The position numbers and the translations under genes were made by a program. From Candidatus Zixiibacteriota bacterium (GTDB lineage: Bacteria; Zixibacteria; MSB-5A5; GN15; FEB-12), in the NCBI GenBank assembly GCA_024280215.1, contig JAJRQO010000008.1, positions 62,001 to 126,000 on the forward strand: a stretch of 64,000 nucleotides of DNA. The letters are read 5' to 3'. Shown here piece by piece: positions 1 to 64,000 of the stretch. Within the stretch, counting starts at the first letter, position 1, and the number at the start of each line of letters is the position of its first letter. The notes under the pieces were generated by a model that did no database searches, was not told the origin of the DNA, and saw nothing but the letters and a program-made list of their open reading frames with translations.

Positions 1-362
1 AGCATAAATACACTGACGTAGAAAAAGAAATCTCGGAAATAAGAAAAAACATTCCACATAATATTCCCCTAAAAGTAATTGTCGAATCATCACAACTATC
101 AGAAATTGAAATAATTGAATCGACCAAAATAGTTATAAATTCTGGTGCTGATTTCATCAAAACTTCCACTGGCTTTTTTGGTGGTGCTACAACAGTTGCT
201 GTTAGTTTAATGCGTAATGCTTCAAACGGCAGAATTAAGGTTAAAGCATCAGGCAATATAAAGACTGTAACTGATTGTAAGAGCATGATATTCGCAGGAG
301 CATCACGCTTAGGATGTTCGGCATCGGTAGACATAATGAATGAGATGGCAAATAAAAATTAA
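1..362 (+). CDS. deoC: Deoxyribose-phosphate aldolase, C-terminal part (5' end outside window)
   Basis: The reading frame enters from the left edge (first full codon at base 3) and ends with TAA at 360-362. DeoC cleaves 2-deoxyribose-5-phosphate to glyceraldehyde-3-phosphate and acetaldehyde in the cytoplasm. The visible part contains the family's Schiff-base lysine segment (ADFIKTSTGF), the second lysine segment (KASGNIKT) and the C-terminal phosphate-binding AGASRLG stretch. Both catalytic lysines are therefore present. The following gene starts 45 bases downstream on the same strand, so the three plus-strand genes at this edge may be co-transcribed. The identification is secure; the N-terminal half is not visible. 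Confidence 0.93.
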   Translation, partial: HKYTDVEKEISEIRKNIPHNIPLKVIVESSQLSEIEIIESTKIVINSGADFIKTSTGFFGGATTVAVSLMRNASNGRIKVKASGNIKTVTDCKSMIFAGASRLGCSASVDIMNEMANKN

Positions 363-407
363 GCAATAGTAGTTGTATAAATTCTGGAAATTTCGTATTT
401 TATAGTT

Positions 408-599
408 ATGACAACTGGTGATAAACATAGGAAAAAACCGTTTATAGGAATGCATTTCAAATGTTGCCATGTTTACTCTCGTATTTATGTAAATGCAACT
501 CAGACAGCATTTAAAGGACATTGTCCAAAATGCGCCGCACCTGTCGAGATTAAAATTTCAAAAGACGGTACAAGCACACCGTTTTTCACATCAGGATAA
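408..599 (+). CDS. Small Cys-rich conserved protein (63 aa)
   Basis: A 63-residue protein with C19-C20 and a CPKC pair (C39, C42), in a layout that resembles a short zinc-binding or rubredoxin-like fold. It reads GMHFKCCHVYSRIYVN, then GHCPKCAAPVEIKI, and ends in a Gly/Thr/Phe-rich tail. I recall similar small uncharacterised proteins in environmental bacteria, but no function is known to me. It lies between deoC and the archaemetzincin-like gene, with six bases between its stop and the next ATG, which suggests translation in one operon. No signal peptide is visible, so it is probably cytoplasmic. That it is a real gene is well supported by the Cys pattern and tight spacing; its role is unknown. 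Confidence 0.75.
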   Translation: MTTGDKHRKKPFIGMHFKCCHVYSRIYVNATQTAFKGHCPKCAAPVEIKISKDGTSTPFFTSG

Positions 600-605
600 A
601 TTAGT

Positions 606-1148
606 ATGGGTCTATTAAAATCAAAAATAGTTGTAATACCTCTTGGTGAAGTTGACTTCATGGTTGTCAATCGCTTAGCAGCAGAAATAGGTCCTGTTTT
701 TATTCGCTCGGTTGATATTCTCAAAGGGATGAAAATGCCCGTGGAGGCTCATAACATTATCCGCAACCAATACTATGCGACTGTACTTTTACAAAAGTTA
801 GAACGTTCCAAAGCGAACAGTCGTGAAATTGTTCTTGGGGTGTGCGAAGAAGATTTATATATCCCCGATGAACGAAATGTCATTGCCTACTGTGATACTC
901 TTGCGGGTACATCGGTAGTATCGCTTTATGAAATCAGGCAGGAGTTTTACGGACTTCCTGAAGATGATAAAAAGATTTTCCCTCGACTATTTAAAGAATC
1001 GGTTCATCAACTCGGACATCTTTTTGATTTGAATGATTGTCGTAATCCAAAATGTGTAAATTATTATTCACAGATGATGAACGACATAGATAACAAAACC
1101 GAAAAATTCTGCGACATCTGCAAACGCCAACTCACTGGTGCATTTTAG
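606..1148 (+). CDS. Archaemetzincin-like protein (M54 family) with degenerate catalytic motif
   Basis: The 180-residue length and C-terminal half match bacterial and archaeal archaemetzincins, zinc peptidases with the signature HExxHxxGxxHC followed by three more cysteines. Here the segment reads HQLGHLFDLNDC (H134-C145). The general-base Glu is Gln135, the Gly is Asp141, and the third zinc-ligand position is Asp144 instead of His. The four cysteines of the structural zinc site remain (C145, C150, C169, C172 in FCDIC). The residue after the second Cys-Val, usually Met, is Asn. The protein therefore probably folds and binds structural zinc but is unlikely to be an ordinary peptidase. It could be a pseudoenzyme with a binding role. 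It is the last gene of the plus-strand run and converges on the permease gene. Confidence 0.85.
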   Translation: MGLLKSKIVVIPLGEVDFMVVNRLAAEIGPVFIRSVDILKGMKMPVEAHNIIRNQYYATVLLQKLERSKANSREIVLGVCEEDLYIPDERNVIAYCDTLAGTSVVSLYEIRQEFYGLPEDDKKIFPRLFKESVHQLGHLFDLNDCRNPKCVNYYSQMMNDIDNKTEKFCDICKRQLTGAF

Positions 1149-1162
1149 AAGCTAAATACAGA

Positions 1163-2374
1163 TTAAGAACAGTACCACATCCAAAGACCAGCAAAAACCA
1201 ACGAAATTACAGCAACAGGTATTCCAGTTTTTGCATGCTGCCTCCAATCGATATATACACCGTATTTTTGGGACTGCTGAACAACTATAATATTCGCAAT
1301 GGATCCGATAATAAAAAAGTTACCAGCTAAAGTTGTTGATAAAGCAAGAACAGCCCCTGACAAAGGGGTTTTAGCAAACGGCAATAGTAGCATTACAGTA
1401 GGAACATTAGAAACAATATTTGACAAGACAGCACTAATAACAAAAAGCCATTCAGGTTCATGTAAATTAATTCCTACGCTTAGAATTAACTTTTGAAAAT
1501 CATGTAAAAGCCCAGTCTGAGACAAAGCAAAATTTACTAAAAATAATGAAATAAACAAAATGAGTAACTGCCAATTAACATTCTTAATTATATCTCTAGA
1601 TTTTATACTTCGAGAGACTAAAAGAAAACCGACTGTACTTAAAGCCGCAACATCTCTTGAGAAAAAGTTCGTTAAAAATACAACGAATAAACATAGCGTA
1701 ACAATTCCTCCTTTTATTGTCTGATTCAGATTAAAAGGTTGAAAATCAAAATTATTATTTTGTATCTTTATAAACCAGCAATTTTTGTATTGCCAAGATA
1801 ATATTAACCAAAGGAAAACAAGACTTAATAAAACAGGTACGAGACTATCTAAGAAATAATTTGCAAAAGATAGTTGAAGTGCTTCGCCCACCAAAATATT
1901 TTGAGGATTTCCTACTAATGTTGTTGCGGAGCCGATATTAGAGGCACAGGCAACACCCAAAAGAAAAGGAATGGGATTAAACTGACGCTTACTACAGATT
2001 TCAATAACTAACGGAGTCAAAGCGAGGCAAATTATATCATTTATTAGTATAGCAGATAAAATCGCGGTCATTAACAAAATAACGGCTAAGAGTTGATTTG
2101 GATTGAGATGATAATCTCCTATCTTTTTTACAACGTAAGAGTAAGTCCCCACCAGTTGAAAATGTGCTGATAGAACCATTAGACTAAACAGCAGAATAAT
2201 TGTACCACTATCTATCGCATCAAAGAAGCTATTAACTTTAACGGCACTTGTACCCAACAAAATAATAGCTCCAAGAAGTGCAATACCTGTACGGTTCAGT
2301 TTTGTTCTGGGAATACCTCCAAGTATCATCCCTAAATAAACAAACACAAAGACAGATAGTATTATAAAGTTCAT
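1163..2374 (-). CDS. ArsB/NhaD-type anion permease (ion transporter superfamily)
   Basis: A 403-residue polytopic membrane protein with about ten to twelve hydrophobic segments. The central region carries ILINDIICLALTPLV (around residues 109-123) and SNIGSATTLVGNPQN (145-159), the hairpin-plus-GNPQN pattern of the ArsB/NhaD/CitMHS group of the ion transporter superfamily. A second related segment, VLSNIVSNVPTVMLL, lies in the C-terminal half, as expected for the inverted-repeat architecture. Members carry arsenite, sodium, citrate or other anions, and the substrate cannot be read from sequence. No ars regulator or reductase is adjacent. There is no clear ribosome binding site before the ATG at 2374, so the exact start is less certain than the family. 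Confidence 0.85.
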   Translation of the reverse strand: MNFIILSVFVFVYLGMILGGIPRTKLNRTGIALLGAIILLGTSAVKVNSFFDAIDSGTIILLFSLMVLSAHFQLVGTYSYVVKKIGDYHLNPNQLLAVILLMTAILSAILINDIICLALTPLVIEICSKRQFNPIPFLLGVACASNIGSATTLVGNPQNILVGEALQLSFANYFLDSLVPVLLSLVFLWLILSWQYKNCWFIKIQNNNFDFQPFNLNQTIKGGIVTLCLFVVFLTNFFSRDVAALSTVGFLLVSRSIKSRDIIKNVNWQLLILFISLFLVNFALSQTGLLHDFQKLILSVGINLHEPEWLFVISAVLSNIVSNVPTVMLLLPFAKTPLSGAVLALSTTLAGNFFIIGSIANIIVVQQSQKYGVYIDWRQHAKTGIPVAVISLVFAGLWMWYCS

Positions 2375-2540
2375 AGTAGAATAAAAGTATATGATTGTAG
2401 TTACTTACGAAAGCAATTTCTTGAACATATATCAGTGACATGTCCATTATTATTATATATAGATTATATCCTTATTGTCTCCGACTATACAGACTCAAGT
2501 TCAAAATAAATGTTATACTTTAAGTTTAAAGGTTATATAA

Positions 2541-2580
2541 GAATCAAAAAAAGATCGGAACCGCAAGGGTTCCGACCTAC
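2541..2580 (-). terminator. GTAGG-type hairpin acting as terminator of pepA
   Basis: Read on the minus strand, GTAGGTCGGAACC is followed by a CTTGC loop, GGTTCCGA and a run of seven T. The 8-bp arms (2555-2562 and 2568-2575) pair perfectly. It sits 45 bases past the pepA stop. It is also a member of the dispersed GTAGG palindrome family seen at 22350, 22925, 45658, 48219 and 56196. Confidence 0.85.
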
Positions 2581-2624
2581 TATTTCAATTTTCAGGAATG
2601 GGTTCCTGACAACGCACTAATTGT

Positions 2625-4115
2625 TTATACTTTTTTCCAATTTTGAAGCAGATTAACAAGCAGTCGCATCCCGATACCAGTAATACCTTTTGGGACATAC
2701 GCTTTACCAGATGGTTCTTGGTCGACATAAGCAATATCTACATGCATCCATGGCCAATCACCTATAAAGTTTTCTAAAAACGCACCCGCTGTTATTGTAC
2801 CAGCTGCTCGTCCGCCAGAGTTTTGTAAATCTGCTATTGATGATTTCATCTGTTCACGATGCTCATCCCAAATTGGCATTGCCCATACTTTTTCAGCGGT
2901 TGCATCAGCAGCAACAGACATCTGGTCTTTCATCTTTTGATTATTCCCCATTATAGGAATACCCGCATAACCTAAGATATAAAGTGTCGCACCCGTAAGT
3001 GTGGCAACATCAATCACTGCTTGAGGATTAAATTTGTTGGCGTAGTCTAAAGCATCCGCTAAGATCAAACGACCTTCAGCATCGGTGTTAATATTTTCAA
3101 TCGTCAGCCCTTTACGGGAGACATGAATATCGCCAGGTTTGGTCGCATGACCAGACGGCATGTTTTCGACAGTAGGAATCAAAGCGACGATATTTTGAGC
3201 AACACCTAAACGTGCCGCAGTCGTAATGGCTGAAAGCACAACACCGCCTCCACACATATCACCTTTCATATCACCCATGTTGAGTCCAGGTTTTAGTGAA
3301 ATACCACCAGAATCAAATGTGACCCCTTTACCGACTAAGACAATCGGAGCCTTTCCTTTTGGACCACCATTGTATTCGCAAACAATAAAACGAGGTGGCT
3401 CAACCGAACCTTTGGAGACGGCAAGCAAGGCACCCATCTTCTCTTTTTCAATTGTTGGTTCATCAAGAATACGACATTTAAATTTATATGTTTTGGCAAG
3501 CTCTTTTGCTTTGTTAGCAAAATCTGTCGGAGTAAAATAATTTGACGGAAGCAATCCAAGTGTGCGAGCAAGTAACTGCCCCTCAGCAATAATCTGCCCT
3601 TGTGTGACTGCTTTTTCAAGACGAGCTAAAAGTTTTTTATTATCAATTGCACAGGTGATTTCTTTTAAGAAATTTTTTGATTTATTGTCATCACCAGATT
3701 TAAAATCGAGTAATTTGAAAGAGCCTAAGAAATATCCTTCAATAGCCCCTTGGAAAAATGAAGCATCTTCAAATCCATCAAAATAAAAAACTGCTCTTCC
3801 AATAGAAGTAAGTGATTTGTGACGTGAGAGGTTTCCCATTGCTTTTCTAAACGAATCATGGGTAAGTGATTTTTTTGCTCCAACGCCAAGTAGGATAATT
3901 TTCATCGCTTTAAAACAATCAACATTTCTGAGAACTGCAACCTCTGAATTTTTACCAGTAAATTCAGTTGTTTTTAATAAATTCGTAATAGCATTTCCGC
4001 TACAATCATCTAATGCTTTTAAATTTTTTGGTATTTTATCAAATTCTGAGATAAAATAAACAATAGCACCAACAGGTAAATCATTAATGTTTCCAGCCGT
4101 GTATTTTAATTCCAT
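2625..4115 (-). CDS. pepA: Leucyl aminopeptidase (M17 cytosol aminopeptidase)
   Basis: This di-metal exopeptidase removes N-terminal amino acids in the cytoplasm. From the chosen start the protein has 496 residues, typical of the family. The M17 signature NTDAEGRL is at 343-350. Likely metal ligands and catalytic residues by comparison with E. coli PepA are K263, D268, D286, D345 and E347, with K275 and R349 as the catalytic pair. The longest frame begins 45 bases upstream, but the ATG at 4115 follows AGGAG with a five-base spacer and gives the usual N-terminus. The N-terminal macro-like domain (1-160) is present. Transcription probably ends at the hairpin at 2541-2580. E. coli PepA also binds DNA at Xer sites; nothing here tests that role. 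Confidence 0.95.
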   Translation of the reverse strand: MELKYTAGNINDLPVGAIVYFISEFDKIPKNLKALDDCSGNAITNLLKTTEFTGKNSEVAVLRNVDCFKAMKIILLGVGAKKSLTHDSFRKAMGNLSRHKSLTSIGRAVFYFDGFEDASFFQGAIEGYFLGSFKLLDFKSGDDNKSKNFLKEITCAIDNKKLLARLEKAVTQGQIIAEGQLLARTLGLLPSNYFTPTDFANKAKELAKTYKFKCRILDEPTIEKEKMGALLAVSKGSVEPPRFIVCEYNGGPKGKAPIVLVGKGVTFDSGGISLKPGLNMGDMKGDMCGGGVVLSAITTAARLGVAQNIVALIPTVENMPSGHATKPGDIHVSRKGLTIENINTDAEGRLILADALDYANKFNPQAVIDVATLTGATLYILGYAGIPIMGNNQKMKDQMSVAADATAEKVWAMPIWDEHREQMKSSIADLQNSGGRAAGTITAGAFLENFIGDWPWMHVDIAYVDQEPSGKAYVPKGITGIGMRLLVNLLQNWKKV

Positions 4116-4229
4116 ACAAACTCCTTTGAAAGATAAGTAAACGTAATACTCCACCGACATAAAACGTCATATCGTATATTTTTTGTACTTATATTGTAGA
4201 GAAAAATTGTTTATAAAGAAAGTAAAATA

Positions 4230-5429
4230 TTAGAATGAATTGTTTAGATAGTTGTCGTAGTTTTGTTTTATCTCAGACATATTATCAGTGCCAAATTTCG
4301 CCATAAATGAATTAGCCAGCACTAACGCCACCGCAGCCTCACAGACAACACCCATTGCTGGGACAACACAATTGTCGGTGCGCTCGACCATTGCTTCGGC
4401 AGGCTCTTTGGTATCGACATTAACAGTCTTGAGAGGTTTGTTAAGAGTTGAAATTGGTTTTGCTGCTGCTCGGATAACAAGATGTTCTCCATTGGTCATT
4501 CCACCCTCTACTCCGCCCGCAGAGTTTGTCTTACGGTAGAAATCTTTTTTAGCTTTATTTGAATCTTTTTCGTAAAAGATTTCATCATGTACATCGGAGC
4601 CAAGCTTTCTTGCCGATTTAAATCCATCACCCATCTCAAATCCTTTGACCGATGGAATAGCCATAATAGCTGCCGCTAAAATTGAATCAAGTCTTTTTTC
4701 TGGTTGCGAGAATCCACCCAATCCAACAGGTAAGCCAGTAACAATAACTTCTGCTACACCGCCAAGCGAATCTCGTTTGGCTTTGGCATTTTTAATCGCA
4801 GAAATATAATTTTCCTCAGTTTCTTTATCAATACACCGAACTTCGGAATTTTCAGTAACAGAACGTAACTCATTTATGTCTTCAATTATAATTTCATCAG
4901 GAAGAAACACATCACCGATAGAAACAACATGAGATGCAATTTGAATATCAAATTGTTCCAAGAATTGTCTCGCCAAAGCACCAATAGCTACTCGTATCGC
5001 AGTCTCACGTGCTGAAGCACGCTCTAAAATGTTTCTAAAGTCTTTATGGTTAAGTTTAATCCCACCAGTTAAGTCAGCGTGACCTGGACGAGGTGTGGTT
5101 GTTTCATAAGCGAGCCGTCGTTCTTTAAGATTTAAATCATCAGCAATTGGATTTATCGGATGCATAATTTTTGTCCAATTTGCGTAATCAGCATTTTTAA
5201 TTGCTAATGTAATTGGCGAGCCAAGAGTAAACGAATTTCGAATACCAGAAAGAATTATAGCTTGGTCAGTTTCAATTTTCATTCGACCACCACGACCATA
5301 TCCTTTTTGTCTGCGTTGCAGTTGAAAATTTAATTTTTCTATATCAATTTGTAATCCAGCTGGAAAGCCGTCAATAATTGAAGTGAGTTGTGGTCCGTGT
5401 GATTCACCGGCTGTGAGGTAAGTTAACAT
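4230..5429 (-). CDS. aroC: Chorismate synthase
   Basis: The enzyme converts 5-enolpyruvylshikimate-3-phosphate to chorismate using reduced FMN, the last step of the common aromatic pathway. All family signatures are visible: GESHG at 8-12, RRQ-GYGRG-RM at 39-50, RPGHAD at 114-119 and ERASARETA at 136-144. The length of 399 residues fits the family. The start MLTYLTAGESHG is standard. There is no Shine-Dalgarno sequence before it; instead TATATT lies seven bases upstream (5437-5442), which may be a -10 element of a leaderless transcript. No other shikimate genes are nearby. Confidence 0.97.
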   Translation of the reverse strand: MLTYLTAGESHGPQLTSIIDGFPAGLQIDIEKLNFQLQRRQKGYGRGGRMKIETDQAIILSGIRNSFTLGSPITLAIKNADYANWTKIMHPINPIADDLNLKERRLAYETTTPRPGHADLTGGIKLNHKDFRNILERASARETAIRVAIGALARQFLEQFDIQIASHVVSIGDVFLPDEIIIEDINELRSVTENSEVRCIDKETEENYISAIKNAKAKRDSLGGVAEVIVTGLPVGLGGFSQPEKRLDSILAAAIMAIPSVKGFEMGDGFKSARKLGSDVHDEIFYEKDSNKAKKDFYRKTNSAGGVEGGMTNGEHLVIRAAAKPISTLNKPLKTVNVDTKEPAEAMVERTDNCVVPAMGVVCEAAVALVLANSFMAKFGTDNMSEIKQNYDNYLNNSF

Positions 5430-5479
5430 ATGAAATAATATAACATTCTGACTGAAAGGTCAATATTCTTCTGTTTTAG

Positions 5480-6790
5480 TTATGATTCAATCGCATCGTG
5501 CAGTTTAGCATCTTCTTCCATTAAAGCAAGTCGATTTTCAATACGATCATCAATATTCATCGCTTTGGACATACTATCAAATTTCTTTTGATCAATTGGA
5601 GAAACATCCTTCATTTCTTCAATAACGGCAACAATTTTTCTTACTGATTGATCAATTTTGTTAATCATTTCAGGCATTTTTTCAATAACTAAATCTGTCT
5701 GCTCTTTGTCAAGTTGCATACGGACTAATTGTGTCCGACCAAAAATTGCCATAACGGCGTTATTTAAATAATGCGATAAAGTAGCCATTGCGATGTTTTT
5801 GGATTCAATTGCACCTCTTCGTCTCTCTTCTTCAAGTAAATTTTTTGTAAGTTCTTGACGTTCTTTAAACAAATTTTCAATACAAAAATATGATTTCCAA
5901 ATTTCCTGATTAGCAGTTGTAAGCATCTGTTCATAATTTCCAATATCAACTCCAAGAAAATTCGCAAATTCTAAAGAATCTGTTAATAGAGCACTCGAGA
6001 TTTCATCAATTTTTTCCTTTTGAAGATTGAGATGATCAGTCAGTTTTGTAATACCAACAAGACGTTCTTCAATTGAAAGTTCAAAACCTGTAAAGCAATC
6101 TTTTGTTAGAAGCACTGCAAGCTTTATGATATTTTGAATTTCATTATCTTCCAATTTATCCGTATTATGATGGTCGCTTATCGCTTCAATAATTTCAACT
6201 GGAAGTTTCCACGCTTCTGCAATCGCACGAGAAATCTCAGTATGGTCTATTCCAAGAACTTCTTTTTCAATCTGATCAATTTTACTTCCACTTTGACTTT
6301 GTTCCATAACTTCAACAATTTGCTTTGGATAGTAATGCATCAAATACATATGCCCGACATCATGAAGCAATCCTGCTATAAACGCCTCTTCTGGAGCTTT
6401 AAAGTCTATTGCTAAGGCAATTTTTTTAGAAGCTGCTGCTACTGATAAAATATACCCAAAAAATTGTTTAGGAGAAACTCCTGTTTCTTTTTCAATTTTT
6501 TCGGGATGAAAAATAGATGAGGAAAGTGCTAAACATTTTACGGTTGTAACACCCATAACAGAAATAGCTTGATGGACTGTTTTAATTTTGGACAAACGAT
6601 TGTAAAAGGATGAGTTTGACATCTTTAGAATACGTCCTGTTAGAGTCGGATCTTTTAATATAATGTCACCAAGTTTATCAGCAGAGAAATCTTCTTTGGC
6701 AGTTTCAATTATTACTTCTGATAACACCTGAGGTAATGATAGTAGATTGCTATTAGAGCGTATCTGTTCAAGTATCGTAATTTTATCCAT
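5480..6790 (-). CDS. HDOD-domain protein with C-terminal histidine-kinase-like helix pair
   Basis: Residues 1-290 form an HDOD domain, a regulatory relative of HD phosphohydrolases common in signalling proteins. It opens with LLSLPQVLSEVI and carries GLLHDVGHMYLMHYY (140-154) and ISDHHN (204-209), so some HD-type histidines survive. A coiled-coil linker (around 300-335) leads to ATLSHYLNNAVMAIFGRTQLV (336-356). This closely resembles the phosphoacceptor helix of histidine kinases, with His340 at the acceptor position, but no ATPase domain follows. The ATG is preceded by AAGGG. The next gene downstream on this strand side is a GAF/receiver protein, 60 bases away, which suggests the pair works together in one signalling path. 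Confidence 0.85.
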   Translation of the reverse strand: MDKITILEQIRSNSNLLSLPQVLSEVIIETAKEDFSADKLGDIILKDPTLTGRILKMSNSSFYNRLSKIKTVHQAISVMGVTTVKCLALSSSIFHPEKIEKETGVSPKQFFGYILSVAAASKKIALAIDFKAPEEAFIAGLLHDVGHMYLMHYYPKQIVEVMEQSQSGSKIDQIEKEVLGIDHTEISRAIAEAWKLPVEIIEAISDHHNTDKLEDNEIQNIIKLAVLLTKDCFTGFELSIEERLVGITKLTDHLNLQKEKIDEISSALLTDSLEFANFLGVDIGNYEQMLTTANQEIWKSYFCIENLFKERQELTKNLLEEERRRGAIESKNIAMATLSHYLNNAVMAIFGRTQLVRMQLDKEQTDLVIEKMPEMINKIDQSVRKIVAVIEEMKDVSPIDQKKFDSMSKAMNIDDRIENRLALMEEDAKLHDAIES

Positions 6791-6850
6791 AATATCCCTT
6801 ATGTGTACACTTATATGTAATATCGGAAACGGATAAGAATTACTTACAGA

Positions 6851-9793
6851 TTATTGTGAAATTTTATTGGTTTTTAAATAATAATTCATGATTTCAATGA
6901 GCTGTTCAATACGGAAAGGTTTATATAAAACTTTTGAAATTCCAGCCTTAGAGAGTTCTTCTTCAGTAAGCTTCAAATCCCAGCCAGTAAGTAAGACGAT
7001 TGGTAATTTTGGATATGTAGCTCTTAGTTTTTTGGCAACATCAAGCCCAGAAAGACCAGGCATAGATAAATCAGTCAAAATTAGGTTATAATCATTAGAA
7101 AAAGCCATCTCAAGGCCTTTTTCACCAGATTCAGCGATATCAACCTGATAATCCATTGTTTGACACATAGCTCGTATTAAATCTAAAATAACAGTTTGGT
7201 CATCAATTGCTAAAATTTTTACTTTTTTATTTTTTACTATAGTTTGATTACTTTTTGATATATCAGAATTTATTTTAAACTTAAAAGATAAATAAGCGGG
7301 TATTTGGGAAAGTTTATCATAGGCATAAAAACAATTTTCACCTGAGATAAATTCCAAGAATCTGTCGGCGGGCCTGTTCTCAATTGCCTGATCGGGAATT
7401 TGGTATTCTCCAATTTCAGCAACTTTTTGAATAGCAGGGAAATTCTTATGGTGGCTCGAAATATCAAGGAAGAGATAATCATCAAAAAGATATGTTGCGA
7501 TAGAAACAACATCATCCTGAACAACCGTCACAGCAAAACGATTTATAACCGCTTCAAATAAGGACTTAAAATTATCATCAGATAGTTCAATAGGTGCAGA
7601 ATCGCCAAGAGCAAGATTCAACTCTTGCGGTGAACCACCTAACTGATAGAATCCTTCAGAGATAAAAGATTTTTTCAGCAAAGAATTGATATGGTCATTA
7701 ACAGTATTCTTTTGGAGATGATCATTTTCAATTTCGTTTATCGAAAACTTACCAATAGAATCACGCAAAAATTGTGCTGCTTGATCGGATTCATTTATAA
7801 TCGCCTGAAAATAGTTTTTCACATCTCCAGTAATATCTTCACGATTTGCAATTAACTCAGCGTTACCAATGATTGCCGATAGGTGGTTATTTAATCTATT
7901 TACTGTTCGTCCAAGTTGATTAGAAAAAGAATCGTCTTCAGAAGTTACAACATGGCTCTGTTCTTTTAACTGATTTATAGTGAGTCTAATCGAATACAAA
8001 CCAGATGCAAGAGTGAGAAGCTTCTGCCACTCGCCTCGTTCTTCCTCAGAAACAGCAAACATACAAAACATTGTTGCTCCGACCAACCCGTGTAAATTAA
8101 AAATTGGACAAATCGCTAAAAATGACGGCAAACCTCTTTCACCAAATAATTTATAGAACAAGGTTCTATTATGTTCATCGAAGTTTTTAATAGCTTCACC
8201 AACATTATTTTTACCATACAGATAAACAGAATCAAGGGATGCATTCATATTACCTAAGAATCCTTCACCTGGTAAAATTTCAAATTTATGTAACAACTCC
8301 AAATCAACATGAAAGCCATCGGCTGCTTTAAACTGGCCATTAACTTGTTTTTCAAATGTAACCGCAATTGATTTTGCTGGTAAAATTTTAGAGAGATGCT
8401 CAATAAAATAATTTTGATTACTCTCGAATGTAATCGAATTTTCAAAACGCAAGAGAGAAATAATTTTATCAAGTCCCTTCCTTCTGGTGACATTGAGTGC
8501 TTGGTTCTCTTGTGCTTGCAATGAAATCCGAGCTAAATTTGCAAAAATTTCAATTGACTTCAATAAGCCCTCATCAACAGAAAATGCCTTACTCTCTTTT
8601 ATAAACAAAAGAGCATCAGAAGAGTTAGCAGTAATAATAGGGAAAATCAGCGATGATTTGGCAATATAGGTTCGTCCCTCTTCAGAGGTTGTTTCTTGAT
8701 TTAGAATAAGTGGCTTTTTCTTGTCCAATCCCTCAATTAATGCTGTCTTAAAATTTTCAGATAAATCTAAAAGAGGTTCTGAACCTCCATAAAACTGTAG
8801 AGAGCCATTTTTCATTCCAAAAAGATGTACCGATTTACTTTCCGCTATCCCTACTAAAGAACGACAGTAAGATTCAATAACATTTGTCGAGTACAGTGAT
8901 GCTGAGGAAGTAAACAATCTTTGATTTAAATCAGAGTATGAATTTGAAAGTTTTTCTTTTTCTTTTTGTAATAGAGTAAGTTCTCTTGAGAGTTTTGTTG
9001 ACTTCACTTTTTCAGCAAGCCATTCGGCAACAGGTGCTAAAAATTTAATTTCTGTTCTACTAAAGAACTGCTTCTGCTCAGAAAGCAAAACAATCACACC
9101 AATTTTCTCGGAACCTGAAACCATCGGTAAAACTAATGTTGAGTTAAAAGTTGATTCAGCAAGTTTTTTCGTATGGTCAACGAATAAAAAGTCTCCCGCA
9201 ATCATAGGTTCGCCAAGTTCTATTGATTGGGTAATAATGTTTTTTCCAAGTGGATACTGCTCTAATTGAGCTTGGTTATTTTTTGATAATCCAACAGAAG
9301 ATGCTAAGACCAATTGTCTTCTATTTCGATTGAGAAGAAAAATTGCTCCAACAGTTTCATCAACATTGGCAACAATTTCTTTTAATGAAAGGTCAAACAA
9401 TTCCATAAGGTGATACGGGTCTCTGGCATCATGTTGCAAATCATTAAGTAATGTTAATTTTTGTTCGAGAGTTTCAATTTCATTTTTTTGAGTTTGCCAA
9501 AAATCAGCAAAAAGCACTAAACCAACAACAGCCAAAATCGAACCGATGAGAAAGATTGACAGATGTACAATTTCTATAATTGGATAAGCAGATGGAACAA
9601 ACCATTCAGCATAGGTAGATAAGTGAACAATTGAATTCCAACTCATTGCAAGAAGAAGTAAAAAACTTCCAATAAAAAACGGGACTCTACCAGCGATGTC
9701 ACCAGCAGAAAAGAATTTGAATCTAAGTGATAGAAAAATTGTGAAAAGAAAAAAAATAAATGGGGATAACCAGTAAAAAAGTAAAGTATCCAT
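6851..9793 (-). CDS. Membrane GAF-GAF-GAF sensor with pseudo-kinase core and receiver domain
   Basis: This 980-residue protein begins with three hydrophobic helices (about 1-105). Three GAF-like domains follow (roughly 125-265, 300-440 and 460-620). Next comes VNRLNNHLSAIIGNAELI (around 630-650), which resembles the dimerisation helix of histidine kinases but lacks the acceptor His, having Asn-Arg in its place. The following 170 residues align loosely with a kinase ATPase domain without recognisable N or G boxes. The C-terminus (about 858-975) is a complete receiver domain: AIDDQ, LILTDLSMPG for the phosphorylatable Asp, LLTGW and LYKPF. It overlaps the miaB stop (TAATG), so it is translated with miaB. 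It probably senses a small ligand or redox state and receives phosphate from another kinase. Confidence 0.82.
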   Translation of the reverse strand: MDTLLFYWLSPFIFFLFTIFLSLRFKFFSAGDIAGRVPFFIGSFLLLLAMSWNSIVHLSTYAEWFVPSAYPIIEIVHLSIFLIGSILAVVGLVLFADFWQTQKNEIETLEQKLTLLNDLQHDARDPYHLMELFDLSLKEIVANVDETVGAIFLLNRNRRQLVLASSVGLSKNNQAQLEQYPLGKNIITQSIELGEPMIAGDFLFVDHTKKLAESTFNSTLVLPMVSGSEKIGVIVLLSEQKQFFSRTEIKFLAPVAEWLAEKVKSTKLSRELTLLQKEKEKLSNSYSDLNQRLFTSSASLYSTNVIESYCRSLVGIAESKSVHLFGMKNGSLQFYGGSEPLLDLSENFKTALIEGLDKKKPLILNQETTSEEGRTYIAKSSLIFPIITANSSDALLFIKESKAFSVDEGLLKSIEIFANLARISLQAQENQALNVTRRKGLDKIISLLRFENSITFESNQNYFIEHLSKILPAKSIAVTFEKQVNGQFKAADGFHVDLELLHKFEILPGEGFLGNMNASLDSVYLYGKNNVGEAIKNFDEHNRTLFYKLFGERGLPSFLAICPIFNLHGLVGATMFCMFAVSEEERGEWQKLLTLASGLYSIRLTINQLKEQSHVVTSEDDSFSNQLGRTVNRLNNHLSAIIGNAELIANREDITGDVKNYFQAIINESDQAAQFLRDSIGKFSINEIENDHLQKNTVNDHINSLLKKSFISEGFYQLGGSPQELNLALGDSAPIELSDDNFKSLFEAVINRFAVTVVQDDVVSIATYLFDDYLFLDISSHHKNFPAIQKVAEIGEYQIPDQAIENRPADRFLEFISGENCFYAYDKLSQIPAYLSFKFKINSDISKSNQTIVKNKKVKILAIDDQTVILDLIRAMCQTMDYQVDIAESGEKGLEMAFSNDYNLILTDLSMPGLSGLDVAKKLRATYPKLPIVLLTGWDLKLTEEELSKAGISKVLYKPFRIEQLIEIMNYYLKTNKISQ

Positions 9794-11112
9794 TAGTTCG
9801 GCTCCACAACCTCTCCGTGTAAAGTAAAAGCATCGGCAGCTTTTATTCTTATTGGAACAATCGTACCATTTTTAAGACCATGAGCTTCAAAAATAACTGT
9901 TTTATTACCATCAGTTCTTGCTCTCATTTTATTCTTATCTCTTTTTGAGTAACCTTCAACTAAAGAAAATCTAATTTGGTTTAATTCTTGTTGGTTCTGT
10001 TCATAAGAAATACCCTGCTGTAATTTAATAAGTTTTTGTAGCCTTCTGATTTTATCAGCTTCAGGGACATCATCATCAAATTTTGCAGCGACAGTACCAG
10101 GTCGAACCGAATATCTAAACATAAATGCAGAGTCATATCGTACTTCTGAAACAACTTTTAAAGTTTCTTCATATTCTGATTCTGTTTCAGTTGGATAGCC
10201 AACAATAATATCTGTCGTAAGTATAACATATGGGAGAGTCTTTTTAATATATTCAATAATTTTCATATAGTGCTCAATAGTATATATCCGCCCCATCTTC
10301 TCAAGGACTCGGTTATTACCAGCTTGTACTGGTAAGTGGATATGTGGCATAATAGTAGGATCATCCGCCATAACATCAACAAGTCGCTTAGATAAATCTT
10401 TTGGGTGAGAGGTCATAAATCTGAGCCGTTTGATACCAGTCTCTTTTGCAACACGTGTCAGCAGTTTTGGAAAATCGGTATCTTCATATTTATAGCTATT
10501 AACATTTTGTCCGAGTAATGTCGCTTCGACAACTCCCTCATCGACCATTTTCTTTACCGCATCAACAATATAATCAGCAGAATGAGAAACCTCTTTTCCC
10601 CTGACATAAGGAACTATACAATAGGTACAATAATTATCGCAACCACGCGATATAGTTACAAATCCTGAGTAATCAGAATCTTTGACAGGAGCAATCATGT
10701 CGATATTTTCATGTCCAAATGCAGTCATCACCGAGCTGGTCCCCTCAATTCCTTCCAAAGCATCTGGAAGTTCAAAAAGACGATCTGTTCCTAAGACAAA
10801 ATCGACATGAGGAACTTTTTTAATAAGTTCATCTCCTAAACGCTGTGCCATACAACCTACCACAGCAATTTTCATATGTGGCTTTTCACGTTTATATTTA
10901 AATATTTCCCCTAAGCGACCATAGATTCTATTTTCAGCTTTTTCTCTCACGGAACAGGTATTTAAAACAATTAAGTCGGCATCTTTTTCATCTTTTACTC
11001 GACGATATCCTCTGGTAATAAGACTTGAAGCCAATGTTGATGAATCTGCTATATTCATCTGGCAACCGTAGGTGGAGATATGAAATGTTTCTACTTTTTT
11101 ATTTTTCGACAT
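9793..11112 (-). CDS. miaB: tRNA-2-methylthio-N6-dimethylallyladenosine synthase
   Basis: MiaB is a radical SAM methylthiotransferase that adds a methylthio group to N6-isopentenyladenosine at position 37 of tRNAs. The N-terminal UPF0004 domain has its three cluster cysteines (C17 in STYGCQMN, C53, C87). The radical SAM motif CDNYCTYC has C158, C162 and C165. A TRAM domain occupies the C-terminal 65 residues. The 439-residue length fits the family. The stop overlaps the start of the GAF/receiver gene, so the two are one transcript. No good Shine-Dalgarno precedes the ATG; TATAAA lies eight bases upstream (11121-11126), suggesting a leaderless mRNA. Confidence 0.96.
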   Translation of the reverse strand: MSKNKKVETFHISTYGCQMNIADSSTLASSLITRGYRRVKDEKDADLIVLNTCSVREKAENRIYGRLGEIFKYKREKPHMKIAVVGCMAQRLGDELIKKVPHVDFVLGTDRLFELPDALEGIEGTSSVMTAFGHENIDMIAPVKDSDYSGFVTISRGCDNYCTYCIVPYVRGKEVSHSADYIVDAVKKMVDEGVVEATLLGQNVNSYKYEDTDFPKLLTRVAKETGIKRLRFMTSHPKDLSKRLVDVMADDPTIMPHIHLPVQAGNNRVLEKMGRIYTIEHYMKIIEYIKKTLPYVILTTDIIVGYPTETESEYEETLKVVSEVRYDSAFMFRYSVRPGTVAAKFDDDVPEADKIRRLQKLIKLQQGISYEQNQQELNQIRFSLVEGYSKRDKNKMRARTDGNKTVIFEAHGLKNGTIVPIRIKAADAFTLHGEVVEPN

Positions 11113-11250
11113 AACACCAATTTATATACTAAGAGTTACAATAAACCCGGTTTTCAATTAACATATGAAGATACATATAATTTAAAACAATGTAAATCAA
11201 AAAATAAGAATACTCATAGACTGATTTGCTCTATTATGAGTTCTTTTACA

Positions 11251-11286
11251 TAAAAAAACCGTTATTACAAGTAGTAATAACGGTTT
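11251..11286 (-). terminator. Rho-independent terminator after the BACON/dockerin gene
   Basis: A perfect 13-bp hairpin, AAACCGTTATTAC with its complement (11256-11268 and 11274-11286) around a five-base loop. It is followed on the minus strand by a T run. It lies 20 bases past the stop at 11306. Confidence 0.9.
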
Positions 11287-11305
11287 CAATAAATAATTTA
11301 TTAAA

Positions 11306-13630
11306 CTAATATGGATTACCGCATGGAATAGGACCATTCGTAAACATATAATCTACCATGTAAACGACATCGGCAATATCAACTTTACGGTCACAGTTCA
11401 AATCACCTACTCTGAATTCTGGTATTGGTGGTGGTCCATCAAAAAAGAAATGTTCAACCATCAAGGTAAGATCATAAATATCAATAGTTCCATTCCAATT
11501 ATAGTCTCCTGCTAACTTCCAAACTTGTAATTCAAAAGTTACTTCTTGAGGAGAGTTTGATGCCTCGGTAGAATGCACCAAAATAGTATCATAGTATGTT
11601 CCAAGAGTTAAACCATTGGCAAGAACCAGTAGTTCTGTACTTCCTGGTACATTTCCTATAGTATCTTTTGGATAGAGCCATGAGAGATTTTCTTCAATAT
11701 TCCATTCCATACAACCACCATAAAGGTTGAATACGGTAAAGACTGAAGATTTGAAAGGTCCTTCATTTTCACGAGTTGGTATAACAAAATGAGTCCTTGG
11801 CAATACAATTTTGGGAGTTGTCACTCCAGCAATAACATTATATTTTACAATAATCTGCTGAGGAGAATTGATTGCATTTATTGCAGAAACAGTAATCGTA
11901 TCGTAGTATATACCAATCGGAAGTTGTAAGTCATTCGCAACGACAGAAACAAATTCAGGTATTGAATTGTTTTCAAACTCTAAGGTAAAAAGCTCTGACT
12001 CATAGTCAATTTGATATGAGTATGCTTCTCCCCCAACGACATTTCCAATTGAGAAAAATCCCTGAGGATTCAAAGCAAAAGCACCTTGGTCGCATTCAAA
12101 AACATCTACTTCAACAGTATCTGCTAATTCAATTTGAGCAGGAACATCTACATAGTGAAGTTGGAAAACAACGGGAAATGGAGAGTTTATAGCTTCGGGA
12201 GACGAAACCCATAAAGTATCAAAGAAATCATCACCAGCATTGTGTCCTAAAATTTTAAACCCGACTGAAACTGTATCAGGAGCTGTACCAGATGTCGGAG
12301 TGAGAGAAAATATCCTGGTAGAATTTTCAGAGAGAGAATAAGTCATCCCACCTGCTCCACCATTAAATATCACAATTTCACGATTTGGAATAGTAGAAAC
12401 ACCAGTCGGAACAATAACAAAATTGAAAACTGAATCAACCGCTATTAACGGTAAATCTGACCCTACCGATAAAATAACTGGAATTCTTATAGGGTCATTT
12501 GATGCTAATGGGTCAGAAACGATGATAGTATCAAAATAATCATTAAAACCTAATCCTGTTATATCGACTGAGACGGTCACATCACCAGAATTGACACCAG
12601 ATGATGGTGATAACGAAAGCCAACTTTCGCTATGAGAAACCGACCAATTCAAATCTGAACTACCAGCAATTGAATTTGAAATAGAAATAATTTTATCGGA
12701 AGGGTTTGCTTCACCAGCCACTGCATTAAAAAACAGATTCGACGGTGTCACGGCAATTGCTGGAGGTGGTTTTTCGACTACTAAGGTAATAATCATCCAT
12801 TGTGATGAGTTATCAGTAGTAGGGGCGATAACTTCAATTGAATCAATATATGTACCAGCAGATAAACCTGTCGGGTTTACCGTCGTCGTGATTTCTTGTC
12901 CAGAAGTTCCCTGCGTTGGACTAATAAAAATCCAGTTTGAAGACTCAACCAAGGTAAAGTCAAATGAATCTTGATCTGTCAATACTGAAAATATTTGTGA
13001 TGGAGGTGCTGTGGCACCTTCAATAGCTGTAAAATCTAAAAAATTAGGAGATAAAACTATATTAGATGGATCAGACGGTGCATTAGGATCAATAACAGTA
13101 TAGCAATGCGGTCCATCCCATGTAGGAAAATCTTCAGGCCCTGCCCATTTCCAAGTGCCAGACGGTGGATAAAATGCGGAGTCTAAACAAATTTGGGTTT
13201 TATGATACATAGCATCGACTGGACCAATACTAATCGTATATGCGATTTCATTAAAATTCGCTGGTAATCCCGAAGCAAATAACTTTGCTCCCCCAAAACC
13301 AACAGTGTCAGCACCTGAGCCAGTGATTGAAAAATGGTCAACACCATAAATCAAATCGAACAAATCTGACCATCCATGAGATATTGTATCTCCAACGGTT
13401 GTTGTCCACTCAGCCCCATCAGGAGAATATATTTGAAATCCATTTGTAATACCACTATGTGCGTTCGGTCCTGAGTTGATACGAAGATTAAATTGAACTT
13501 GTTGATTTACATAAATAGTATCGTTGCTAATACCACCAGTCACGCCATCAAGTGTAATAGCTTGAGAAAATACTTCTCCAACTGTAAATAGCATTATGAC
13601 GGTTAAGAGATAGACAGTTACTTTTTTCAA
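11306..13630 (-). CDS. Secreted multidomain protein: BACON/Ig-like repeats and C-terminal dockerin
   Basis: An exported protein of about 774 residues. The signal peptide reads MKKVTVYLLTVIMLFTVGEVFSQA if translation starts at the TTG at 13630. That TTG follows GGAGG with a seven-base spacer, whereas the ATG at 13648 has no ribosome site. An N-terminal region of about 170 residues is followed by five or so 90-100-residue beta-sandwich repeats. Two of them have the BACON-like pattern W-(I/L)-S-x-S-P-x-S-G, ending in (T)G-Y-x-D-(T/S)-I-x-V. The last 65 residues hold two calcium-binding dockerin loops, GDYNWNGTIDIYDL and GDLNCDRKVDIADVV. The role is probably surface or extracellular, in adhesion or complex assembly. 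No enzyme domain is visible. It is followed by a strong terminator and stands alone. Confidence 0.85.
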   Translation of the reverse strand: MKKVTVYLLTVIMLFTVGEVFSQAITLDGVTGGISNDTIYVNQQVQFNLRINSGPNAHSGITNGFQIYSPDGAEWTTTVGDTISHGWSDLFDLIYGVDHFSITGSGADTVGFGGAKLFASGLPANFNEIAYTISIGPVDAMYHKTQICLDSAFYPPSGTWKWAGPEDFPTWDGPHCYTVIDPNAPSDPSNIVLSPNFLDFTAIEGATAPPSQIFSVLTDQDSFDFTLVESSNWIFISPTQGTSGQEITTTVNPTGLSAGTYIDSIEVIAPTTDNSSQWMIITLVVEKPPPAIAVTPSNLFFNAVAGEANPSDKIISISNSIAGSSDLNWSVSHSESWLSLSPSSGVNSGDVTVSVDITGLGFNDYFDTIIVSDPLASNDPIRIPVILSVGSDLPLIAVDSVFNFVIVPTGVSTIPNREIVIFNGGAGGMTYSLSENSTRIFSLTPTSGTAPDTVSVGFKILGHNAGDDFFDTLWVSSPEAINSPFPVVFQLHYVDVPAQIELADTVEVDVFECDQGAFALNPQGFFSIGNVVGGEAYSYQIDYESELFTLEFENNSIPEFVSVVANDLQLPIGIYYDTITVSAINAINSPQQIIVKYNVIAGVTTPKIVLPRTHFVIPTRENEGPFKSSVFTVFNLYGGCMEWNIEENLSWLYPKDTIGNVPGSTELLVLANGLTLGTYYDTILVHSTEASNSPQEVTFELQVWKLAGDYNWNGTIDIYDLTLMVEHFFFDGPPPIPEFRVGDLNCDRKVDIADVVYMVDYMFTNGPIPCGNPY

Positions 13631-13859
13631 AAGAATGCCTCCATGCACTTAATTAAATTCGTTGAATTGTCTCTGTATTACATTTATGATTTCCACATCT
13701 TTTTTGATATGGTATCCAATATTTGATTTGTTTTCTTTTTATAATCTGAGCCAAAATAGTACGTACCCGAAATAAAACGGAGTATTCACACATCTTAAAT
13801 TAAAGCAAGTGTGAAGTAATTGTCAACAGTTTATATGCAGAATGTGAATGGTGGAAATA

Positions 13860-16385
13860 CTACGATTTTTTTGATGTGGTAGATTTTTTCTTGGTAGGTT
13901 TTGCTTTTGTTGCTTTTTTCTTGGCTGCTTTCGACTTGGTCGCTTTTGATTTTGCTGCTCTGGTTTTTCTTTTTGCTTTTTTCATCTCATCAGCAAATAT
14001 TTTTTCAAGCGTAAATGTCGATGGAGTAAAATCTAAGAGGCATAATTTAAAGAGATCATCAACTTCCTCAAGATAACTAATTTTTGTTTTTTTCAAAATT
14101 TCTTTTGGTAAGTCTTTGATTTCTTTTTCATTTGCTTTCGGAATTGCCACATGGTAAATCCCCGCTCTATATGCCGCCGAAATTTTCTCTTTTATACCGC
14201 CGACTTGCAACACTTTTCCTCGCAAAGTTACTTCTCCAGTCATGGCAATATCATTTCTAATTGGTCGCTCTGATAAAATAGATGCCAAGACCAAACAGAC
14301 CGTTACACCAGCAGATGGTCCATCTTTTGGGATTGCACCCGAAGGGAAATGAATATGAATATCAAACTCAGCAAAATCGTTAAAATCAATACCGAGTGCA
14401 TCAGCACGTGAACGGATATAGGAATGTGCCGCTTGGATAGATTCTTTCATTACTTCACCTAAAGAACCAGTAGAAGTAATCTGCCCTTCCCCACGCATTT
14501 TTATACCTTCAATAAACATTAGATCTCCGCCCGCACCAGTCCACGCCAAACCAGCAGCAATTCCGATTTCAGGTTTTTTCTCTGCTATTTCAGGAATAAA
14601 ATATGGAAGTCCAAGATATGTTTCCAAATTCTTTTCAGTTAGCACCCATTTATTTTTTTTACGAGTTACTTTTTCAAGAAGTACTTTACGAAATATTTTT
14701 TCAAGTTGTTGCGATAGCCCAAGAAGTCCTGCCTCTTGAGTATAGGTACTTATAATATTTGCGAGCACCTTGTCTACCAATTTAAATTCAGATTTTGATA
14801 TACCATGTTTTTTAAGCATGTTTGGAAGGATATACTTTTTAGTTATAGTAATTTTTTCTCTCTCAATGTACCCTGGTAGTTCCAAAAGTTCAAAACGTGG
14901 AATAAACTGTTCGGGTATTTCTTCATAAGAACGAACCGAACAGATAAAAAGCACTTTACTAAGGTCAAAAGGCATACCGATATAGTTATCTAAAAACTTT
15001 GAATTCAGTCTATTGTCCACAATTTCAAGCAAAGCCATATTAACTGACGAGTCATTTTCAATATTAAAATAATCTATATCCTCAATAAGCATCACAGGGT
15101 CTGAAGTCCCCGCATCACGAAGAGTCTGTATAATTTTTCCAGGCATCGCACCCAAGAAAGTCCGTGAGGTTCCTTTGAGTTCGCTAACATCAGCAATCCC
15201 TCCTACTGACACTCTTACAAAATCTTTGCCCAATGCGGTAGCAATAGCACGAGCGATAGCAGCTTTTCCAGTCCCCGAGGCTCCTATTAAACAAAGCGTT
15301 GGACCTTCATCTATACCGCCTAAATGTTTTCGTACAGAAAGTTTTTGTAAAATTTGGTCTTTGATATTTTTAGGTCCGTAGTAACCAGTTGAAAGTGCAT
15401 TTTCTATATCAGAAATTTTATATGTTTCAGGTGTAGATTTATTCCATGGAAGTTGTAAAATCCAATCAAGATAATTTTTGGTTATCCCAAATTCTGCCGA
15501 TGCTGTTGAAAGTTGTCCGAGACGGTCAGCTTCAATTAATGCTCGTGCCGAGACGGCACCTGGTAAAGTAGTATCTTTTTTAATTATATTTTTGTAATTG
15601 ATAGATGCTTCCTCCTCAAGGAACTCTTCCCCAAGCATCTTTTTAATTTCATGCAATTGTTGACGTAAAAAACTTTTCTCTTTTTCATCTTCAAATGATT
15701 GCTCAACATTACTCTGTATTCGGTGTAATGTTGCAACACGGTTTAACTCAGCAGTTAAATTATTCAACAGGAGTTTAAACCGTACACCTAAATCGACAGT
15801 CTCGAGTATTTCTTGTTGCGTCTCTAATGAAAGCCGAAAGAGAGAGACGGCAGTATCTGCCATAAGAGATGGGTCTTCGATAGACATTTTTAAGACTCGC
15901 AGATGTTCGCCAGTATAGTTCGGGTCAATCTTTGTTATCTCAGTAACTACTTGTAAAACTTGATTAATTTTTTCTTTGAGATTTTTGGGGACACGCTTAG
16001 ATGGTTGCATGAAATCAATTTTTGCCGTTATAAATGGTACTTCTTTGACCATTTCAGAAACCGAAACTCTTTTAAGCCCTTCAATAGTTGCAGTTACAGA
16101 ATTCCCCGCTCCCGCTTTTAAATCTCTTACAACTGCCAATACACCAATTTGGTGAATTGGTGCTAATTTGTCTTCAGTACGTTTTGCATGGGGTGAATAT
16201 GCGGTAACAAACTTCTTTGAATTATCGTAACATTTCCTGAGCAGTTCTAAATTTTCTTTACGCCCTACCTGAATAGTGATCATCGTTCCTGGGAACAAAA
16301 TACCAGTCTGCAAAGGTAAAACAGGGTAAACAGGCTGTTTATCTGTCATTTCAATTGAGAGTTTCTTTTTTGTCTTTATTATCAT
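13860..16385 (-). CDS. lon: Lon-type protease with altered AAA+ motifs and Lys/Ala-rich C-terminal tail
   Basis: The overall layout is Lon: N-terminal substrate domain (about 18-210), helical linker, AAA+ module (about 310-590) and S16 peptidase (about 600-785). The peptidase keeps Ser691 in PKDGPSAG and Lys734 in GGIKEKI, the catalytic dyad. The ATPase deviates at each key motif: Walker A is GASGTGKA (368-375, Ala for Thr/Ser), Walker B is LIEDID (433-438, usual LLDEID with acids exchanged), sensor-1 Asn is Arg485, and the YTREAGVR segment is YTQEAGLL. The pore loop TFLGAMPG and an Arg near the finger (IPRFE) are kept. The last 40 residues are Lys/Ala/Ser/Thr-rich like a histone tail. It may be an ATP-independent or differently gated Lon, perhaps a second copy. 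Confidence 0.9.
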   Translation of the reverse strand: MIIKTKKKLSIEMTDKQPVYPVLPLQTGILFPGTMITIQVGRKENLELLRKCYDNSKKFVTAYSPHAKRTEDKLAPIHQIGVLAVVRDLKAGAGNSVTATIEGLKRVSVSEMVKEVPFITAKIDFMQPSKRVPKNLKEKINQVLQVVTEITKIDPNYTGEHLRVLKMSIEDPSLMADTAVSLFRLSLETQQEILETVDLGVRFKLLLNNLTAELNRVATLHRIQSNVEQSFEDEKEKSFLRQQLHEIKKMLGEEFLEEEASINYKNIIKKDTTLPGAVSARALIEADRLGQLSTASAEFGITKNYLDWILQLPWNKSTPETYKISDIENALSTGYYGPKNIKDQILQKLSVRKHLGGIDEGPTLCLIGASGTGKAAIARAIATALGKDFVRVSVGGIADVSELKGTSRTFLGAMPGKIIQTLRDAGTSDPVMLIEDIDYFNIENDSSVNMALLEIVDNRLNSKFLDNYIGMPFDLSKVLFICSVRSYEEIPEQFIPRFELLELPGYIEREKITITKKYILPNMLKKHGISKSEFKLVDKVLANIISTYTQEAGLLGLSQQLEKIFRKVLLEKVTRKKNKWVLTEKNLETYLGLPYFIPEIAEKKPEIGIAAGLAWTGAGGDLMFIEGIKMRGEGQITSTGSLGEVMKESIQAAHSYIRSRADALGIDFNDFAEFDIHIHFPSGAIPKDGPSAGVTVCLVLASILSERPIRNDIAMTGEVTLRGKVLQVGGIKEKISAAYRAGIYHVAIPKANEKEIKDLPKEILKKTKISYLEEVDDLFKLCLLDFTPSTFTLEKIFADEMKKAKRKTRAAKSKATKSKAAKKKATKAKPTKKKSTTSKKS

Positions 16386-16647
16386 ATTTGCACCGTTTTA
16401 ATAGTATCGGCTAAAGTCACAAGAGCTGAATATTGTTACATAACTATTTTATATTATACGTTATTTTATATAATAATCCTTATCTTCTTTAACTAACACT
16501 TTAAATAAATTGTTTCACAAAACATATATTTTTTATCTTGTCTGAAATGAGAGATACCTTTAATTAAAAAGATTGAATAGGAACTCTTATAGAGATTAAT
16601 TGTTTAAGAAATTGATTAGGTTAACTCATTTTAAGTTTGGAGATAAT

Positions 16648-17160
16648 TTGAATACAAAAATAAATATTCGATACTTTACCAATGTACTCTTTTTTATTAT
16701 TTTTATCTTTTCTTTAAATACTGTTGCTAAAACTAACCCAAATTCAATCGATGAGTTAAAAAAGCTTATACCTGACTCTACTGTTATTGAGAACAAAGTG
16801 GTATATGTTGATTTTTGGGCTTCATGGTGTGTTCCATGTCGTAAATCGTTTCCATGGATGAAAGAATTATTGTCAAAATATAGTGATTCAGGCCTAATCA
16901 TTATTACTATAAATGTAGATAAAAATTTAAAAGCAGCTCAAAAATTCCTAACAAAGAATGACATCAATTCTATTCCGCTTTTTGATTCAAAAGGGGAAAT
17001 TGCTAAATCTTTCTCTCTTCAAGTTATGCCAACATCTTTTGTGTATAATAAGTCTGGTGAATTCGTCTTTAAACATGAAGGATTTAGCAATAAGGAATCA
17101 TCAGAGCTTGAAAAAAAAATAGTTACGCTTTTGCATGATGAGGATATAAAAGATGAATAA
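16648..17160 (+). CDS. TlpA/ResA-like exported thioredoxin
   Basis: An exported thiol-disulfide protein. The thioredoxin fold has WASWCVPCRKSFP (redox pair C61 and C64 from the chosen start) and the cis-Pro region VMPTSF. A signal anchor covers residues 1-28 (YFTNVLFFIIFIFSLNTVA). The TTG at 16648 follows GGAG with a five-base spacer and gives a good signal sequence. An upstream TTG at 16600 in the same frame is possible but lacks a ribosome site. The stop overlaps the DUF4266 gene by eight bases, so it is translationally coupled to it. Within this cluster it may reduce or form disulfides in the Cys-containing DUF4266 lipoprotein, or deliver electrons. It could also be a CcmG-like partner of the ccm genes elsewhere in the window. 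Confidence 0.88.
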   Translation: MNTKINIRYFTNVLFFIIFIFSLNTVAKTNPNSIDELKKLIPDSTVIENKVVYVDFWASWCVPCRKSFPWMKELLSKYSDSGLIIITINVDKNLKAAQKFLTKNDINSIPLFDSKGEIAKSFSLQVMPTSFVYNKSGEFVFKHEGFSNKESSELEKKIVTLLHDEDIKDE

Positions 17161-17386
17161 TTCAAAGTGGCACGTACTTTTAATTTTAATAATACTTTTA
17201 ACTTTTATTATTTCAGGTTGTACTTCTTTAGGCGTAAATGTCTGGGAACGCGATATTTTGGCATCTCCACATATGAAGCTTGAGAAAAACGCTATTGAAC
17301 GTGAAATGGATGATCACATTTATTTCAGCAAAGAGGGTTCAAGCGGTGGTAGAGGATTTGGTGGAGGTGGTTGCGGATGCAACTAA
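17153..17386 (+). CDS. DUF4266 small lipoprotein with GGGGCGCN tail
   Basis: A 77-residue protein with a lipoprotein signal: hydrophobic 8-20, then ISGC with lipidated Cys23. The mature part has the conserved DUF4266 stretch (LGVNVWERDILASPHM) and ends in a Gly-rich tail closing with CGCN (C74, C76). As far as I know DUF4266 is uncharacterised but travels with DUF3570, ApbE and thioredoxin-like genes. It sits between the thioredoxin-like gene (eight-base overlap) and the DUF3570 gene (ten-base overlap). The GGAGG needed to start DUF3570 is built into the glycine codons of this tail. The CxC end could bind metal or be the thioredoxin's substrate; that is inference. Confidence 0.88.
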   Translation: MNNSKWHVLLILIILLTFIISGCTSLGVNVWERDILASPHMKLEKNAIEREMDDHIYFSKEGSSGGRGFGGGGCGCN

Positions 17387-18639
17387 ATAAACAACTTTCT
17401 ATCAAAAGTGCTTTAGCAATTGCAACTACGGTACTTTTAGGAGCTCAAATTGCAAAAGCTACCGACGTGGAGTCAACTCTATTAATCTATTCTGAAAAAG
17501 ACAGGGTCTCCGCGGGTGAGGGGGCTGTTTCTATAAAACATGAACTAAACGAAACTCAAAATATTAAAATCAAACTCACTTTCGATGCCCTTACTGGAGC
17601 TTCTCCCAACGGAGCCGCTCCTGCAAGCAGTGTACAAACATTTACACGCCCTTCAGGAAATGGTTCATATGATATTCAACCAGGGATTATTCCACTTGAT
17701 GATACTTTTAAAGATTCAAGATTTGCTGTAAGTGGAACGTACACGAGAAAACTTAGTAGATTAAACAATTTTTTTATAGGTGCTAATTTTTCAGGTGAAC
17801 ATGACTATACTTCTTTAGGAGTCAATACTGGTTTCAGTCGTGATTTTAATAATCGAAATAGAACCATATCAGTTTCAGTATCATTCACTTCAGATAAAGT
17901 AAATCCTGAAGGCGGCGTCCCAATACCTTACGATACTCTTGCTTTGATAGGCGAATCAACATCTCGCTTAGGTCCGAATGCCACTAAAAAAGTCTATGAT
18001 CTTCTTTTGGGTGTTACTCAAACTATAAATCGTAATACTCTCTTCCGAGCTAACTATTCCAGGTCTCACTCAACTGGGTATTTAAATGATCCTTACAAAT
18101 TTTTTAGCGTCGTTGAAAATAGTTCTTCCGCAAATCCTGGAGAACCTTTGACATATCTTTATGAAAACAGACCTGATGCAAGAAATAAAAATTCAATCTA
18201 TACGCAATGTCGAAAATTTCTTAATGGGAATGTAATAGATTTATCTTATAGGTTTTTTTGGGATGATTGGGGTATCAATTCGCATACAATCAATCTGTTT
18301 TACTTGTTCGATTTTAAAAACAATACAACATTAGAACCGCATATACGCTGGTATCATCAATCAGCAGCCGATTTTTATATCCCTGTCCAGATTGATGGTT
18401 CCTCAAACCAGCAATTTACAACTGCTGATTATCGTTTAAGTACATTTTCCGCTGTTACCCTTGGTTTACAATACTCTATCCCTATGCAAGCAACTCATAC
18501 TTTAAAATTATCATTTGAATATTATAGACAGTTTGGAGATAGCAGTCCCCCCGGTTTAATTGGCTCTTTATTAAGATATGATATGTTTCCAACTTTAAAT
18601 GCTGTAATGTTTCGCGTCGGTTACAATTTTAGTTTTTAA
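17377..18639 (+). CDS. DUF3570 outer-membrane protein with ApbE-type flavinylation motif
   Basis: A 420-residue exported protein. The signal peptide (about 1-28) ends in AQIAKA, followed by alternating beta-strand sequence and a C-terminal aromatic strand (FRVGYNFSF), typical of outer-membrane beta barrels. Near the N-terminus it has DALTGAS (D70-S76), which matches the Dxx(S/T)GA(T/S) consensus of ApbE substrates. Thr73 (codon 17593-17595) would carry the FMN. The apbE gene follows immediately. The ATG at 17377 is preferred over the TTG six bases upstream because GGAGG lies nine bases before it. The cluster suggests a covalently flavinylated barrel taking part in electron transfer across the envelope. 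Confidence 0.87.
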   Translation: MQLNKQLSIKSALAIATTVLLGAQIAKATDVESTLLIYSEKDRVSAGEGAVSIKHELNETQNIKIKLTFDALTGASPNGAAPASSVQTFTRPSGNGSYDIQPGIIPLDDTFKDSRFAVSGTYTRKLSRLNNFFIGANFSGEHDYTSLGVNTGFSRDFNNRNRTISVSVSFTSDKVNPEGGVPIPYDTLALIGESTSRLGPNATKKVYDLLLGVTQTINRNTLFRANYSRSHSTGYLNDPYKFFSVVENSSSANPGEPLTYLYENRPDARNKNSIYTQCRKFLNGNVIDLSYRFFWDDWGINSHTINLFYLFDFKNNTTLEPHIRWYHQSAADFYIPVQIDGSSNQQFTTADYRLSTFSAVTLGLQYSIPMQATHTLKLSFEYYRQFGDSSPPGLIGSLLRYDMFPTLNAVMFRVGYNFSF

Positions 18640-19532
18640 TGAATAAGCCTTATAAACTTTCATATAAAAATTCAATTTGGACTTGCACTTTTCAAGCTAT
18701 GGCAAGTCCATGTGAAGTTTTATTTATATCATCTTCTGAAAAAGATGCAAATTTATTTGCTGAGTTTACTTTTGATGAAACAAAACGAATAGAATCTAAA
18801 TTCAGTAGATATCTTCCTGATAATATCGTTCATAAGATAAATTCTTCAAATGGTTTCAAAATTGAAGTAGACGAAGAAACTAGTCGTATGCTCGATTTTG
18901 CCAATCAATGTTATCAGCTTAGTGATGGTTTGTTTGATATCTCATCTGGTCTTTTAAGAAACTGTTGGACTTTTGATGGTACGGAACAAACACCTGATAA
19001 AGATAAACTTTCCACTATGCTGAAACTTATTGGTTGGGATAAAATCAATTGGGAACCTCCACATATACAGCTACTATCTGGCATGGAAATTGATTTTGGT
19101 GGAATTGGAAAAGAATATGCTGTTGATCATGTGGCTGATATAGCACTTTCTTTTAAAATTTCTAAAGTGATGGTAAATTTTGGAGGTGACATCAGAACAA
19201 TTAATCCAGATTTAGACTCACCTCCATGGGTTATAGGGATTGAAAATCCAAACAAAGAAAATTCAGCAATTGGCAAGATCAGCCTACATAATGGAGGTAT
19301 TGCAACAAGTGGTGATTCTAAAAGGTTCTGTTTACATCACGGAAAACGATTTGGACATATATTAAATCCAAAAACTGGTTATCCTATTGAAAATGCCCCA
19401 ACTGCTGTTTCTGTTGTATCTGAAAACTGCACCCAAGCGGGAATTATAGCTACTATTGCGATGCTCCATGGAAAAGATGCTGAACAATTTCTTGAGTCAC
19501 AAGAAATTACCTTTAAATGTTACAGAGATTAA
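18639..19532 (+). CDS. apbE: FAD:protein FMN transferase (ApbE family)
   Basis: ApbE moves FMN from FAD to a Thr or Ser of exported proteins. Family landmarks are AMASPCEV near the N-terminus, DFGGIGKEYAVD, NFGGDIRTI, GGIATSGDSKRF and HILNPKTGYP. The usual C-terminal metal-binding Asp-Ala-x-(A/S)-Thr segment reads AGIIAT here, so Asp is Gly while Thr is kept. At 297 residues it is slightly short at the C-terminus. No clear signal peptide is seen, unlike many ApbE lipoproteins, so its location is uncertain. Its ATG overlaps the DUF3570 stop (TAATG), which strongly implies that DUF3570 is its substrate. Confidence 0.9.
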   Translation: MNKPYKLSYKNSIWTCTFQAMASPCEVLFISSSEKDANLFAEFTFDETKRIESKFSRYLPDNIVHKINSSNGFKIEVDEETSRMLDFANQCYQLSDGLFDISSGLLRNCWTFDGTEQTPDKDKLSTMLKLIGWDKINWEPPHIQLLSGMEIDFGGIGKEYAVDHVADIALSFKISKVMVNFGGDIRTINPDLDSPPWVIGIENPNKENSAIGKISLHNGGIATSGDSKRFCLHHGKRFGHILNPKTGYPIENAPTAVSVVSENCTQAGIIATIAMLHGKDAEQFLESQEITFKCYRD

Positions 19533-19562
19533 AAGGCAGCCAGATTGCTCTGACTGCCTTTT
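19531..19562. terminator. Hairpin between convergent apbE and helicase genes
   Basis: AAAAGGCAG pairs with CTGCCTTTT (19531-19539 and 19554-19562), and an inner CAG/CTG pair continues the stem. A/T tracts on both sides let it serve both strands. It overlaps the apbE stop codon. Confidence 0.85.
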
Positions 19563-19587
19563 GGTGGAAAGTGTAGTAGGAGAATAT

Positions 19588-22296
19588 TTAATTCAAATTA
19601 TTCATCTGTCTTGATTCAAACAAAGTGCGGACTTCATAGTCAGGATGGTTTTTGATATTATCCAAATTGATTGAAATCTTCGATGGGTCAACATTCAGAC
19701 GATAATAACCTAAACGGTTGTTTTCAAAAATTGACCAATTGGAGTTTAAGTCACGTCCGACTTCATTTTTCATACGATACAAGTACCGAGCCTGATTAAA
19801 ACCATTTTCAATTTCTTCTTTGTAAATCCAACCCGATTCACCATATAAACGAGACCAAGCAAGTTTCACAAAATACTTAAATGACTTCCCTGTCAGACGA
19901 ACAGGCAGTCCATTAATTTTTACTAAATAACGTTCACACTCATACGAGCCATCAATTTCAATCATTTCTGGTTCGCCAAACATCATTGATACAAGCCCGG
20001 CATCATTTGCTACAACATTATTGGTCCTAGATTCCATCTGAACCTCCTCTTTAATTAGTTCTATTTTCTCGTTGATTTTCATTAACTTATCTTTTCCGCC
20101 AAGAAATAATAATTGGATTGATTCTTCCATACGGCAAAAATCATCCAAACTCACAATACTCGCATTTTGTAATATCGTAAAATCTGACCGAGTCAGCATA
20201 TCTCCAAAACTTCCATATATCTCCCGATACTCAGACGGTAATCCAAACCGCAAAGAAAAGGATAAATCGGCTAAATTTTTCTTTAGCTGTATATCACGTT
20301 CTTCTGCTTGTATCAATTCTGAAAGGGCTATCATAAGATGTCCCGCAGTTTCGCCAAGCGAAACAATCTGTCCAAGATGTATTTGAAAGCGTTCTTCCAA
20401 AACTTGCACTGGCACTAACTGACGCCATTGCTCAAGCAACATCAACGCTTTTAAAGAAGCCATCTGACGATAGGAAAGTTGCTTTTGTTGAAAGTCATCA
20501 CCCAATAGCACTTTGGTATCGTCAAGATATAATTCATATTCCTGATAGAGCATCCGAAGCGGTGCTTCGGAAAGTTGTTCATATCGACTCAAAAGAGACG
20601 ACGGCATCAGCCAGCCTGCCCCACTCAAAACAAGTGCGAGCCAACCAAAATCTGTCGTAGTTTTTTGTTCATTGATAACATAGCGATAGTATGTTGCCTC
20701 ACTCACCGAAAGGCTGTGCTTAGCAGTTGCCAAGCCAAACGGAGTCACCGATAACAACGAAGTCGCCTTGTTTTCAACTATCATCCCAAGCATAACAAGC
20801 TGGTCAAAGAGTGCCGAAAAATCATTTGATTTGTCAACCCCCAATAACCCTGAAAATGTTTGAGAAAATAATAGCTCAGCATCACTCTGACTTTTTGTTT
20901 GAATCAGGCCTGTTGCCACCATATTCAAAAGCCAGTCTTCAATCGGACGAGAATAAAAAGCCGACCCAAATTCTTCTGGTTGGTCACAGGAGATATAAGA
21001 ACTCCAGAGAATATCACGGTCAAACTCCGATTGTGCCATAACAATTGCTTTTCCAACAGCAGGTGAATTTTCTGCGTGATACCGTCCCGCCCGTCCAGTC
21101 ATGTTATCAAATTCCGCTCTGCTTACTGGAACCAACGACGGTTTGCCACCATACGTTCCACTGGCATATTTAACTGTTTCAAGATAAACTGTATCGGCTG
21201 GTAGATTAACGCCCATAGCTAAAGTAGTAGTTGAGAAGATTGCTCTAATCTCTTTATTTATAAATGCTTGTTCTACAATATTTCGTTGTTTTTGCGTCAA
21301 GTCAGCGTTATGAAAGGCAACTCCATGCTGTAAAGCCTGCTTGAGCGAACGGAGTAAAAAGGATGGCTCTTCGGCGGAGAGTTTGTCTATCGCATTGGTC
21401 GCTTTTTTCCAGTCGACCATGTAGGCTAACTTGAGAGCGGCATGCATCGTCTCTGAGCGTGACTTGAGAAAGATGAGTGTTGATCCAGAACTTGCCTTGA
21501 CCTGCCCAACAAACAGCTCAAATGAATCCATAGAAGGATCTGCCGATGCAAACGGCTCTTCACCGTCAATATGACCATTAAATGAGCGAAAACGATACGT
21601 CCCTTCAGTTGCAACACCTCGAATCAACTCAACGGGACGAATCCGTTCTTCAACAACGGTCGCATCAAGCCACGATGCTAATTTACCAGCCGACGAACTG
21701 TCATCACCAATTACTGCTGACAGCCCAAGAAGTGATGGCTTGTAGACCGAGCTTTTTATTTTGGTCAAAAGTTGCTCAAGCAATGCCCCTCGACCAGGCT
21801 CGGCGATTGTTTGAATTTCATCAACGACGACTAAACCAATATTTTTTAATATATCTAACGACGATGTCAGGAAACTGTCAAATTTTTCATAGACACAGAG
21901 TGCGATGTCATAGTCACCAGCGTGAAAGAGAGAATCATTTTCGGGATAATCACCTGTGAGAATAAGCGACTTAATACCAAGTGGACTATATGTTGCCTGA
22001 CAGACTTTATATTTTTCTTCAATAAGTGATTTTAATGGAAAGAGCATGACAACTTTTTGACGAGAGGCAAGCGACTGGATCGCCGCCATTTCAGCACAAA
22101 ATGATTTGCCTGATGATGTTGGTGCTGAGATAATCATATTATGCTCCTTTCGTTTTTGCCATTCGCTCGGGTTGCCGAGCAGTTTTTTTCGAACCGCTGT
22201 TTGCTGGACTGGTAAAAGATGCTCACCTTGACACATCCGCCATGCCTCAATCACACGAGTCGGTATTCCGTATTTTTCTAATTCGCCCACTTTCAT
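19588..22296 (-). CDS. Ski2-like DEAD/DEAH-box helicase
   Basis: A superfamily 2 helicase of about 902 residues. Motifs, numbered from the ATG at 22296, are Walker A APTSSGKS (58-65), motif II DEIQ (159-162), motif III GLSAVIGD (about 191), motif V STTTLAMGVNLPA (355-367) and motif VI NMTGRAGR (398-405). This order resembles Ski2/Hel308/Brr2-type enzymes, which unwind RNA or DNA. About 400 further residues follow with no clear known domain. The frame is open for 62 more codons upstream, but that stretch translates an intergenic palindrome cluster, so the later ATG is chosen. No strong ribosome site precedes it. The gene lies behind the Cys-rich gene and its operator-bearing promoter and may be co-regulated. 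Confidence 0.85.
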   Translation of the reverse strand: MKVGELEKYGIPTRVIEAWRMCQGEHLLPVQQTAVRKKLLGNPSEWQKRKEHNMIISAPTSSGKSFCAEMAAIQSLASRQKVVMLFPLKSLIEEKYKVCQATYSPLGIKSLILTGDYPENDSLFHAGDYDIALCVYEKFDSFLTSSLDILKNIGLVVVDEIQTIAEPGRGALLEQLLTKIKSSVYKPSLLGLSAVIGDDSSSAGKLASWLDATVVEERIRPVELIRGVATEGTYRFRSFNGHIDGEEPFASADPSMDSFELFVGQVKASSGSTLIFLKSRSETMHAALKLAYMVDWKKATNAIDKLSAEEPSFLLRSLKQALQHGVAFHNADLTQKQRNIVEQAFINKEIRAIFSTTTLAMGVNLPADTVYLETVKYASGTYGGKPSLVPVSRAEFDNMTGRAGRYHAENSPAVGKAIVMAQSEFDRDILWSSYISCDQPEEFGSAFYSRPIEDWLLNMVATGLIQTKSQSDAELLFSQTFSGLLGVDKSNDFSALFDQLVMLGMIVENKATSLLSVTPFGLATAKHSLSVSEATYYRYVINEQKTTTDFGWLALVLSGAGWLMPSSLLSRYEQLSEAPLRMLYQEYELYLDDTKVLLGDDFQQKQLSYRQMASLKALMLLEQWRQLVPVQVLEERFQIHLGQIVSLGETAGHLMIALSELIQAEERDIQLKKNLADLSFSLRFGLPSEYREIYGSFGDMLTRSDFTILQNASIVSLDDFCRMEESIQLLFLGGKDKLMKINEKIELIKEEVQMESRTNNVVANDAGLVSMMFGEPEMIEIDGSYECERYLVKINGLPVRLTGKSFKYFVKLAWSRLYGESGWIYKEEIENGFNQARYLYRMKNEVGRDLNSNWSIFENNRLGYYRLNVDPSKISINLDNIKNHPDYEVRTLFESRQMNNLN

Positions 22297-22349
22297 AACA
22301 CATTGCCCGCTTTCTCTTGTTGCTTTCCCTCTCCTGCTTATTGCTCTTC

Positions 22350-22478
22350 GTAGGGAGGAACCCTTTAGTGGTTCCGCCATCATCTTTGGCGGAAATGCTA
22401 AAGATTTCCACCCTACTGTTCTACCACTTGTACCGACAGGGCATTGCCCTGTCTTTTCGGAACAGGCAAGCCTGTTCC
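22350..22478. repeat. Composite palindrome cluster upstream of the helicase
   Basis: Three palindromes follow each other. A 67-bp unit runs from GTAGG at 22350 to CCTAC at 22416 and contains GGAACC/GGTTCC and GGCGGAAA/TTTCC sub-arms. GACAGGGCA/TGCCCTGTC follows with perfect 9-bp arms (22435-22453). GGAACAGGC/GCCTGTTCC closes it with perfect 9-bp arms (22459-22478). They are probably mobile intergenic repeats, and they keep an accidental open frame running into the helicase. Confidence 0.8.
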
Positions 22479-22494
22479 CCACAAAGTATGCTTA

Positions 22495-22707
22495 TCACAT
22501 GCTACATGAACTCAAACCACATGATTGGCAACATGAACAGCCACCAACTTTGACCATACCACCGCCACAATCAGGACAGGTTGAGGAATTCATGTAGGCG
22601 TAGTTTTCGGCTGTTGATGCACCAATTTCAGTGAAAGCACCATACGGATGAGAGTAATCCTCAAACATTTCGTTTCTTAAATATCCAATTCTGTTTTGTT
22701 CTTCCAT
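22495..22707 (-). CDS. Small Cys-rich protein resembling the NrdJ C-terminal zinc finger
   Basis: A 70-residue protein starting at the ATG at 22707, which follows AGGAG. The C-terminal 27 residues hold CPDC (C44, C47), then GGCSCC (C57, C59, C60) and CGLSSC (C63, C68). This pattern is like the C-terminal zinc motif of B12-dependent ribonucleotide reductase, CPxC-x(n)-GC-xx-C-xx-CG-x-S-x-C. No reductase is present here. Residues 17-25 (EDYSHPYGAF) recall the SPYGAF motif of the TonB proteins in this window. The gene has a strong sigma-70-like promoter with an internal palindrome. The longest frame starts inside that promoter and is rejected. Function unknown; it may be a zinc-binding regulator or partner of the downstream helicase. 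Confidence 0.7.
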   Translation of the reverse strand: MEEQNRIGYLRNEMFEDYSHPYGAFTEIGASTAENYAYMNSSTCPDCGGGMVKVGGCSCCQSCGLSSCSM

Positions 22708-22816
22708 AATTTTATTCTCCTGTTTGTAGGGAAAGTCTCTTGTGTGAGACGATCCGAAACACCCTGAGTGCTTGCCCGTTTTTTGAGCCAAAGGGTCGTT
22801 GATTTCTTGTGAATCC

Positions 22817-22845
22817 AGTATACTGCACATTTGTGCAGTTGTCAA
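22817..22845 (-). promoter_or_regulatory. Sigma-70-type promoter with CTG-N10-CAG operator in the spacer
   Basis: On the minus strand TTGACA (22845-22840) and TATACT (22822-22817) are 17 bp apart, a near-consensus pair. The spacer holds the palindrome CTGCACAAATGTGCAG (22838-22823), with 7-bp perfect arms around AA. A bound repressor would cover the core promoter. The CTG-N10-CAG form with flanking A/T resembles a proteobacterial-type LexA box. The factor is not known; the palindrome itself is plain in the sequence. Confidence 0.75.
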
Positions 22846-22924
22846 GAATAATTTTGGAATTAGTTGAAGTTGTTTTATAAGTCGTTGTGGGATAAGGGGG
22901 TTTTAAATTATATAATTATAGGAA

Positions 22925-22953
22925 GTAGGTCGAAACTCCTGTAGTTTCGACAA
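22925..22953 (+). repeat. GTAGG-family hairpin
   Basis: GTAG is followed by GTCGAAACT, loop CCTGT and AGTTTCGAC (arms 22929-22937 and 22943-22951, perfect). The loop and frame are the same as in the 45658 copy, but the stem differs with both sides changed together. It lies between the Cys-rich gene's promoter and the end of the orphan secreted-protein gene. Confidence 0.75.
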
Positions 22954-22963
22954 GAGCTATTGA

Positions 22964-24010
22964 TTAATTTTGATAATCCATTTTAATTTTTAAGTCCTTA
23001 AAAGTGCTGTCAGGATATAAAACCATAAAAGCATCTTTCCAACCCCCCTTGGATTTATTTTTTAAAGCAACTGATACATGGTATTTCAAATCCCTATAAT
23101 CCTGATAAGACGAATAACTTTTGATAGAAATATAGTTATGATGACACTCCCCTCCCTCACTATCTAAGTAACAATTTGAAAGGGAATCAACGAGAAGGCT
23201 ATCGTTTATAATTTGTCTAATTTTTTCATAATATGGAATTGAAGTCCACATAAATGAACTGGGCAACAGATAAGAAATAATACCTTTTTTATACGAAAGT
23301 TCTCCACCACAAGGTTTTGTAATACTACCACGTGACCGCAAAGCAAGATTATCGTTTCCATTATAATATAAATAATCAATACCAAGATTATTATCAAATT
23401 CTTTAATAATTGGTGTAAATGAATCAAGTGGAACATATTTCAGCAAACTGTCAATTTGACCTAAAAGCTTACAATTCAATATAAACTTATTTTCATTTAT
23501 AGGATTATTTTCGTAATAATAAGTTAAAGCTCCTATTTCTCTTGATAAGAAATAAACACAATCACTCTTGGCATCTATTTTATCAACTTTATAAGAATCA
23601 ATAAAATACAATACTGTAGAATCTTGAGTAGAGCCACGACTTCCTTCAATAATTTTTAAGTAAGTATCTTTTATATAGTCTAAATTAACGATGGAGTCTT
23701 GAATTATTACAAATTTTAATCTCACACTATAATCCATGTTTTGTCTATGGATTTTTACAGAAAAAGAATAGTTTGAATTCGCATAAGTAATGGTATCGAT
23801 ATCATCCAAATAGAAAGGTGGTTCTATATCAACAATTTTCCACTTATTTGGAGAGCTATTAAAATCAGAGTTTAAAACAATATCAATAAATTTAGAAGAA
23901 TCAGAAATAACTTTAGGTTGTGAAATATGAAAAGTAGGTTGACTAGCATTTATTTCACTAAACGATAAACAACCCAATATCAGCAAGATTAGAACTTTCA
24001 ACCTCAACAT
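22964..24010 (-). CDS. Secreted protein of unknown function
   Basis: A 348-residue protein with a clear signal peptide (LKVLILLILGCLSFSEINA, about 4-22). The ATG follows GGAGG with a seven-base spacer. The mature part is rich in Asp, Ser, Tyr and Ile. It has scattered cysteines (SDCVYF, LNCKLL, KPCGGE, NCYLDSEGGECHH) that may form disulfides. I recognise no domain. The end reads KGGWKDAFMVLYPDSTF, suggesting a beta-rich fold. It stands alone: a hairpin repeat lies beyond its stop, and a long non-coding stretch precedes it. Composition is AT-rich like its neighbours. It may be a lineage-specific exported protein. Confidence 0.7.
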   Translation of the reverse strand: MLRLKVLILLILGCLSFSEINASQPTFHISQPKVISDSSKFIDIVLNSDFNSSPNKWKIVDIEPPFYLDDIDTITYANSNYSFSVKIHRQNMDYSVRLKFVIIQDSIVNLDYIKDTYLKIIEGSRGSTQDSTVLYFIDSYKVDKIDAKSDCVYFLSREIGALTYYYENNPINENKFILNCKLLGQIDSLLKYVPLDSFTPIIKEFDNNLGIDYLYYNGNDNLALRSRGSITKPCGGELSYKKGIISYLLPSSFMWTSIPYYEKIRQIINDSLLVDSLSNCYLDSEGGECHHNYISIKSYSSYQDYRDLKYHVSVALKNKSKGGWKDAFMVLYPDSTFKDLKIKMDYQN

Positions 24011-24348
24011 ATCAAAACCTCCACTTATATTACTTTTATATTATATAAACGAATAATCCTACTACTTTGTCAAATTCCAAATGATATCCCCTTCGACAAA
24101 CTCAGGGTGACAATTTTCCACAAGTTCTCCCTTCCCCCCAACAACCGTAAATCCTGCGACTATAAACAGGCTATAATAGACAATTATAGCCTATAAGGAA
24201 CTTTTTTAAGTTTCTGCCGTTTATTAAGTTGACAATAATTGACAATTTACTATTTTAGTTAGTGTCGATTACTTCATTTACGACCAGATACTAAGAAAAA
24301 AATAAACATCATATACATAATTTGCCGCAGGCAATTTGAAAGGGTTAT
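24011..24348. other. Intergenic region with repeat and hairpin between divergent genes
   Basis: This 338-base stretch has no convincing gene. It contains CCCTTCGACAAACTCAGGGTGACA (24089-24112; quoted in two parts here as CCCTTCGACAAA and CTCAGGGTGACA), a palindrome type common in intergenic DNA. It also holds a perfect 10-bp hairpin, AGGCTATAAT/ATTATAGCCT, around AGACA (24168-24192). TTGACA at 24229-24234 with TATTTT at 24251-24256 is a weak promoter candidate for the plus-strand exoprotein, whose ATG follows AAAGGG. Confidence 0.6.
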
Positions 24349-26235
24349 ATGCTTTCATATCTAAAGAGATTTTGCGTGACCGCCTTTGTACTCTGCTTTA
24401 TTACATCTTCACAAATCATAGCACTTCCACTTGAAGTGTTAGACGACCCAGACTTTATTCTTCCTATTGACCGTGATCCAATCGAAACTGTTCGCTCGAC
24501 CGCATTCACAAGTGAGTCTGCTGCCAATCCATATAAAAGTGGAGACTCAGTTAATTTTATCTGTGCCGAAATGGTATTTGGTTCACCAACTGGTGGTGGC
24601 TCTGATTGTTGGGGTTGGGTTGATAGCAGTGGGACAGAATATGCGATTTACGCAGGATGGAACACTATCGAATTTTACAACTTAGCGACTGGTACTTTTG
24701 CTGGCTCAGTACCTGCTCCAGCAAGTACTTGGCATGATATAAAAACATACCAAAATTATTGCTATGCTGTTTCAGAAGGTAACGGAACAAATGCGGGACT
24801 GCTTATTATTGACATGAAATATCTTCCTGATTCTGTCCATTTTGTTGATGCAATTGAAATCTCGCCATCAGGAGATAGAACTTCTCATAATTTAAACATT
24901 GATACAGCACAGGGATATGCCTATGTAGAGGGAACATCTACCGCCAATCAATCAATCAGAATTTTAAGCTTAGCTAATCCAGAAGCTCCTACATATATCA
25001 ATAGCTTTGGTCCAGGTGGAGGTCTGCATGACGTCTTCTGTCATAATGATACCCTTTACTTAGCAGAAGGATGGAACCCATCGATTTCGATTTGGGATAT
25101 GGCCAACAAAAATTCACCTGCACTTTTGACTCGCTGGACAATTCCAAATGCTGGCTATGTTCACAATGTTTGGCCAACTGGCGACAAACGTCATGTTTTG
25201 ACAACAGAAGAGACTGGCGGGAAAACGATTAAGCTTTGGAATATTGAAGATTTCAACAATATCCAATTGATGGACGAATATTTAGCACCAAGTAATTTGG
25301 CACACAACGCCCATTGTGTTGGTGATACCGCCTATATTTCACATTATGAATCTGGCGTTATCGTCTTAGACCTATCAGACCCAAACAATATTGTCCAAAT
25401 TTCACAGTTTGACACCTACCCTGCATCGGAGAATTCAAACTTCAATGGTTGTTGGGGGGTTTATCCGCACACTCCAAATAGTCGATATTATGCTTCAAAC
25501 TTAGAAGGCCAACTTTATATCTTGGATGAGTTTGATGTAGTCTTAGCAGATACTGTTATCGCTATGGATGCTCAGTCCCTTCCTGGCGATCAGGTTCGAA
25601 TCGATATCTGGGCTAAATTCACCTTACCAATAAATGATTTTGAAATCCCATTTAACTGGGATGGACCATATGGTATTACTTATGATTCTGTGTCAACTGT
25701 TGGATTGATGACTGAGTATTTTGAAGTCCAACAATTCACGGCATTTGACGCTTGGAATAAAAGAGCCGCATATTTAGTTCGTGCTTCCAATAGCGACACA
25801 TCACCTCCATTACTTGAGGGCGAGGGTGTTATTATGTCTATTTATTTCACAATCCCAGGTGGTGCAAGCGGTGCTTCGCATCCGATAACATTTACTCCAG
25901 TTAATGGCAAGGAATCAACATTTAGAACAAACTGTATTGACTATACTCCTGATACATTAAGTGGTGTCATTACATTAGGCAATCCTCCATGTTGTATTGG
26001 CATTCGAGGTAATATTGATGGTTCATTAGAAATCCCACCTTCAATTACTGGTATTGACATTGCTGACTTAGTCGCATTGGTTGCCTTTATGTTCCAAAGT
26101 GGTCCTGGTCCAGTATGTGCTGAAGAGGGTGACATTGATGGTTCTGGTGGAATGACTCCAATCGACATTGCTGACATGGTAGCACTTGTTGCCTTTATGT
26201 TCCAAGGTGGTCCTGAACCAGCAACATGTCCATAA
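24349..26235 (+). CDS. Secreted LVIVD-type propeller protein with cohesin-like domain and dockerin
   Basis: A 628-residue exported protein with a signal peptide at about 1-26. Residues 60-395 contain LVIVD-like beta-propeller repeats with phrases such as GLLIIDMKYLPDSVHFVD, GVIVLDLSDPNNIVQIS and GQLYILDEF, as in the 'choice-of-anchor B' group. Residues about 400-540 look like a cohesin-type beta-sandwich (SLPGDQVRIDIWA, ending in GVIMSIYFTIPGG). The C-terminus has two dockerin loops, GNIDGS...GIDIADLVALVAFMF and GDIDGSGG...IDIADMVALVAFMF, which are near-duplicates at DNA level. It is followed by a strong terminator and is monocistronic. The role is probably surface display or complex formation; no catalytic residues are recognised. 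Confidence 0.85.
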   Translation: MLSYLKRFCVTAFVLCFITSSQIIALPLEVLDDPDFILPIDRDPIETVRSTAFTSESAANPYKSGDSVNFICAEMVFGSPTGGGSDCWGWVDSSGTEYAIYAGWNTIEFYNLATGTFAGSVPAPASTWHDIKTYQNYCYAVSEGNGTNAGLLIIDMKYLPDSVHFVDAIEISPSGDRTSHNLNIDTAQGYAYVEGTSTANQSIRILSLANPEAPTYINSFGPGGGLHDVFCHNDTLYLAEGWNPSISIWDMANKNSPALLTRWTIPNAGYVHNVWPTGDKRHVLTTEETGGKTIKLWNIEDFNNIQLMDEYLAPSNLAHNAHCVGDTAYISHYESGVIVLDLSDPNNIVQISQFDTYPASENSNFNGCWGVYPHTPNSRYYASNLEGQLYILDEFDVVLADTVIAMDAQSLPGDQVRIDIWAKFTLPINDFEIPFNWDGPYGITYDSVSTVGLMTEYFEVQQFTAFDAWNKRAAYLVRASNSDTSPPLLEGEGVIMSIYFTIPGGASGASHPITFTPVNGKESTFRTNCIDYTPDTLSGVITLGNPPCCIGIRGNIDGSLEIPPSITGIDIADLVALVAFMFQSGPGPVCAEEGDIDGSGGMTPIDIADMVALVAFMFQGGPEPATCP

Positions 26236-26256
26236 AATTTTAAATCTAATAAATTC

Positions 26257-26284
26257 AAAGCCCGCCAAAAGCGGGCTTTTTTTT
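26257..26284 (+). terminator. Rho-independent terminator
   Basis: AAAGCCCGC and GCGGGCTTT (26257-26265 and 26271-26279) pair around CAAAA and are followed by eight T in all. It ends the propeller/dockerin gene. Confidence 0.93.
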
Positions 26285-26331
26285 GAGAAATACCCTATCA
26301 TACAAAGCAATATTTCCCGCCTCCCAGGCTA

Positions 26332-27066
26332 TTATCGCAATCGAAATTCAACAGTATATGATGCCCATAATGAAATCGGGATTGAATTTTGTAATGCTGG
26401 TGAGAATCTATTTTCTGATGCAACTTCTAAGGCAGCCTTATCAAGTGATTCATTACCCGATGATTTAGCTATTTTAGCTTTGACAACATTTCCCACTTTA
26501 TCGATGAGAACTTTTATAATCACTTTCCCCTCAATCCCTGCCATACGACAAAGCCTTGGATATTTGGGTTGTACCTGATGAAACATCTCTGGCTCCTTTT
26601 CGTGTGGGACAAATTGATCTTCTTCTGGATAGATTCCACCACCACCGCCGACTATCCCCACTATATTACCAGTTGATTCTCGTGGGTCAAACGGTTCATC
26701 ACCAACACCTCCTACACCAACGATTTCATCTACTACTATTAACTCGATATCTCCATCATCAAGAAAGAGCGTATCAGAAATCATAGTCGGGATAGTTCCC
26801 TGCTTAAATGGAAGTTTGGAAACTATTCTTTCAATGCGAATAGTCCCAGAGATTTTTGGTTCAAGTGGATTTGATTCAAATCCTTCATTAGGATCAACTG
26901 TAGGAGGAACATGAGGTATCACTACATTTGATGCAAGCAGCCATGACAAAATCAGAAGCAGGGTTACCAATCCAAGTACAGCAAGATTTCCATAGAACAT
27001 ATTTCTTTGATACGATGCTTTCATTTCAAAAGCACCATATGGTGAGTAGGCATGATTCATAGACAT
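26332..27066 (-). CDS. TonB-family energy transducer (second copy)
   Basis: A 244-residue protein starting at the ATG at 27066, which follows GAGGAG; the longer frame has no ribosome site. The cytoplasmic N-terminus has YSPYGAFEMKASYQRN, followed by one membrane helix (LAVLGLVTLLLILSWLLA) and a periplasmic linker unusually poor in Pro-Lys/Glu-Pro repeats and rich in Gly/Asp. The C-terminal TonB domain reads QVQPKYPRLCRMAGIEGKVIIKVLIDKVGNV through NRFSPALQNSIPISLWASYTVEF. It transmits proton-motive force from ExbBD to outer-membrane receptors. A terminator separates it from the tonB gene upstream, so it may be expressed separately from the main operon. Confidence 0.9.
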   Translation of the reverse strand: MSMNHAYSPYGAFEMKASYQRNMFYGNLAVLGLVTLLLILSWLLASNVVIPHVPPTVDPNEGFESNPLEPKISGTIRIERIVSKLPFKQGTIPTMISDTLFLDDGDIELIVVDEIVGVGGVGDEPFDPRESTGNIVGIVGGGGGIYPEEDQFVPHEKEPEMFHQVQPKYPRLCRMAGIEGKVIIKVLIDKVGNVVKAKIAKSSGNESLDKAALEVASENRFSPALQNSIPISLWASYTVEFRLR

Positions 27067-27190
27067 AAGCTTCTCCTCTATTTTAAGTGCATGATTTATC
27101 TCCATGACGGAGAATTATTAGAGGGGATTTGTTATGTTAGCGGTTATTTGAGCTGTAATATAAAGACGAAGTGAGGAGTCGATTTGTTTA

Positions 27191-27222
27191 AAAAAAGGCA
27201 CCTGCTTTGACAGGTACCTTTT
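27191..27222 (-). terminator. Terminator of the TPR-exb-tonB operon
   Basis: AAAGGCACCTG and CAGGTACCTTT form an 11-bp stem with one C/A mismatch. On the minus strand a run of T follows. It lies just past the stop of the first tonB gene at 27235. Confidence 0.85.
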
Positions 27223-27234
27223 ATATCGTAAATA

Positions 27235-27963
27235 CTAATTGCTAAGTTTAAAGTCAACCTTGTAAGTCACCCAAACATTAATTGGACGACCGTTTTGAAT
27301 ACCAGGTTTAAACTTATTTTCATACGCTGTTTCAACAGCAGCATCATCCAAAGAAGTCGTTCCAGATGATTTACCAACTTGTGCTTTTAAAACATCACCA
27401 TTTTTACTGACAAGAGCTTTCACCCATACAGTACCTTCGATACCAGCTTGTTGAGCCAAGCGAGGATATTTAGGTACAACTTCATGAATCATTTCTGGTA
27501 AGTTTTCAACAGGAATAAATTCATCAGCCGATGGTAGATAATCATCTTCATCAATATCAATAACAATATCATCATCACCAGCAGTAATATCAGGTGCGAT
27601 AATTTCAGCTAAATCATCTTTTGTTGCCAAGACAACATCATCATCTAACACCTCATCATCAGCAACTGGTTTTGGAATACCAACTTTTGGAGCAGCAACT
27701 TCAAGTTGTTCAACTTTTACTTGAGGTGGCTTTTTGGCGATAGACGGTGGAGGACCTAAATCAGCTACTGTTTTAATAACAATAGCCGAAGCATCATATG
27801 CTTCGATATCTTGATCCTGCATCGCAGCATACGCCCAAGTAGCAAATATAATAGATGCTACCAAGGTAACTACTGAGAGTGTACCAATACCTAAATTACG
27901 TTGGTACTTTGATTTCATTTCATAGGCACCATAAGGGGAGTATAAAAATGATTGTTTTTTCAT
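27235..27963 (-). CDS. TonB-family energy transducer
   Basis: A 242-residue TonB-like protein. The N-terminus has FLYSPYGAYEMKSKYQRN, then one membrane helix (LSVVTLVASIIFATWAYA). An acidic linker (VLDDDVVLATKDDLAEIIAPDITAGDDDIVIDIDEDD) replaces the usual Pro-rich spacer. The C-terminal domain reads EVVPKYPRLAQQAGIEGTVWVKALVSKNGDV through KFKPGIQNGRPINVWVTYKVDF. Its ATG overlaps the stop of the ExbD gene (TAATG), making it the last gene of the ExbBDD operon. The acidic linker could contact basic periplasmic partners, which is inference. Confidence 0.92.
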   Translation of the reverse strand: MKKQSFLYSPYGAYEMKSKYQRNLGIGTLSVVTLVASIIFATWAYAAMQDQDIEAYDASAIVIKTVADLGPPPSIAKKPPQVKVEQLEVAAPKVGIPKPVADDEVLDDDVVLATKDDLAEIIAPDITAGDDDIVIDIDEDDYLPSADEFIPVENLPEMIHEVVPKYPRLAQQAGIEGTVWVKALVSKNGDVLKAQVGKSSGTTSLDDAAVETAYENKFKPGIQNGRPINVWVTYKVDFKLSN

Positions 27964-28616
27964 TATAGGTCGCCCCTTTCTTGTGCGTTTCTTATCGCTC
28001 CATCAATTTTTTTGGAGTCACGATCTTCCCAATCGCCGATAGCATACCGATAGGAGAATTTATCTGCTTTAGGGATTTCATCAATTTTTACACCGAGTTT
28101 TTCAGCAGTATAAGAATTCCAAGATCTTTCAATCAAATCAATCTCATCGAGAATATTCACCATATCGTTATAGGTTGCATCTTCATGTATAAGTATAAGC
28201 GTACTCAACTTATCATTTTCTTTATTATGGGCTACTAATAAAGACCGAAGTGTATCGGGATAAAACATGTACGCAACTGTATCAGGAGTTTCAGGAGCGG
28301 TTGGTAATAAGAGTGGAAGATTATCAGGAGTAACCATTCTTAAATTCCACCAGAACCTACCTTCACCATCAACACGAATAGTCAGGAGATTAGATTCTTT
28401 AATAATTAAATCATCTTCCAACTGCTCAGCAGGAGGTAAATTTATCTCCATCGCCTGAGGCATCGCAAATACAGTCGTAACCATATAAAAGATCAACAAG
28501 AGGAAAGCAATATCAACCATAGGTGTCATATCGAGTTTAATTGCGACACGACGTTTAGGTCTTCTTAGCCCTTTCCCTTTTGTGGGTTTCGAGCGTTCTT
28601 CTACTTCACCAGACAC
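27963..28616 (-). CDS. ExbD/TolR-family proton channel subunit
   Basis: A 217-residue ExbD/TolR protein. A basic N-terminus (RPKRRVAIKLDMTPMVDIAF) leads into the single membrane helix LLLIFYMVTTVFAMP, which has the conserved Asp needed for proton passage. The periplasmic domain is longer than usual and ends in a charged tail. Translation starts at a GTG at 28616 behind AGGA. It is downstream of a second exbD and upstream of tonB (TAATG overlap). Two ExbD paralogues in tandem suggest a heteromeric complex with ExbB. Confidence 0.92.
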   Translation of the reverse strand: MSGEVEERSKPTKGKGLRRPKRRVAIKLDMTPMVDIAFLLLIFYMVTTVFAMPQAMEINLPPAEQLEDDLIIKESNLLTIRVDGEGRFWWNLRMVTPDNLPLLLPTAPETPDTVAYMFYPDTLRSLLVAHNKENDKLSTLILIHEDATYNDMVNILDEIDLIERSWNSYTAEKLGVKIDEIPKADKFSYRYAIGDWEDRDSKKIDGAIRNAQERGDL

Positions 28617-28685
28617 TTATTAATCACTTCCTTTCAAAATTTCATATACGTTTGTTCATTTAATTGAACAAACGGCAACAATCTA

Positions 28686-29180
28686 CTATTGGGTTGCAGC
28701 TTTCGCTTTAGATTCAGTTTCATTTTCAGTAATGATTAAGAATCGACCCAAATTATTTTCCTGCATCTTTTTCATGATTTTTTGCATGGTACCAAAAGAT
28801 GCTTCTTTATCTGCTTTAATAACCACCAATGCTTTGTAGTTTTTACCACGAGCTCTGAGAATTTTTTCAATAACGCAATCTGCGTCTTCACAAGTAGAAA
28901 CGTTTCTAACTTGTGTTCGTATAAGCTCACCATCAATTTCAACGTCAGCAATAGATGTATAATCTACATACATAGAGTCTAAACTCGAAACGGTTATATT
29001 TATAATATCTTTATCCGGTAGTTCAATCTGTGAATGAGATTCCGGAAGTTCAACCGCACGTGCTTCAGGTGGTTTAAAAGTTGTCGTTGCCATATAGAAT
29101 ATGAGCAGGAGGAACGCAATGTCCACCATTGGTGTCATATCCAATTTAATAGCTACCCGACGTTTCTTTTTAGCCGCCAT
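28686..29180 (-). CDS. ExbD/TolR-family proton channel subunit
   Basis: A 164-residue ExbD protein. KKRRVAIKLDMTPMVDIAFLLLIFYMATT gives the basic leader, conserved Asp and membrane helix (quoted here as a region at residues 4-32 rather than an exact motif). The periplasmic part includes an unusual CEDADC pair that may form a disulfide, before the usual KADKEASFGTMQKIMKKMQ helix. The ATG follows AAGGA. It lies four bases after exbB and 69 bases before the second exbD. Confidence 0.92.
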   Translation of the reverse strand: MAAKKKRRVAIKLDMTPMVDIAFLLLIFYMATTTFKPPEARAVELPESHSQIELPDKDIINITVSSLDSMYVDYTSIADVEIDGELIRTQVRNVSTCEDADCVIEKILRARGKNYKALVVIKADKEASFGTMQKIMKKMQENNLGRFLIITENETESKAKAATQ

Positions 29181-29183
29181 AGT

Positions 29184-29942
29184 TTAGATTCCTTCTTTTT
29201 CTTTCAAAATTTGAAGTACTTCAAATGTTGCTTCATCAGTTGTGTAGTTAAAAGCATCAACTTTATTTACAAAGAAGTTGTAGAAGAAAATACCAATAAT
29301 ACCAGAGATAAGACCACCAGCAGTATTGATAAGAGCTTCAGAGATACCAGTTGCCATAGCGGAGGCATCAATAACACCACCTTCAACATTACCAGTCGCA
29401 GCAAAAGCACGAATCATACCCATTGTTGTTCCTAAAAGACCAACCATAGTAGCAATAGATGCGATAGTAGAAAGAGCAATTAAGTTTCTTTCAAGTAATG
29501 GACCTTCAAGAGCGTTCGCTTCTTCAATAGCAGATTGTGTTAATTGTAATCTTTTTTCAGAATCAATATTTGAATTTGCTCTTACTTCACGATAACGATC
29601 AATACCAGCTCTTAAGACGTTTGCTGTAGTACCACGTTGTTTATCACATGCTGCTAAAGCACCATCAAAATCATCAGCACTTAAAAGAGTAATAAGTTTT
29701 TTAAAGAATACCTGTACAGAACTTTTACCTTTTGCGTTACCATAGAGTGAAATATACCGTTCAACAATAAACGCAATTAACATACATAAAACCATAATAA
29801 GAATAACTACAAGCGGACCACCATGGTAGACTGATTGCCAAAGAGCATCTTCAGAATTTTTGAAGACGACACCCCAAAGAACATACCCAATTGCTAAAGA
29901 AATTAAAGCATTGAGTGAGACGAAAATTGTTTGTTTAACCAC
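29184..29942 (-). CDS. ExbB/TolQ/MotA-type proton channel protein
   Basis: A 252-residue inner-membrane protein with an N-terminal helix, a second helix (LVVILIMVLCMLIAFIVERYISLY) and the C-terminal pair characteristic of the family. That pair reads LIALSTIASIATMVGLLGTTMGMIRAF, then ALINTAGGLISGIIGIFFYNFF. The first segment contains the LLGTVxGMI-like signature. With the ExbD proteins it forms the proton channel that drives TonB. Translation starts at GTG (29942) behind GGAGG. It follows an uncharacterised membrane gene by 35 bases in the same operon. Confidence 0.93.
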   Translation of the reverse strand: MVKQTIFVSLNALISLAIGYVLWGVVFKNSEDALWQSVYHGGPLVVILIMVLCMLIAFIVERYISLYGNAKGKSSVQVFFKKLITLLSADDFDGALAACDKQRGTTANVLRAGIDRYREVRANSNIDSEKRLQLTQSAIEEANALEGPLLERNLIALSTIASIATMVGLLGTTMGMIRAFAATGNVEGGVIDASAMATGISEALINTAGGLISGIIGIFFYNFFVNKVDAFNYTTDEATFEVLQILKEKEGI

Positions 29943-29977
29943 TTAGCTAAACCTCCATATAGAATGAATTCATTATT

Positions 29978-30940
29978 TTAAATTTCTATACCTTTAAGAG
30001 CATTTAAAACAAAAGCTCCTAATGATACCGCTACACCATACGATAAAGATCCCATAAATACACTCGGCCCATATGCATCACCAAATGAACTAAAGTGTGC
30101 AACACTTTCATTGTCAAAGCCATAATCTGCTCCGACAAATGAAATAATAAAAGCAACACCAAGCAACAGGACTGGCACCCAGTTCAATCTCAGTACTTTT
30201 TTAAGTGCAAGAGCTTGTTTGTCAGGGTCACCTTTCATGCCATACAATCCATACAGGGTATACCCTGGTATAGCAAGACATGCTAAAACAAAGAGAATAA
30301 TTAAAACACCTGTAACCATTAAAATAAATCCAGAACTAAAAACATACCCTCCAACAGAACCAATCGACATCAAAACAGAAAAGCCATTCATCGTATCATA
30401 CTCTTTGTGAATTTTCTTTTTGGCTACATAGCCATGAAGAACTTCATCACCCGAAGCATTACGTTGTACTTTTTTTTCTGGTTCTGACGATACACTCTCA
30501 TCGGTTACTGCTGCTAATGCTAATGAATCCTCTGCTTGAGCCATAGCACTTGTGCTATCACTCATGGCAATTGATGTTGAATCATCTACAATTGTTGAAT
30601 CAACAACTGCAGCGATTGGTTCGTTATGCACTTCCTCAACAACGACATTATACGCTGAGAACCAAGGGACAAATAACGCCCCAATTATAACGACACACGC
30701 TATAGTCAAAACTGAACGATCAAACAGTGAGACACGTTCTTCGAGCAACTTACACTCATCACGAATTACTTCACCAGTATCACGTTTTGCTTTTACTGCG
30801 TCAACATGCTTGGATTTCTCGGCATCAGATTTAAATAAATCTTTTGGTTCACCAGGAAAAACATCAAATCCGATAAAGTTAAAACGCTCTTTGTCAGAAA
30901 TTCGTTTTTTTGGTTCACCTTTTTTACCTTCTGCAGCCAT
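29978..30940 (-). CDS. Polytopic membrane protein of unknown function in the TonB operon
   Basis: A 320-residue protein with a charged cytoplasmic N-terminus (about 1-90). A first helix (SVLTIACVVIIGALFVPWFSAYNVV) is followed by a Ser/Asp/Glu-rich loop of about 80 residues, then four more hydrophobic segments (SIGSVGGYVFSSGFI, VTGVLIILFVLACLAIPGYT, WVPVLLLGVAFIISFVGA, VFMGSLSYGVAVSLGAFVL). No family is recognised. The ATG at 30940 follows GGGAG; an earlier in-frame start at 30952 is less likely. It lies between the TPR gene and exbB, so it may help assemble or tune the ExbBD complex. Confidence 0.75.
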   Translation of the reverse strand: MAAEGKKGEPKKRISDKERFNFIGFDVFPGEPKDLFKSDAEKSKHVDAVKAKRDTGEVIRDECKLLEERVSLFDRSVLTIACVVIIGALFVPWFSAYNVVVEEVHNEPIAAVVDSTIVDDSTSIAMSDSTSAMAQAEDSLALAAVTDESVSSEPEKKVQRNASGDEVLHGYVAKKKIHKEYDTMNGFSVLMSIGSVGGYVFSSGFILMVTGVLIILFVLACLAIPGYTLYGLYGMKGDPDKQALALKKVLRLNWVPVLLLGVAFIISFVGADYGFDNESVAHFSSFGDAYGPSVFMGSLSYGVAVSLGAFVLNALKGIEI

Positions 30941-31014
30941 TAAGACTCCCAATCATAATTGTTATATACATTTAAAAAAAATCTTTTTATTAAAACAATA
31001 TCTTTTTACAATTC

Positions 31015-32940
31015 TTAAATTTCATATACTAAATCTTTTTGACCTTTTAAAGCATCTTTATTAGTAGGCTCACATTTTAATACTTTACCATACCAATCAT
31101 ATGCAGCTTTATATTCAGCTTTGGCGTCTTTTGCTTTTTCAGCTTTTGCCCCACCTTGTAGATGATAACACTGAGCAATCCATAGCACTAAGCTAACATC
31201 TTCACATTTCCCTTTAGAATTAGAGATACATTTATAGGCATCTTTTAAATAGACCAATGCTTTCGAATAATTTTTCGTACAAACACCACCGAAGTAGGCA
31301 TAGCCAAGAGATTTTTTGACTTCGCAATTCTCAGGTTCCAAAACAGCAAGCTGCTCAAGATATTTAACTCCATTGGCACAATCGGCCAACTGATACAAAT
31401 ATGTATTCGCAACAACACCTAAGATTTTTTTATCATTAGGTTTTTGTTCCATATATTGAAGCATATAATCAACAGCAACTTCATAGTAATTTAGGTTAGG
31501 ATCTATACCGCCAGCAACTTCAATCTCTTCTTCTCCATCTTCTTCTAAATCTTCTTCGTCTTCATCATCACCAGAGGCACCGTTTGCAATATTTAAAGCA
31601 CAGTAACCAGCATTTTTCAAAAGCGATGCAGACTTTTTAGTAAGACCTAAATCAATTCGTTTCTGATAGAATTCAATTGCTTGAGCATAACTTTTCATCG
31701 AGTGATAACCAACAGCAATATTTTGAATAATACGTTTTTGCCCTGGTCTATCTTCAAGTGATTTTAGATAATAATTAATTGCTGTCATATAATCTTTAGA
31801 AGAACGATAATAGTAACTATCTCCGAACAGTTGAAAGAACTCATAATCTTTGATACCAGATTTATATTCAGAACCTTGTTCCGCTACCCAATCAAGATGT
31901 TTTTGCAGGTAATCGCCAGATTTTTCATACTGTTTTGTCCCCCAAAGTGCTTTAGCATAATTGAAATAAATATCTTTGGCAACAAACGGGATATTTAAAA
32001 CCTTGTCATAATATTCAACGGCATCCTCAAAACCATAGAGAGCTGAATAAGACATCGCTAACTCAAAATATGTTCTGACATGTGCCGAATCAGCTTTTGC
32101 ATCTGACAGTTCGATATACTTTTTATATGCACCAATTGTTTCGGTGAAACGAGTTTTTCGCTCTTCACGGCTACGTGATGAACGAGCAGCTTTAAAGTAA
32201 ATCCCAGCCGCACGTCTCCATGATGGAGCATGCGTAGAATCTTTTGTAAGAACGACTTTCAGCTTTTCAATAGCACAGGTATAGTCCTTCATCTCAAGAC
32301 AAGCCTCAGCCCAATGGTAATAGACTTCCAAACCAGCAGTATCTGATGCTAATGCTTTTTGATATTCAGCAATAGCTAAAGATGGAACTCCTTGGTAAAA
32401 GTTAGCATCACCAAGATGAATATGATACATCGCATTATTTGATTCTTCTACTAAGGCCTTCCGAAAAAGCGTTTCTGCTTTTGAATATTCTTCTTGTTCC
32501 ATGAGAACAAGACCTAAGCCATCTTGAAAACGTGATTTATGTTTTTTATCTTTCTTTATACCCAAAGTAAACGATTCGAAGGCGGCATCAATATCGCCGA
32601 GCTTCATTTGAGTATTTCCTAAAAGATACAAAGAATCATAATGTTTCTTTTTAGCTTTTAAAGATTTTTGAAACTGCTCAGCAGCCTCATCAAATTTTTC
32701 TTGATTGTAATAGATTTGACCAAGCGTGAAATAGTTTAAGTAGTAAGATTTGTCGACTTCGATATCTTTATTCAAAATATCTATCGCAAGAGTTGTATCT
32801 CCAGCAGCTAATGCATTTGCAATAGGAGCCTTAATCTCTTCAGCGTGTAGGGTCGATGTTATCAATAGAATCAGAAGCGTTGTAAGTATCGTCGCAACCA
32901 ATTGATAATTAAGGTGTTTTCTCAATCTGTTTATCCTCAT
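31015..32940 (-). CDS. Exported TPR-repeat protein heading the ExbBD-TonB operon
   Basis: About 641 residues with a signal anchor (LVATILTTLLILLITSTLHA) and roughly ten tetratricopeptide repeats in a periplasmic domain. Typical units are YFTLGQIYYNQEKFDEAAEQFQKSLKA and YHIHLGDANFYQGVPSLAIAEYQKAL, cited as regions near residues 55-80 and 155-180. A highly acidic insert (DDEDEEDLEEDGEEE) interrupts the repeats near residue 475. The ATG at 32940 follows GGAG; the upstream TTG has no site. TPR proteins next to ExbBD-TonB are common in FCB bacteria and are thought to scaffold envelope complexes. Confidence 0.88.
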   Translation of the reverse strand: MRINRLRKHLNYQLVATILTTLLILLITSTLHAEEIKAPIANALAAGDTTLAIDILNKDIEVDKSYYLNYFTLGQIYYNQEKFDEAAEQFQKSLKAKKKHYDSLYLLGNTQMKLGDIDAAFESFTLGIKKDKKHKSRFQDGLGLVLMEQEEYSKAETLFRKALVEESNNAMYHIHLGDANFYQGVPSLAIAEYQKALASDTAGLEVYYHWAEACLEMKDYTCAIEKLKVVLTKDSTHAPSWRRAAGIYFKAARSSRSREERKTRFTETIGAYKKYIELSDAKADSAHVRTYFELAMSYSALYGFEDAVEYYDKVLNIPFVAKDIYFNYAKALWGTKQYEKSGDYLQKHLDWVAEQGSEYKSGIKDYEFFQLFGDSYYYRSSKDYMTAINYYLKSLEDRPGQKRIIQNIAVGYHSMKSYAQAIEFYQKRIDLGLTKKSASLLKNAGYCALNIANGASGDDEDEEDLEEDGEEEIEVAGGIDPNLNYYEVAVDYMLQYMEQKPNDKKILGVVANTYLYQLADCANGVKYLEQLAVLEPENCEVKKSLGYAYFGGVCTKNYSKALVYLKDAYKCISNSKGKCEDVSLVLWIAQCYHLQGGAKAEKAKDAKAEYKAAYDWYGKVLKCEPTNKDALKGQKDLVYEI

Positions 32941-33005
32941 TTTAACTCCAATCAAGTCTCAAAAATATACTTTTATCAACTATTGTCAAGCGAATATTTG
33001 ATGAA

Positions 33006-33209
33006 CTATGAAACGATCTTAAATCGTATCCGCTTCACAAAATTAAAAGTAGATTCAAGCTGCAAACTGGCCAAAATTAAAATCAGCCCCCAAACCATCA
33101 CGAGGCTCAAATCGTTCAGAATTTGACTAAATGTCAGTTGAACATATAATCCTGTAAACACTAACAACACCAGCGTGCAGAGGTTTAAAATACGAGTAGT
33201 TTTCTGCAT
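33006..33209 (-). CDS. Putative small two-helix membrane protein
   Basis: A 67-residue frame with two hydrophobic segments (ILNLCTLVLLVFTGLYVQL and LSLVMVWGLILILASLQL) and a basic C-terminus (NFVKRIRFKIVS). The ATG has AGGA seven bases upstream. It lies just before the TPR gene on the same strand. I know no homologue. The codon content is consistent with a real membrane peptide but the length leaves doubt. Confidence 0.5.
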   Translation of the reverse strand: MQKTTRILNLCTLVLLVFTGLYVQLTFSQILNDLSLVMVWGLILILASLQLESTFNFVKRIRFKIVS

Positions 33210-33491
33210 CTTCCCATCCTATCTTTTATACAGCTAAGATTGATATTTCTTCCAATACTATTTATCATACCAAAAGTATCCACAATAAATGTGCCAAACT
33301 CCCCCAATATAACCAGAAGAAGAACCTATCCCCTTGAATTCCAATCGATTACAATAATATTCGTAATATATATAACTATTAACTGGGAAATTATCGCAAT
33401 AACTGCGGTTTTTGTTAGGAACAACTAACCGCGCAGATTAAACGTATTTAACTGGTAGACTAAGACTTACAGAGTTTTTACAGGAAATGGA
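33210..33491. other. Intergenic region without a convincing gene
   Basis: AT-rich sequence with a hairpin CTGCGGTT...AACCGCGCAG at 33403-33436, including an inner GTT/AAC pair. No promoter or gene is clear. The hairpin is 55 bases past the stop of the minus-strand secreted protein gene and may be its terminator, though it lacks a strong T run. Confidence 0.4.
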
Positions 33492-34616
33492 TCAATTGAA
33501 CCAAAGATAAGAAATTCGTACATCTAACTCATCAAATGGCTCTATCCGGATAATTCCCTTAAATTCGACGAGTTCATTCTCATAATTTAGAGCAGGAAAA
33601 AACCTTAACCTTGAAATTAGTTCCTGAACAGATTTTGATAATTGGTTATTTTTGGTTCCACTTATAAGAGCTACCGCCCTTCCAAGAGTATCAATTCTGA
33701 CCAAAGTATTGATTGGATTCATAAGCATAGAGCCGAGTAATTTTCGAGAATAACGACTTGCATTACTACTTTTAGGCAATGGTTCAGACAAAAGAGTTGA
33801 AAATTTACTAATAAACCGAACTCTATAATTATTTAAAAGTTGAGTACTGTCATATTGGTTTCCGTTAAAAGGAGCCACTGGATAGCTCAATTGAGGGAAA
33901 AACGAGACCATGAGGTACATCGGATTATCTTGAAGTTTTTTCTTCATTTTCGCCTGACTGAACTCCGCATACAAAATCGCCGATTGTATCTGCTGTATAA
34001 ATGGGTCATACGTAGACATATCGTTTTCAATTGCAGTCACTTTGTTTTCTTTCAAAGATATTTTTTCTATGATGAACGGGTACCTATTCGATGAATCCAT
34101 AACATTTACATTAGCAAAATACGAAGGGAACATCAATACCTTTGGAAGCTGAATTTCATTAAGGCTACAAGCATTTTCAAACAATTCGTAATCCTGAACG
34201 AGCGTATCTTGCTCAAGCGGAAAGAAAAACTGTGGAGAATTTACTCTATTAGCAAAGAGAACCTGAAATGGTAAAACTGACTTTTTCTTTTTATTCTTAA
34301 CTGTAGCAGGCTGAAAAGTCAATCCGTGCATATATGAATCTATATATTTCAAGAAAAGAGAATCTTTCTCATCTACACATTTAATCGATTTCAACTTCCC
34401 TTTTTTATCAATTTTTGCGACAAAAGTAATAAACTCAATTTCATTCAACTGTCTTGGTTTATTCTTCGGTTGAAAACCTGGAAGCGAATCAACAGATGCT
34501 GGTGTAAAACCATAGAGACTTACACTTTCAGCATGTCCTATTGTAATCAAACAACAAAATACGACAATTAATAATATGTTTTTTTTCATAAATTTAGTTT
34601 TCTTTCTCTTATTCAT
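33492..34616 (-). CDS. Secreted protein with two TonB-C-like segments
   Basis: A 374-residue exported protein with signal peptide MKKNILLIVVFCCLITIGHA beginning at residue 10. Two regions look like the TonB C-terminal fold. One is near residues 60-120 (FVAKIDKKGKLKSIKC, then YMHGLTFQPATVKNKKK and VLPFQVLF). The other is near 305-365 (TLVRIDTLGRAVALIS, then ISRLRFFPALNYENELVEFKGIIRI). The segment between is unique. No membrane helix links it to ExbBD, so it is not a normal TonB. No ribosome site is seen before either ATG; TATAAT lies eight bases before 34616. The function is unknown, and the TonB-like call rests on pattern alone. Confidence 0.65.
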   Translation of the reverse strand: MNKRKKTKFMKKNILLIVVFCCLITIGHAESVSLYGFTPASVDSLPGFQPKNKPRQLNEIEFITFVAKIDKKGKLKSIKCVDEKDSLFLKYIDSYMHGLTFQPATVKNKKKKSVLPFQVLFANRVNSPQFFFPLEQDTLVQDYELFENACSLNEIQLPKVLMFPSYFANVNVMDSSNRYPFIIEKISLKENKVTAIENDMSTYDPFIQQIQSAILYAEFSQAKMKKKLQDNPMYLMVSFFPQLSYPVAPFNGNQYDSTQLLNNYRVRFISKFSTLLSEPLPKSSNASRYSRKLLGSMLMNPINTLVRIDTLGRAVALISGTKNNQLSKSVQELISRLRFFPALNYENELVEFKGIIRIEPFDELDVRISYLWFN

Positions 34617-34681
34617 TGATGTAAATTATACAATTATAATTCAAAATAAAAGATTTTTTTTAACAAAGAAAGCATGCCAAC

Positions 34682-36190
34682 GTGGCTCAACTCCAAAAAT
34701 ATTTTTTGAAAAACATTTTTTCATCCTCTAATGCCTTTGCCATTCGCATAATGCTAAACTTTTTCTTTATTCCATATATCACTTCGATGTTTGGTTCGAC
34801 CCGTTATGGAGTGTGGGTTATTATTTTTCAGACTGTATCGTATTTTACTCTGTTTGACTTTGGCATCAATTCAGCGTTGACCCGTTTTGTCTCAAAGGCA
34901 TTCGCAAAAAAAGATTTCACTAAAATCAACAAAACTCTCTCGACAGCACAACTGCTCTATACAATCATCGGAATAATCGTAGGAATCTCTGTTTTTGTCT
35001 TATCGCAATTATATTTTGATATCTTTCATATTGTCTCCCCCGAACTTATTACTGAAGGCAAAACTGCCCTCTTCCTCTTAGGAGTTTTCTTAGCATTTCA
35101 ATTTTTAATGATGGCATTTGGTAACTCGCATGGTGCCTTCCAGCGTTTGGATATTTCTAAAAATTTAACTGCGACTGAAGAAATTGTTCGTATTGCTGCC
35201 ATGACACTCCTACTTTACAATGGCTATGGGCTTATCGCCTTAGCATTAACAATAGTCAGCACAACTGTCCTTCGCTCAGTTGTAGGAATCGTTTGGCTAA
35301 AAAAACTATTCCCTGAGATTAAACTCTCATTTCGATTTGATAAAGATTCTGCTCGACAACTTTTTGGTTATTCAAAAGTCACATTGTTTATTTCGCTTTG
35401 CTGGTTAATTCTTTATGGCTCGGATTCGTTTATTTTAGGTGTACTCAGTTCAACAGCAGCGGCTGGAATCTACGCACCTGGAGCACAACTGATGTTGTAC
35501 CTCCGCAATATAATAAATATAGTCGGAGTCCCGCTTATTCCCGCAGTATCGCATTTAGAGTCTCAAGAATCATTTGAACGAATACAAACGATTTACTTGA
35601 AGGGCATCAAATACATATCTTATATCTCTTTTGCTATGATGACAGCTGTGTTTTTTTTAGCAGAATCGTTTGTACGTAATTGGCTCGATCAAGAATTTGT
35701 TGAGACAGCTCAGGTAATGATGATTCTTGCCGTTGGTACCGCATTTTTCTTACCACAGATTATTGGCAACTCAATTTTGTTTGGATGCGAGAAACATAAA
35801 ATCATATTACAAGTTGTCATTATAGAGACATTTTCAAAACTTAGCTTAGTCTTTTATCTTGTTCCAATATACGGTATCCTCGGAATGGCGATGGCAAATA
35901 CAATCCCACAAGTTGTCTTATACTCTACTCTCTACCCGTTTTTGATAAGTAAAGTTCTTAAAATTTCATATTTGAAAATATTGTTTGAAATCATTAAGAC
36001 AGGAACACTTGGATTTTTGGTTGTATTAATTACGTTATTACCTATAAGATTTTTATGTACCGATATGCTTTGGAATGATTGGTTCGCATTTGCGATACAA
36101 GTTGGAGTTGTAACATTCATAATAGGTGTTGTTGGATATTATGTTTTAGAAAAAGATGACCGTAAAATGCTGAAAGAATTTATCTTTTAA
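34682..36190 (+). CDS. Polysaccharide flippase-like membrane protein (MATE/MOP superfamily)
   Basis: A 502-residue protein with about twelve to fourteen hydrophobic helices, characteristic of Wzx-type lipid-linked oligosaccharide flippases. The N-terminus reads FFIPYITSMFGSTRYGVWVIIFQTVSYFTLFDFGINSALTRF (a region at 28-70), the usual Polysacc_synt pattern of Gly-x-x-x-(Y/F)-G and DFGI. Translation probably begins at a GTG (34682) behind AAGAAAG. No glycosyltransferase genes flank it, so it is an isolated export gene here. Substrate unknown. Confidence 0.87.
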   Translation: MAQLQKYFLKNIFSSSNAFAIRIMLNFFFIPYITSMFGSTRYGVWVIIFQTVSYFTLFDFGINSALTRFVSKAFAKKDFTKINKTLSTAQLLYTIIGIIVGISVFVLSQLYFDIFHIVSPELITEGKTALFLLGVFLAFQFLMMAFGNSHGAFQRLDISKNLTATEEIVRIAAMTLLLYNGYGLIALALTIVSTTVLRSVVGIVWLKKLFPEIKLSFRFDKDSARQLFGYSKVTLFISLCWLILYGSDSFILGVLSSTAAAGIYAPGAQLMLYLRNIINIVGVPLIPAVSHLESQESFERIQTIYLKGIKYISYISFAMMTAVFFLAESFVRNWLDQEFVETAQVMMILAVGTAFFLPQIIGNSILFGCEKHKIILQVVIIETFSKLSLVFYLVPIYGILGMAMANTIPQVVLYSTLYPFLISKVLKISYLKILFEIIKTGTLGFLVVLITLLPIRFLCTDMLWNDWFAFAIQVGVVTFIIGVVGYYVLEKDDRKMLKEFIF

Positions 36191-37921
36191 CTAATAGACA
36201 TTACCAAGAGAATCGGTTTTTATCAAATAAAGACTATTCGACCCATTCCCAAATGAATTTGTGTAGCCTGTAAGAATAAATCCTCTATCTGATGTTTCGC
36301 ATACTGATTCACCAAAATCATTTCCACTTCCCCCAAAAGTTTTCTCCCACAGTAGATTGCCCATTGCATCAACTTTCAAAAGGTATAAATCAGAGCTACC
36401 TGCCCCAATAGATGTTGTAGAGCCAATCATAATAAACCCATTATCATATGTACGACAGATGGAAGCTCCAACATCATCACCAGAGCCACCATATATTTTT
36501 TCCCACACAATTTCCCCTTGTGGAGAAATTTTCAGAAGATACAAATCGGTGTCACCATTACCAAACGAAGACGACCATCCTAATAGAACTGAGCCACCGT
36601 CTGGAGTCGACACAACAGATGTACCAACATCTTTTCTAAAACCACCAAATGTTTTCTCCCATAATACAATTCCATTGGTATTGATTTTTAAGAGATAAGC
36701 TTGAATTTCACCATCATTGTAAGATGTAGTCCAGCCAGCCAATAAAAATCCACCATCGGAGACTTCGCAAATAGATGTACACAAATCTCTACCATCTCTT
36801 CGTATTATTCTTTCCCATTTGGAGTACCCACCACTATTTAGTTTCACAAGAAAAAGATCGGTCGAACCATTCTCAACATTAATTGTCGTTCCTACAATAA
36901 CAAAATCACCAACAGAACTTTCGGTAAAATTATAGCCAAAATCATCACCAAGACGACCATAGCTTCGTTCCCACAATACATTACCGTTGACATCAGTTCT
37001 TAAAAAATAAACATCACTTCCTCCATTACCAAAAGAATTAGTCGATCCAACTGCCGCATAACCTCCACCTTTTACCTCCTCAATTGAACTCAGATTATCT
37101 CGAGCCACTCCACCATAATTTTTTTCCCAATCAACGCCACCATTTGATTTTATTTTTAACTGCAATGCATTGAATGAATCCGCTCCCGTTAAAGCGGTTT
37201 TTCCAGATACGACAAACCCTTTATCACTGGTTTCAATCACAGCATAACCATAGTCGTTACCTATTGTCCCAAATGTTTTTTCAAATGTAACCGAAACGAC
37301 AATATTCATTTGGGCAGTTGTCGTGAAACCATCTTTATCGGTTGCTGTCAATGAAATAGTGTGATGTCCGTCAGTTAAACTGCTAAAAGAACATGAATCA
37401 CCATAACCAATAATTGAGTCTATATCTGACATCCAGACAAGTGAACTATCGGCGATGACTCCATCTTCGATGTCAGTGACCTTTCCTTTGAAGACAATAT
37501 TTTCAGTATAGTTAAACGAAGAATTTTTCAATGGGCTTTCGATTATCACCAATGGTGAATTATTAAAACGAATATTAAGAGAAATAGTATCTTCGCTTTC
37601 TCCCCCAAAATTGTTGGTAGCTTTTACAATAATCAAATGGTCGTTTTCAGATAAATTGTCAATTTTAAATTTTTCTCCCGTTCCTATCTCTCCGTCGACA
37701 GATGAATACCAACTAATTTTGCTCCCTACAAAACCACGGTCTTTCCCATCTAAAATTGCAACTGAAAACAAAATATCATCCCCCTCAAGATGTTTAGAAT
37801 TATCTAAAGGTGAGACAATAAAAAGCTGAGGAACATCTTCCTCTGTTAATACTTTACTTCCTGAACAATGTATACATAATATCAAAGCTGTTACACAAAG
37901 AACCTTAAAACCAAATTTCAT
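36191..37921 (-). CDS. Exported protein: two Ig-like domains and seven 52-residue propeller repeats
   Basis: The 576-residue protein starts at an ATG behind GGAGG (37921). A hydrophobic leader ends in CIHCSGSK; Cys19 could be lipidated although His at -1 is unusual. Two Ig/PKD-like domains follow (about 30-215), with phrases like FSVAILDGKDRGFVGSKISW and GHHTISLTATDKDGF. The rest is seven repeats of 52 residues of the form WEKxxGGxxxDxGxSVxxTxDGGFxxxGxTxSxxGxxDxYLxKxDxxGNxx (given as a pattern). That number and length predict a seven-bladed beta-propeller. It is a paralogue of the protein at 39202-40926, on the other side of the DUF1028 gene. It probably acts on the surface; ligand unknown. 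Confidence 0.82.
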   Translation of the reverse strand: MKFGFKVLCVTALILCIHCSGSKVLTEEDVPQLFIVSPLDNSKHLEGDDILFSVAILDGKDRGFVGSKISWYSSVDGEIGTGEKFKIDNLSENDHLIIVKATNNFGGESEDTISLNIRFNNSPLVIIESPLKNSSFNYTENIVFKGKVTDIEDGVIADSSLVWMSDIDSIIGYGDSCSFSSLTDGHHTISLTATDKDGFTTTAQMNIVVSVTFEKTFGTIGNDYGYAVIETSDKGFVVSGKTALTGADSFNALQLKIKSNGGVDWEKNYGGVARDNLSSIEEVKGGGYAAVGSTNSFGNGGSDVYFLRTDVNGNVLWERSYGRLGDDFGYNFTESSVGDFVIVGTTINVENGSTDLFLVKLNSGGYSKWERIIRRDGRDLCTSICEVSDGGFLLAGWTTSYNDGEIQAYLLKINTNGIVLWEKTFGGFRKDVGTSVVSTPDGGSVLLGWSSSFGNGDTDLYLLKISPQGEIVWEKIYGGSGDDVGASICRTYDNGFIMIGSTTSIGAGSSDLYLLKVDAMGNLLWEKTFGGSGNDFGESVCETSDRGFILTGYTNSFGNGSNSLYLIKTDSLGNVY

Positions 37922-38111
37922 CAATCCCTCCAAGGATAGATTCAAAATCAGCTATTTCGATAACTTAATGCAATAGACGCATAGCAAGATAATTTGTCCA
38001 ACTTTAATTTTAATATAAATGCCAATAAACCGCCATGCGTGAGCGTGACGGTAGGATAGACATTTTCGTTTAAAATTTTAGTGGGCGGCAGACGCCCTCG
38101 TTCTGCCATGC
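37922..38111. other. Intergenic hairpins downstream of the DUF1028 gene
   Basis: Contains ACCGCCATGCGTGAGCGTGACGGT (38032-38055, an imperfect hairpin given here by position) and GGGCG/CGCCC around GCAGA (38082-38096). On the minus strand the latter is followed by ACTAAAATTTT and may terminate the DUF1028 transcript. The CCGCCATGC core recurs in the terminators at 39145 and 41003. Confidence 0.55.
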
Positions 38112-39089
38112 TTATTCTTTTCCAATCAGTTCTTTAAAGTCTTTATTCTCACTTAACCCATCCATATCAGAATCAACAGATGCCTGAGCTTTGAGTTTTG
38201 GATTTAATTTCAGAGCAATTTTGAGAGCATTGAGTGCAGTATTCGCATTCCCTGCCGCTAACCTAATAACGGCAACATCATACCAGACTTCTGCATAGTC
38301 AGGAGCGAGCTCGCCTGTACGTTCCATGTGCGGAAGAGCTTCGGCATATTTTTTCTCGGTAAACAAAGTCCATGCGATATTCCATGAGTAATTCATCTGT
38401 GCGATATTTAAAAGCCGACCTAACTCTTTAAATGGTTCGGCGTGGTCATCCACCCGTATATCAATCGCTTGATCGGTATAGCCACCATAACCAGCCTTCT
38501 CTTTGGCAATATACATCGCCGCCGACTGCTTGCCTCTTGAATCGCCTCCGTTTGCTTCACCAGCTAAAAGAGCAGCATACATACGATCAGCCAACGATCC
38601 GCCAGTTTCAAGAAACGCTTTCTCCATCGCAACAACAACAGCTTCACCAGCTAAAATATTTCCCTGTACCGCATAATTCTTTCCTGCTCTCCCACCAGCC
38701 CAAGCGGAGCACCCATCACCCGTAAAGGTCGCCGACTTTCCATCAACTGATACAATGCCAACCTGTCGACTCGCCGACTTGTCATCGGAACGGGTCAAAA
38801 TCTCCATCGCCTCATCAGGAGTTGCGCCCTTTTCCATCAGTTCTAAACCTCGCCATCCAAAAGTCGTGTTGGCATACGCCTGTGTAGCTACTGCTCCAAC
38901 TCCAGCTTTAGCCCATGGAACTACAGAGCCAACACCAAAAAATCGTGATGCTACGGCAACGCCGACTTCACCAGTAGCTGGATCAAAGGCAGCGATTGAA
39001 AAGGTTGCGATTGTTTCATGTTGTTTTGCTATGACGGGTTGGATAAACACAACAGTTAGCAATATTATAAGAATAATTTTTTTGAACAT
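38112..39089 (-). CDS. DUF1028 protein (Ntn-hydrolase-like) with C-terminal TPR
   Basis: A 325-residue exported protein with a signal peptide at about 1-21. Residues 24-235 match DUF1028: TFSIAAFDPATGEVGVAVASRFFGVGSVVPWAKAGVGAVATQAY (region 28-72), then GRAGKNYAVQGNILAG. The family resembles N-terminal nucleophile hydrolases. The C-terminal 90 residues form TPR-like helices (ALPHMERTGELAPDYAEVWYDVA, NTALNALKIALKLNPK). The ATG follows AGGAG. DUF1028 proteins are often annotated only as hypothetical; an amidohydrolase role is plausible but not shown. It lies between two paralogous propeller proteins. Confidence 0.85.
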   Translation of the reverse strand: MFKKIILIILLTVVFIQPVIAKQHETIATFSIAAFDPATGEVGVAVASRFFGVGSVVPWAKAGVGAVATQAYANTTFGWRGLELMEKGATPDEAMEILTRSDDKSASRQVGIVSVDGKSATFTGDGCSAWAGGRAGKNYAVQGNILAGEAVVVAMEKAFLETGGSLADRMYAALLAGEANGGDSRGKQSAAMYIAKEKAGYGGYTDQAIDIRVDDHAEPFKELGRLLNIAQMNYSWNIAWTLFTEKKYAEALPHMERTGELAPDYAEVWYDVAVIRLAAGNANTALNALKIALKLNPKLKAQASVDSDMDGLSENKDFKELIGKE

Positions 39090-39144
39090 AACATCTCCTT
39101 GTTTAATTATATATATGTAATCATATAGGAATTATTATGGCAAG

Positions 39145-39176
39145 AAAAAAACCGCCATGCTTTCGCACAACGGTTT
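39145..39176 (-). terminator. Terminator after the second propeller gene
   Basis: AAACCG/CGGTTT arms (39149-39154 and 39171-39176) with an inner TGC-GAAA-GCA stem. The minus-strand side is followed by a T run. It is nearly identical to the terminator at 41003-41036. Confidence 0.75.
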
Positions 39177-39201
39177 AGTATATAGATGTGAAAACATCTT
39201 A

Positions 39202-40926
39202 CTAATAAACATTACCCTCAGAGTCGGTTTTTATCAAGTACACTTCAGGGAAACCTCTACTTTCTTTATCAGATCCACCTGTAATTATATAACCGCCATC
39301 TGAAGTAACTTTCAAAGATTTACCCAAATCATGAAAATCACGACCAAAAGTTTTTTCCCAAACAAGATTACCATTATTGTCGGTCTTAATAAGATATAAA
39401 TCTTGATCATAAATATTTCCAAATGATTTCGTAGAACCTGTAATAACAAATCCACTATCTAGGGTCTCTTGTACGCAATACCCTACATCATAGGCATCTC
39501 CACCAAACTTCTTTTCCCAGAGAGTATTACCGTTGTCATCAGTTTTAACTAAATAAACATCAACTTGCCCCCCAGCATATAAACTTGTAGAACCTGTTAT
39601 GATGAATCCACCATCAGAGGTTTCGTCAAGATAATTTCCATTTTCAAAAGCTGTCCCCCCCAGCGCCTTTTCCCATAGAAGTGTCCCATCACTGTCGGTT
39701 TTAAACAAATATGCACTATTGTTAGGAGCTTCTAAAGATACAGAAGTATAACCTGTTATAACAAAACCACCATCAGATGATTCAAGAATTGAACTTCCAA
39801 AATCACCAGCATTTCCTCCGAAAGTTTTCTCCCAAACAATATTACCTTTTGTGTCGAGTTTTATTAACAAAGCATCACTGAGACTACTACCTACTATAAC
39901 AAATCCTCCAGTTGATACTTCACAAATGTCACTACTTCTAATTTGATAATCTCTGTTAATTATTTGCTCCCAAATAAGATTACCATTTAAATCGGTTTTA
40001 ATTATATACAAATCGTTGAAGGGAGCATTTTCATATCTACCTGTTAATATAAACCCTCCATCAGACGTTTCTACAACCGACTCACTATAGTCATAATTTG
40101 TAGTACCAAAAGTTCTCTCCCATAAAACATTGCCATTTATATCAGTCTTGACAAGGTAGGCATCATAGCCACCAGCACCAGAAGATGCTGTTATCCCTGT
40201 TAGTACATAACCTCCATCAGAGGTTATTACTACAGAATTACCCGCATCTACACAACATCCTCCAATTGTTTTCTCAAAAGTAACAAAGACATCTATTGTA
40301 ACATTAGCTGTGCTATTATTATTTTCACTATCAGTTGCAGTCAATGTTATTACATGCCTGTTTCCTGACAAACTACTAATTGAAAGTGTATCATCTGTAC
40401 CTATCTGCCCATCTTTATCAGATGTCCATACTAAAGAATTTCCAGTTAAGTCTCCGTCTTCCTCATCAATTGCCGATCCTGTAAAAGTTATGGTAGCTCC
40501 ATATGAGAAACCAGATTTTTCAGAAGGATTTACAATTGTCACAATCGGAGCATTTGGTTCAATTACAATTGTTAAGGAATCTCTACTCAAACCATTTTGA
40601 CTATCAGTTGCTGTAATAAATATCTTATGTGTATTTTCAGACAATGAATCTATTATAAATGCAGTGCCGATCCCAATCTGTCCATCCATATCTGATGTCC
40701 AAATAAGCGAACTGCCTGTAAGTGTTCCATCCTCTTCGTCGGTCGCTGTAGCACTAAATGAAACTGTATCTCCGTGAAAATAATTAGTACTATCAAGTGG
40801 AGTAACGATAGAAACAGTAGGAGTTGTATTGTTTGGTTCAACAGGATTATTAGAACAACTTAAATTGATAATTAAATAAATTACAGTAAAAGAAAGAGTG
40901 ATAAGTTTTAACATTGAAGATTTCAT
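39202..40926 (-). CDS. Lipoprotein: two Ig-like domains and seven propeller repeats (paralogue)
   Basis: A 574-residue lipoprotein candidate starting at the ATG at 40926, which lies behind GGAGG. The leader ends in INLSCSNNP, with Cys24 as the likely lipidation site. Two Ig/PKD-like domains follow (about 32-225) with repeated phrases (ATDEEDGTLTGSSLIWTSDM; AIDEEDGDLTGNSLVWTSDK). Seven WEKxFGG...GGFxITG...YLIKTDxxGN repeats of 46-53 residues follow. It shares architecture with 36191-37921 but the repeats are more irregular, and blades two and three are shortened. Both proteins probably arose by duplication. Surface location is likely; there is no catalytic motif. Confidence 0.84.
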   Translation of the reverse strand: MKSSMLKLITLSFTVIYLIINLSCSNNPVEPNNTTPTVSIVTPLDSTNYFHGDTVSFSATATDEEDGTLTGSSLIWTSDMDGQIGIGTAFIIDSLSENTHKIFITATDSQNGLSRDSLTIVIEPNAPIVTIVNPSEKSGFSYGATITFTGSAIDEEDGDLTGNSLVWTSDKDGQIGTDDTLSISSLSGNRHVITLTATDSENNNSTANVTIDVFVTFEKTIGGCCVDAGNSVVITSDGGYVLTGITASSGAGGYDAYLVKTDINGNVLWERTFGTTNYDYSESVVETSDGGFILTGRYENAPFNDLYIIKTDLNGNLIWEQIINRDYQIRSSDICEVSTGGFVIVGSSLSDALLIKLDTKGNIVWEKTFGGNAGDFGSSILESSDGGFVITGYTSVSLEAPNNSAYLFKTDSDGTLLWEKALGGTAFENGNYLDETSDGGFIITGSTSLYAGGQVDVYLVKTDDNGNTLWEKKFGGDAYDVGYCVQETLDSGFVITGSTKSFGNIYDQDLYLIKTDNNGNLVWEKTFGRDFHDLGKSLKVTSDGGYIITGGSDKESRGFPEVYLIKTDSEGNVY

Positions 40927-41002
40927 GAATTCCTCCAACACAGAGATGTTTGTTTATATCCAGTTAAATTAAATATACATATCATTCTACTATTGTCAAT
41001 CA

Positions 41003-41036
41003 AGAAAAAAACCGCCATGCTTTCACACGACGGTCT
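41003..41036 (-). terminator. Terminator after the E1 gene
   Basis: A T run on the minus strand follows a hairpin with ACCG/CGGT arms and a CCATGC core. The sequence differs from the 39145 terminator at only a few positions, which suggests duplication. It is 46 bases past the stop at 41082. Confidence 0.75.
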
Positions 41037-41081
41037 ATATAAAAACTTATGAGATTATTGGTAAGCCTCATAATTTATTTC

Positions 41082-43376
41082 TTAATAATTGTTATGTAAA
41101 TCCTCAATCGCAGTTACAATCTTATCAACAGTCGGCAGACAAGCATTGTCTCCGTCCACACCATATGCAACCCGTGCTTCAATAGCAGTTACTGTTTTGA
41201 CTGGTGCCTCAAGGTCGAACAAGCCATCACCACCTGTTATAACAGATGAAATCGTTGCAGCAGCTCCACCATGAAAACGATCTTCTGTCACCACTAAGAC
41301 TTTACCACAATCTTTTGCAGTTTTCAAAATCGCATCATTGTCCATTGGTTTAACCGTACGCAAATCAACAAGACGGACATGAATGCCTTTTTCCTGTACG
41401 ATTTCTGCCGCTTTACGACACATCTGGAATGTTGCACCATAGGTGACAATACCAATGTCAGTAAATTCTTCGTTATATGTCTTGGCAACGCCAAATGGAA
41501 TCAACTCATCAATGTCAGGATACTCTGCCTCGATTGGAACACCTTCCCAATCACGACGGTTATACAATGCAACCGATTCGCAGAACAGCACCATATCATC
41601 AGATGCCCAAGCAGTCTTGAGAAGTCCTGCCGCATCACGAGCATTTGATGGAACAGCAATCAATAGTCCAGGGATATTCATCCATGTACCAAGGTTCCCC
41701 TCAGAATGCCAAAACGCACCCGCACCCTGTTTGTAGCCACCATAAGTAGTACGCAATGTCATCGGCATTTTAAAATTACCACCAGAACGTTGGTAAGTTG
41801 TAACAATTCTATCTTTTAATATCTGATATGCTGGCGAGACATAATCCAAAAATTGAATTTCAGGAAGCGGACGACGACCTTGGTAAACATGCCCAGAAGC
41901 ACGTCCCAAAATACCAGCTTCATCAAGCGGAGTATTAAAGCAACGGTCATTACCAAAGGCACGTTGAAGATTTTTCGATACTAAGAAGACCCCACCCTTC
42001 CCTTTGAGCTTGGCATGCTGGTCAACTTTTTCAATCATATCACCTGAGAAATCAGCAACATCTTCACCAAACATAATTACATCATCTGTCAACATAAAGA
42101 GGTCAAACAATGTGTAGTTGATAGCAAAACGCATCGTCATAGGACCTACATTTTCAGGCAGGTCTGGTGATGTAAAATACCCTTTTTTGTGAAACTCTTT
42201 AAATTTCTTTTTACGGTCAGTCTTACAAGCATCACGATATTTTTTCCATGTTGCCTGTACTTCCTCAAAGTCATAAGTAGTCACTAAGCCTTCAATCAAC
42301 TCTTTAGTTTTCGGAGTAAAATTATCAACAGCTTTTTTAGATGCGGCAGAAATATCAGAATCCAATTTATCCCACATTTTCTGAACTTCGGCACCTGTTA
42401 CGATACCATCTTCAATAAGAGTCGTTGTTGCTTTTAGAATACAATCATTTTTGGTATGCCAGTCGACTTCGATTGGGTCCATATAAAATGCCTGATCATC
42501 AGAACCAGAGTGAGAACCTTCACGAGTTGTCTTGATATTCATCAAAACGGGTCCTTTACCAGAACGTGTATACTCGATAGCTTCTTTAGTTTTAGCAAGA
42601 GCTTCTTTTATTTCGGTACCATCACATTGAATAATTTTGAGACCAAAACGTTGCAAACCTTCGTACGGAGTTGTAGGGTCACCTTCTGGAAATTGTTCCG
42701 CAACAGAAACAGAAATCGCCCAACCACAGTTGTAGATAGCAGCAATGAATTTTGTTTTATAAAATGCGGAATAAAAAACCGCCCGACCAAATTCTGCTTC
42801 CGATGAGGAACCCTCACCAATAGAACAAACCGTGACCGCATCTTTTTTATACCGACCACCTGGGTGAATCGATTGCTTAGAAATTTTTGTCGGATGTTGG
42901 ATTGCTTCAGCAATACCAGAGGCTTCCAAAGCATGTCCGCCAGTTGGAGATGATTGTGGAATTATTGAAAATTCAGGATACCCAGGATGTGCTGGAATCT
43001 GCATTCCTTTATTTGGCCCTTTAGCATCACCGATTGCTTCAAGCATTTTCCACTCAAGCGATGTCCCACGATGTAAATCAAATGCTTTGTTTCGATAATA
43101 ACCTGCCCACGGATCATCTTTATCTAAATTTTCACAAAAGGCAACATCGATAAGCTCTTTACCACCGCATCCGATAAAGAAACGGTTGTACCCTTTACGA
43201 AGTAGAAATTTTTCTTCAAGTTCAACTCGACGAGCTTTCAGCATTGTGTTAAGCATTGCTCTGAGCTGTTTTGGATTGCGACCTGAATACTCTTTTAAAG
43301 CTTTATCTGCTTTGGGACGAGTCTTAACTTTTTGTTTAACTTCCTGAACTTTCTCAATAAGAGCGATAATGTCCAA
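41082..43376 (-). CDS. Fused alpha-beta E1 component of a 2-oxoacid dehydrogenase
   Basis: A 764-residue thiamine-diphosphate enzyme with alpha (about 50-360) and beta (about 405-764) parts in one chain, as in some pyruvate or branched-chain 2-oxoacid dehydrogenases. The alpha part carries GEGSSSEAEF and YNCGWAISV, where the ThDP motif GDG-x(n)-NN usually stands, so Asp is Glu and the second Asn is Cys. The beta part has the conserved DEAGILGRASG, EIQFLDYVSPAYQI and LRTTYGG segments. Translation starts at a TTG (43376) behind AGGAG. No E2 or E3 gene is adjacent. Which 2-oxoacid it uses cannot be told from sequence. Confidence 0.85.
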   Translation of the reverse strand: MDIIALIEKVQEVKQKVKTRPKADKALKEYSGRNPKQLRAMLNTMLKARRVELEEKFLLRKGYNRFFIGCGGKELIDVAFCENLDKDDPWAGYYRNKAFDLHRGTSLEWKMLEAIGDAKGPNKGMQIPAHPGYPEFSIIPQSSPTGGHALEASGIAEAIQHPTKISKQSIHPGGRYKKDAVTVCSIGEGSSSEAEFGRAVFYSAFYKTKFIAAIYNCGWAISVSVAEQFPEGDPTTPYEGLQRFGLKIIQCDGTEIKEALAKTKEAIEYTRSGKGPVLMNIKTTREGSHSGSDDQAFYMDPIEVDWHTKNDCILKATTTLIEDGIVTGAEVQKMWDKLDSDISAASKKAVDNFTPKTKELIEGLVTTYDFEEVQATWKKYRDACKTDRKKKFKEFHKKGYFTSPDLPENVGPMTMRFAINYTLFDLFMLTDDVIMFGEDVADFSGDMIEKVDQHAKLKGKGGVFLVSKNLQRAFGNDRCFNTPLDEAGILGRASGHVYQGRRPLPEIQFLDYVSPAYQILKDRIVTTYQRSGGNFKMPMTLRTTYGGYKQGAGAFWHSEGNLGTWMNIPGLLIAVPSNARDAAGLLKTAWASDDMVLFCESVALYNRRDWEGVPIEAEYPDIDELIPFGVAKTYNEEFTDIGIVTYGATFQMCRKAAEIVQEKGIHVRLVDLRTVKPMDNDAILKTAKDCGKVLVVTEDRFHGGAAATISSVITGGDGLFDLEAPVKTVTAIEARVAYGVDGDNACLPTVDKIVTAIEDLHNNY

Positions 43377-43633
43377 TCTGTTCTCCTTGTCATTTATTTA
43401 AAATAACTAATTATTTCTCATTAAACTTCTTAACGCAATTTTATTTAATTTTGCTCCACCAAAAATACATTTTTTTAGGTAAAAGTAAATCGTTAATTTG
43501 CACTTATTACATTTTAATACGCAACTTAAATCAAAACTGCTAAAATAAACTACAAAAAATAACTTGTTATAGTTATTCATATCGGTTAATTTCCATGAAA
43601 GACAACCATTTACAGAAAAAGGATTTCTTAATC

Positions 43634-45652
43634 ATGAATAAATCGACCCGCAAAGTCCCTTTAAAAAAACCTATAGGCACACATGATTTATTTAATCTAA
43701 AGTTGCCAAATTCGGTCTCTCTTTCCAATAATGAATCAAAAATCGTATATACTATCGAATGGATGGATAAAAAAGAGAATAAATATTTCCAAAATCTTCA
43801 TCTCGTTGATCTAAATTCTCAAAAATCTGTACAGTTTACACACGGAAATCAGAATGATTCTTCTGCTATCTGGTCTCCTGATGATTCTCAAATCGCCTTT
43901 ATTTCTGGTCGTGACAAAAAAATGGGTATCTATCTCATGCCGACAGAAGGTGGTGCTGAGAAAAAGCTAATCGAAATAGATGGTGCCATTTCAAATATGC
44001 AATGGTCGCCTGATAGCTTACATCTTGTTTTCTGCCTCAGATATAATGATTCTCACTTCATTGAAGATGAAAAAAAGAAAAAAGAACAACCTGTCTTCAG
44101 ACATATTACAAAACTATTCTACCGACTTGATGGTTTAGGATTTATCCCACAAGACACCTTCCAAGTCTACAAACTTGAAATAGCAACATGCAAATTAACG
44201 AAACTCACAAAGGGTAAACGTGATAATGAAGCAGTTGACCTCTCCCCTGATGGAAAAACGATTGCATACATATCCAACCGCACGAAAAACCCTGACATAG
44301 AAATGGACATCACTGAGATTTTCACTATTCCTTTCAAAGGCGGAAAAGAAAAACGTGTTCCTACGCCATTAGGTCCTGTTCATGGCGTCAAATTTTCACC
44401 CGATAGCAAATCTATCGCATTTATGGGACATGATAACCCTGATGATGATTGGGGTTCTACCAATGTCCATATTTGGAAAGTTGGACTAAACGGCACACCA
44501 AAAGCGAAAGATCTGATGCCGATGTTTGACCGTTCGACGTATGATGAATCTATTTCCGACATGGGTGATGTTGGTGGCGGAGGATCATTCTATTGGTCAA
44601 AAGATGGAAAACGAATTTACTTCTTAGGCTCAGACATGGGCTCAACCAACTTGTTCTATGTTCCTGCTCGCGGTGGTAAACCGACTCGGGTCTACAAAGG
44701 TAATTGTCACATCAAAGGCTTTTCGATTAATGGCAAAACTCAAAAAGCGGCTCTCATATATGCCGATGTCAACAACCCTGGCGATATCCAAGTCTGTCCT
44801 ACTCAATTTGGTGCTGAGAACAAAGCAGTACAATTAACAAACTTAAATTCATTCTTGAAAACAAAAGTCAAACTTGGCAAAACTAAAAATGTCATGTTCA
44901 AATCATTTGATGGAACCAAAGTACAAGGTTGGATGGTCTTCCCTCCGAATTTCAATCCAAAGAAAAAATATCCATCGATTCTTAATATTCATGGCGGACC
45001 TCGGGTTCAATACGCTCATACTTTTTTCCATGAAATGCAATACTTCGCATCGCAAGGATTTGTAGTCTTATACACTAACCCTCGTGGCGGACGTGGACGT
45101 GGCGAAATGTGGGCGGCGGCTATCACAGGCGGATGGGGTGATTTGGATTATAAAGATTGCATGGCGGCGGCTGACTATATGGAAGCTCAGAAATTTATCA
45201 ATCCAAAAAAAATCTGTGTCACAGGCGGTTCCTATGGTGGCTATATGACCAACTGGATGATTGGCCACACCAACCGATTCAAAGCGGCTGTTACTCAACG
45301 ATGCATTTCTGATTTCAAATCATTTTATGGCTCTTCAGATATCGGCTGGGCGATTCGTAAAGAATTTCTTGCTGACCCTTGGACAGACAGAGAAAAATAT
45401 GAAAAACTTTCACCAATCACCTATTACAAGAATATCAAAACACCAGTTTTGATTATTCATTCTGAGCAAGATTTACGTTGTCATATTGAACAGGGTGAAC
45501 AGATGTTTACTATGTTGAAAGTGATGAAAAAGACTGTTGAGATGGTTCGTTTCCCAGAAGAACCACACGGACTTTCCCGTCATGGTCGCCCCGACCGACG
45601 CATCGCCCGCCTCGACTGGATCGTCAAATGGTTCAAGAAGTACACAAAATAG
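43634..45652 (+). CDS. S9 prolyl-oligopeptidase-family serine peptidase
   Basis: A 672-residue S9 peptidase of the acylaminoacyl-peptidase type. The N-terminal beta-propeller (about 15-395) has WD40-like DPP-type repeats such as IWSPDDSQIAFISGR. The C-terminal alpha/beta hydrolase (about 410-672) has the nucleophile Ser533 in GGSYGGYM, the Asp in HSEQDLRC and the His in EEPHGLSRHG. No signal peptide is visible. The ATG at 43634 follows AAGGA; an ATG 39 bases upstream lacks a site. It cleaves short peptides, probably in the cytoplasm. A GTAGG hairpin lies six bases past its stop. Confidence 0.93.
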   Translation: MNKSTRKVPLKKPIGTHDLFNLKLPNSVSLSNNESKIVYTIEWMDKKENKYFQNLHLVDLNSQKSVQFTHGNQNDSSAIWSPDDSQIAFISGRDKKMGIYLMPTEGGAEKKLIEIDGAISNMQWSPDSLHLVFCLRYNDSHFIEDEKKKKEQPVFRHITKLFYRLDGLGFIPQDTFQVYKLEIATCKLTKLTKGKRDNEAVDLSPDGKTIAYISNRTKNPDIEMDITEIFTIPFKGGKEKRVPTPLGPVHGVKFSPDSKSIAFMGHDNPDDDWGSTNVHIWKVGLNGTPKAKDLMPMFDRSTYDESISDMGDVGGGGSFYWSKDGKRIYFLGSDMGSTNLFYVPARGGKPTRVYKGNCHIKGFSINGKTQKAALIYADVNNPGDIQVCPTQFGAENKAVQLTNLNSFLKTKVKLGKTKNVMFKSFDGTKVQGWMVFPPNFNPKKKYPSILNIHGGPRVQYAHTFFHEMQYFASQGFVVLYTNPRGGRGRGEMWAAAITGGWGDLDYKDCMAAADYMEAQKFINPKKICVTGGSYGGYMTNWMIGHTNRFKAAVTQRCISDFKSFYGSSDIGWAIRKEFLADPWTDREKYEKLSPITYYKNIKTPVLIIHSEQDLRCHIEQGEQMFTMLKVMKKTVEMVRFPEEPHGLSRHGRPDRRIARLDWIVKWFKKYTK

Positions 45653-45657
45653 TTTTT

Positions 45658-45686
45658 GTAGGTCGGGAGCCCTGTGCTCCCGACTA
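45658..45686 (+). repeat. GTAGG-family hairpin
   Basis: GTAG, GTCGGGAGC, loop CCTGT, GCTCCCGAC (arms 45662-45670 and 45676-45684, perfect). It shares loop and flank with the 22925 copy but has a different, compensated stem. It may terminate the S9 peptidase transcript, although only a short A/T tail follows. Confidence 0.78.
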
Positions 45687-45714
45687 TTAGAGTACAACGA
45701 TAGGAGACTTTATA

Positions 45715-46764
45715 ATGTATAGTCAAGAAAAAAGAAATAAGTTATTAGATAAAGCTTATGACCTATATCATAATGATAAATTCACACAATCAAGAGAAAT
45801 ACTTTTAAAATTATTAGACAAAACTTCATTTGATCATTTTTTATGTATTAAAATCAGTTCTACATATTACCAACAAGACAAAGCTCTAAAAGCATTAGAA
45901 TATGCTCGTAAAGCTAAAAATTTAAGACCTAAATGTCCTGATGCATTATTTCGTTACGCCTCTGCCCTTGAGTATACAGAGAGTTCTAAAAATACGATTA
46001 AAGCTATTTCAATTTTAAAAAAGCTTCTTAAAACCAATATAAATAAAATTACTTGTAAAAATTGTGGTAAAGGAGTTAAGTATGCAAAATCTTTTCTAAA
46101 TGATTGTAGGTATGAAATTGGGACTTATTACCAAGCTTTAGGTGAAAATAAGTTAGCGATAAAATACTTCTTGCTACATTTAGAAAACCGCCAAAAAGGA
46201 ATACCTAATATTGTAACTGCCAAAGAAGTAAATAATTTAATTTCTGGAATAAAATTAACAAACAAGTTCTATAAATTATACGATGTTGATAAAAATGAAG
46301 AAGCCAGAAAGATTTTATTTAAATTACTAAAAATGAATCCCAAAGACCATTGGACTTTATCTCGAATTAGTTCAACTTATTATGAAGATAGAAATTATAA
46401 GAAGGCATTACTTTATGCTCAAAAAGCTTATGATATTTCCCCAAATTGTCAATTAGTCTTATGGGATTATGCTGGAGCACTCAATGGTGTTGGCAACTAC
46501 AAACAAGTAATAATAATTTTGCAGGAACTCATAAATCTTGGAATAAATACTATTGCTTTTAGAGAATGTGGTGAGGGAACAAAAGCAGCTCTTTCTTACA
46601 TTAATGATAGTAGATATGCTTTAGGATACAATTATCAAGAGTTAGGCAATAAAAAGATGGCTTTAAAATACTTCAAGCTTCATTTAAAAAATCGGCAAAA
46701 AGGTATTCCTGCCCGTAATGAGATTAGAATAGTTCGGAAAATGATTAAATCATTAGAAATTTAG
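45715..46764 (+). CDS. Internally duplicated TPR protein
   Basis: A 349-residue cytoplasmic protein made of two similar halves (about 5-177 and 183-347). Each half has a few TPR-like helices (ISSTYYQQDKALKALEYARKA; ISSTYYEDRNYKKALLYAQKA). Each then has a Cys-Gly stretch (CKNCGKGVKYAKSFLNDCRY; RECGEGTKAALSYINDSRY) and a terminal YFxLHLxNRQKGIP motif. The first half has an extra CxxC. The ATG follows AGGAG. It is flanked by GTAGG hairpins on the left and, after two more genes, on the right. TPR scaffolding of a protein partner is likely; the partner is unknown. Confidence 0.8.
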   Translation: MYSQEKRNKLLDKAYDLYHNDKFTQSREILLKLLDKTSFDHFLCIKISSTYYQQDKALKALEYARKAKNLRPKCPDALFRYASALEYTESSKNTIKAISILKKLLKTNINKITCKNCGKGVKYAKSFLNDCRYEIGTYYQALGENKLAIKYFLLHLENRQKGIPNIVTAKEVNNLISGIKLTNKFYKLYDVDKNEEARKILFKLLKMNPKDHWTLSRISSTYYEDRNYKKALLYAQKAYDISPNCQLVLWDYAGALNGVGNYKQVIIILQELINLGINTIAFRECGEGTKAALSYINDSRYALGYNYQELGNKKMALKYFKLHLKNRQKGIPARNEIRIVRKMIKSLEI

Positions 46765-46827
46765 AACAAAACTCTTTATCAGTTCCGCTTTACTATAAAA
46801 GTAAAGATTTAATGTGCTAGGATATAC

Positions 46828-47928
46828 ATGTCAAGAAGAAAGAATAACATCAGAGCAATTTTAATTATTATAGCAATTATTTTGATTGGATTTTTCTGGT
46901 TTTGGGAAAATGCCGCTCGTGGAGTTGATTTTATTCCTTCACCTATTGATATAGTAAAATCAAATATACCTCCTTCAGATAGTAAATGGGAAAAAATAGC
47001 AGATAGAATAATTGCAAAAGAAACTAACTCATTAGAATATCGACTTCATAAAGAAAATAATATTGAGAAGCAATTTGATTATTTTAGAACTAAAGGTCAT
47101 TGGTTTACAGGTGTAATTCGATACTCAAATGATTCTAAATTAATTTATACTCCTATAATAGGCAAGGTGAATTCCGTTGATAATACCATATGGTATAGAA
47201 GACTTTGTGAGTCACCAATTATTGCTGATTATAGCAAAAAAATAGAATATTATGATTTAATGAATTCAAAATTATTATGGAAGCTAATAGATTCCGTAAA
47301 TGAAATTTCAAGTTCGAATGAGTATAGAAAGAAGTATTTTGATGCTGTAAGTTTTCTTTCTGATAGTTTGAGGCAAACATTGAGTAAATCTCAATATGAA
47401 AATAGAGCGACTTACTTTACAATCCTAAATGATCTTGATTTTTCTAAATATTATTATCCTGACAACTCTACGTATTTGATAAATGCTATATCGAATCTTG
47501 CTAAATACTATTACAACTACAAAAATGATACAACATTTGATTTTTCAAAAAAAACTATCAAGGTTCAGATAGAATTATTAGCTACAAACAACAACTGGTT
47601 TGCAACAATTGTGAGCTTTACATATGTTGACTCAGGTACTTATAAAATATATGTAGGATATTATGACCTTGAGTATCGAGACTTATTTGTACAAAAATTA
47701 ACAAAACCATATTTGTATAAAGTTTCAATGAATGAACTAAATTTGTTAAAAGCACATGACTCTTTATGGTTTCTTATAGCAGAAGACAGCTTCTGGTTAG
47801 ATAAAAAAAGATTTTTACAGTTATATCAAGATGAAGAATATTCAAGTTTTGGTAGTGGTACAATGTCTCCATCATCGAGACATTTAGACAGTTTATTGCC
47901 TATACACAAAACAATAAATATTCCGTAA
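46828..47928 (+). CDS. Membrane-anchored protein of unknown function
   Basis: A 366-residue protein with one N-terminal helix (AILIIIAIILIGFFWFW) after a basic leader, so mostly extracytoplasmic. The rest is rich in Tyr, Asp, Asn and Ser with no recognised domain. The ATG follows AGGA at five bases. Its low-complexity, AT-rich codon use is similar to the TPR gene before it. It probably shares a transcript with that gene, 63 bases upstream. Nothing in the sequence shows an active site. Confidence 0.65.
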   Translation: MSRRKNNIRAILIIIAIILIGFFWFWENAARGVDFIPSPIDIVKSNIPPSDSKWEKIADRIIAKETNSLEYRLHKENNIEKQFDYFRTKGHWFTGVIRYSNDSKLIYTPIIGKVNSVDNTIWYRRLCESPIIADYSKKIEYYDLMNSKLLWKLIDSVNEISSSNEYRKKYFDAVSFLSDSLRQTLSKSQYENRATYFTILNDLDFSKYYYPDNSTYLINAISNLAKYYYNYKNDTTFDFSKKTIKVQIELLATNNNWFATIVSFTYVDSGTYKIYVGYYDLEYRDLFVQKLTKPYLYKVSMNELNLLKAHDSLWFLIAEDSFWLDKKRFLQLYQDEEYSSFGSGTMSPSSRHLDSLLPIHKTINIP

Positions 47929-48014
47929 AAAACTATTGGAATTTGGACTGTTCTGCCCTATCTTCCAAAAATAGAAACAAGTAACTGTTAATTATTTTAG
48001 AAAAGGATTTAAAA

Positions 48015-48206
48015 ATGGCAACATATGAATGTCCAAAATGCGGAATGTCTGTCAATGCAACTTGTGGAAAATGTGATGCTCCACTTGTCAACAATACCTT
48101 AAAACTCGACGACGGCAATGAAGTACAGATTTCAGAATGTCCAAACGGTCACGGTAAAATCAAATCACCAATGTGCTGTGGTCAAGACATGAGCTGTTCA
48201 CTATAA
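48015..48206 (+). CDS. Small zinc-ribbon protein
   Basis: A 63-residue protein with CPKC (C6, C9), CGKC (C17, C20), one Cys in SECPNGHGK (C42) and a terminal MCCGQDMSC cluster. It probably binds one or two zinc ions. The ATG follows AAGGA. No helices or signal are visible, so it is cytoplasmic. It ends in a GTAGG hairpin with a T-rich tail that can act as terminator. I recognise it only as a generic zinc ribbon; its function is unknown. Confidence 0.75.
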   Translation: MATYECPKCGMSVNATCGKCDAPLVNNTLKLDDGNEVQISECPNGHGKIKSPMCCGQDMSCSL

Positions 48207-48218
48207 AATTATATTCAA

Positions 48219-48250
48219 GTAGGGCGGAACCCTTTAGCGGTTCCGCCTTT
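48219..48250 (+). terminator. GTAGG-family hairpin acting as terminator
   Basis: GTAG, GGCGGAACC, loop CTTTAGC, GGTTCCGCC (arms 48223-48231 and 48239-48247, perfect), then TTTTATAT. It sits 13 bases past the zinc-ribbon stop in the sense orientation. Confidence 0.8.
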
Positions 48251-48356
48251 TATATCTCTATCAAGCTATAATATAATTCCCTTATTAAACTAATGTCTGA
48301 AAACACCGATATTAGAATCATAACATTTAATAAATATCCATTAAGGGAAAATCATT

Positions 48357-49493
48357 ATGAAAGCTATCACAATATTTCTGATTCTCATAATATGTACTAT
48401 TGCTGTGTCATGTTCTGATAACACAACTCAAAGTGACAATCAAACAAGTATCTACCCACAGGAGTTTTCCACTATCGGTAATATGATTGTTGATGAGTCA
48501 AACAACGAAATTATTTTTAAAGGTGTCAGTATTGAATCTCCGATTGTTCTCTCTCATTCGTTAGACGATAAAGCTTCAAACGGTATTTTCTATTTTGACC
48601 AATATCTTGAATGGAATGAAACCATATTTCGAAATATCTCAAATTTTGGTGCAAACATAGTTCGGCTTCCAATTTATCCCGCAGCTCTCAACGTTCACGG
48701 TATGGATAATTCACTACTCATTTTAGACGAAGCTATTAACTGGGCAGCTAAATATAATATGTATGTTATTTTAGACTATCATTCAATTGGGTTTCCAACA
48801 ACAGGTGACTATGAATCTAATATTGCTGAGGGATACGGCGAGCTCTATACTACTACACAACAGGAAATACTAAATTTCTGGAGCGTTGCGTCGGAACGAT
48901 ATAAAAATAACAAAACCGTGGCTTTCTATGAACTTTTTAACGAACCTGTCTACCCATCTTTTGCAACTTCGGCCTATACTCAACAAACAACTCAATGGAA
49001 TAATTGGAAAACGTTTGCTGAAGAAATCATAGATACAATCAGAAACCACGATGCAAACTCTTCTGTTATTGTCGGTGGATTAAACTGGGCGTATGATTTG
49101 TCATACCTAACATTAAACTCATCAAATGCAGTCAATAGAGTAAACGTAATTTATGCTGTTCATCCCTATCCGGGAGCTATAGCATATATGGATTCAACTG
49201 TGACAGACTGGGATATGGTCTTCGGTACAGTGAGCCAAAATTATCCGATATTTGCTACAGAAATCGGATTTTTGTTAGACAACCCAAATGAAGCACCATA
49301 TTATGAAGGCTTATTTGTAGGTGATGGTCTATATCGAGATGCATTGAAAGCATATTTAATTGATAAACGAATTAGTTGGACGGCTTGGTGTTATTCACCA
49401 TATACATGGCCTAAATTATTGAATGATAAAAATTATTCTATGACAGAAGCTGGTCGGTTTATCAATACTTGGATGTTAGAAGAAAATAATTAA
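48357..49493 (+). CDS. GH5-family glycoside hydrolase lipoprotein
   Basis: A 378-residue exported enzyme of the cellulase superfamily. The signal (KAITIFLILIICTIAVSC) points to lipidated Cys19. The catalytic acid is Glu196 in ELFNEP, and the nucleophile is Glu302 in FATEIGF. Other family residues are R103 (VRLPIY), H142 (DYHS), H269 and Y271 (AVHPYPG). The start follows AAGGGA. GH5 enzymes cut beta-1,4-glucans or mannans; the exact substrate is open. It is monocistronic and has no carbohydrate-binding module. Confidence 0.9.
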   Translation: MKAITIFLILIICTIAVSCSDNTTQSDNQTSIYPQEFSTIGNMIVDESNNEIIFKGVSIESPIVLSHSLDDKASNGIFYFDQYLEWNETIFRNISNFGANIVRLPIYPAALNVHGMDNSLLILDEAINWAAKYNMYVILDYHSIGFPTTGDYESNIAEGYGELYTTTQQEILNFWSVASERYKNNKTVAFYELFNEPVYPSFATSAYTQQTTQWNNWKTFAEEIIDTIRNHDANSSVIVGGLNWAYDLSYLTLNSSNAVNRVNVIYAVHPYPGAIAYMDSTVTDWDMVFGTVSQNYPIFATEIGFLLDNPNEAPYYEGLFVGDGLYRDALKAYLIDKRISWTAWCYSPYTWPKLLNDKNYSMTEAGRFINTWMLEENN

Positions 49494-49504
49494 TATTTAT
49501 TATT

Positions 49505-49930
49505 TTACTTAAATATACCGCTTGAGTCTTTGCGGATATTGTAGCCTTTGGTCATCAGAAAATCTTCGCCCTCTTTCATAGTACGAAATGTTTTCCCAAT
49601 ATCAGCATATTTACCAGAATCAAACATTCTCATAAGTTGCCCAAAACCAACCTGCTGATTGATGATAAACACCGTCCATTCCATATTATTCAGGCGACAC
49701 CAATGATTTAAATCACCAATAATTTCAATCACTTCTGGATGACTTGATTTCCAGTTTGTTAAATCCATCAACTTTGCCCAAGGCTTTTTTGTAAATGGCT
49801 GTACTGTCTCTTTCATCTCTTCAGCATATGCTTTAGCGGTATCAATTTTCCAGATACCATAAATTTTGCCATAGAGCATCCGATTTTTTAAATCAGGGTC
49901 AAAAGAGTATTCAAAACTCCAAAAATTCAT
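49505..49930 (-). CDS. STAS/SpoIIAA-like small protein
   Basis: A 141-residue protein with the pattern YGKIYGIWKIDTAKAYAEEMKETVQPFTKKPWAKLMDLTNW (region 19-60), like SpoIIAA/STAS-type domains found in environmental bacteria. It has no membrane helix or signal. The gene is convergent with the GH5 gene and has no clear ribosome site before its ATG. Such proteins often act as regulatory modules, but no partner kinase is nearby. The family call is tentative. Confidence 0.6.
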   Translation of the reverse strand: MNFWSFEYSFDPDLKNRMLYGKIYGIWKIDTAKAYAEEMKETVQPFTKKPWAKLMDLTNWKSSHPEVIEIIGDLNHWCRLNNMEWTVFIINQQVGFGQLMRMFDSGKYADIGKTFRTMKEGEDFLMTKGYNIRKDSSGIFK

Positions 49931-50069
49931 TCGTTTAATTTTCCATAATTGTATAAGGTATAATTTGTGCTACATTTCAAAGGTAAAACAATCATATAAG
50001 AACACAAGCCTTTTGTACTTGATTCTTACTATATTATACGTTTGACACTATGAATTGTTTAATAATTTT

Positions 50070-50903
50070 TTAGTGGCGGACATATACTTTCTTTTGTTTA
50101 TAATCTACCGTGATATTAAAATCATGTAGAAATGTTGAACCAATAATTCCCTCAAACTTCGCTCGTGGAGTTGACTTTTTAAACTCCTTCAAATCCGAAA
50201 CCAAAGCATAAACATTTCGAGACTCTACCTCACCAATTTGCACCGACTCTAAAATAGCCCTACGATTTTCTCGAAGTGGAATCTCAAGCATCTCGGCAAC
50301 TTTAGGAGTAATAGTTGTATACGATGCACAATAATCAAGAAGCATCGGTACAGTTATATCATCGTTAAGAACAACATCGACTAAGATTAGATGACTGTAT
50401 TGTGAAAATGGAATTTCGGAGTATCTTCTTCCCCTTAAAAAACCAGGCTCATCTTTTGAAAGTTCAAACTTACTGTTTGGATAGTCTACTGAGACATAAA
50501 ATTGTTTTAAAATTTGATAGCCGATAAGTCCATCAGGAGGCTTTGTCCCAACACTCATTTTAGTTAAATCTACAACAGTCGCAGCAACATTTTTAAGCTC
50601 AACATCTCCTGCTATTTCAAATGTTTTTAGAGAAGCCGCAAATGGTTTTGCAGAACCATCAGCTCCCTGAATATTTCGCTGTCCAAAGGACTGTAATATT
50701 TCAATAGAATTATCAATTGCAAACTGTTTATTTAAATACAGCCTATCAGCACCCGTATCAATTCCAAATCGACCTGAGATAACACCATCGATTAAGACAT
50801 TAACTTCTACAAGACCTCTCGATGGGTCAAAGCTGACTTGTTTTGCGATTACTGGCACTATGATTGATAGACAAATTAACGCTATAAGTATAATTTTCTT
50901 CAT
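50070..50903 (-). CDS. Exported retropepsin-like aspartyl protease
   Basis: A 277-residue protein with signal peptide (about 1-20). It has two pepsin-like halves: RFGIDTGADRLYLNKQ (D49 in DTGA) and the second half around residues 175-200 (VPMLLDYCASYTTITPK). The second motif is DYCAS rather than DTGS, so only the first half has a normal catalytic Asp-Thr-Gly. Retropepsins can act as homodimers with one Asp each, so activity is possible. The C-terminus reads FEGIIGSTFLHDFNITVDYKQKKVYV, typical of the family. It lies after the ccm operon terminator. Confidence 0.75.
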   Translation of the reverse strand: MKKIILIALICLSIIVPVIAKQVSFDPSRGLVEVNVLIDGVISGRFGIDTGADRLYLNKQFAIDNSIEILQSFGQRNIQGADGSAKPFAASLKTFEIAGDVELKNVAATVVDLTKMSVGTKPPDGLIGYQILKQFYVSVDYPNSKFELSKDEPGFLRGRRYSEIPFSQYSHLILVDVVLNDDITVPMLLDYCASYTTITPKVAEMLEIPLRENRRAILESVQIGEVESRNVYALVSDLKEFKKSTPRAKFEGIIGSTFLHDFNITVDYKQKKVYVRH

Positions 50904-50917
50904 ACTATAATAGTCGG

Positions 50918-50953
50918 AAAAACTCCCAAAGATATTTAATCTTCGGGAGTTTT
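50918..50953 (-). terminator. Terminator of the ccm operon
   Basis: AAAACTCCC and GGGAGTTTT (50918-50927 and 50945-50953) form the stem, followed on the minus strand by TTTTTCC. It lies just past the ccmF stop. Confidence 0.85.
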
Positions 50954-50964
50954 GAATTGAAATA

Positions 50965-53463
50965 TTATGCTATTTCGCCATTACGACGATAAAATACAAC
51001 TAATGCACCAATAAGGATTAGTGTTGTTCCAAACCAAACTAAGTTAATAATAGGCTTTTTCGCGATATCGAGAATAAGTCTATCCTGAGGTCCTTTAGAA
51101 GTAAGCCCTGGAATTCTCAATGAAACAGCATCTTGATCTGCTAAAATCTGATCTATTGATGCGACAAATTGATTATTTTCTCCAAAGCTTGCTGGCTTGT
51201 CTATTGTTTCAGAATTCGCACCATGAGAGACCATCGAAATTGCTGGAGTCAGATGAAACGTGTTACCATCTTTTGTGATTTCGATATGAGCAGTTACAGT
51301 CATACCAGAATGTTCATGCTCATGATTACCTTCGACTTCATCCTGTGCCATGTCGTAATTTTTGAACATGAAAGAATATCCATCAATTTCAGTAGGGGTA
51401 TTTTTTTTCAAAATCAGTGCATTACTGCTATTATTTGAATTTTGAATCTGCTCAGGAGCAAGATATAAGTCATACAAAAGATGTTTATCTACAAACGGTT
51501 TTTTCATTACCCCTTGTAGTTTCTGAGAAAAATAAAGCTGTGGATCAGCTCGATAAACAGAACCATTATCAGTTATTTCTAAAATCAATTTATTCTGAGG
51601 AAAATCAATATCGTTTTCCATTCCAAGATATTTTACTAAAATACCATAGGCAGAGTCTGATTCACCACGAGGTAAAACAAGTTTTTCATTCGTGGAAAAT
51701 GCAGAAGATGACAAAATTCCGATAATCATAAGACCAAAACCAAGATGAGAAATTTGAGCACCAATAGTTTTCCATGATGACATATTCCTTGTAAGCGATA
51801 AAAGATTACTAACAGACATCATAACAGCCAATGCAAAGAAAAGCAGATACAAATAATTCTCAACACCAACATACATTGAGAATACAACTGTTATTACTCC
51901 AGCACCAAACGGTATAAGAAGTTCTTTCATAAACTCTTTATTCATCATATACATCGACAGAGAAATCAAAACAATAGAAAATATTCCAGCAAACATAAGA
52001 GTTGCACCAAGTACAAAGTAGAACAGTCCAAAACTTATAGCCAATGATACAGCAGAAACAATCCCAAGCTTTGACTGCCAATTTTCTATCTTACGATTTT
52101 GATATGCGGTAAATGGGGCAAATGTTAAGAGCAAGGCATAGATAACCGCAAATGGTGCCGCAAAAGTATTATACGTCGACAAGTCAGCCGCACGTGGTGT
52201 ATCGGTAAATATATTCGTTAGAATAGGAAGCGATGTCCATGCAAGTACTATAATCGAAAAAGTAAAGAGCAATGCCATACCACCAAAAGTAATAAAATCT
52301 TTATGGAATATATTATAAGAAATAGGAGTATTACTAATATGCTGTTGTTGAGGTATAAATATTATTAAATTCGCAAAAACATACAGTGTGATTAATACAC
52401 CAACAAACTGATTACCACCAGTCACAAATGTTGTCAATGTAAAGGCAGCAAATAACGATGCCGCAATAATATAATTTATTTTATTCCGAACAAAAAACAT
52501 CAACGTCATCAATATATACAATACCAAAAAGAGAACAAGATACTGGTTAATACCTAAGTCAACAAAACTATGTACTGAGAAATCAGCAAGCACACCAGAG
52601 CGAGTCAAAAACGTTCCATAAATAACTAAGACAAAGACAAACGATGACATAAGAATATTAGACTTACGTAACGCTCCCGTTCGTTTTTCAATTATCATGC
52701 CATGTATAAAGGCAAGCGATATAAACCACGGTATAAATGATGAGTTTTCAACTGGATCCCATGCCCAGAAACCACCCCATCCTAAAGTAATATACGCCCA
52801 ATAGCCACCTAAGATATTTCCACCAGCAAGCATAAGAGCAGTAATCGCAGCCCATGGAAATGCTTTTTTAATCCAATGTGAAAAATCGTTAAGAATTAAT
52901 GCCGACATCGCATAGGAAAATGGAACCGCAGAAAGTGAATAACCAATAAATATAATCGGTGGATGAATAACCATCCAAGGGTTTTGTAACAATGGATTCA
53001 GCCCTGCTCCATCAGGAGGGTATCCGTTTAACAATGCAAACGGTGATAATTTTACTAAGAGAAATAAGAAGAACAAGTTTACAATAGAATAAACCACCAT
53101 ACCTACATTTCGATAAATACCACCCTTTTTGATGATAATGTAACCAAAGAAAGCGTTCATCATCAGCCACATGAGATAAGTACCTTCTTGACCACCCCAT
53201 AGTGCGGAAAGTTTATAGAAAAATGGTAAAGCTCTGTCGGAATAATTGTAGACATACGATACAACATACGTTTCTGAGAAGAAAAGATAACTGAGATAAC
53301 AAGTCGCAATAGTTATAACAGCAGTAAAAAGATGATACGATTTTAATGCGAGTGCTTCATAAGATGTCTTACCTTGAGCAACTAATAAGAAAAAAAGCCC
53401 AGCTAAGATGTTGAAGGCGAATCCGAGATAAATAAGCAGATCGCCTGGTACATTAGGTGCCAC
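50965..53463 (-). CDS. ccmF: Cytochrome c heme lyase subunit CcmF
   Basis: An 832-residue inner-membrane protein with about fifteen helices. The heme-handling WWD-type motif WGGFWAWDPVENSSFIPW lies near residues 228-245. It ligates heme from CcmE onto apocytochrome c outside the inner membrane. A large extracytoplasmic segment is present near the C-terminus (about 600-800), which also has a His-rich stretch (GNHEHEHSG) not typical of the family. It lies two bases after ccmE, so they are translated together. No ccmG, ccmH or ccmI is in the window. It is followed by a terminator. Confidence 0.94.
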   Translation of the reverse strand: MAPNVPGDLLIYLGFAFNILAGLFFLLVAQGKTSYEALALKSYHLFTAVITIATCYLSYLFFSETYVVSYVYNYSDRALPFFYKLSALWGGQEGTYLMWLMMNAFFGYIIIKKGGIYRNVGMVVYSIVNLFFLFLLVKLSPFALLNGYPPDGAGLNPLLQNPWMVIHPPIIFIGYSLSAVPFSYAMSALILNDFSHWIKKAFPWAAITALMLAGGNILGGYWAYITLGWGGFWAWDPVENSSFIPWFISLAFIHGMIIEKRTGALRKSNILMSSFVFVLVIYGTFLTRSGVLADFSVHSFVDLGINQYLVLFLVLYILMTLMFFVRNKINYIIAASLFAAFTLTTFVTGGNQFVGVLITLYVFANLIIFIPQQQHISNTPISYNIFHKDFITFGGMALLFTFSIIVLAWTSLPILTNIFTDTPRAADLSTYNTFAAPFAVIYALLLTFAPFTAYQNRKIENWQSKLGIVSAVSLAISFGLFYFVLGATLMFAGIFSIVLISLSMYMMNKEFMKELLIPFGAGVITVVFSMYVGVENYLYLLFFALAVMMSVSNLLSLTRNMSSWKTIGAQISHLGFGLMIIGILSSSAFSTNEKLVLPRGESDSAYGILVKYLGMENDIDFPQNKLILEITDNGSVYRADPQLYFSQKLQGVMKKPFVDKHLLYDLYLAPEQIQNSNNSSNALILKKNTPTEIDGYSFMFKNYDMAQDEVEGNHEHEHSGMTVTAHIEITKDGNTFHLTPAISMVSHGANSETIDKPASFGENNQFVASIDQILADQDAVSLRIPGLTSKGPQDRLILDIAKKPIINLVWFGTTLILIGALVVFYRRNGEIA

Positions 53464-53465
53464 GA

Positions 53466-53906
53466 TTAGACTCCAGTTTCTCCAACGGCTTCGTTGTGTT
53501 TTTCCATATCTTGATATTCGGATCCATCTTCACCTTGATACTTCGATGGACATTTCACAAGCATTTGATCAACGACAAATATGTCGCCTTCTGTTTTACC
53601 TTTTAAGACGACAGATGTTGCTTGGTCAAAATTACCAGGGACAACACCATGGTAGACAACATTCATTGTTGATGCACCGACAATTGTTTCTGCTTCGGCG
53701 TCATAGACGGCGAATTCAAGACGTGATTTTTCAGCATCATATTTCTTGGTATCAAAATCAATTTTACCCATGACTTGAACCATCTTGTTTGATGCTTTCG
53801 CTTTGTCAATTGAAACATATTGAATTGTTGTATTCAAAAATGCTGACGCACCCCAAATCATAAATAATATAACTATAACACCACCAATAATATACTTTGC
53901 AGTCAT
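53466..53906 (-). CDS. ccmE: Heme chaperone CcmE, Cys-type (CxxxY)
   Basis: A 146-residue heme chaperone with an N-terminal membrane anchor (4-24) and an OB-fold-like domain. The family motif VQVMGKIDF and the VVYHGVVPGNF segment are present. Classical CcmE binds heme through His in HxxxY; here the site reads KCPSKY (C119, Y123), the Cys-type form reported in archaea and some sulfate reducers. Its ATG overlaps the ccmD stop. It hands heme from CcmC to CcmF. Confidence 0.92.
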   Translation of the reverse strand: MTAKYIIGGVIVILFMIWGASAFLNTTIQYVSIDKAKASNKMVQVMGKIDFDTKKYDAEKSRLEFAVYDAEAETIVGASTMNVVYHGVVPGNFDQATSVVLKGKTEGDIFVVDQMLVKCPSKYQGEDGSEYQDMEKHNEAVGETGV

Positions 53907-54016
53907 TAGACTTTCTCCTCAAGTTTTTTTACTTTCTTATCTACACCATATATAAATAGAAACAGGCCTATCCAAACGATGAGTGTAACTGCCATTACAA
54001 TATAATTTCCGTCCAT
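53906..54016 (-). CDS. ccmD: CcmD-like small membrane protein (36 aa)
   Basis: A short frame of 36 residues: MDGNYIVMAVTLIVWIGL, then a helix end and KKVKKLEEKV. One hydrophobic helix with a charged C-terminal tail is the CcmD form, which assists heme delivery from CcmC to CcmE. It starts directly after the ccmC stop (TAA-ATG) and its stop overlaps the ccmE start (TAATG). Position between ccmC and ccmE is the canonical one. Confidence 0.85.
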   Translation of the reverse strand: MDGNYIVMAVTLIVWIGLFLFIYGVDKKVKKLEEKV

Positions 54017-54676
54017 TTAGAAATCCTCTTCTTCTAATTGTTTTCTCATAAGGAGTTGTACTCGAACTCCGATATTAAATAACCATATATAAACAACAGT
54101 AAAAAGTGCTAACGCTGAGAAAAAGACTAAAGAAATAGCACCTTCTATATTAAATTTTAAATCTTCACTTATTATTGAATCATTAGGATGAAGCGATGGT
54201 ACCATTCGAGGTACAATAAAAATCAAAAATGGTACCGTCACAAAAGCAAATATTGAATAGACAGCCGACAATGCCGCCTTCTTTTCCTCTACCTCAATTG
54301 CTCCACGTAAAGCAAAATAGGCACCGTAAATGAGCAGAAGTATAAAGATAGATGTCTGACGTGGATCCCAGTTCCAATACATACCCCAAGTTACTTTGGC
54401 AAACATAGCACCAGTGACTGTCGCTAAGACACAAAAAATAAATCCAAGTTTTGCAGCAATAGCAGCTTTATCATCATATTTGATCTCTTTTTTACGTAAA
54501 TACATAATTGAATAAAACATCGACATAGCAAATGCAATCACGCAAATCCATGCTTGTGGGATATGATAATAGAAAATACGGCTCGATTCACCTATCTGCT
54601 GTTGTGGGGCAGGTAAGGCAAAAGAGAAGTAAATCATTATAGACATCAAGACAAATAATACTAACTTATACCACAT
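54017..54676 (-). CDS. ccmC: Heme transporter CcmC
   Basis: A 219-residue, six-helix inner-membrane protein. The tryptophan-rich motif TWGMYWNWDPRQTSIFILLL (around residues 99-118) and conserved His residues (FYYHIPQAW, VPSLHPND) bind heme and load it onto CcmE. Length and order fit CcmC. The stop abuts ccmD. A gap of about 108 bases with no gene separates it from ccmB. Confidence 0.94.
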   Translation of the reverse strand: MWYKLVLFVLMSIMIYFSFALPAPQQQIGESSRIFYYHIPQAWICVIAFAMSMFYSIMYLRKKEIKYDDKAAIAAKLGFIFCVLATVTGAMFAKVTWGMYWNWDPRQTSIFILLLIYGAYFALRGAIEVEEKKAALSAVYSIFAFVTVPFLIFIVPRMVPSLHPNDSIISEDLKFNIEGAISLVFFSALALFTVVYIWLFNIGVRVQLLMRKQLEEEDF

Positions 54677-54784
54677 CTTTCTATTTCTCCAAACATTGAT
54701 TATCCTTGTAAATCATTATACAACTAAATTTTAAAAAAGCAACAAAATTCAGGAGATTGGTCTTTTTTTCACAAACTTTTTATT

Positions 54785-55468
54785 TTATTCACGCCAAACA
54801 AATTTAAATAATAGGAGTGAAATAGTAGTCATAACAACAACATAGGCGATTAAAAACTGTAATTCTGAGCTCACCGCTGACAAGGATTCATTATCAAATA
54901 TTTTTTCTGTTGCCCCGACTAAGACCATCAATAAGACCATGAGAATTGGAAATGAGACCACCGCAAACAATGCACCTTTTACAGATGCTTTTGAAATTAT
55001 CGCCGCTACCAACGTTGTCGCTGCCACAAGCCCAAAAACACCTAAACCAAGAACAACCAAAAATGGCAAAATATTATCAGTTGAAGCATCGGTAAAGACA
55101 AAAAACATCGGTGTTATTATTGTCGTCATTGTTATCAGTAAAGTTAAATTGAACAGTAATTTTCCAATATATATTGAGTTCGGTTCTGCGGTTAAATTGA
55201 GTATAAGTGATGTACCTGTTTCCTCTTCTCTTATGAATGTCTGAGCTAATCCCGACATAGCAGAGAAAAACATGATAATCCAGAATAGAGCCGATAATAC
55301 TTTAGGAGATAAACCGGACTGCCCTAAAGCAAATGATACCACCGCCAAAGTTGTTACACCAAACATCATAATAGCGTTTAATCCAGATTTAGTACGTAGC
55401 TCCAAACGCAGATCTTTGAAATAAACGGCAAGAGAACGACTAAGTAAGCCTGACGATGCTTTTGGCAA
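54785..55468 (-). CDS. ccmB: Heme exporter subunit CcmB
   Basis: A membrane protein of about 227 residues with six helices, matching CcmB, the permease partner of CcmA. Conserved phrases are VYFKDLRLELRTKSGLNAIMMFG and FIREEETGTSLILNLTAEPNSIYIGKLLFNL (positions near 15-37 and 75-105). The longest frame begins at 55498, inside ccmA. The TTG at 55468 follows GAGGAG at seven bases and gives a normal N-terminus, so it is preferred. It overlaps the end of ccmA by 29 bases, giving translational coupling. Confidence 0.9.
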   Translation of the reverse strand: MPKASSGLLSRSLAVYFKDLRLELRTKSGLNAIMMFGVTTLAVVSFALGQSGLSPKVLSALFWIIMFFSAMSGLAQTFIREEETGTSLILNLTAEPNSIYIGKLLFNLTLLITMTTIITPMFFVFTDASTDNILPFLVVLGLGVFGLVAATTLVAAIISKASVKGALFAVVSFPILMVLLMVLVGATEKIFDNESLSAVSSELQFLIAYVVVMTTISLLLFKFVWRE

Positions 55469-56054
55469 GTTCGTACTCCTCTTTTTCATTGGTAGCAATT
55501 AATATGACCGTTTCCTTGCGATACTCTTCGACAATATCAAAAACAATCTTTTTACCAGCATCATCTAAGTTCGATGTTGGTTCATCCAAAAATAAAAACT
55601 CAGGTTTCTTTAAAAGTGCAACAGCGTATTTCAATCGTTGTTTCATACCCGATGAATAGCCCATGACAAAGTCAACACCTCTACCCTCAAGTCCAACTTT
55701 TGCCAAAAGATTGTTGATCTCTTTACCTGTGACATTAAAGCCTGATACAGTCGCAAAGAAAGTAAGATTTTCTTCAGCAGTAAGATGGTCATACAGATTC
55801 AAATATGGGGAGACAAACGAGACATAATCACGAAAATTATCATCAGTCAAAAGTTCAGTTTCGTTTTTGTATTCGACTTTCCCTTTGCTAGGAACTAAGA
55901 GCGAAAGGATGACTTTGAGCAGGGTCGATTTACCAGAACCGTTTGAGCCGACAATAGCGATAGAATCGCCCGAATGTAGCTCAAAATCGATTTTTGAGAA
56001 TACTTTTCTGGCACCAAACCGCTTACCTAAATTTTCAACAGTCAATGAATACAT
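55440..56054 (-). CDS. ccmA: Heme exporter ATP-binding subunit CcmA
   Basis: A 204-residue ABC ATPase. Walker A is GSNGSGKST (36-44), the signature is YSSGMKQRLKYA, and Walker B is FLFLDEPTSNLD. It works with CcmB and CcmC to release heme-loaded CcmE. No Shine-Dalgarno sequence precedes the ATG. TATAAT lies seven bases upstream (56062-56067), so the message may be leaderless. A hairpin with a T run at 56093-56113 stops any transcription arriving from the right, so the operon likely starts here. Confidence 0.94.
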   Translation of the reverse strand: MYSLTVENLGKRFGARKVFSKIDFELHSGDSIAIVGSNGSGKSTLLKVILSLLVPSKGKVEYKNETELLTDDNFRDYVSFVSPYLNLYDHLTAEENLTFFATVSGFNVTGKEINNLLAKVGLEGRGVDFVMGYSSGMKQRLKYAVALLKKPEFLFLDEPTSNLDDAGKKIVFDIVEEYRKETVILIATNEKEEYELAKSIVRLT

Positions 56055-56369
56055 ATTGTCGATTATAGTACAAAATTAGCCAAAAGATGCAACAAAAAAC
56101 AGCCGAACGGCTGATTTATTAATACTTTACTCCTTTTCCAAACGACATAAGCTTATCTCCAATGTCATTCCCGACTTGATCGAGAATCCAGCCTTGTAGG
56201 GCGGAACTCTTTAGCAGTTCCTCCAACGTACTCTCATCTGTCATTGCGGGGCAACTTGTTGCCGTGGTAATCTCATCTTTAGTAAAAGGGAACTAATTAA
56301 TCTATTGTGTTTATAATACCGATGCTTATAATATCAACAATAACTATTAATGTTTTTGTGGAGAACAAC
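56055..56369. other. Intergenic region with promoter, terminator and repeats
   Basis: This 315-base divergent region has no gene. It holds the ccmA -10 element (56062-56067), a minus-strand hairpin with T run (56093-56113), and a palindromic stretch TGTCATTCCCGACTTGATCG with its partner GAATCCA (56163-56190). A degenerate GTAGG unit (56196-56224) follows. A GGGGCAACTTGTTGCCGT palindrome (56247-56264) is next. The plus-strand side leads to the arsE-like gene with GGAG before its ATG. Confidence 0.6.
56093..56113 (-). terminator. Hairpin with T run upstream of ccmA
   Basis: CAGCC/GGCTG around GAAC (56100-56104 and 56109-56113), followed on the minus strand by six T. It would stop transcription coming from the right or act as an attenuator in a longer ccm leader. 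Confidence 0.7.
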
Positions 56370-56603
56370 ATGAAACAGATAAAAGTACTTGGACCTGGTT
56401 GTCCAAAATGTATCGAACTTATGAAACAGACCGAGCAAGCTGCTCAGGAACTAAAATTAGAATGCAACATCGAAAAAGTAAGTGATATTGTCGAAATCAC
56501 AAACTATGGTGTCATGATGACTCCCGCTCTTATAGTAGATGGTGAAATAAAAATGAGTGGAAAAGTTCCGACTCTTGACGATATTAAAACAATGCTATCT
56601 TAA
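56370..56603 (+). CDS. Small glutaredoxin-like redox protein (TM0996/MTH895 type, ArsE-like)
   Basis: A 77-residue thioredoxin-fold protein with VLGPGCPKC near the N-terminus (C12, C15). The remainder has the beta-alpha pattern ending in MMTPALIVDGEIKMSGKVP, typical of the TM0996/MTH895 family. The ATG at 56370 follows GGAG; the longer frame is not supported. It is first in a three-gene plus-strand run with ArsF- and ArsG-like genes. Such trios were linked to reduction and efflux of aromatic arsenicals in Shewanella. The order here is the same. Confidence 0.87.
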   Translation: MKQIKVLGPGCPKCIELMKQTEQAAQELKLECNIEKVSDIVEITNYGVMMTPALIVDGEIKMSGKVPTLDDIKTMLS

Positions 56604-56631
56604 CCGACGAAATCAAATAATAAGGATCAAT

Positions 56632-57102
56632 ATGAAATTAAAAATTATTTTACTCATTGGTTGCCTTGTCATACTCAATGCCTCCGTTTTTTCTGCTGAA
56701 TCAGAACAGAAGCAAACAACTGACAAAGCAACAACAACAGAAAAAGTTCAAAAAGCAGAACAATACGTCATCTCATATCTACACTTAAACCGTCGATGTT
56801 CCACCTGTAAAAAATTAGAAGCATATTCAGAAGAAGCGATTTCATCAGCATTTGAAAAAGAACTTGCCGATAGCACTTTTATCTGGAAAAGCGTAAATTT
56901 TGAAGAAGAAGAAAACAAGCATTTAGGTATAACATATCAGTTATACAGCCAATCATTAGTTATATCAAAACTTGAAAATGGCAAAGAAACCGACTGGAAA
57001 AATCTCGATAAAATTTGGGATTTTACTGACGACAAGGAAAAATATATTGCCTACGTTCAAAAGACGGTAAAAGAGTTCATCGCTAAATCAGACAAAAAAT
57101 AG
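56632..57102 (+). CDS. ArsF-like exported thioredoxin-fold protein
   Basis: A 156-residue exported protein with a signal peptide (about 1-21, ending SVFSA). The mature domain reads VISYLHLNRRCSTCKKLEAYSEEAI, with the redox pair CSTC (near residues 57-60). This matches proteins annotated as nitrophenyl nitroreductase subunit ArsF. The ATG follows AAGGA. Its stop is two bases from the ArsG-like start. It may pass electrons from the membrane protein to substrates in the periplasm. Confidence 0.85.
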   Translation: MKLKIILLIGCLVILNASVFSAESEQKQTTDKATTTEKVQKAEQYVISYLHLNRRCSTCKKLEAYSEEAISSAFEKELADSTFIWKSVNFEEEENKHLGITYQLYSQSLVISKLENGKETDWKNLDKIWDFTDDKEKYIAYVQKTVKEFIAKSDKK

Positions 57103-57103
57103 T

Positions 57104-57796
57104 ATGGACAGTTATTTTATCGCTATCGGCTCGGCTATCTGGCTTGGTATTCTGACCTCTATTTCCCCTTGTCCCTTAGCCTCCAACATTGCCGCTATCA
57201 CCTATATAGGCAAACGTGTTGACAACCCAAGGATGGTACTCCTTTCGGGACTGATGTACACTCTGGGACGAATGCTTACCTATATCGCCCTTGGTGTTTT
57301 GGTTGTCTACTCAGTTTTGTCAATTCCCGAGGTAGCAGTTTTCCTCCAGCAGAACATGAACAAATTTCTTGGACCGATTCTCTTTATCGTTGGATTTATG
57401 CTTTTGGATATTATAAAATTACGATTCCCTGGTTTTGGAGTAAGTCAAAAACTTTCAGGCAAATTTGAAAAATTTGGCATCTGGGGATCAGGTGGACTTG
57501 GGATGTTATTTGCTTTATCATTCTGCCCGATTTCAGCGGCACTCTTTTTTGGAAGCCTTATCCCACTTGCAATTGAACATCAATCAGCTATTATCATGCC
57601 GACTGTCTATGGTATCGGCACCGCTTTACCTGTTGTTGTTTTTGCGGTCTTGATTGCTTTGGGAGCAAAATTTATCGGTACCGCATTTAATAAAATTTCT
57701 TCCTTTGAAAAACATGCACGCAAAATAACCGCCATCGCATTTATCCTTGTCGGAATCTATTACTCGTTAATATACCTCTTCGGCTTCAACTTATAA
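57104..57796 (+). CDS. ArsG/CcdA-like membrane thiol transporter
   Basis: A 230-residue, six-helix membrane protein of the DsbD/CcdA family. Paired Cys-Pro motifs SPCPLASN (first helix) and SFCPISAALFF (fourth helix) would form the redox pair that moves electrons across the membrane. Length and motif wording fit the ArsG group. It follows the ArsF-like gene by one base. No ArsR regulator is present, so this may be a general envelope reducing system. Confidence 0.88.
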   Translation: MDSYFIAIGSAIWLGILTSISPCPLASNIAAITYIGKRVDNPRMVLLSGLMYTLGRMLTYIALGVLVVYSVLSIPEVAVFLQQNMNKFLGPILFIVGFMLLDIIKLRFPGFGVSQKLSGKFEKFGIWGSGGLGMLFALSFCPISAALFFGSLIPLAIEHQSAIIMPTVYGIGTALPVVVFAVLIALGAKFIGTAFNKISSFEKHARKITAIAFILVGIYYSLIYLFGFNL

Positions 57797-58030
57797 AAGG
57801 CTCAATAGTTCAAAAAAATCATATAGTTTCGACTTTTATCTGAATTCGAAATCAAGTTGGGAATAATATTAAAGTGAATTGATTTAATAAGAATTGAGCA
57901 TACCAGCCCACTCATAGGAACACCATAAACTATTTCTTTAAAATACACAGCTTGCTTATTCCTATATTCAATTTTTCTTTATTTTGTCCGATACTATAGA
58001 TATCGAAAATCATTGATAAAAGGATATCTC

Positions 58031-59584
58031 ATGAACAAAAAAATACTCTTACTTGTATGTTGCATCTCTTTAGTATTGACAGCGACCACATCAGCACTCG
58101 ACAGAAAAGCATTTGATGAGCTGGTCGTTATAATCGATTCAGCCAAAATTTTGGAAACACCTATCTTTTCCCCAAAAACTTGGGAGAAAGCAACTAAAGC
58201 AGTTGATAAAGCACAAAAACAAATCCAACAAAACAAAAAACAAAAAAACGTTAATAAAGCGGTTTCTGAAGCTCGTGAATATGTTGAAAATGCAATCCGT
58301 GCCACTGAAGTAGGTAAACTATCCTTGTCTGAATATTTAGAAGCCCGCCAAAAAGCAAATGATGCTAAAGCTCGTTCGCTTGTTCCCGAATTGTATGCCA
58401 AAGCTGAAGTACAGTTTATTAAAGCAACCCAAAAAGTAGAATCGGGTAATGTCAAAAATGCACTCAAAGAAGCACAAAAAGCATCTCCACTTTTTTTAAC
58501 TGCTGAGATGGAAGCTATCAGAAAAGATGTCTTGGGAAAAACCGACAGATTAATTGAAAAAGCGTTAGCTGATGATGCCGCCAAGTATGCCCTCTCAACA
58601 TTAGATAAAGCAAAAACTGCCCGCACAAAAGCAAACACAATAATTAGCAGAGACAGGTACAACCGCAAAGATGCTCAAGTCGAAACTCAACGTGCTGAGT
58701 ATGAAGCAAAACACGCCTCAAATATTTCTCTTTCTGTAAGAGCTTTGAACAGAAACGATCAAGCATGGGAAAAGCTGATGCTTGTCTATGAAATTCAAAT
58801 GAATCGCGTTGGAAAAGAAATTGAATTAGAAACACTTCCGTTTGACAATGGTCCCCTTGCTGCTGCAGATACTCTTACTATGTATATCAGAAATTTACAA
58901 AATGAAAATAAACGCCTCAACCAACAAATGACCAATCTCTCTGGTAACGTCACTACCGAACTACAAGCGCTACTTTCAAAGTTTAATGAAACCGCTACCG
59001 ACACCGACCCAATTAAACTCACTAATGCAATTGGTAAACAAATTGAAACCCTTTTATCCGATAATAAATCATTAAATAAAAAAGTACAATCTGGACAATC
59101 ACAGCTTGAAAGCTTAGAAGCGGAACATGGTGATATAGCCGAACAACTTGCTTCACGAGTCGAACGTGAAGAAAAATTTAAAAAAGCAAAACAGATGCTT
59201 AACCCATCTGAAGGTGAAGTTCTCTTTAACTCTGCCAATGATATAGTCCTTCGATTAAGCGGATTATCATTTGATGTAAACAAAAGTGAAATTAAAGATA
59301 GCCACATGGAATTACTTGGAAAAATTAAAGAAACAATCCTCATGTTCCCTGATGCTCTCATAAGAGTCGAAGGTCACACCGACGACAATGGTGAAGCATC
59401 TCGCAATGTTTTGCTTTCAGAAAAACGTGCATTGGCTGTCATGCAATATTTACGTCAAAGTTTACTAATCTCAGCATCGAAAATTTCTTCTGTTGGTTAT
59501 GGTGCCGACCATCCAATAGCATCTAATCAGACAAATGAAGGGCGAGCTAAAAACCGACGTATTGATATTATCTTGATGCAATAA
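58031..59584 (+). CDS. OmpA-family peptidoglycan-binding protein with coiled-coil region
   Basis: A 517-residue exported protein with signal peptide (about 1-22). Long alpha-helical and coiled-coil segments rich in Lys/Ala/Glu (about 40-390) resemble DUF4398-type proteins. The C-terminal OmpA domain (about 395-517) has VLRLSGLSFDVNKSEIK, RVEGHTDDNGEASRN and NEGRAKNRRIDI, including the Asp and Arg that bind diaminopimelate. The ATG at 58031 follows AAGGA. It probably links outer membrane and cell wall. A weak AGCTGT/ACAGCT hairpin follows. Confidence 0.9.
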   Translation: MNKKILLLVCCISLVLTATTSALDRKAFDELVVIIDSAKILETPIFSPKTWEKATKAVDKAQKQIQQNKKQKNVNKAVSEAREYVENAIRATEVGKLSLSEYLEARQKANDAKARSLVPELYAKAEVQFIKATQKVESGNVKNALKEAQKASPLFLTAEMEAIRKDVLGKTDRLIEKALADDAAKYALSTLDKAKTARTKANTIISRDRYNRKDAQVETQRAEYEAKHASNISLSVRALNRNDQAWEKLMLVYEIQMNRVGKEIELETLPFDNGPLAAADTLTMYIRNLQNENKRLNQQMTNLSGNVTTELQALLSKFNETATDTDPIKLTNAIGKQIETLLSDNKSLNKKVQSGQSQLESLEAEHGDIAEQLASRVEREEKFKKAKQMLNPSEGEVLFNSANDIVLRLSGLSFDVNKSEIKDSHMELLGKIKETILMFPDALIRVEGHTDDNGEASRNVLLSEKRALAVMQYLRQSLLISASKISSVGYGADHPIASNQTNEGRAKNRRIDIILMQ

Positions 59585-59641
59585 AAAAGCTGTCACACAA
59601 ATATGTATCACAGCTAAAATTCATACAACAGACATCGTCTG

Positions 59642-60340
59642 TTACTTTTTGATGTTACGTAAAATCCGTCTTATTGGAAGAGAAATACGTGTCTGAAAAT
59701 CATCATTTAGTTGAATCGTAAACGATGATTGAAACTCGGTTTCTAATTTATCCTTGTGAACCGTCAAGATTCCCTCGATAGTTTCACCTGCTTTGATTTT
59801 TTTAGGAAGTTTAACATCAAAGGCTTTGTTCTTAATATCAAGCATCGTAATTTCATAATCAACATCAGACTTATTTACCAGATGAAACTTCGCTTTGGAT
59901 CTTGGCTTTTCTGTAAACTGGGAGACATCAAGCTTAAATGGTTCAAATCCAACTGGTAGTATTGATTCAGGTTTTGGAAAAAGTTCAGCATCTATTCTCA
60001 AATATATTTTATCTTCCGAGATATTTGTTTCAAGATAAGGTTTTTTGGTAACATAACCACGGAATGATTTTGTCTCAAAAATAATTTCAAGCGAAGTCGA
60101 ATCACCCGGAGCTAAGACAGAATCCATTAGGGGAGCTTTAGTACAACCACACCCAGGAACAATTTTAGTAATCACCAGAGTATCTGTACCAGTTGATTTG
60201 AGCCAGAAAGTATGACTCACTGCTGCTCTTTGAGGAGCTTTACCAAAATTAAATGATGACTCCGAAAGTTCAATTCCAGGTTCTGCAAATGCTAAACTTG
60301 AGAGAGTCAATACACACAATACAAATATAATTTTTTTCAT
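59642..60340 (-). CDS. DUF1573 exported protein
   Basis: A 232-residue exported protein with signal peptide (MKKIIFVLCVLTLSSLAFA). The DUF1573 domain has FNFGKAPQRAAVSHTFWLKSTGTDTLVITKI, with the conserved PGCGCTKAP (region 33-72). The rest is a second Ig-like beta-sandwich. The ATG at 60340 follows GGAG; an in-frame GTG four codons upstream is part of that site. DUF1573 proteins are common in FCB and planctomycete genomes, and their function is not known. It lies 32 bases after lepB. Confidence 0.88.
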   Translation of the reverse strand: MKKIIFVLCVLTLSSLAFAEPGIELSESSFNFGKAPQRAAVSHTFWLKSTGTDTLVITKIVPGCGCTKAPLMDSVLAPGDSTSLEIIFETKSFRGYVTKKPYLETNISEDKIYLRIDAELFPKPESILPVGFEPFKLDVSQFTEKPRSKAKFHLVNKSDVDYEITMLDIKNKAFDVKLPKKIKAGETIEGILTVHKDKLETEFQSSFTIQLNDDFQTRISLPIRRILRNIKK

Positions 60341-60372
60341 TTTTGTCTCCACACAACTAAAAAATTATTAGA

Positions 60373-61068
60373 TTAATCTATAATTGAAAACAAACGAGAC
60401 CATCTCACCTTTTGAGCAAAATGCACCGCATTGTAAATAAACATTCTTGGAACAGACAAAGGGTCTTTGATTGAAACATCAGGAGAAGGATAGTTATCAT
60501 CCGACCATGACCAATGAATCATCATCGCCTCACCTAAGACATTTGCTCTTGGGACAACACCCCATCCACGTGAGTCATAGGAATTATCCCGATTATCACC
60601 CATCATAAAATAATGACCTTCAGGGACAATATATGGACCATAGTTATCGACTGAATTTTGCCCACCTGGCTTCCTTGGTTGGATTCTTGGGTTTAAAAAT
60701 TTCCCATGTTCGGGTAAATCAAAAACCTCACCATTGACATATACTACTCTATCTCTGATAAACAAAGTATCGCCGCCAACAGCAACACATCGTTTGATAT
60801 ATTTTGTAACACCATCTTTAGGATAGATAAAAATCACAACATCCCCTTGCACAGGGTCAGTAAATGCTGGCAATTGCCAATCGACAAATGGCAATCTTGC
60901 ACCATATATAAATTTATTAGCTAAAAGAAAATCACCAACCAACAACGTATCTTCCATCGATTCAGATGGAATTTTATATGCTTCAACAACTGATGTTTTA
61001 ATAATAACTGCCATAATAACGGCAAACAGTAATTGTTTTAAATTATCCCATGCGGCATCTTTACTCAT
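60373..61068 (-). CDS. lepB: Signal peptidase I
   Basis: A 231-residue membrane protease that removes signal peptides. One N-terminal helix (12-30) precedes IPSESMEDTL, with catalytic Ser37. The general base is Lys92 in YIKRCVAVGGD. The third box is GDNRDNSYDSRGWG. The length is typical of a one-helix type. The ATG follows AGGA. It shares the minus strand with rseP and dxr but is separated by 67 bases from rseP. Confidence 0.96.
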   Translation of the reverse strand: MSKDAAWDNLKQLLFAVIMAVIIKTSVVEAYKIPSESMEDTLLVGDFLLANKFIYGARLPFVDWQLPAFTDPVQGDVVIFIYPKDGVTKYIKRCVAVGGDTLFIRDRVVYVNGEVFDLPEHGKFLNPRIQPRKPGGQNSVDNYGPYIVPEGHYFMMGDNRDNSYDSRGWGVVPRANVLGEAMMIHWSWSDDNYPSPDVSIKDPLSVPRMFIYNAVHFAQKVRWSRLFSIID

Positions 61069-61135
61069 ATCAATCCTATTATCTCTAAAATTTATCTTTT
61101 GTCTTATACTATTAAATCATGAAAATTATTCAAAT

Positions 61136-62203
61136 TTAATTTGTAAATATTTTTACTATATCATTAAATGTTACCACTAAAATTAATCCCAATAGCAAAA
61201 ATACTCCTGCCTGTTGGGCATACATTCGTCCTTTGACAGAAACAGGGGAACCTTTAATTTTCTCAACAGCCAAAAAGAGTAAATGTCCACCATCTAAAAC
61301 AGGTATAGGAAGCAAGTTCATAACACCTAAGTTGACTGACAAGACCGCCATAAACGCCAGAAGAGCAGCTATTCCATGTTCAGCAACCTGTCCAGACATT
61401 TGAGCGATAGCAACTGGTCCACCAAGTTCTTTAACCGATTGTTCAGCAAAAATCAATTTTTTGACCATTCCGATTGTTTCCGTAACCCAAAAATTTGTAT
61501 CATTAAATCCTTTGGTTACTGCTCCAACAAACCCTAAAAATTCATAAGAAGAAGGAGATGGGGAAAACCCAATAACACCAGTAGTGTCGATTCCACCCTC
61601 TTGGTTTTTTGTTTCTCTTATTGCTGTCACCATTGAATTTGTAATAGTGTCTGTTCCCCTGACCCACTGGAGAGAAAGTTCTTCATTTACAATTTTAGAG
61701 ATTTCGATTCGTAAAACATCAAAATTTTGAATAGACTGTCCATTGAGTCCAATAATTCTATCTTCAGCTTGAAGCCCAGCAGCAAATGCTGGTTTGGTCT
61801 CATCAACAAGACCAACAACAATTTGATTTTCATCAAAAACAGGTTTACCCTCAAAATAAGCTAAGCCCATAAAAAGAACTAATGCTAAAGCATAATTAGC
61901 AAATGGTCCCGCAAACAAAACGGCAGCTCTGGCTCCGACAGATTTTGACATAAACTCATTTTCGGCTCCCGTACTTTCTTCTTCGGGGTTCTCTCCTGCC
62001 ATTTTCACAAACCCACCAAGCGGAATCATACCAATACAATACTCAGTTTCGCCCCATTGTTTTTTAAACATATATGGAGGGAAACCGATTGAAAATTTTT
62101 CTACAAAGATTCCAGCTCTTTTTGCTATTAAGAAATGTCCTAATTCATGGATAAAAACTAAGACACCTAATACGAATACAAATGATACAATTGTCATTAA
62201 CAT
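61136..62203 (-). CDS. rseP: RseP-type site-2 zinc metalloprotease
   Basis: A 355-residue intramembrane protease of the M50 family. The active-site HELGH is at 19-23, and the third metal ligand is in LLPIPVLDGGHL (near 304-315). A single PDZ domain lies at about 115-200, where E. coli RseP has two. It cuts anti-sigma factors or signal-peptide remnants within the membrane. The start overlaps the dxr stop by seven bases and follows AGGA. The dxr-rseP order is common in bacteria. Confidence 0.95.
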   Translation of the reverse strand: MLMTIVSFVFVLGVLVFIHELGHFLIAKRAGIFVEKFSIGFPPYMFKKQWGETEYCIGMIPLGGFVKMAGENPEEESTGAENEFMSKSVGARAAVLFAGPFANYALALVLFMGLAYFEGKPVFDENQIVVGLVDETKPAFAAGLQAEDRIIGLNGQSIQNFDVLRIEISKIVNEELSLQWVRGTDTITNSMVTAIRETKNQEGGIDTTGVIGFSPSPSSYEFLGFVGAVTKGFNDTNFWVTETIGMVKKLIFAEQSVKELGGPVAIAQMSGQVAEHGIAALLAFMAVLSVNLGVMNLLPIPVLDGGHLLFLAVEKIKGSPVSVKGRMYAQQAGVFLLLGLILVVTFNDIVKIFTN

Positions 62204-63363
62204 TTCTGATTTCCTATCAATTCTTCAGCGATTAATCTCGCTTCTTTATCAGCATTTAAAATATCGAATAAATTGGGTGCTGACACAATATTAAATTTTT
62301 GTAAAGATTCATCAATACATCTTGTTATATCGGTAAATCGGATTTTTTCTTTGAGAAATGCATCCACAGCAACTTCATTGGCGGCATTAAATACCGCAGG
62401 GGCAGTTCCGCCTGTTTTGGCACATTCAAAAGCAAGTTTGAGGGCTTTAAATTTATCTAAATCAGGTTCTTCAAATGATAAATCAGGCAATTTGGTGAAA
62501 TCCAACGCTCCAAATGGAGACTCAACTCTATCTGGCCAAAATAAAGCATAGCTGATTGGAAGTTTCATATCAGGGTTTGAAAGCTGAGCAATCACAGATG
62601 AATCGTTAAACTCAACCATTGAATGAATTATAGATTGCGGATGAATGACCACTTTGACTTTTGAAGCTGGAATATTAAACAGTACAACTGCTTCCATTAC
62701 TTCAAGCCCTTTGTTGGCAAGGGTGGCAGAATCAATTGTTATTTTCTGCCCCATTTTCCATGTTGGATGGTCAAGAGCCTGTGCTTTTGTAATTTGCCTG
62801 AACTGCTCTTTAGGTAGCGTCCGAAATGGACCACCCGAAGCAGTAATAATAACATTTTTCAGTTCGTTTTCTTTACCCGCCAAAGCAGATTGCCAAATTG
62901 CAGAATGTTCAGAGTCTATCGGAAGTATTTTCGCTTTTGTTTTCTTTAAAATTTCAGGAAATAGTGGTCCGCCACAGACTAATGATTCTTTATTGGCAAC
63001 CGCTAAAGTTCTTCCCTGCTTGACAGTTTCAAGTGACGCTAAGAGTCCAGCAGCACCAACCACAGCATTGATAACAATATCAACATAGTAAAACTGGGTA
63101 AAGTTTATCAGCTCTTGCTCGCCAAACATCAACTTGACTTCTTCCCCTTTGAGTGCAGCTTTCAGATCATCCGCTTTTGATTCATTTACAAGACAGAGTG
63201 CTTCTGGTTTGTATTTGTGATATTGCTGAACAAGAAGTTCTACATTTGAAAATGCTGCCAATCCCCGTACGACAAATTTGCCTGGGTGTTGGTCAACTAC
63301 TTCTAAGGTTGATTTTCCTATTGAGCCAGTAGATCCTAATATGAGTAAGTTTTTTGCTACCAT
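62197..63363 (-). CDS. dxr: 1-deoxy-D-xylulose-5-phosphate reductoisomerase
   Basis: A 388-residue NADPH-dependent enzyme of the methylerythritol phosphate isoprenoid pathway. The N-terminal Rossmann motif is GSTGSIG (10-16). The substrate site is visible in VANKESLVCGG, LPIDSEHSAIWQ and TASGGPFR. WKMGQKITIDSATLANKGLEVMEA follows (a region near 200-225). All are intact. The ATG has no clear ribosome site. It is the first gene of a dxr-rseP pair. Confidence 0.97.
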   Translation of the reverse strand: MVAKNLLILGSTGSIGKSTLEVVDQHPGKFVVRGLAAFSNVELLVQQYHKYKPEALCLVNESKADDLKAALKGEEVKLMFGEQELINFTQFYYVDIVINAVVGAAGLLASLETVKQGRTLAVANKESLVCGGPLFPEILKKTKAKILPIDSEHSAIWQSALAGKENELKNVIITASGGPFRTLPKEQFRQITKAQALDHPTWKMGQKITIDSATLANKGLEVMEAVVLFNIPASKVKVVIHPQSIIHSMVEFNDSSVIAQLSNPDMKLPISYALFWPDRVESPFGALDFTKLPDLSFEEPDLDKFKALKLAFECAKTGGTAPAVFNAANEVAVDAFLKEKIRFTDITRCIDESLQKFNIVSAPNLFDILNADKEARLIAEELIGNQKC

Positions 63364-63413
63364 TATCTATATTAACGTATTAAGTCAGAACCTGTTCCAT
63401 TTTATTTTCCAAT

Positions 63414-63441
63414 AAAAAAGCGGGATAAATCCCGCTTTTTT
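63414..63441. terminator. Bidirectional terminator between cyclophilin and dxr
   Basis: AAAAAAGCGGGA and TCCCGCTTTTTT (63414-63425 and 63430-63441) pair perfectly around TAAA. It lies just past the cyclophilin stop. Confidence 0.93.
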
Positions 63442-63458
63442 AACCAATTTTTAACTCT

Positions 63459-64000
63459 TTATTTCAGAGGGTTTCCTTCAGCATCTGAAAGATATACTTT
63501 TCGCATAACCACTTCTTCTTTTGGTTTAGATATTTTGCCTTGAGCATTAGCTACAACTTCTGTTGAACCGATTGCGTGTAGGACGTTATAACCTTTAATA
63601 AGTTGACCAAAAACTGTATATTGACGGTCTAAGTTTGCTGTATTTCGAGTTCTTGCAAGACAGATAAAGAATTGACTTGATGCAGAATTGGGAGACTGAG
63701 AACGTGCCATAGAAAGAGTTCCATCTTGGTGAGGGAGTTCATTAAACTCAGCAGGTAAAAAATAGCCAGCATTGCCAGTACCATTACCAGATGGGTCACC
63801 ACCTTGAATCATAAAATTTTCAATAACACGATGAAAAATAAGCCCATTGTAAAAACCATCATTTGTTCGAGCAACGAAAGAGTCAGCATGGGCTGGAGCA
63901 ACATCACGGTATAATTCTAAAATCATTTTTCCAAAATCTGTTTCAATCGTTACAATTGCATTATCTTTAGAGCGAATTGGAAATGTTTTTCCCGCTAATG
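63459..64000 (-). CDS. Cyclophilin-type peptidyl-prolyl isomerase (N-terminus beyond window)
   Basis: The frame is open from the right edge to the stop at 63459; a Met at 63926 is internal. The cyclophilin fold is visible as FGKMILELYRDVAPAHADSFV, GLIFHRVIENFMIQGGDPSGNGTG, ARSQSPNSASSQFFI and YTVFGQLIKGYNVL. The catalytic Arg is in FHRV, and the Gln is in MIQGGDP. Upstream codons (FPIRSKDNAIVTIETDFG) continue the domain's first strand. It speeds proline isomerisation; whether it is exported cannot be seen. Confidence 0.93.
   Translation of the reverse strand, partial: LAGKTFPIRSKDNAIVTIETDFGKMILELYRDVAPAHADSFVARTNDGFYNGLIFHRVIENFMIQGGDPSGNGTGNAGYFLPAEFNELPHQDGTLSMARSQSPNSASSQFFICLARTRNTANLDRQYTVFGQLIKGYNVLHAIGSTEVVANAQGKISKPKEEVVMRKVYLSDAEGNPLK

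Follow-up and report, generated by a model that had tools for sequence, protein, structure and literature searches.

A candidate LonA paralogue with degenerate ATPase motifs and a conserved Ser-Lys dyad in Candidatus Zixiibacteriota

Introduction

Among ATP-dependent proteases, Lon is the textbook single-chain example. Its LonA and LonC types are told apart by the residue before the catalytic Ser, which is Pro in LonA and Asp in LonC (PMC9569914). LonB combines an Asp before the Ser with a LonB-type AAA+ module that has a membrane anchor. LonC, a family listed with only eight members (PMC9569914), is represented by MtaLonC of Meiothermus taiwanensis and Thermus TTC1975 (S16.007). It has eroded AAA+ motifs and a retained Ser-Lys dyad, lacks the LonA N domain, carries two insertions in the protease domain and groups near LonB. 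The ATP-independent MtaLonC shows no ATPase activity; it binds ATPgammaS and breaks down unfolded proteins (PMC3391209). Within LonA, the Walker B mutant E424Q is ATPase-deficient and peptidase-active (PMC11986505), and an Arg acting in trans has been described in PIM1 (PMC8913295).

Here we describe a lon gene in a 64,000-nucleotide stretch of DNA, referred to as the window, from a 3.0 Mb genome (96% complete) of the phylum Candidatus Zixiibacteriota, which belongs to the FCB group.

Results

A LonA architecture with altered ATPase motifs

An open frame with an ATG start at 13860-16385 on the minus strand encodes an 841-residue protein (P0001). By Pfam it has the full LonA architecture, with the N domain at residues 20-210, the AAA domain at 364-499, the lid at 525-578 and Lon_C at 582-783. 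The match to NCBIfam TIGR00763 (endopeptidase La) scores 693 bits against a cut-off of 608. Given this equivalog match above the cut-off, databases will call the protein ATP-dependent, and automatic annotation thus places the label "endopeptidase La" on a protein whose ATPase is probably dead. The features of the gene are as follows.

13860..16385, minus strand: third-type lon gene (degenerate-ATPase LonA), 841 residues, from the ORF and Pfam
15756..16328, minus strand: LonA N-terminal substrate-binding domain, residues 20-210 (PF02190)
15261..15284, minus strand: Walker A GASGTGKA (368-375), with Ala in place of Thr and the P-loop Gly and Lys retained
15132..15167, minus strand: pore loop 1 SRTFLGAMPGKI (407-418), aromatic kept as F410
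15072..15089, minus strand: Walker B LIEDID (433-438), ED in place of the canonical DE
14931..14933, minus strand: sensor-1 position, Arg485 (E. coli Asn473), from the alignment
14895..14897, minus strand: Arg finger R497 (E. coli R484), kept, from the alignment
14721..14741, minus strand: sensor-2 segment TQEAGLL (549-555), without both Arg, from the alignment
14313..14315, minus strand: catalytic Ser691 in PKDGPSAG, from the alignment, conserved in 64/64
14184..14186, minus strand: catalytic Lys734, from the alignment, conserved in 64/64
14178..14180, minus strand: Ser736 (E. coli L724), a canonical-invariant protease position lost throughout the clade
13908..14030, minus strand: clade-specific C-terminal extension LLDFTPSTFTLEKIFADEMKKAK, with a predicted helix at 790-826
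13863..13970, minus strand: Lys/Arg-rich C-terminal tail, residues 806-841

Alignment to E. coli Lon bore out the motif changes read in the initial annotation (GKA, LIEDID, R485 and TQEAGLL beside an intact S691/K734 dyad), coordinates included. In the Walker motifs K362 corresponds to K374, T363 to A375, D423 to E435 and E424 to D436. In the sensors and finger N473 corresponds to R485, R537 to Q550, R542 to L555 and R484 to R497. The dyad residues S679 and K722 correspond to S691 and K734, and R408, within the pore loop 1 stretch, preserves E. coli R396.

P0001 resembles LonA in its domain order, with N-terminal LON, AAA+ and Lon_C in one chain, in the motif PKDGPSAG with Pro before the Ser, and in the 42-residue spacing of Ser and Lys; its identity to LonA chains of solved structure is about 32-38%. 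LonA keeps Walker B, sensors 1 and 2 and the Walker A Thr, whereas P0001 has canonical forms of none of these. By its sequence the protein appears to be a LonA by descent and not a functional ATP-dependent LonA. Canonical AAA+ motifs are likewise missing from LonC, but P0001 has Pro690 before the Ser and a LonA N domain, and the LonC insertion after the Lys helix, CX3GLX(G/E) (PMC3391209), is absent from it in the LonA alignment. Membership of LonC was ruled out by the Pro, in place of Asp, and by the LonA architecture. LonB was rejected as well, with no LonB AAA match in Pfam, matches to PF00004 and Lon_lid, and Pro before the Ser.

The host genome also encodes two canonical LonA proteins, on contigs C30 and C42, with every motif intact (GPPGVGKT, LDEID, TAN, and TREAGLR or TRESGVR); the initial annotation had proposed a search for one such second copy. 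A separate gene (L004, G000:C13) encodes an AAA_32/LonB-lid Lon-like protein, which brings the Lon-family proteases of the host cell to four. Like P0001, L004 fuses a Lon_C protease to an atypical AAA module, but of another AAA family, on the LonB/LonC-like side.

Distribution and ancestry of the third Lon

Relatives that share the same changes, for which the initial annotation had also proposed a search, were found, and 64 members were aligned. We surveyed genomes within the phylum for proteins nearer to P0001 than to canonical Lon, here called third Lons, and numbered the families f1 upward. Judged by best-match identity, which is 53-85% where the copy is intact, a third Lon occurs in 53 of the family's 55 genomes, a count that includes fragmentary copies. 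At order and class level most relatives have one at 37-52% identity, and none was seen in families f6 and f14-f17. The third Lon thus appears to be an extra Lon alongside the normal Lons in most Zixiibacteriota.

The motif comparison comprised 64 third Lons and 26 canonical LonAs (25 from the same phylum and one from E. coli). When the ATPase motif columns were left out of the tree, one branch with SH-aLRT 100 separated 48 third Lons from the 26 canonical Lons. P0001 has the Pro before the Ser and the 42-residue Ser-Lys spacing of LonA, and the dyad itself is present in 64/64 third Lons. These sequence relationships indicate that the third Lon is a monophyletic clade, probably an ancient LonA paralogue of the Zixiibacteriota, in contrast to LonC with its position near LonB. 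The third-Lon frame lacks an N domain in f12 and part of f13 (L074, L075, L076); in L076 the adjoining ORF is no detached N domain but encodes a cyclophilin. A search of the open literature, with few subscription papers and no preprints, found no earlier account of a degenerate LonA in Zixibacteria.

Stepwise loss of the ATPase motifs

The only catalytic residues present in every third Lon are those of the protease, with the catalytic Ser in 64/64 and the catalytic Lys in 64/64. The P-loop GxxGxGK, including the Walker A Lys, is kept in 62/64, and Gly356, Gly359 and Gly361 (E. coli numbering) in 64/64. The Walker A Thr or Ser remains in 21/64, with Ala in the other 43/64. At Walker B, Asp occurs in 5/64 and Glu in 4/64, and the pair DE in 0/64. 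The sensor-1 Asn473 is kept in 2 and lost in 62 of the 64, and of the sensor-2 residues R542 is kept in 6 (lost in 58) and R537 in one. The pore loop 1 aromatic and the Arg finger are retained in most third Lons: R484 is present in 53/64 and lost in 11/64, on several branches, and R396 is kept in 56/64. All 26 canonical LonAs keep the Ser-Lys dyad and K362, T363, D423, E424, N473, R484 and R542, and have at R537 22 Arg, 2 Lys and 2 other residues. As an outside control, DE, N473 and R484 are kept in 76/76 LonAs from viral contigs.

The replacements differ between families. The E424 position is occupied by D, G, Q, P, N or E, and the N473 position by R, T, K, S, L, Q, E or D. GKT persists in f18-f19, with GIGKT and EE in f19, whereas f1-f5 have GKA, with ED in f1. 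Some families (f10) combine GKT and DD with a retained Arg finger, so that residual hydrolysis is possible there. The losses were stepwise within the clade and not a single event: the Walker A Thr to Ala change is late, and Walker B and both sensors are gone almost throughout. Together with the loss of R484 on several branches, this means that the ATPase-poor state was reached by partly different routes in different families. The claim that the four losses arose together and not by decay therefore stands in its second part, which purifying selection and conservation across the phylum favour, and not in the simultaneity.

Because 64 homologues share the loss pattern and 26 canonical LonAs do not, chance or error was ruled out. 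In some relatives (L050) the frame is split within the N domain, as might be expected of random decay, a pseudogene or an assembly artefact. Such an origin is extremely improbable for a phylum-wide clade whose frames are mostly intact, with a complete dyad in all 64 members, omega well below 1 and normal canonical copies in the same assemblies; we rejected it on the monophyly, the motif pattern and the inverted domain constraint described below.

Retention of the P-loop Gly and Lys together with loss of the Mg-binding, catalytic and sensor residues favours a ring that holds nucleotide without turnover, a pattern that fits the proposal in the initial annotation of a Lon that binds ATP and does not hydrolyse it normally. 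Walker B motifs with Asp at the catalytic-base position occur in AAA+ proteins of the DnaA type, and by analogy D436 could act as a catalytic base. The third Lon might then still be an ATP-dependent protease, slow or switch-like, with a reorganised site in which R485 makes a new phosphate contact. In f1 the new residues are fixed, with IEDID and SVR nearly invariant, sensor 1 is R or K in 39 of the 43 members with GKA, and the P-loop is kept. We nevertheless find this unlikely, since the Thr and Asp that coordinate Mg are altered together with the Glu and both sensors, and the residues vary between families, unlike a conserved new mechanism.

The retained arginines bear on another alternative, that third Lons enter mixed rings with canonical LonA as hydrolysis-dead subunits that supply the Arg finger to the ATP site of the adjoining subunit, along with extra peptidase sites and the tail. 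R484 and R396 are mostly kept although the protein's own catalytic residues are gone, the trans-acting Arg of PIM1 (PMC8913295) is a precedent, and a canonical LonA accompanies the third Lon in the genomes examined. Canonical LonA is, however, near universal, which makes the co-occurrence uninformative, and with R484 lost on several branches mixed rings seem unlikely.

Inverted constraint between domains

Domain identities were compared over the 66 pairs of 12 genomes that have both Lon types, pairs that are not independent. Third Lons share 31% identity in the N domain, 43% in the AAA core, 44% in the lid and 67% in the protease, as compared to 59%, 83%, 59% and 61% in canonical Lons. The constraint is inverted: the AAA core is most conserved in canonical Lon and the protease in the third Lon. 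Third Lons retain 95% of the canonical-invariant columns of the protease and 57% of those of the AAA core. L724, two residues past the catalytic Lys, is the only canonical-invariant protease position absent from all third Lons. The helix that bears it contacts the ATPase, and the loop after it is the LonC insertion site (PMC3391209). Within the genus, purifying selection acts on all domains, with omega 0.015-0.11 where computable; synonymous sites are saturated, and we take dN/dS as evidence of purifying selection only.

A C-terminal extension and basic tail

An extension beyond the protease, followed by a Lys/Arg-rich tail, is found in 64/64 third Lons; LonA lacks this conserved C-terminal helix and basic tail. 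The f1 consensus of the extension is xxDFxPxxxTLEKIFAEEIEKAKK. The last 25 residues contain on average 12.5 K/R in third Lons vs 6.8 in canonical Lons. An AlphaFold2 model from P0001 and 8 orthologues was discarded (pLDDT 49). A 52-row alignment gave a Lon-like fold with pLDDT 82, a fold that is partly built in by the 43 rows that are canonical Lons. Confidence in the predicted helix at 790-826 is moderate to low, with pLDDT about 56-71 up to residue 820 and lower beyond.

Gene neighbourhood

The usual upstream neighbour of the third lon in f1-f5, f9 and f10 is a helicase gene.

19588..22482, minus strand: Ski2/Hel308-like SF2 helicase

The listed GTG start of this gene probably lies too far upstream: the alignment to relatives begins around residue 60, and the true start is probably near residue 63. 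A partnership in which the helicase supplies a motor or delivers nucleoprotein substrates would suit the basic Lon tail and the arrangement in these seven families, where 24 of 25 loci have the helicase gene upstream in the same orientation and the remaining locus is cut by a contig end. We regard it as very unlikely: the helicase adjoins the third Lon in 0/18 loci outside this sub-clade, some of them short, and it occurs phylum-wide with or without a third Lon, as in f14-f17, which have none. An obligatory partnership was rejected on these grounds, and we treat the adjacency as a lineage-specific arrangement, not as mechanism. The deep families have no common conserved neighbour (cyclophilin, TldD/PmbA and a response regulator occur).

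In the window, thioredoxin-like, DUF3570 and ApbE genes (16600-19532, plus strand) lie between helicase and lon on the opposite strand. This cassette, also found in L040, looks like an insertion, as helicase and lon are adjacent in most relatives. A probably secreted BACON-domain protein (11306-13648, minus strand) is conserved downstream of lon in many relatives, and an archaemetzincin-like M54 peptidase is encoded at 606-1148 (plus strand). A role in anti-phage defence was rejected; PADLOC gave only weak BrxL similarity for Lon and generic HamB helicase similarity for its neighbour.

Discussion

The explanation we favour, with a probability of roughly 0.64, is that the AAA+ ring of the third Lon has become a non-hydrolysing or nearly non-hydrolysing scaffold around an active Ser-Lys peptidase, and that the ATP-driven role is left to the two canonical LonAs of the same cell. 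A Lon-type ring would still assemble, and the retained P-loop would bind nucleotide or phosphate without any ATP-driven unfolding. Unfolded or disordered substrates or peptides would thread passively to the chamber and be degraded there, as in the ATPase-dead LonC; the precedents of LonC and Lon E424Q point to a peptidase ring for substrates of this kind. The Lys/Arg-rich tail may tether the enzyme to a polyanion such as DNA, RNA, the ribosome or polyphosphate.

Two considerations pull against a passive scaffold. The LonA peptidase is governed by nucleotide state, and loss of the ATPase cycle could leave the peptidase off. The pore loop 1 aromatic and the Arg finger, both mostly kept, would be superfluous in a purely passive ring. 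It is also conceivable, if improbable, that the third Lon forms a new LonA-derived subfamily independent of LonC, in which the scaffold senses nucleotide, the basic tail keeps the protein on nucleic acid and the motor, if any, comes from outside (helicase or canonical Lon). The initial annotation had allowed that such residues might be normal in a broad, active Lon subfamily; the subfamily is indeed broad, and we found no literature report of measured activity.

On the favoured reading of a non-hydrolysing scaffold, the third Lon would work like LonC, convergently, and the comparison suggests that the clade would be a second path to an ATP-independent Lon. E424Q is an engineered single change, whereas the loss in the third Lon is natural, multi-site and phylum-wide. 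Members of the clade form a natural series in which the protease stayed fixed and the motor was dismantled stepwise, beginning with the sensors and Walker B and ending with the Walker A Thr. Such a series allows a test of which ATPase elements the peptidase truly requires. The pattern suggests that the third Lon carries out proteolysis without ATP-driven unfolding.
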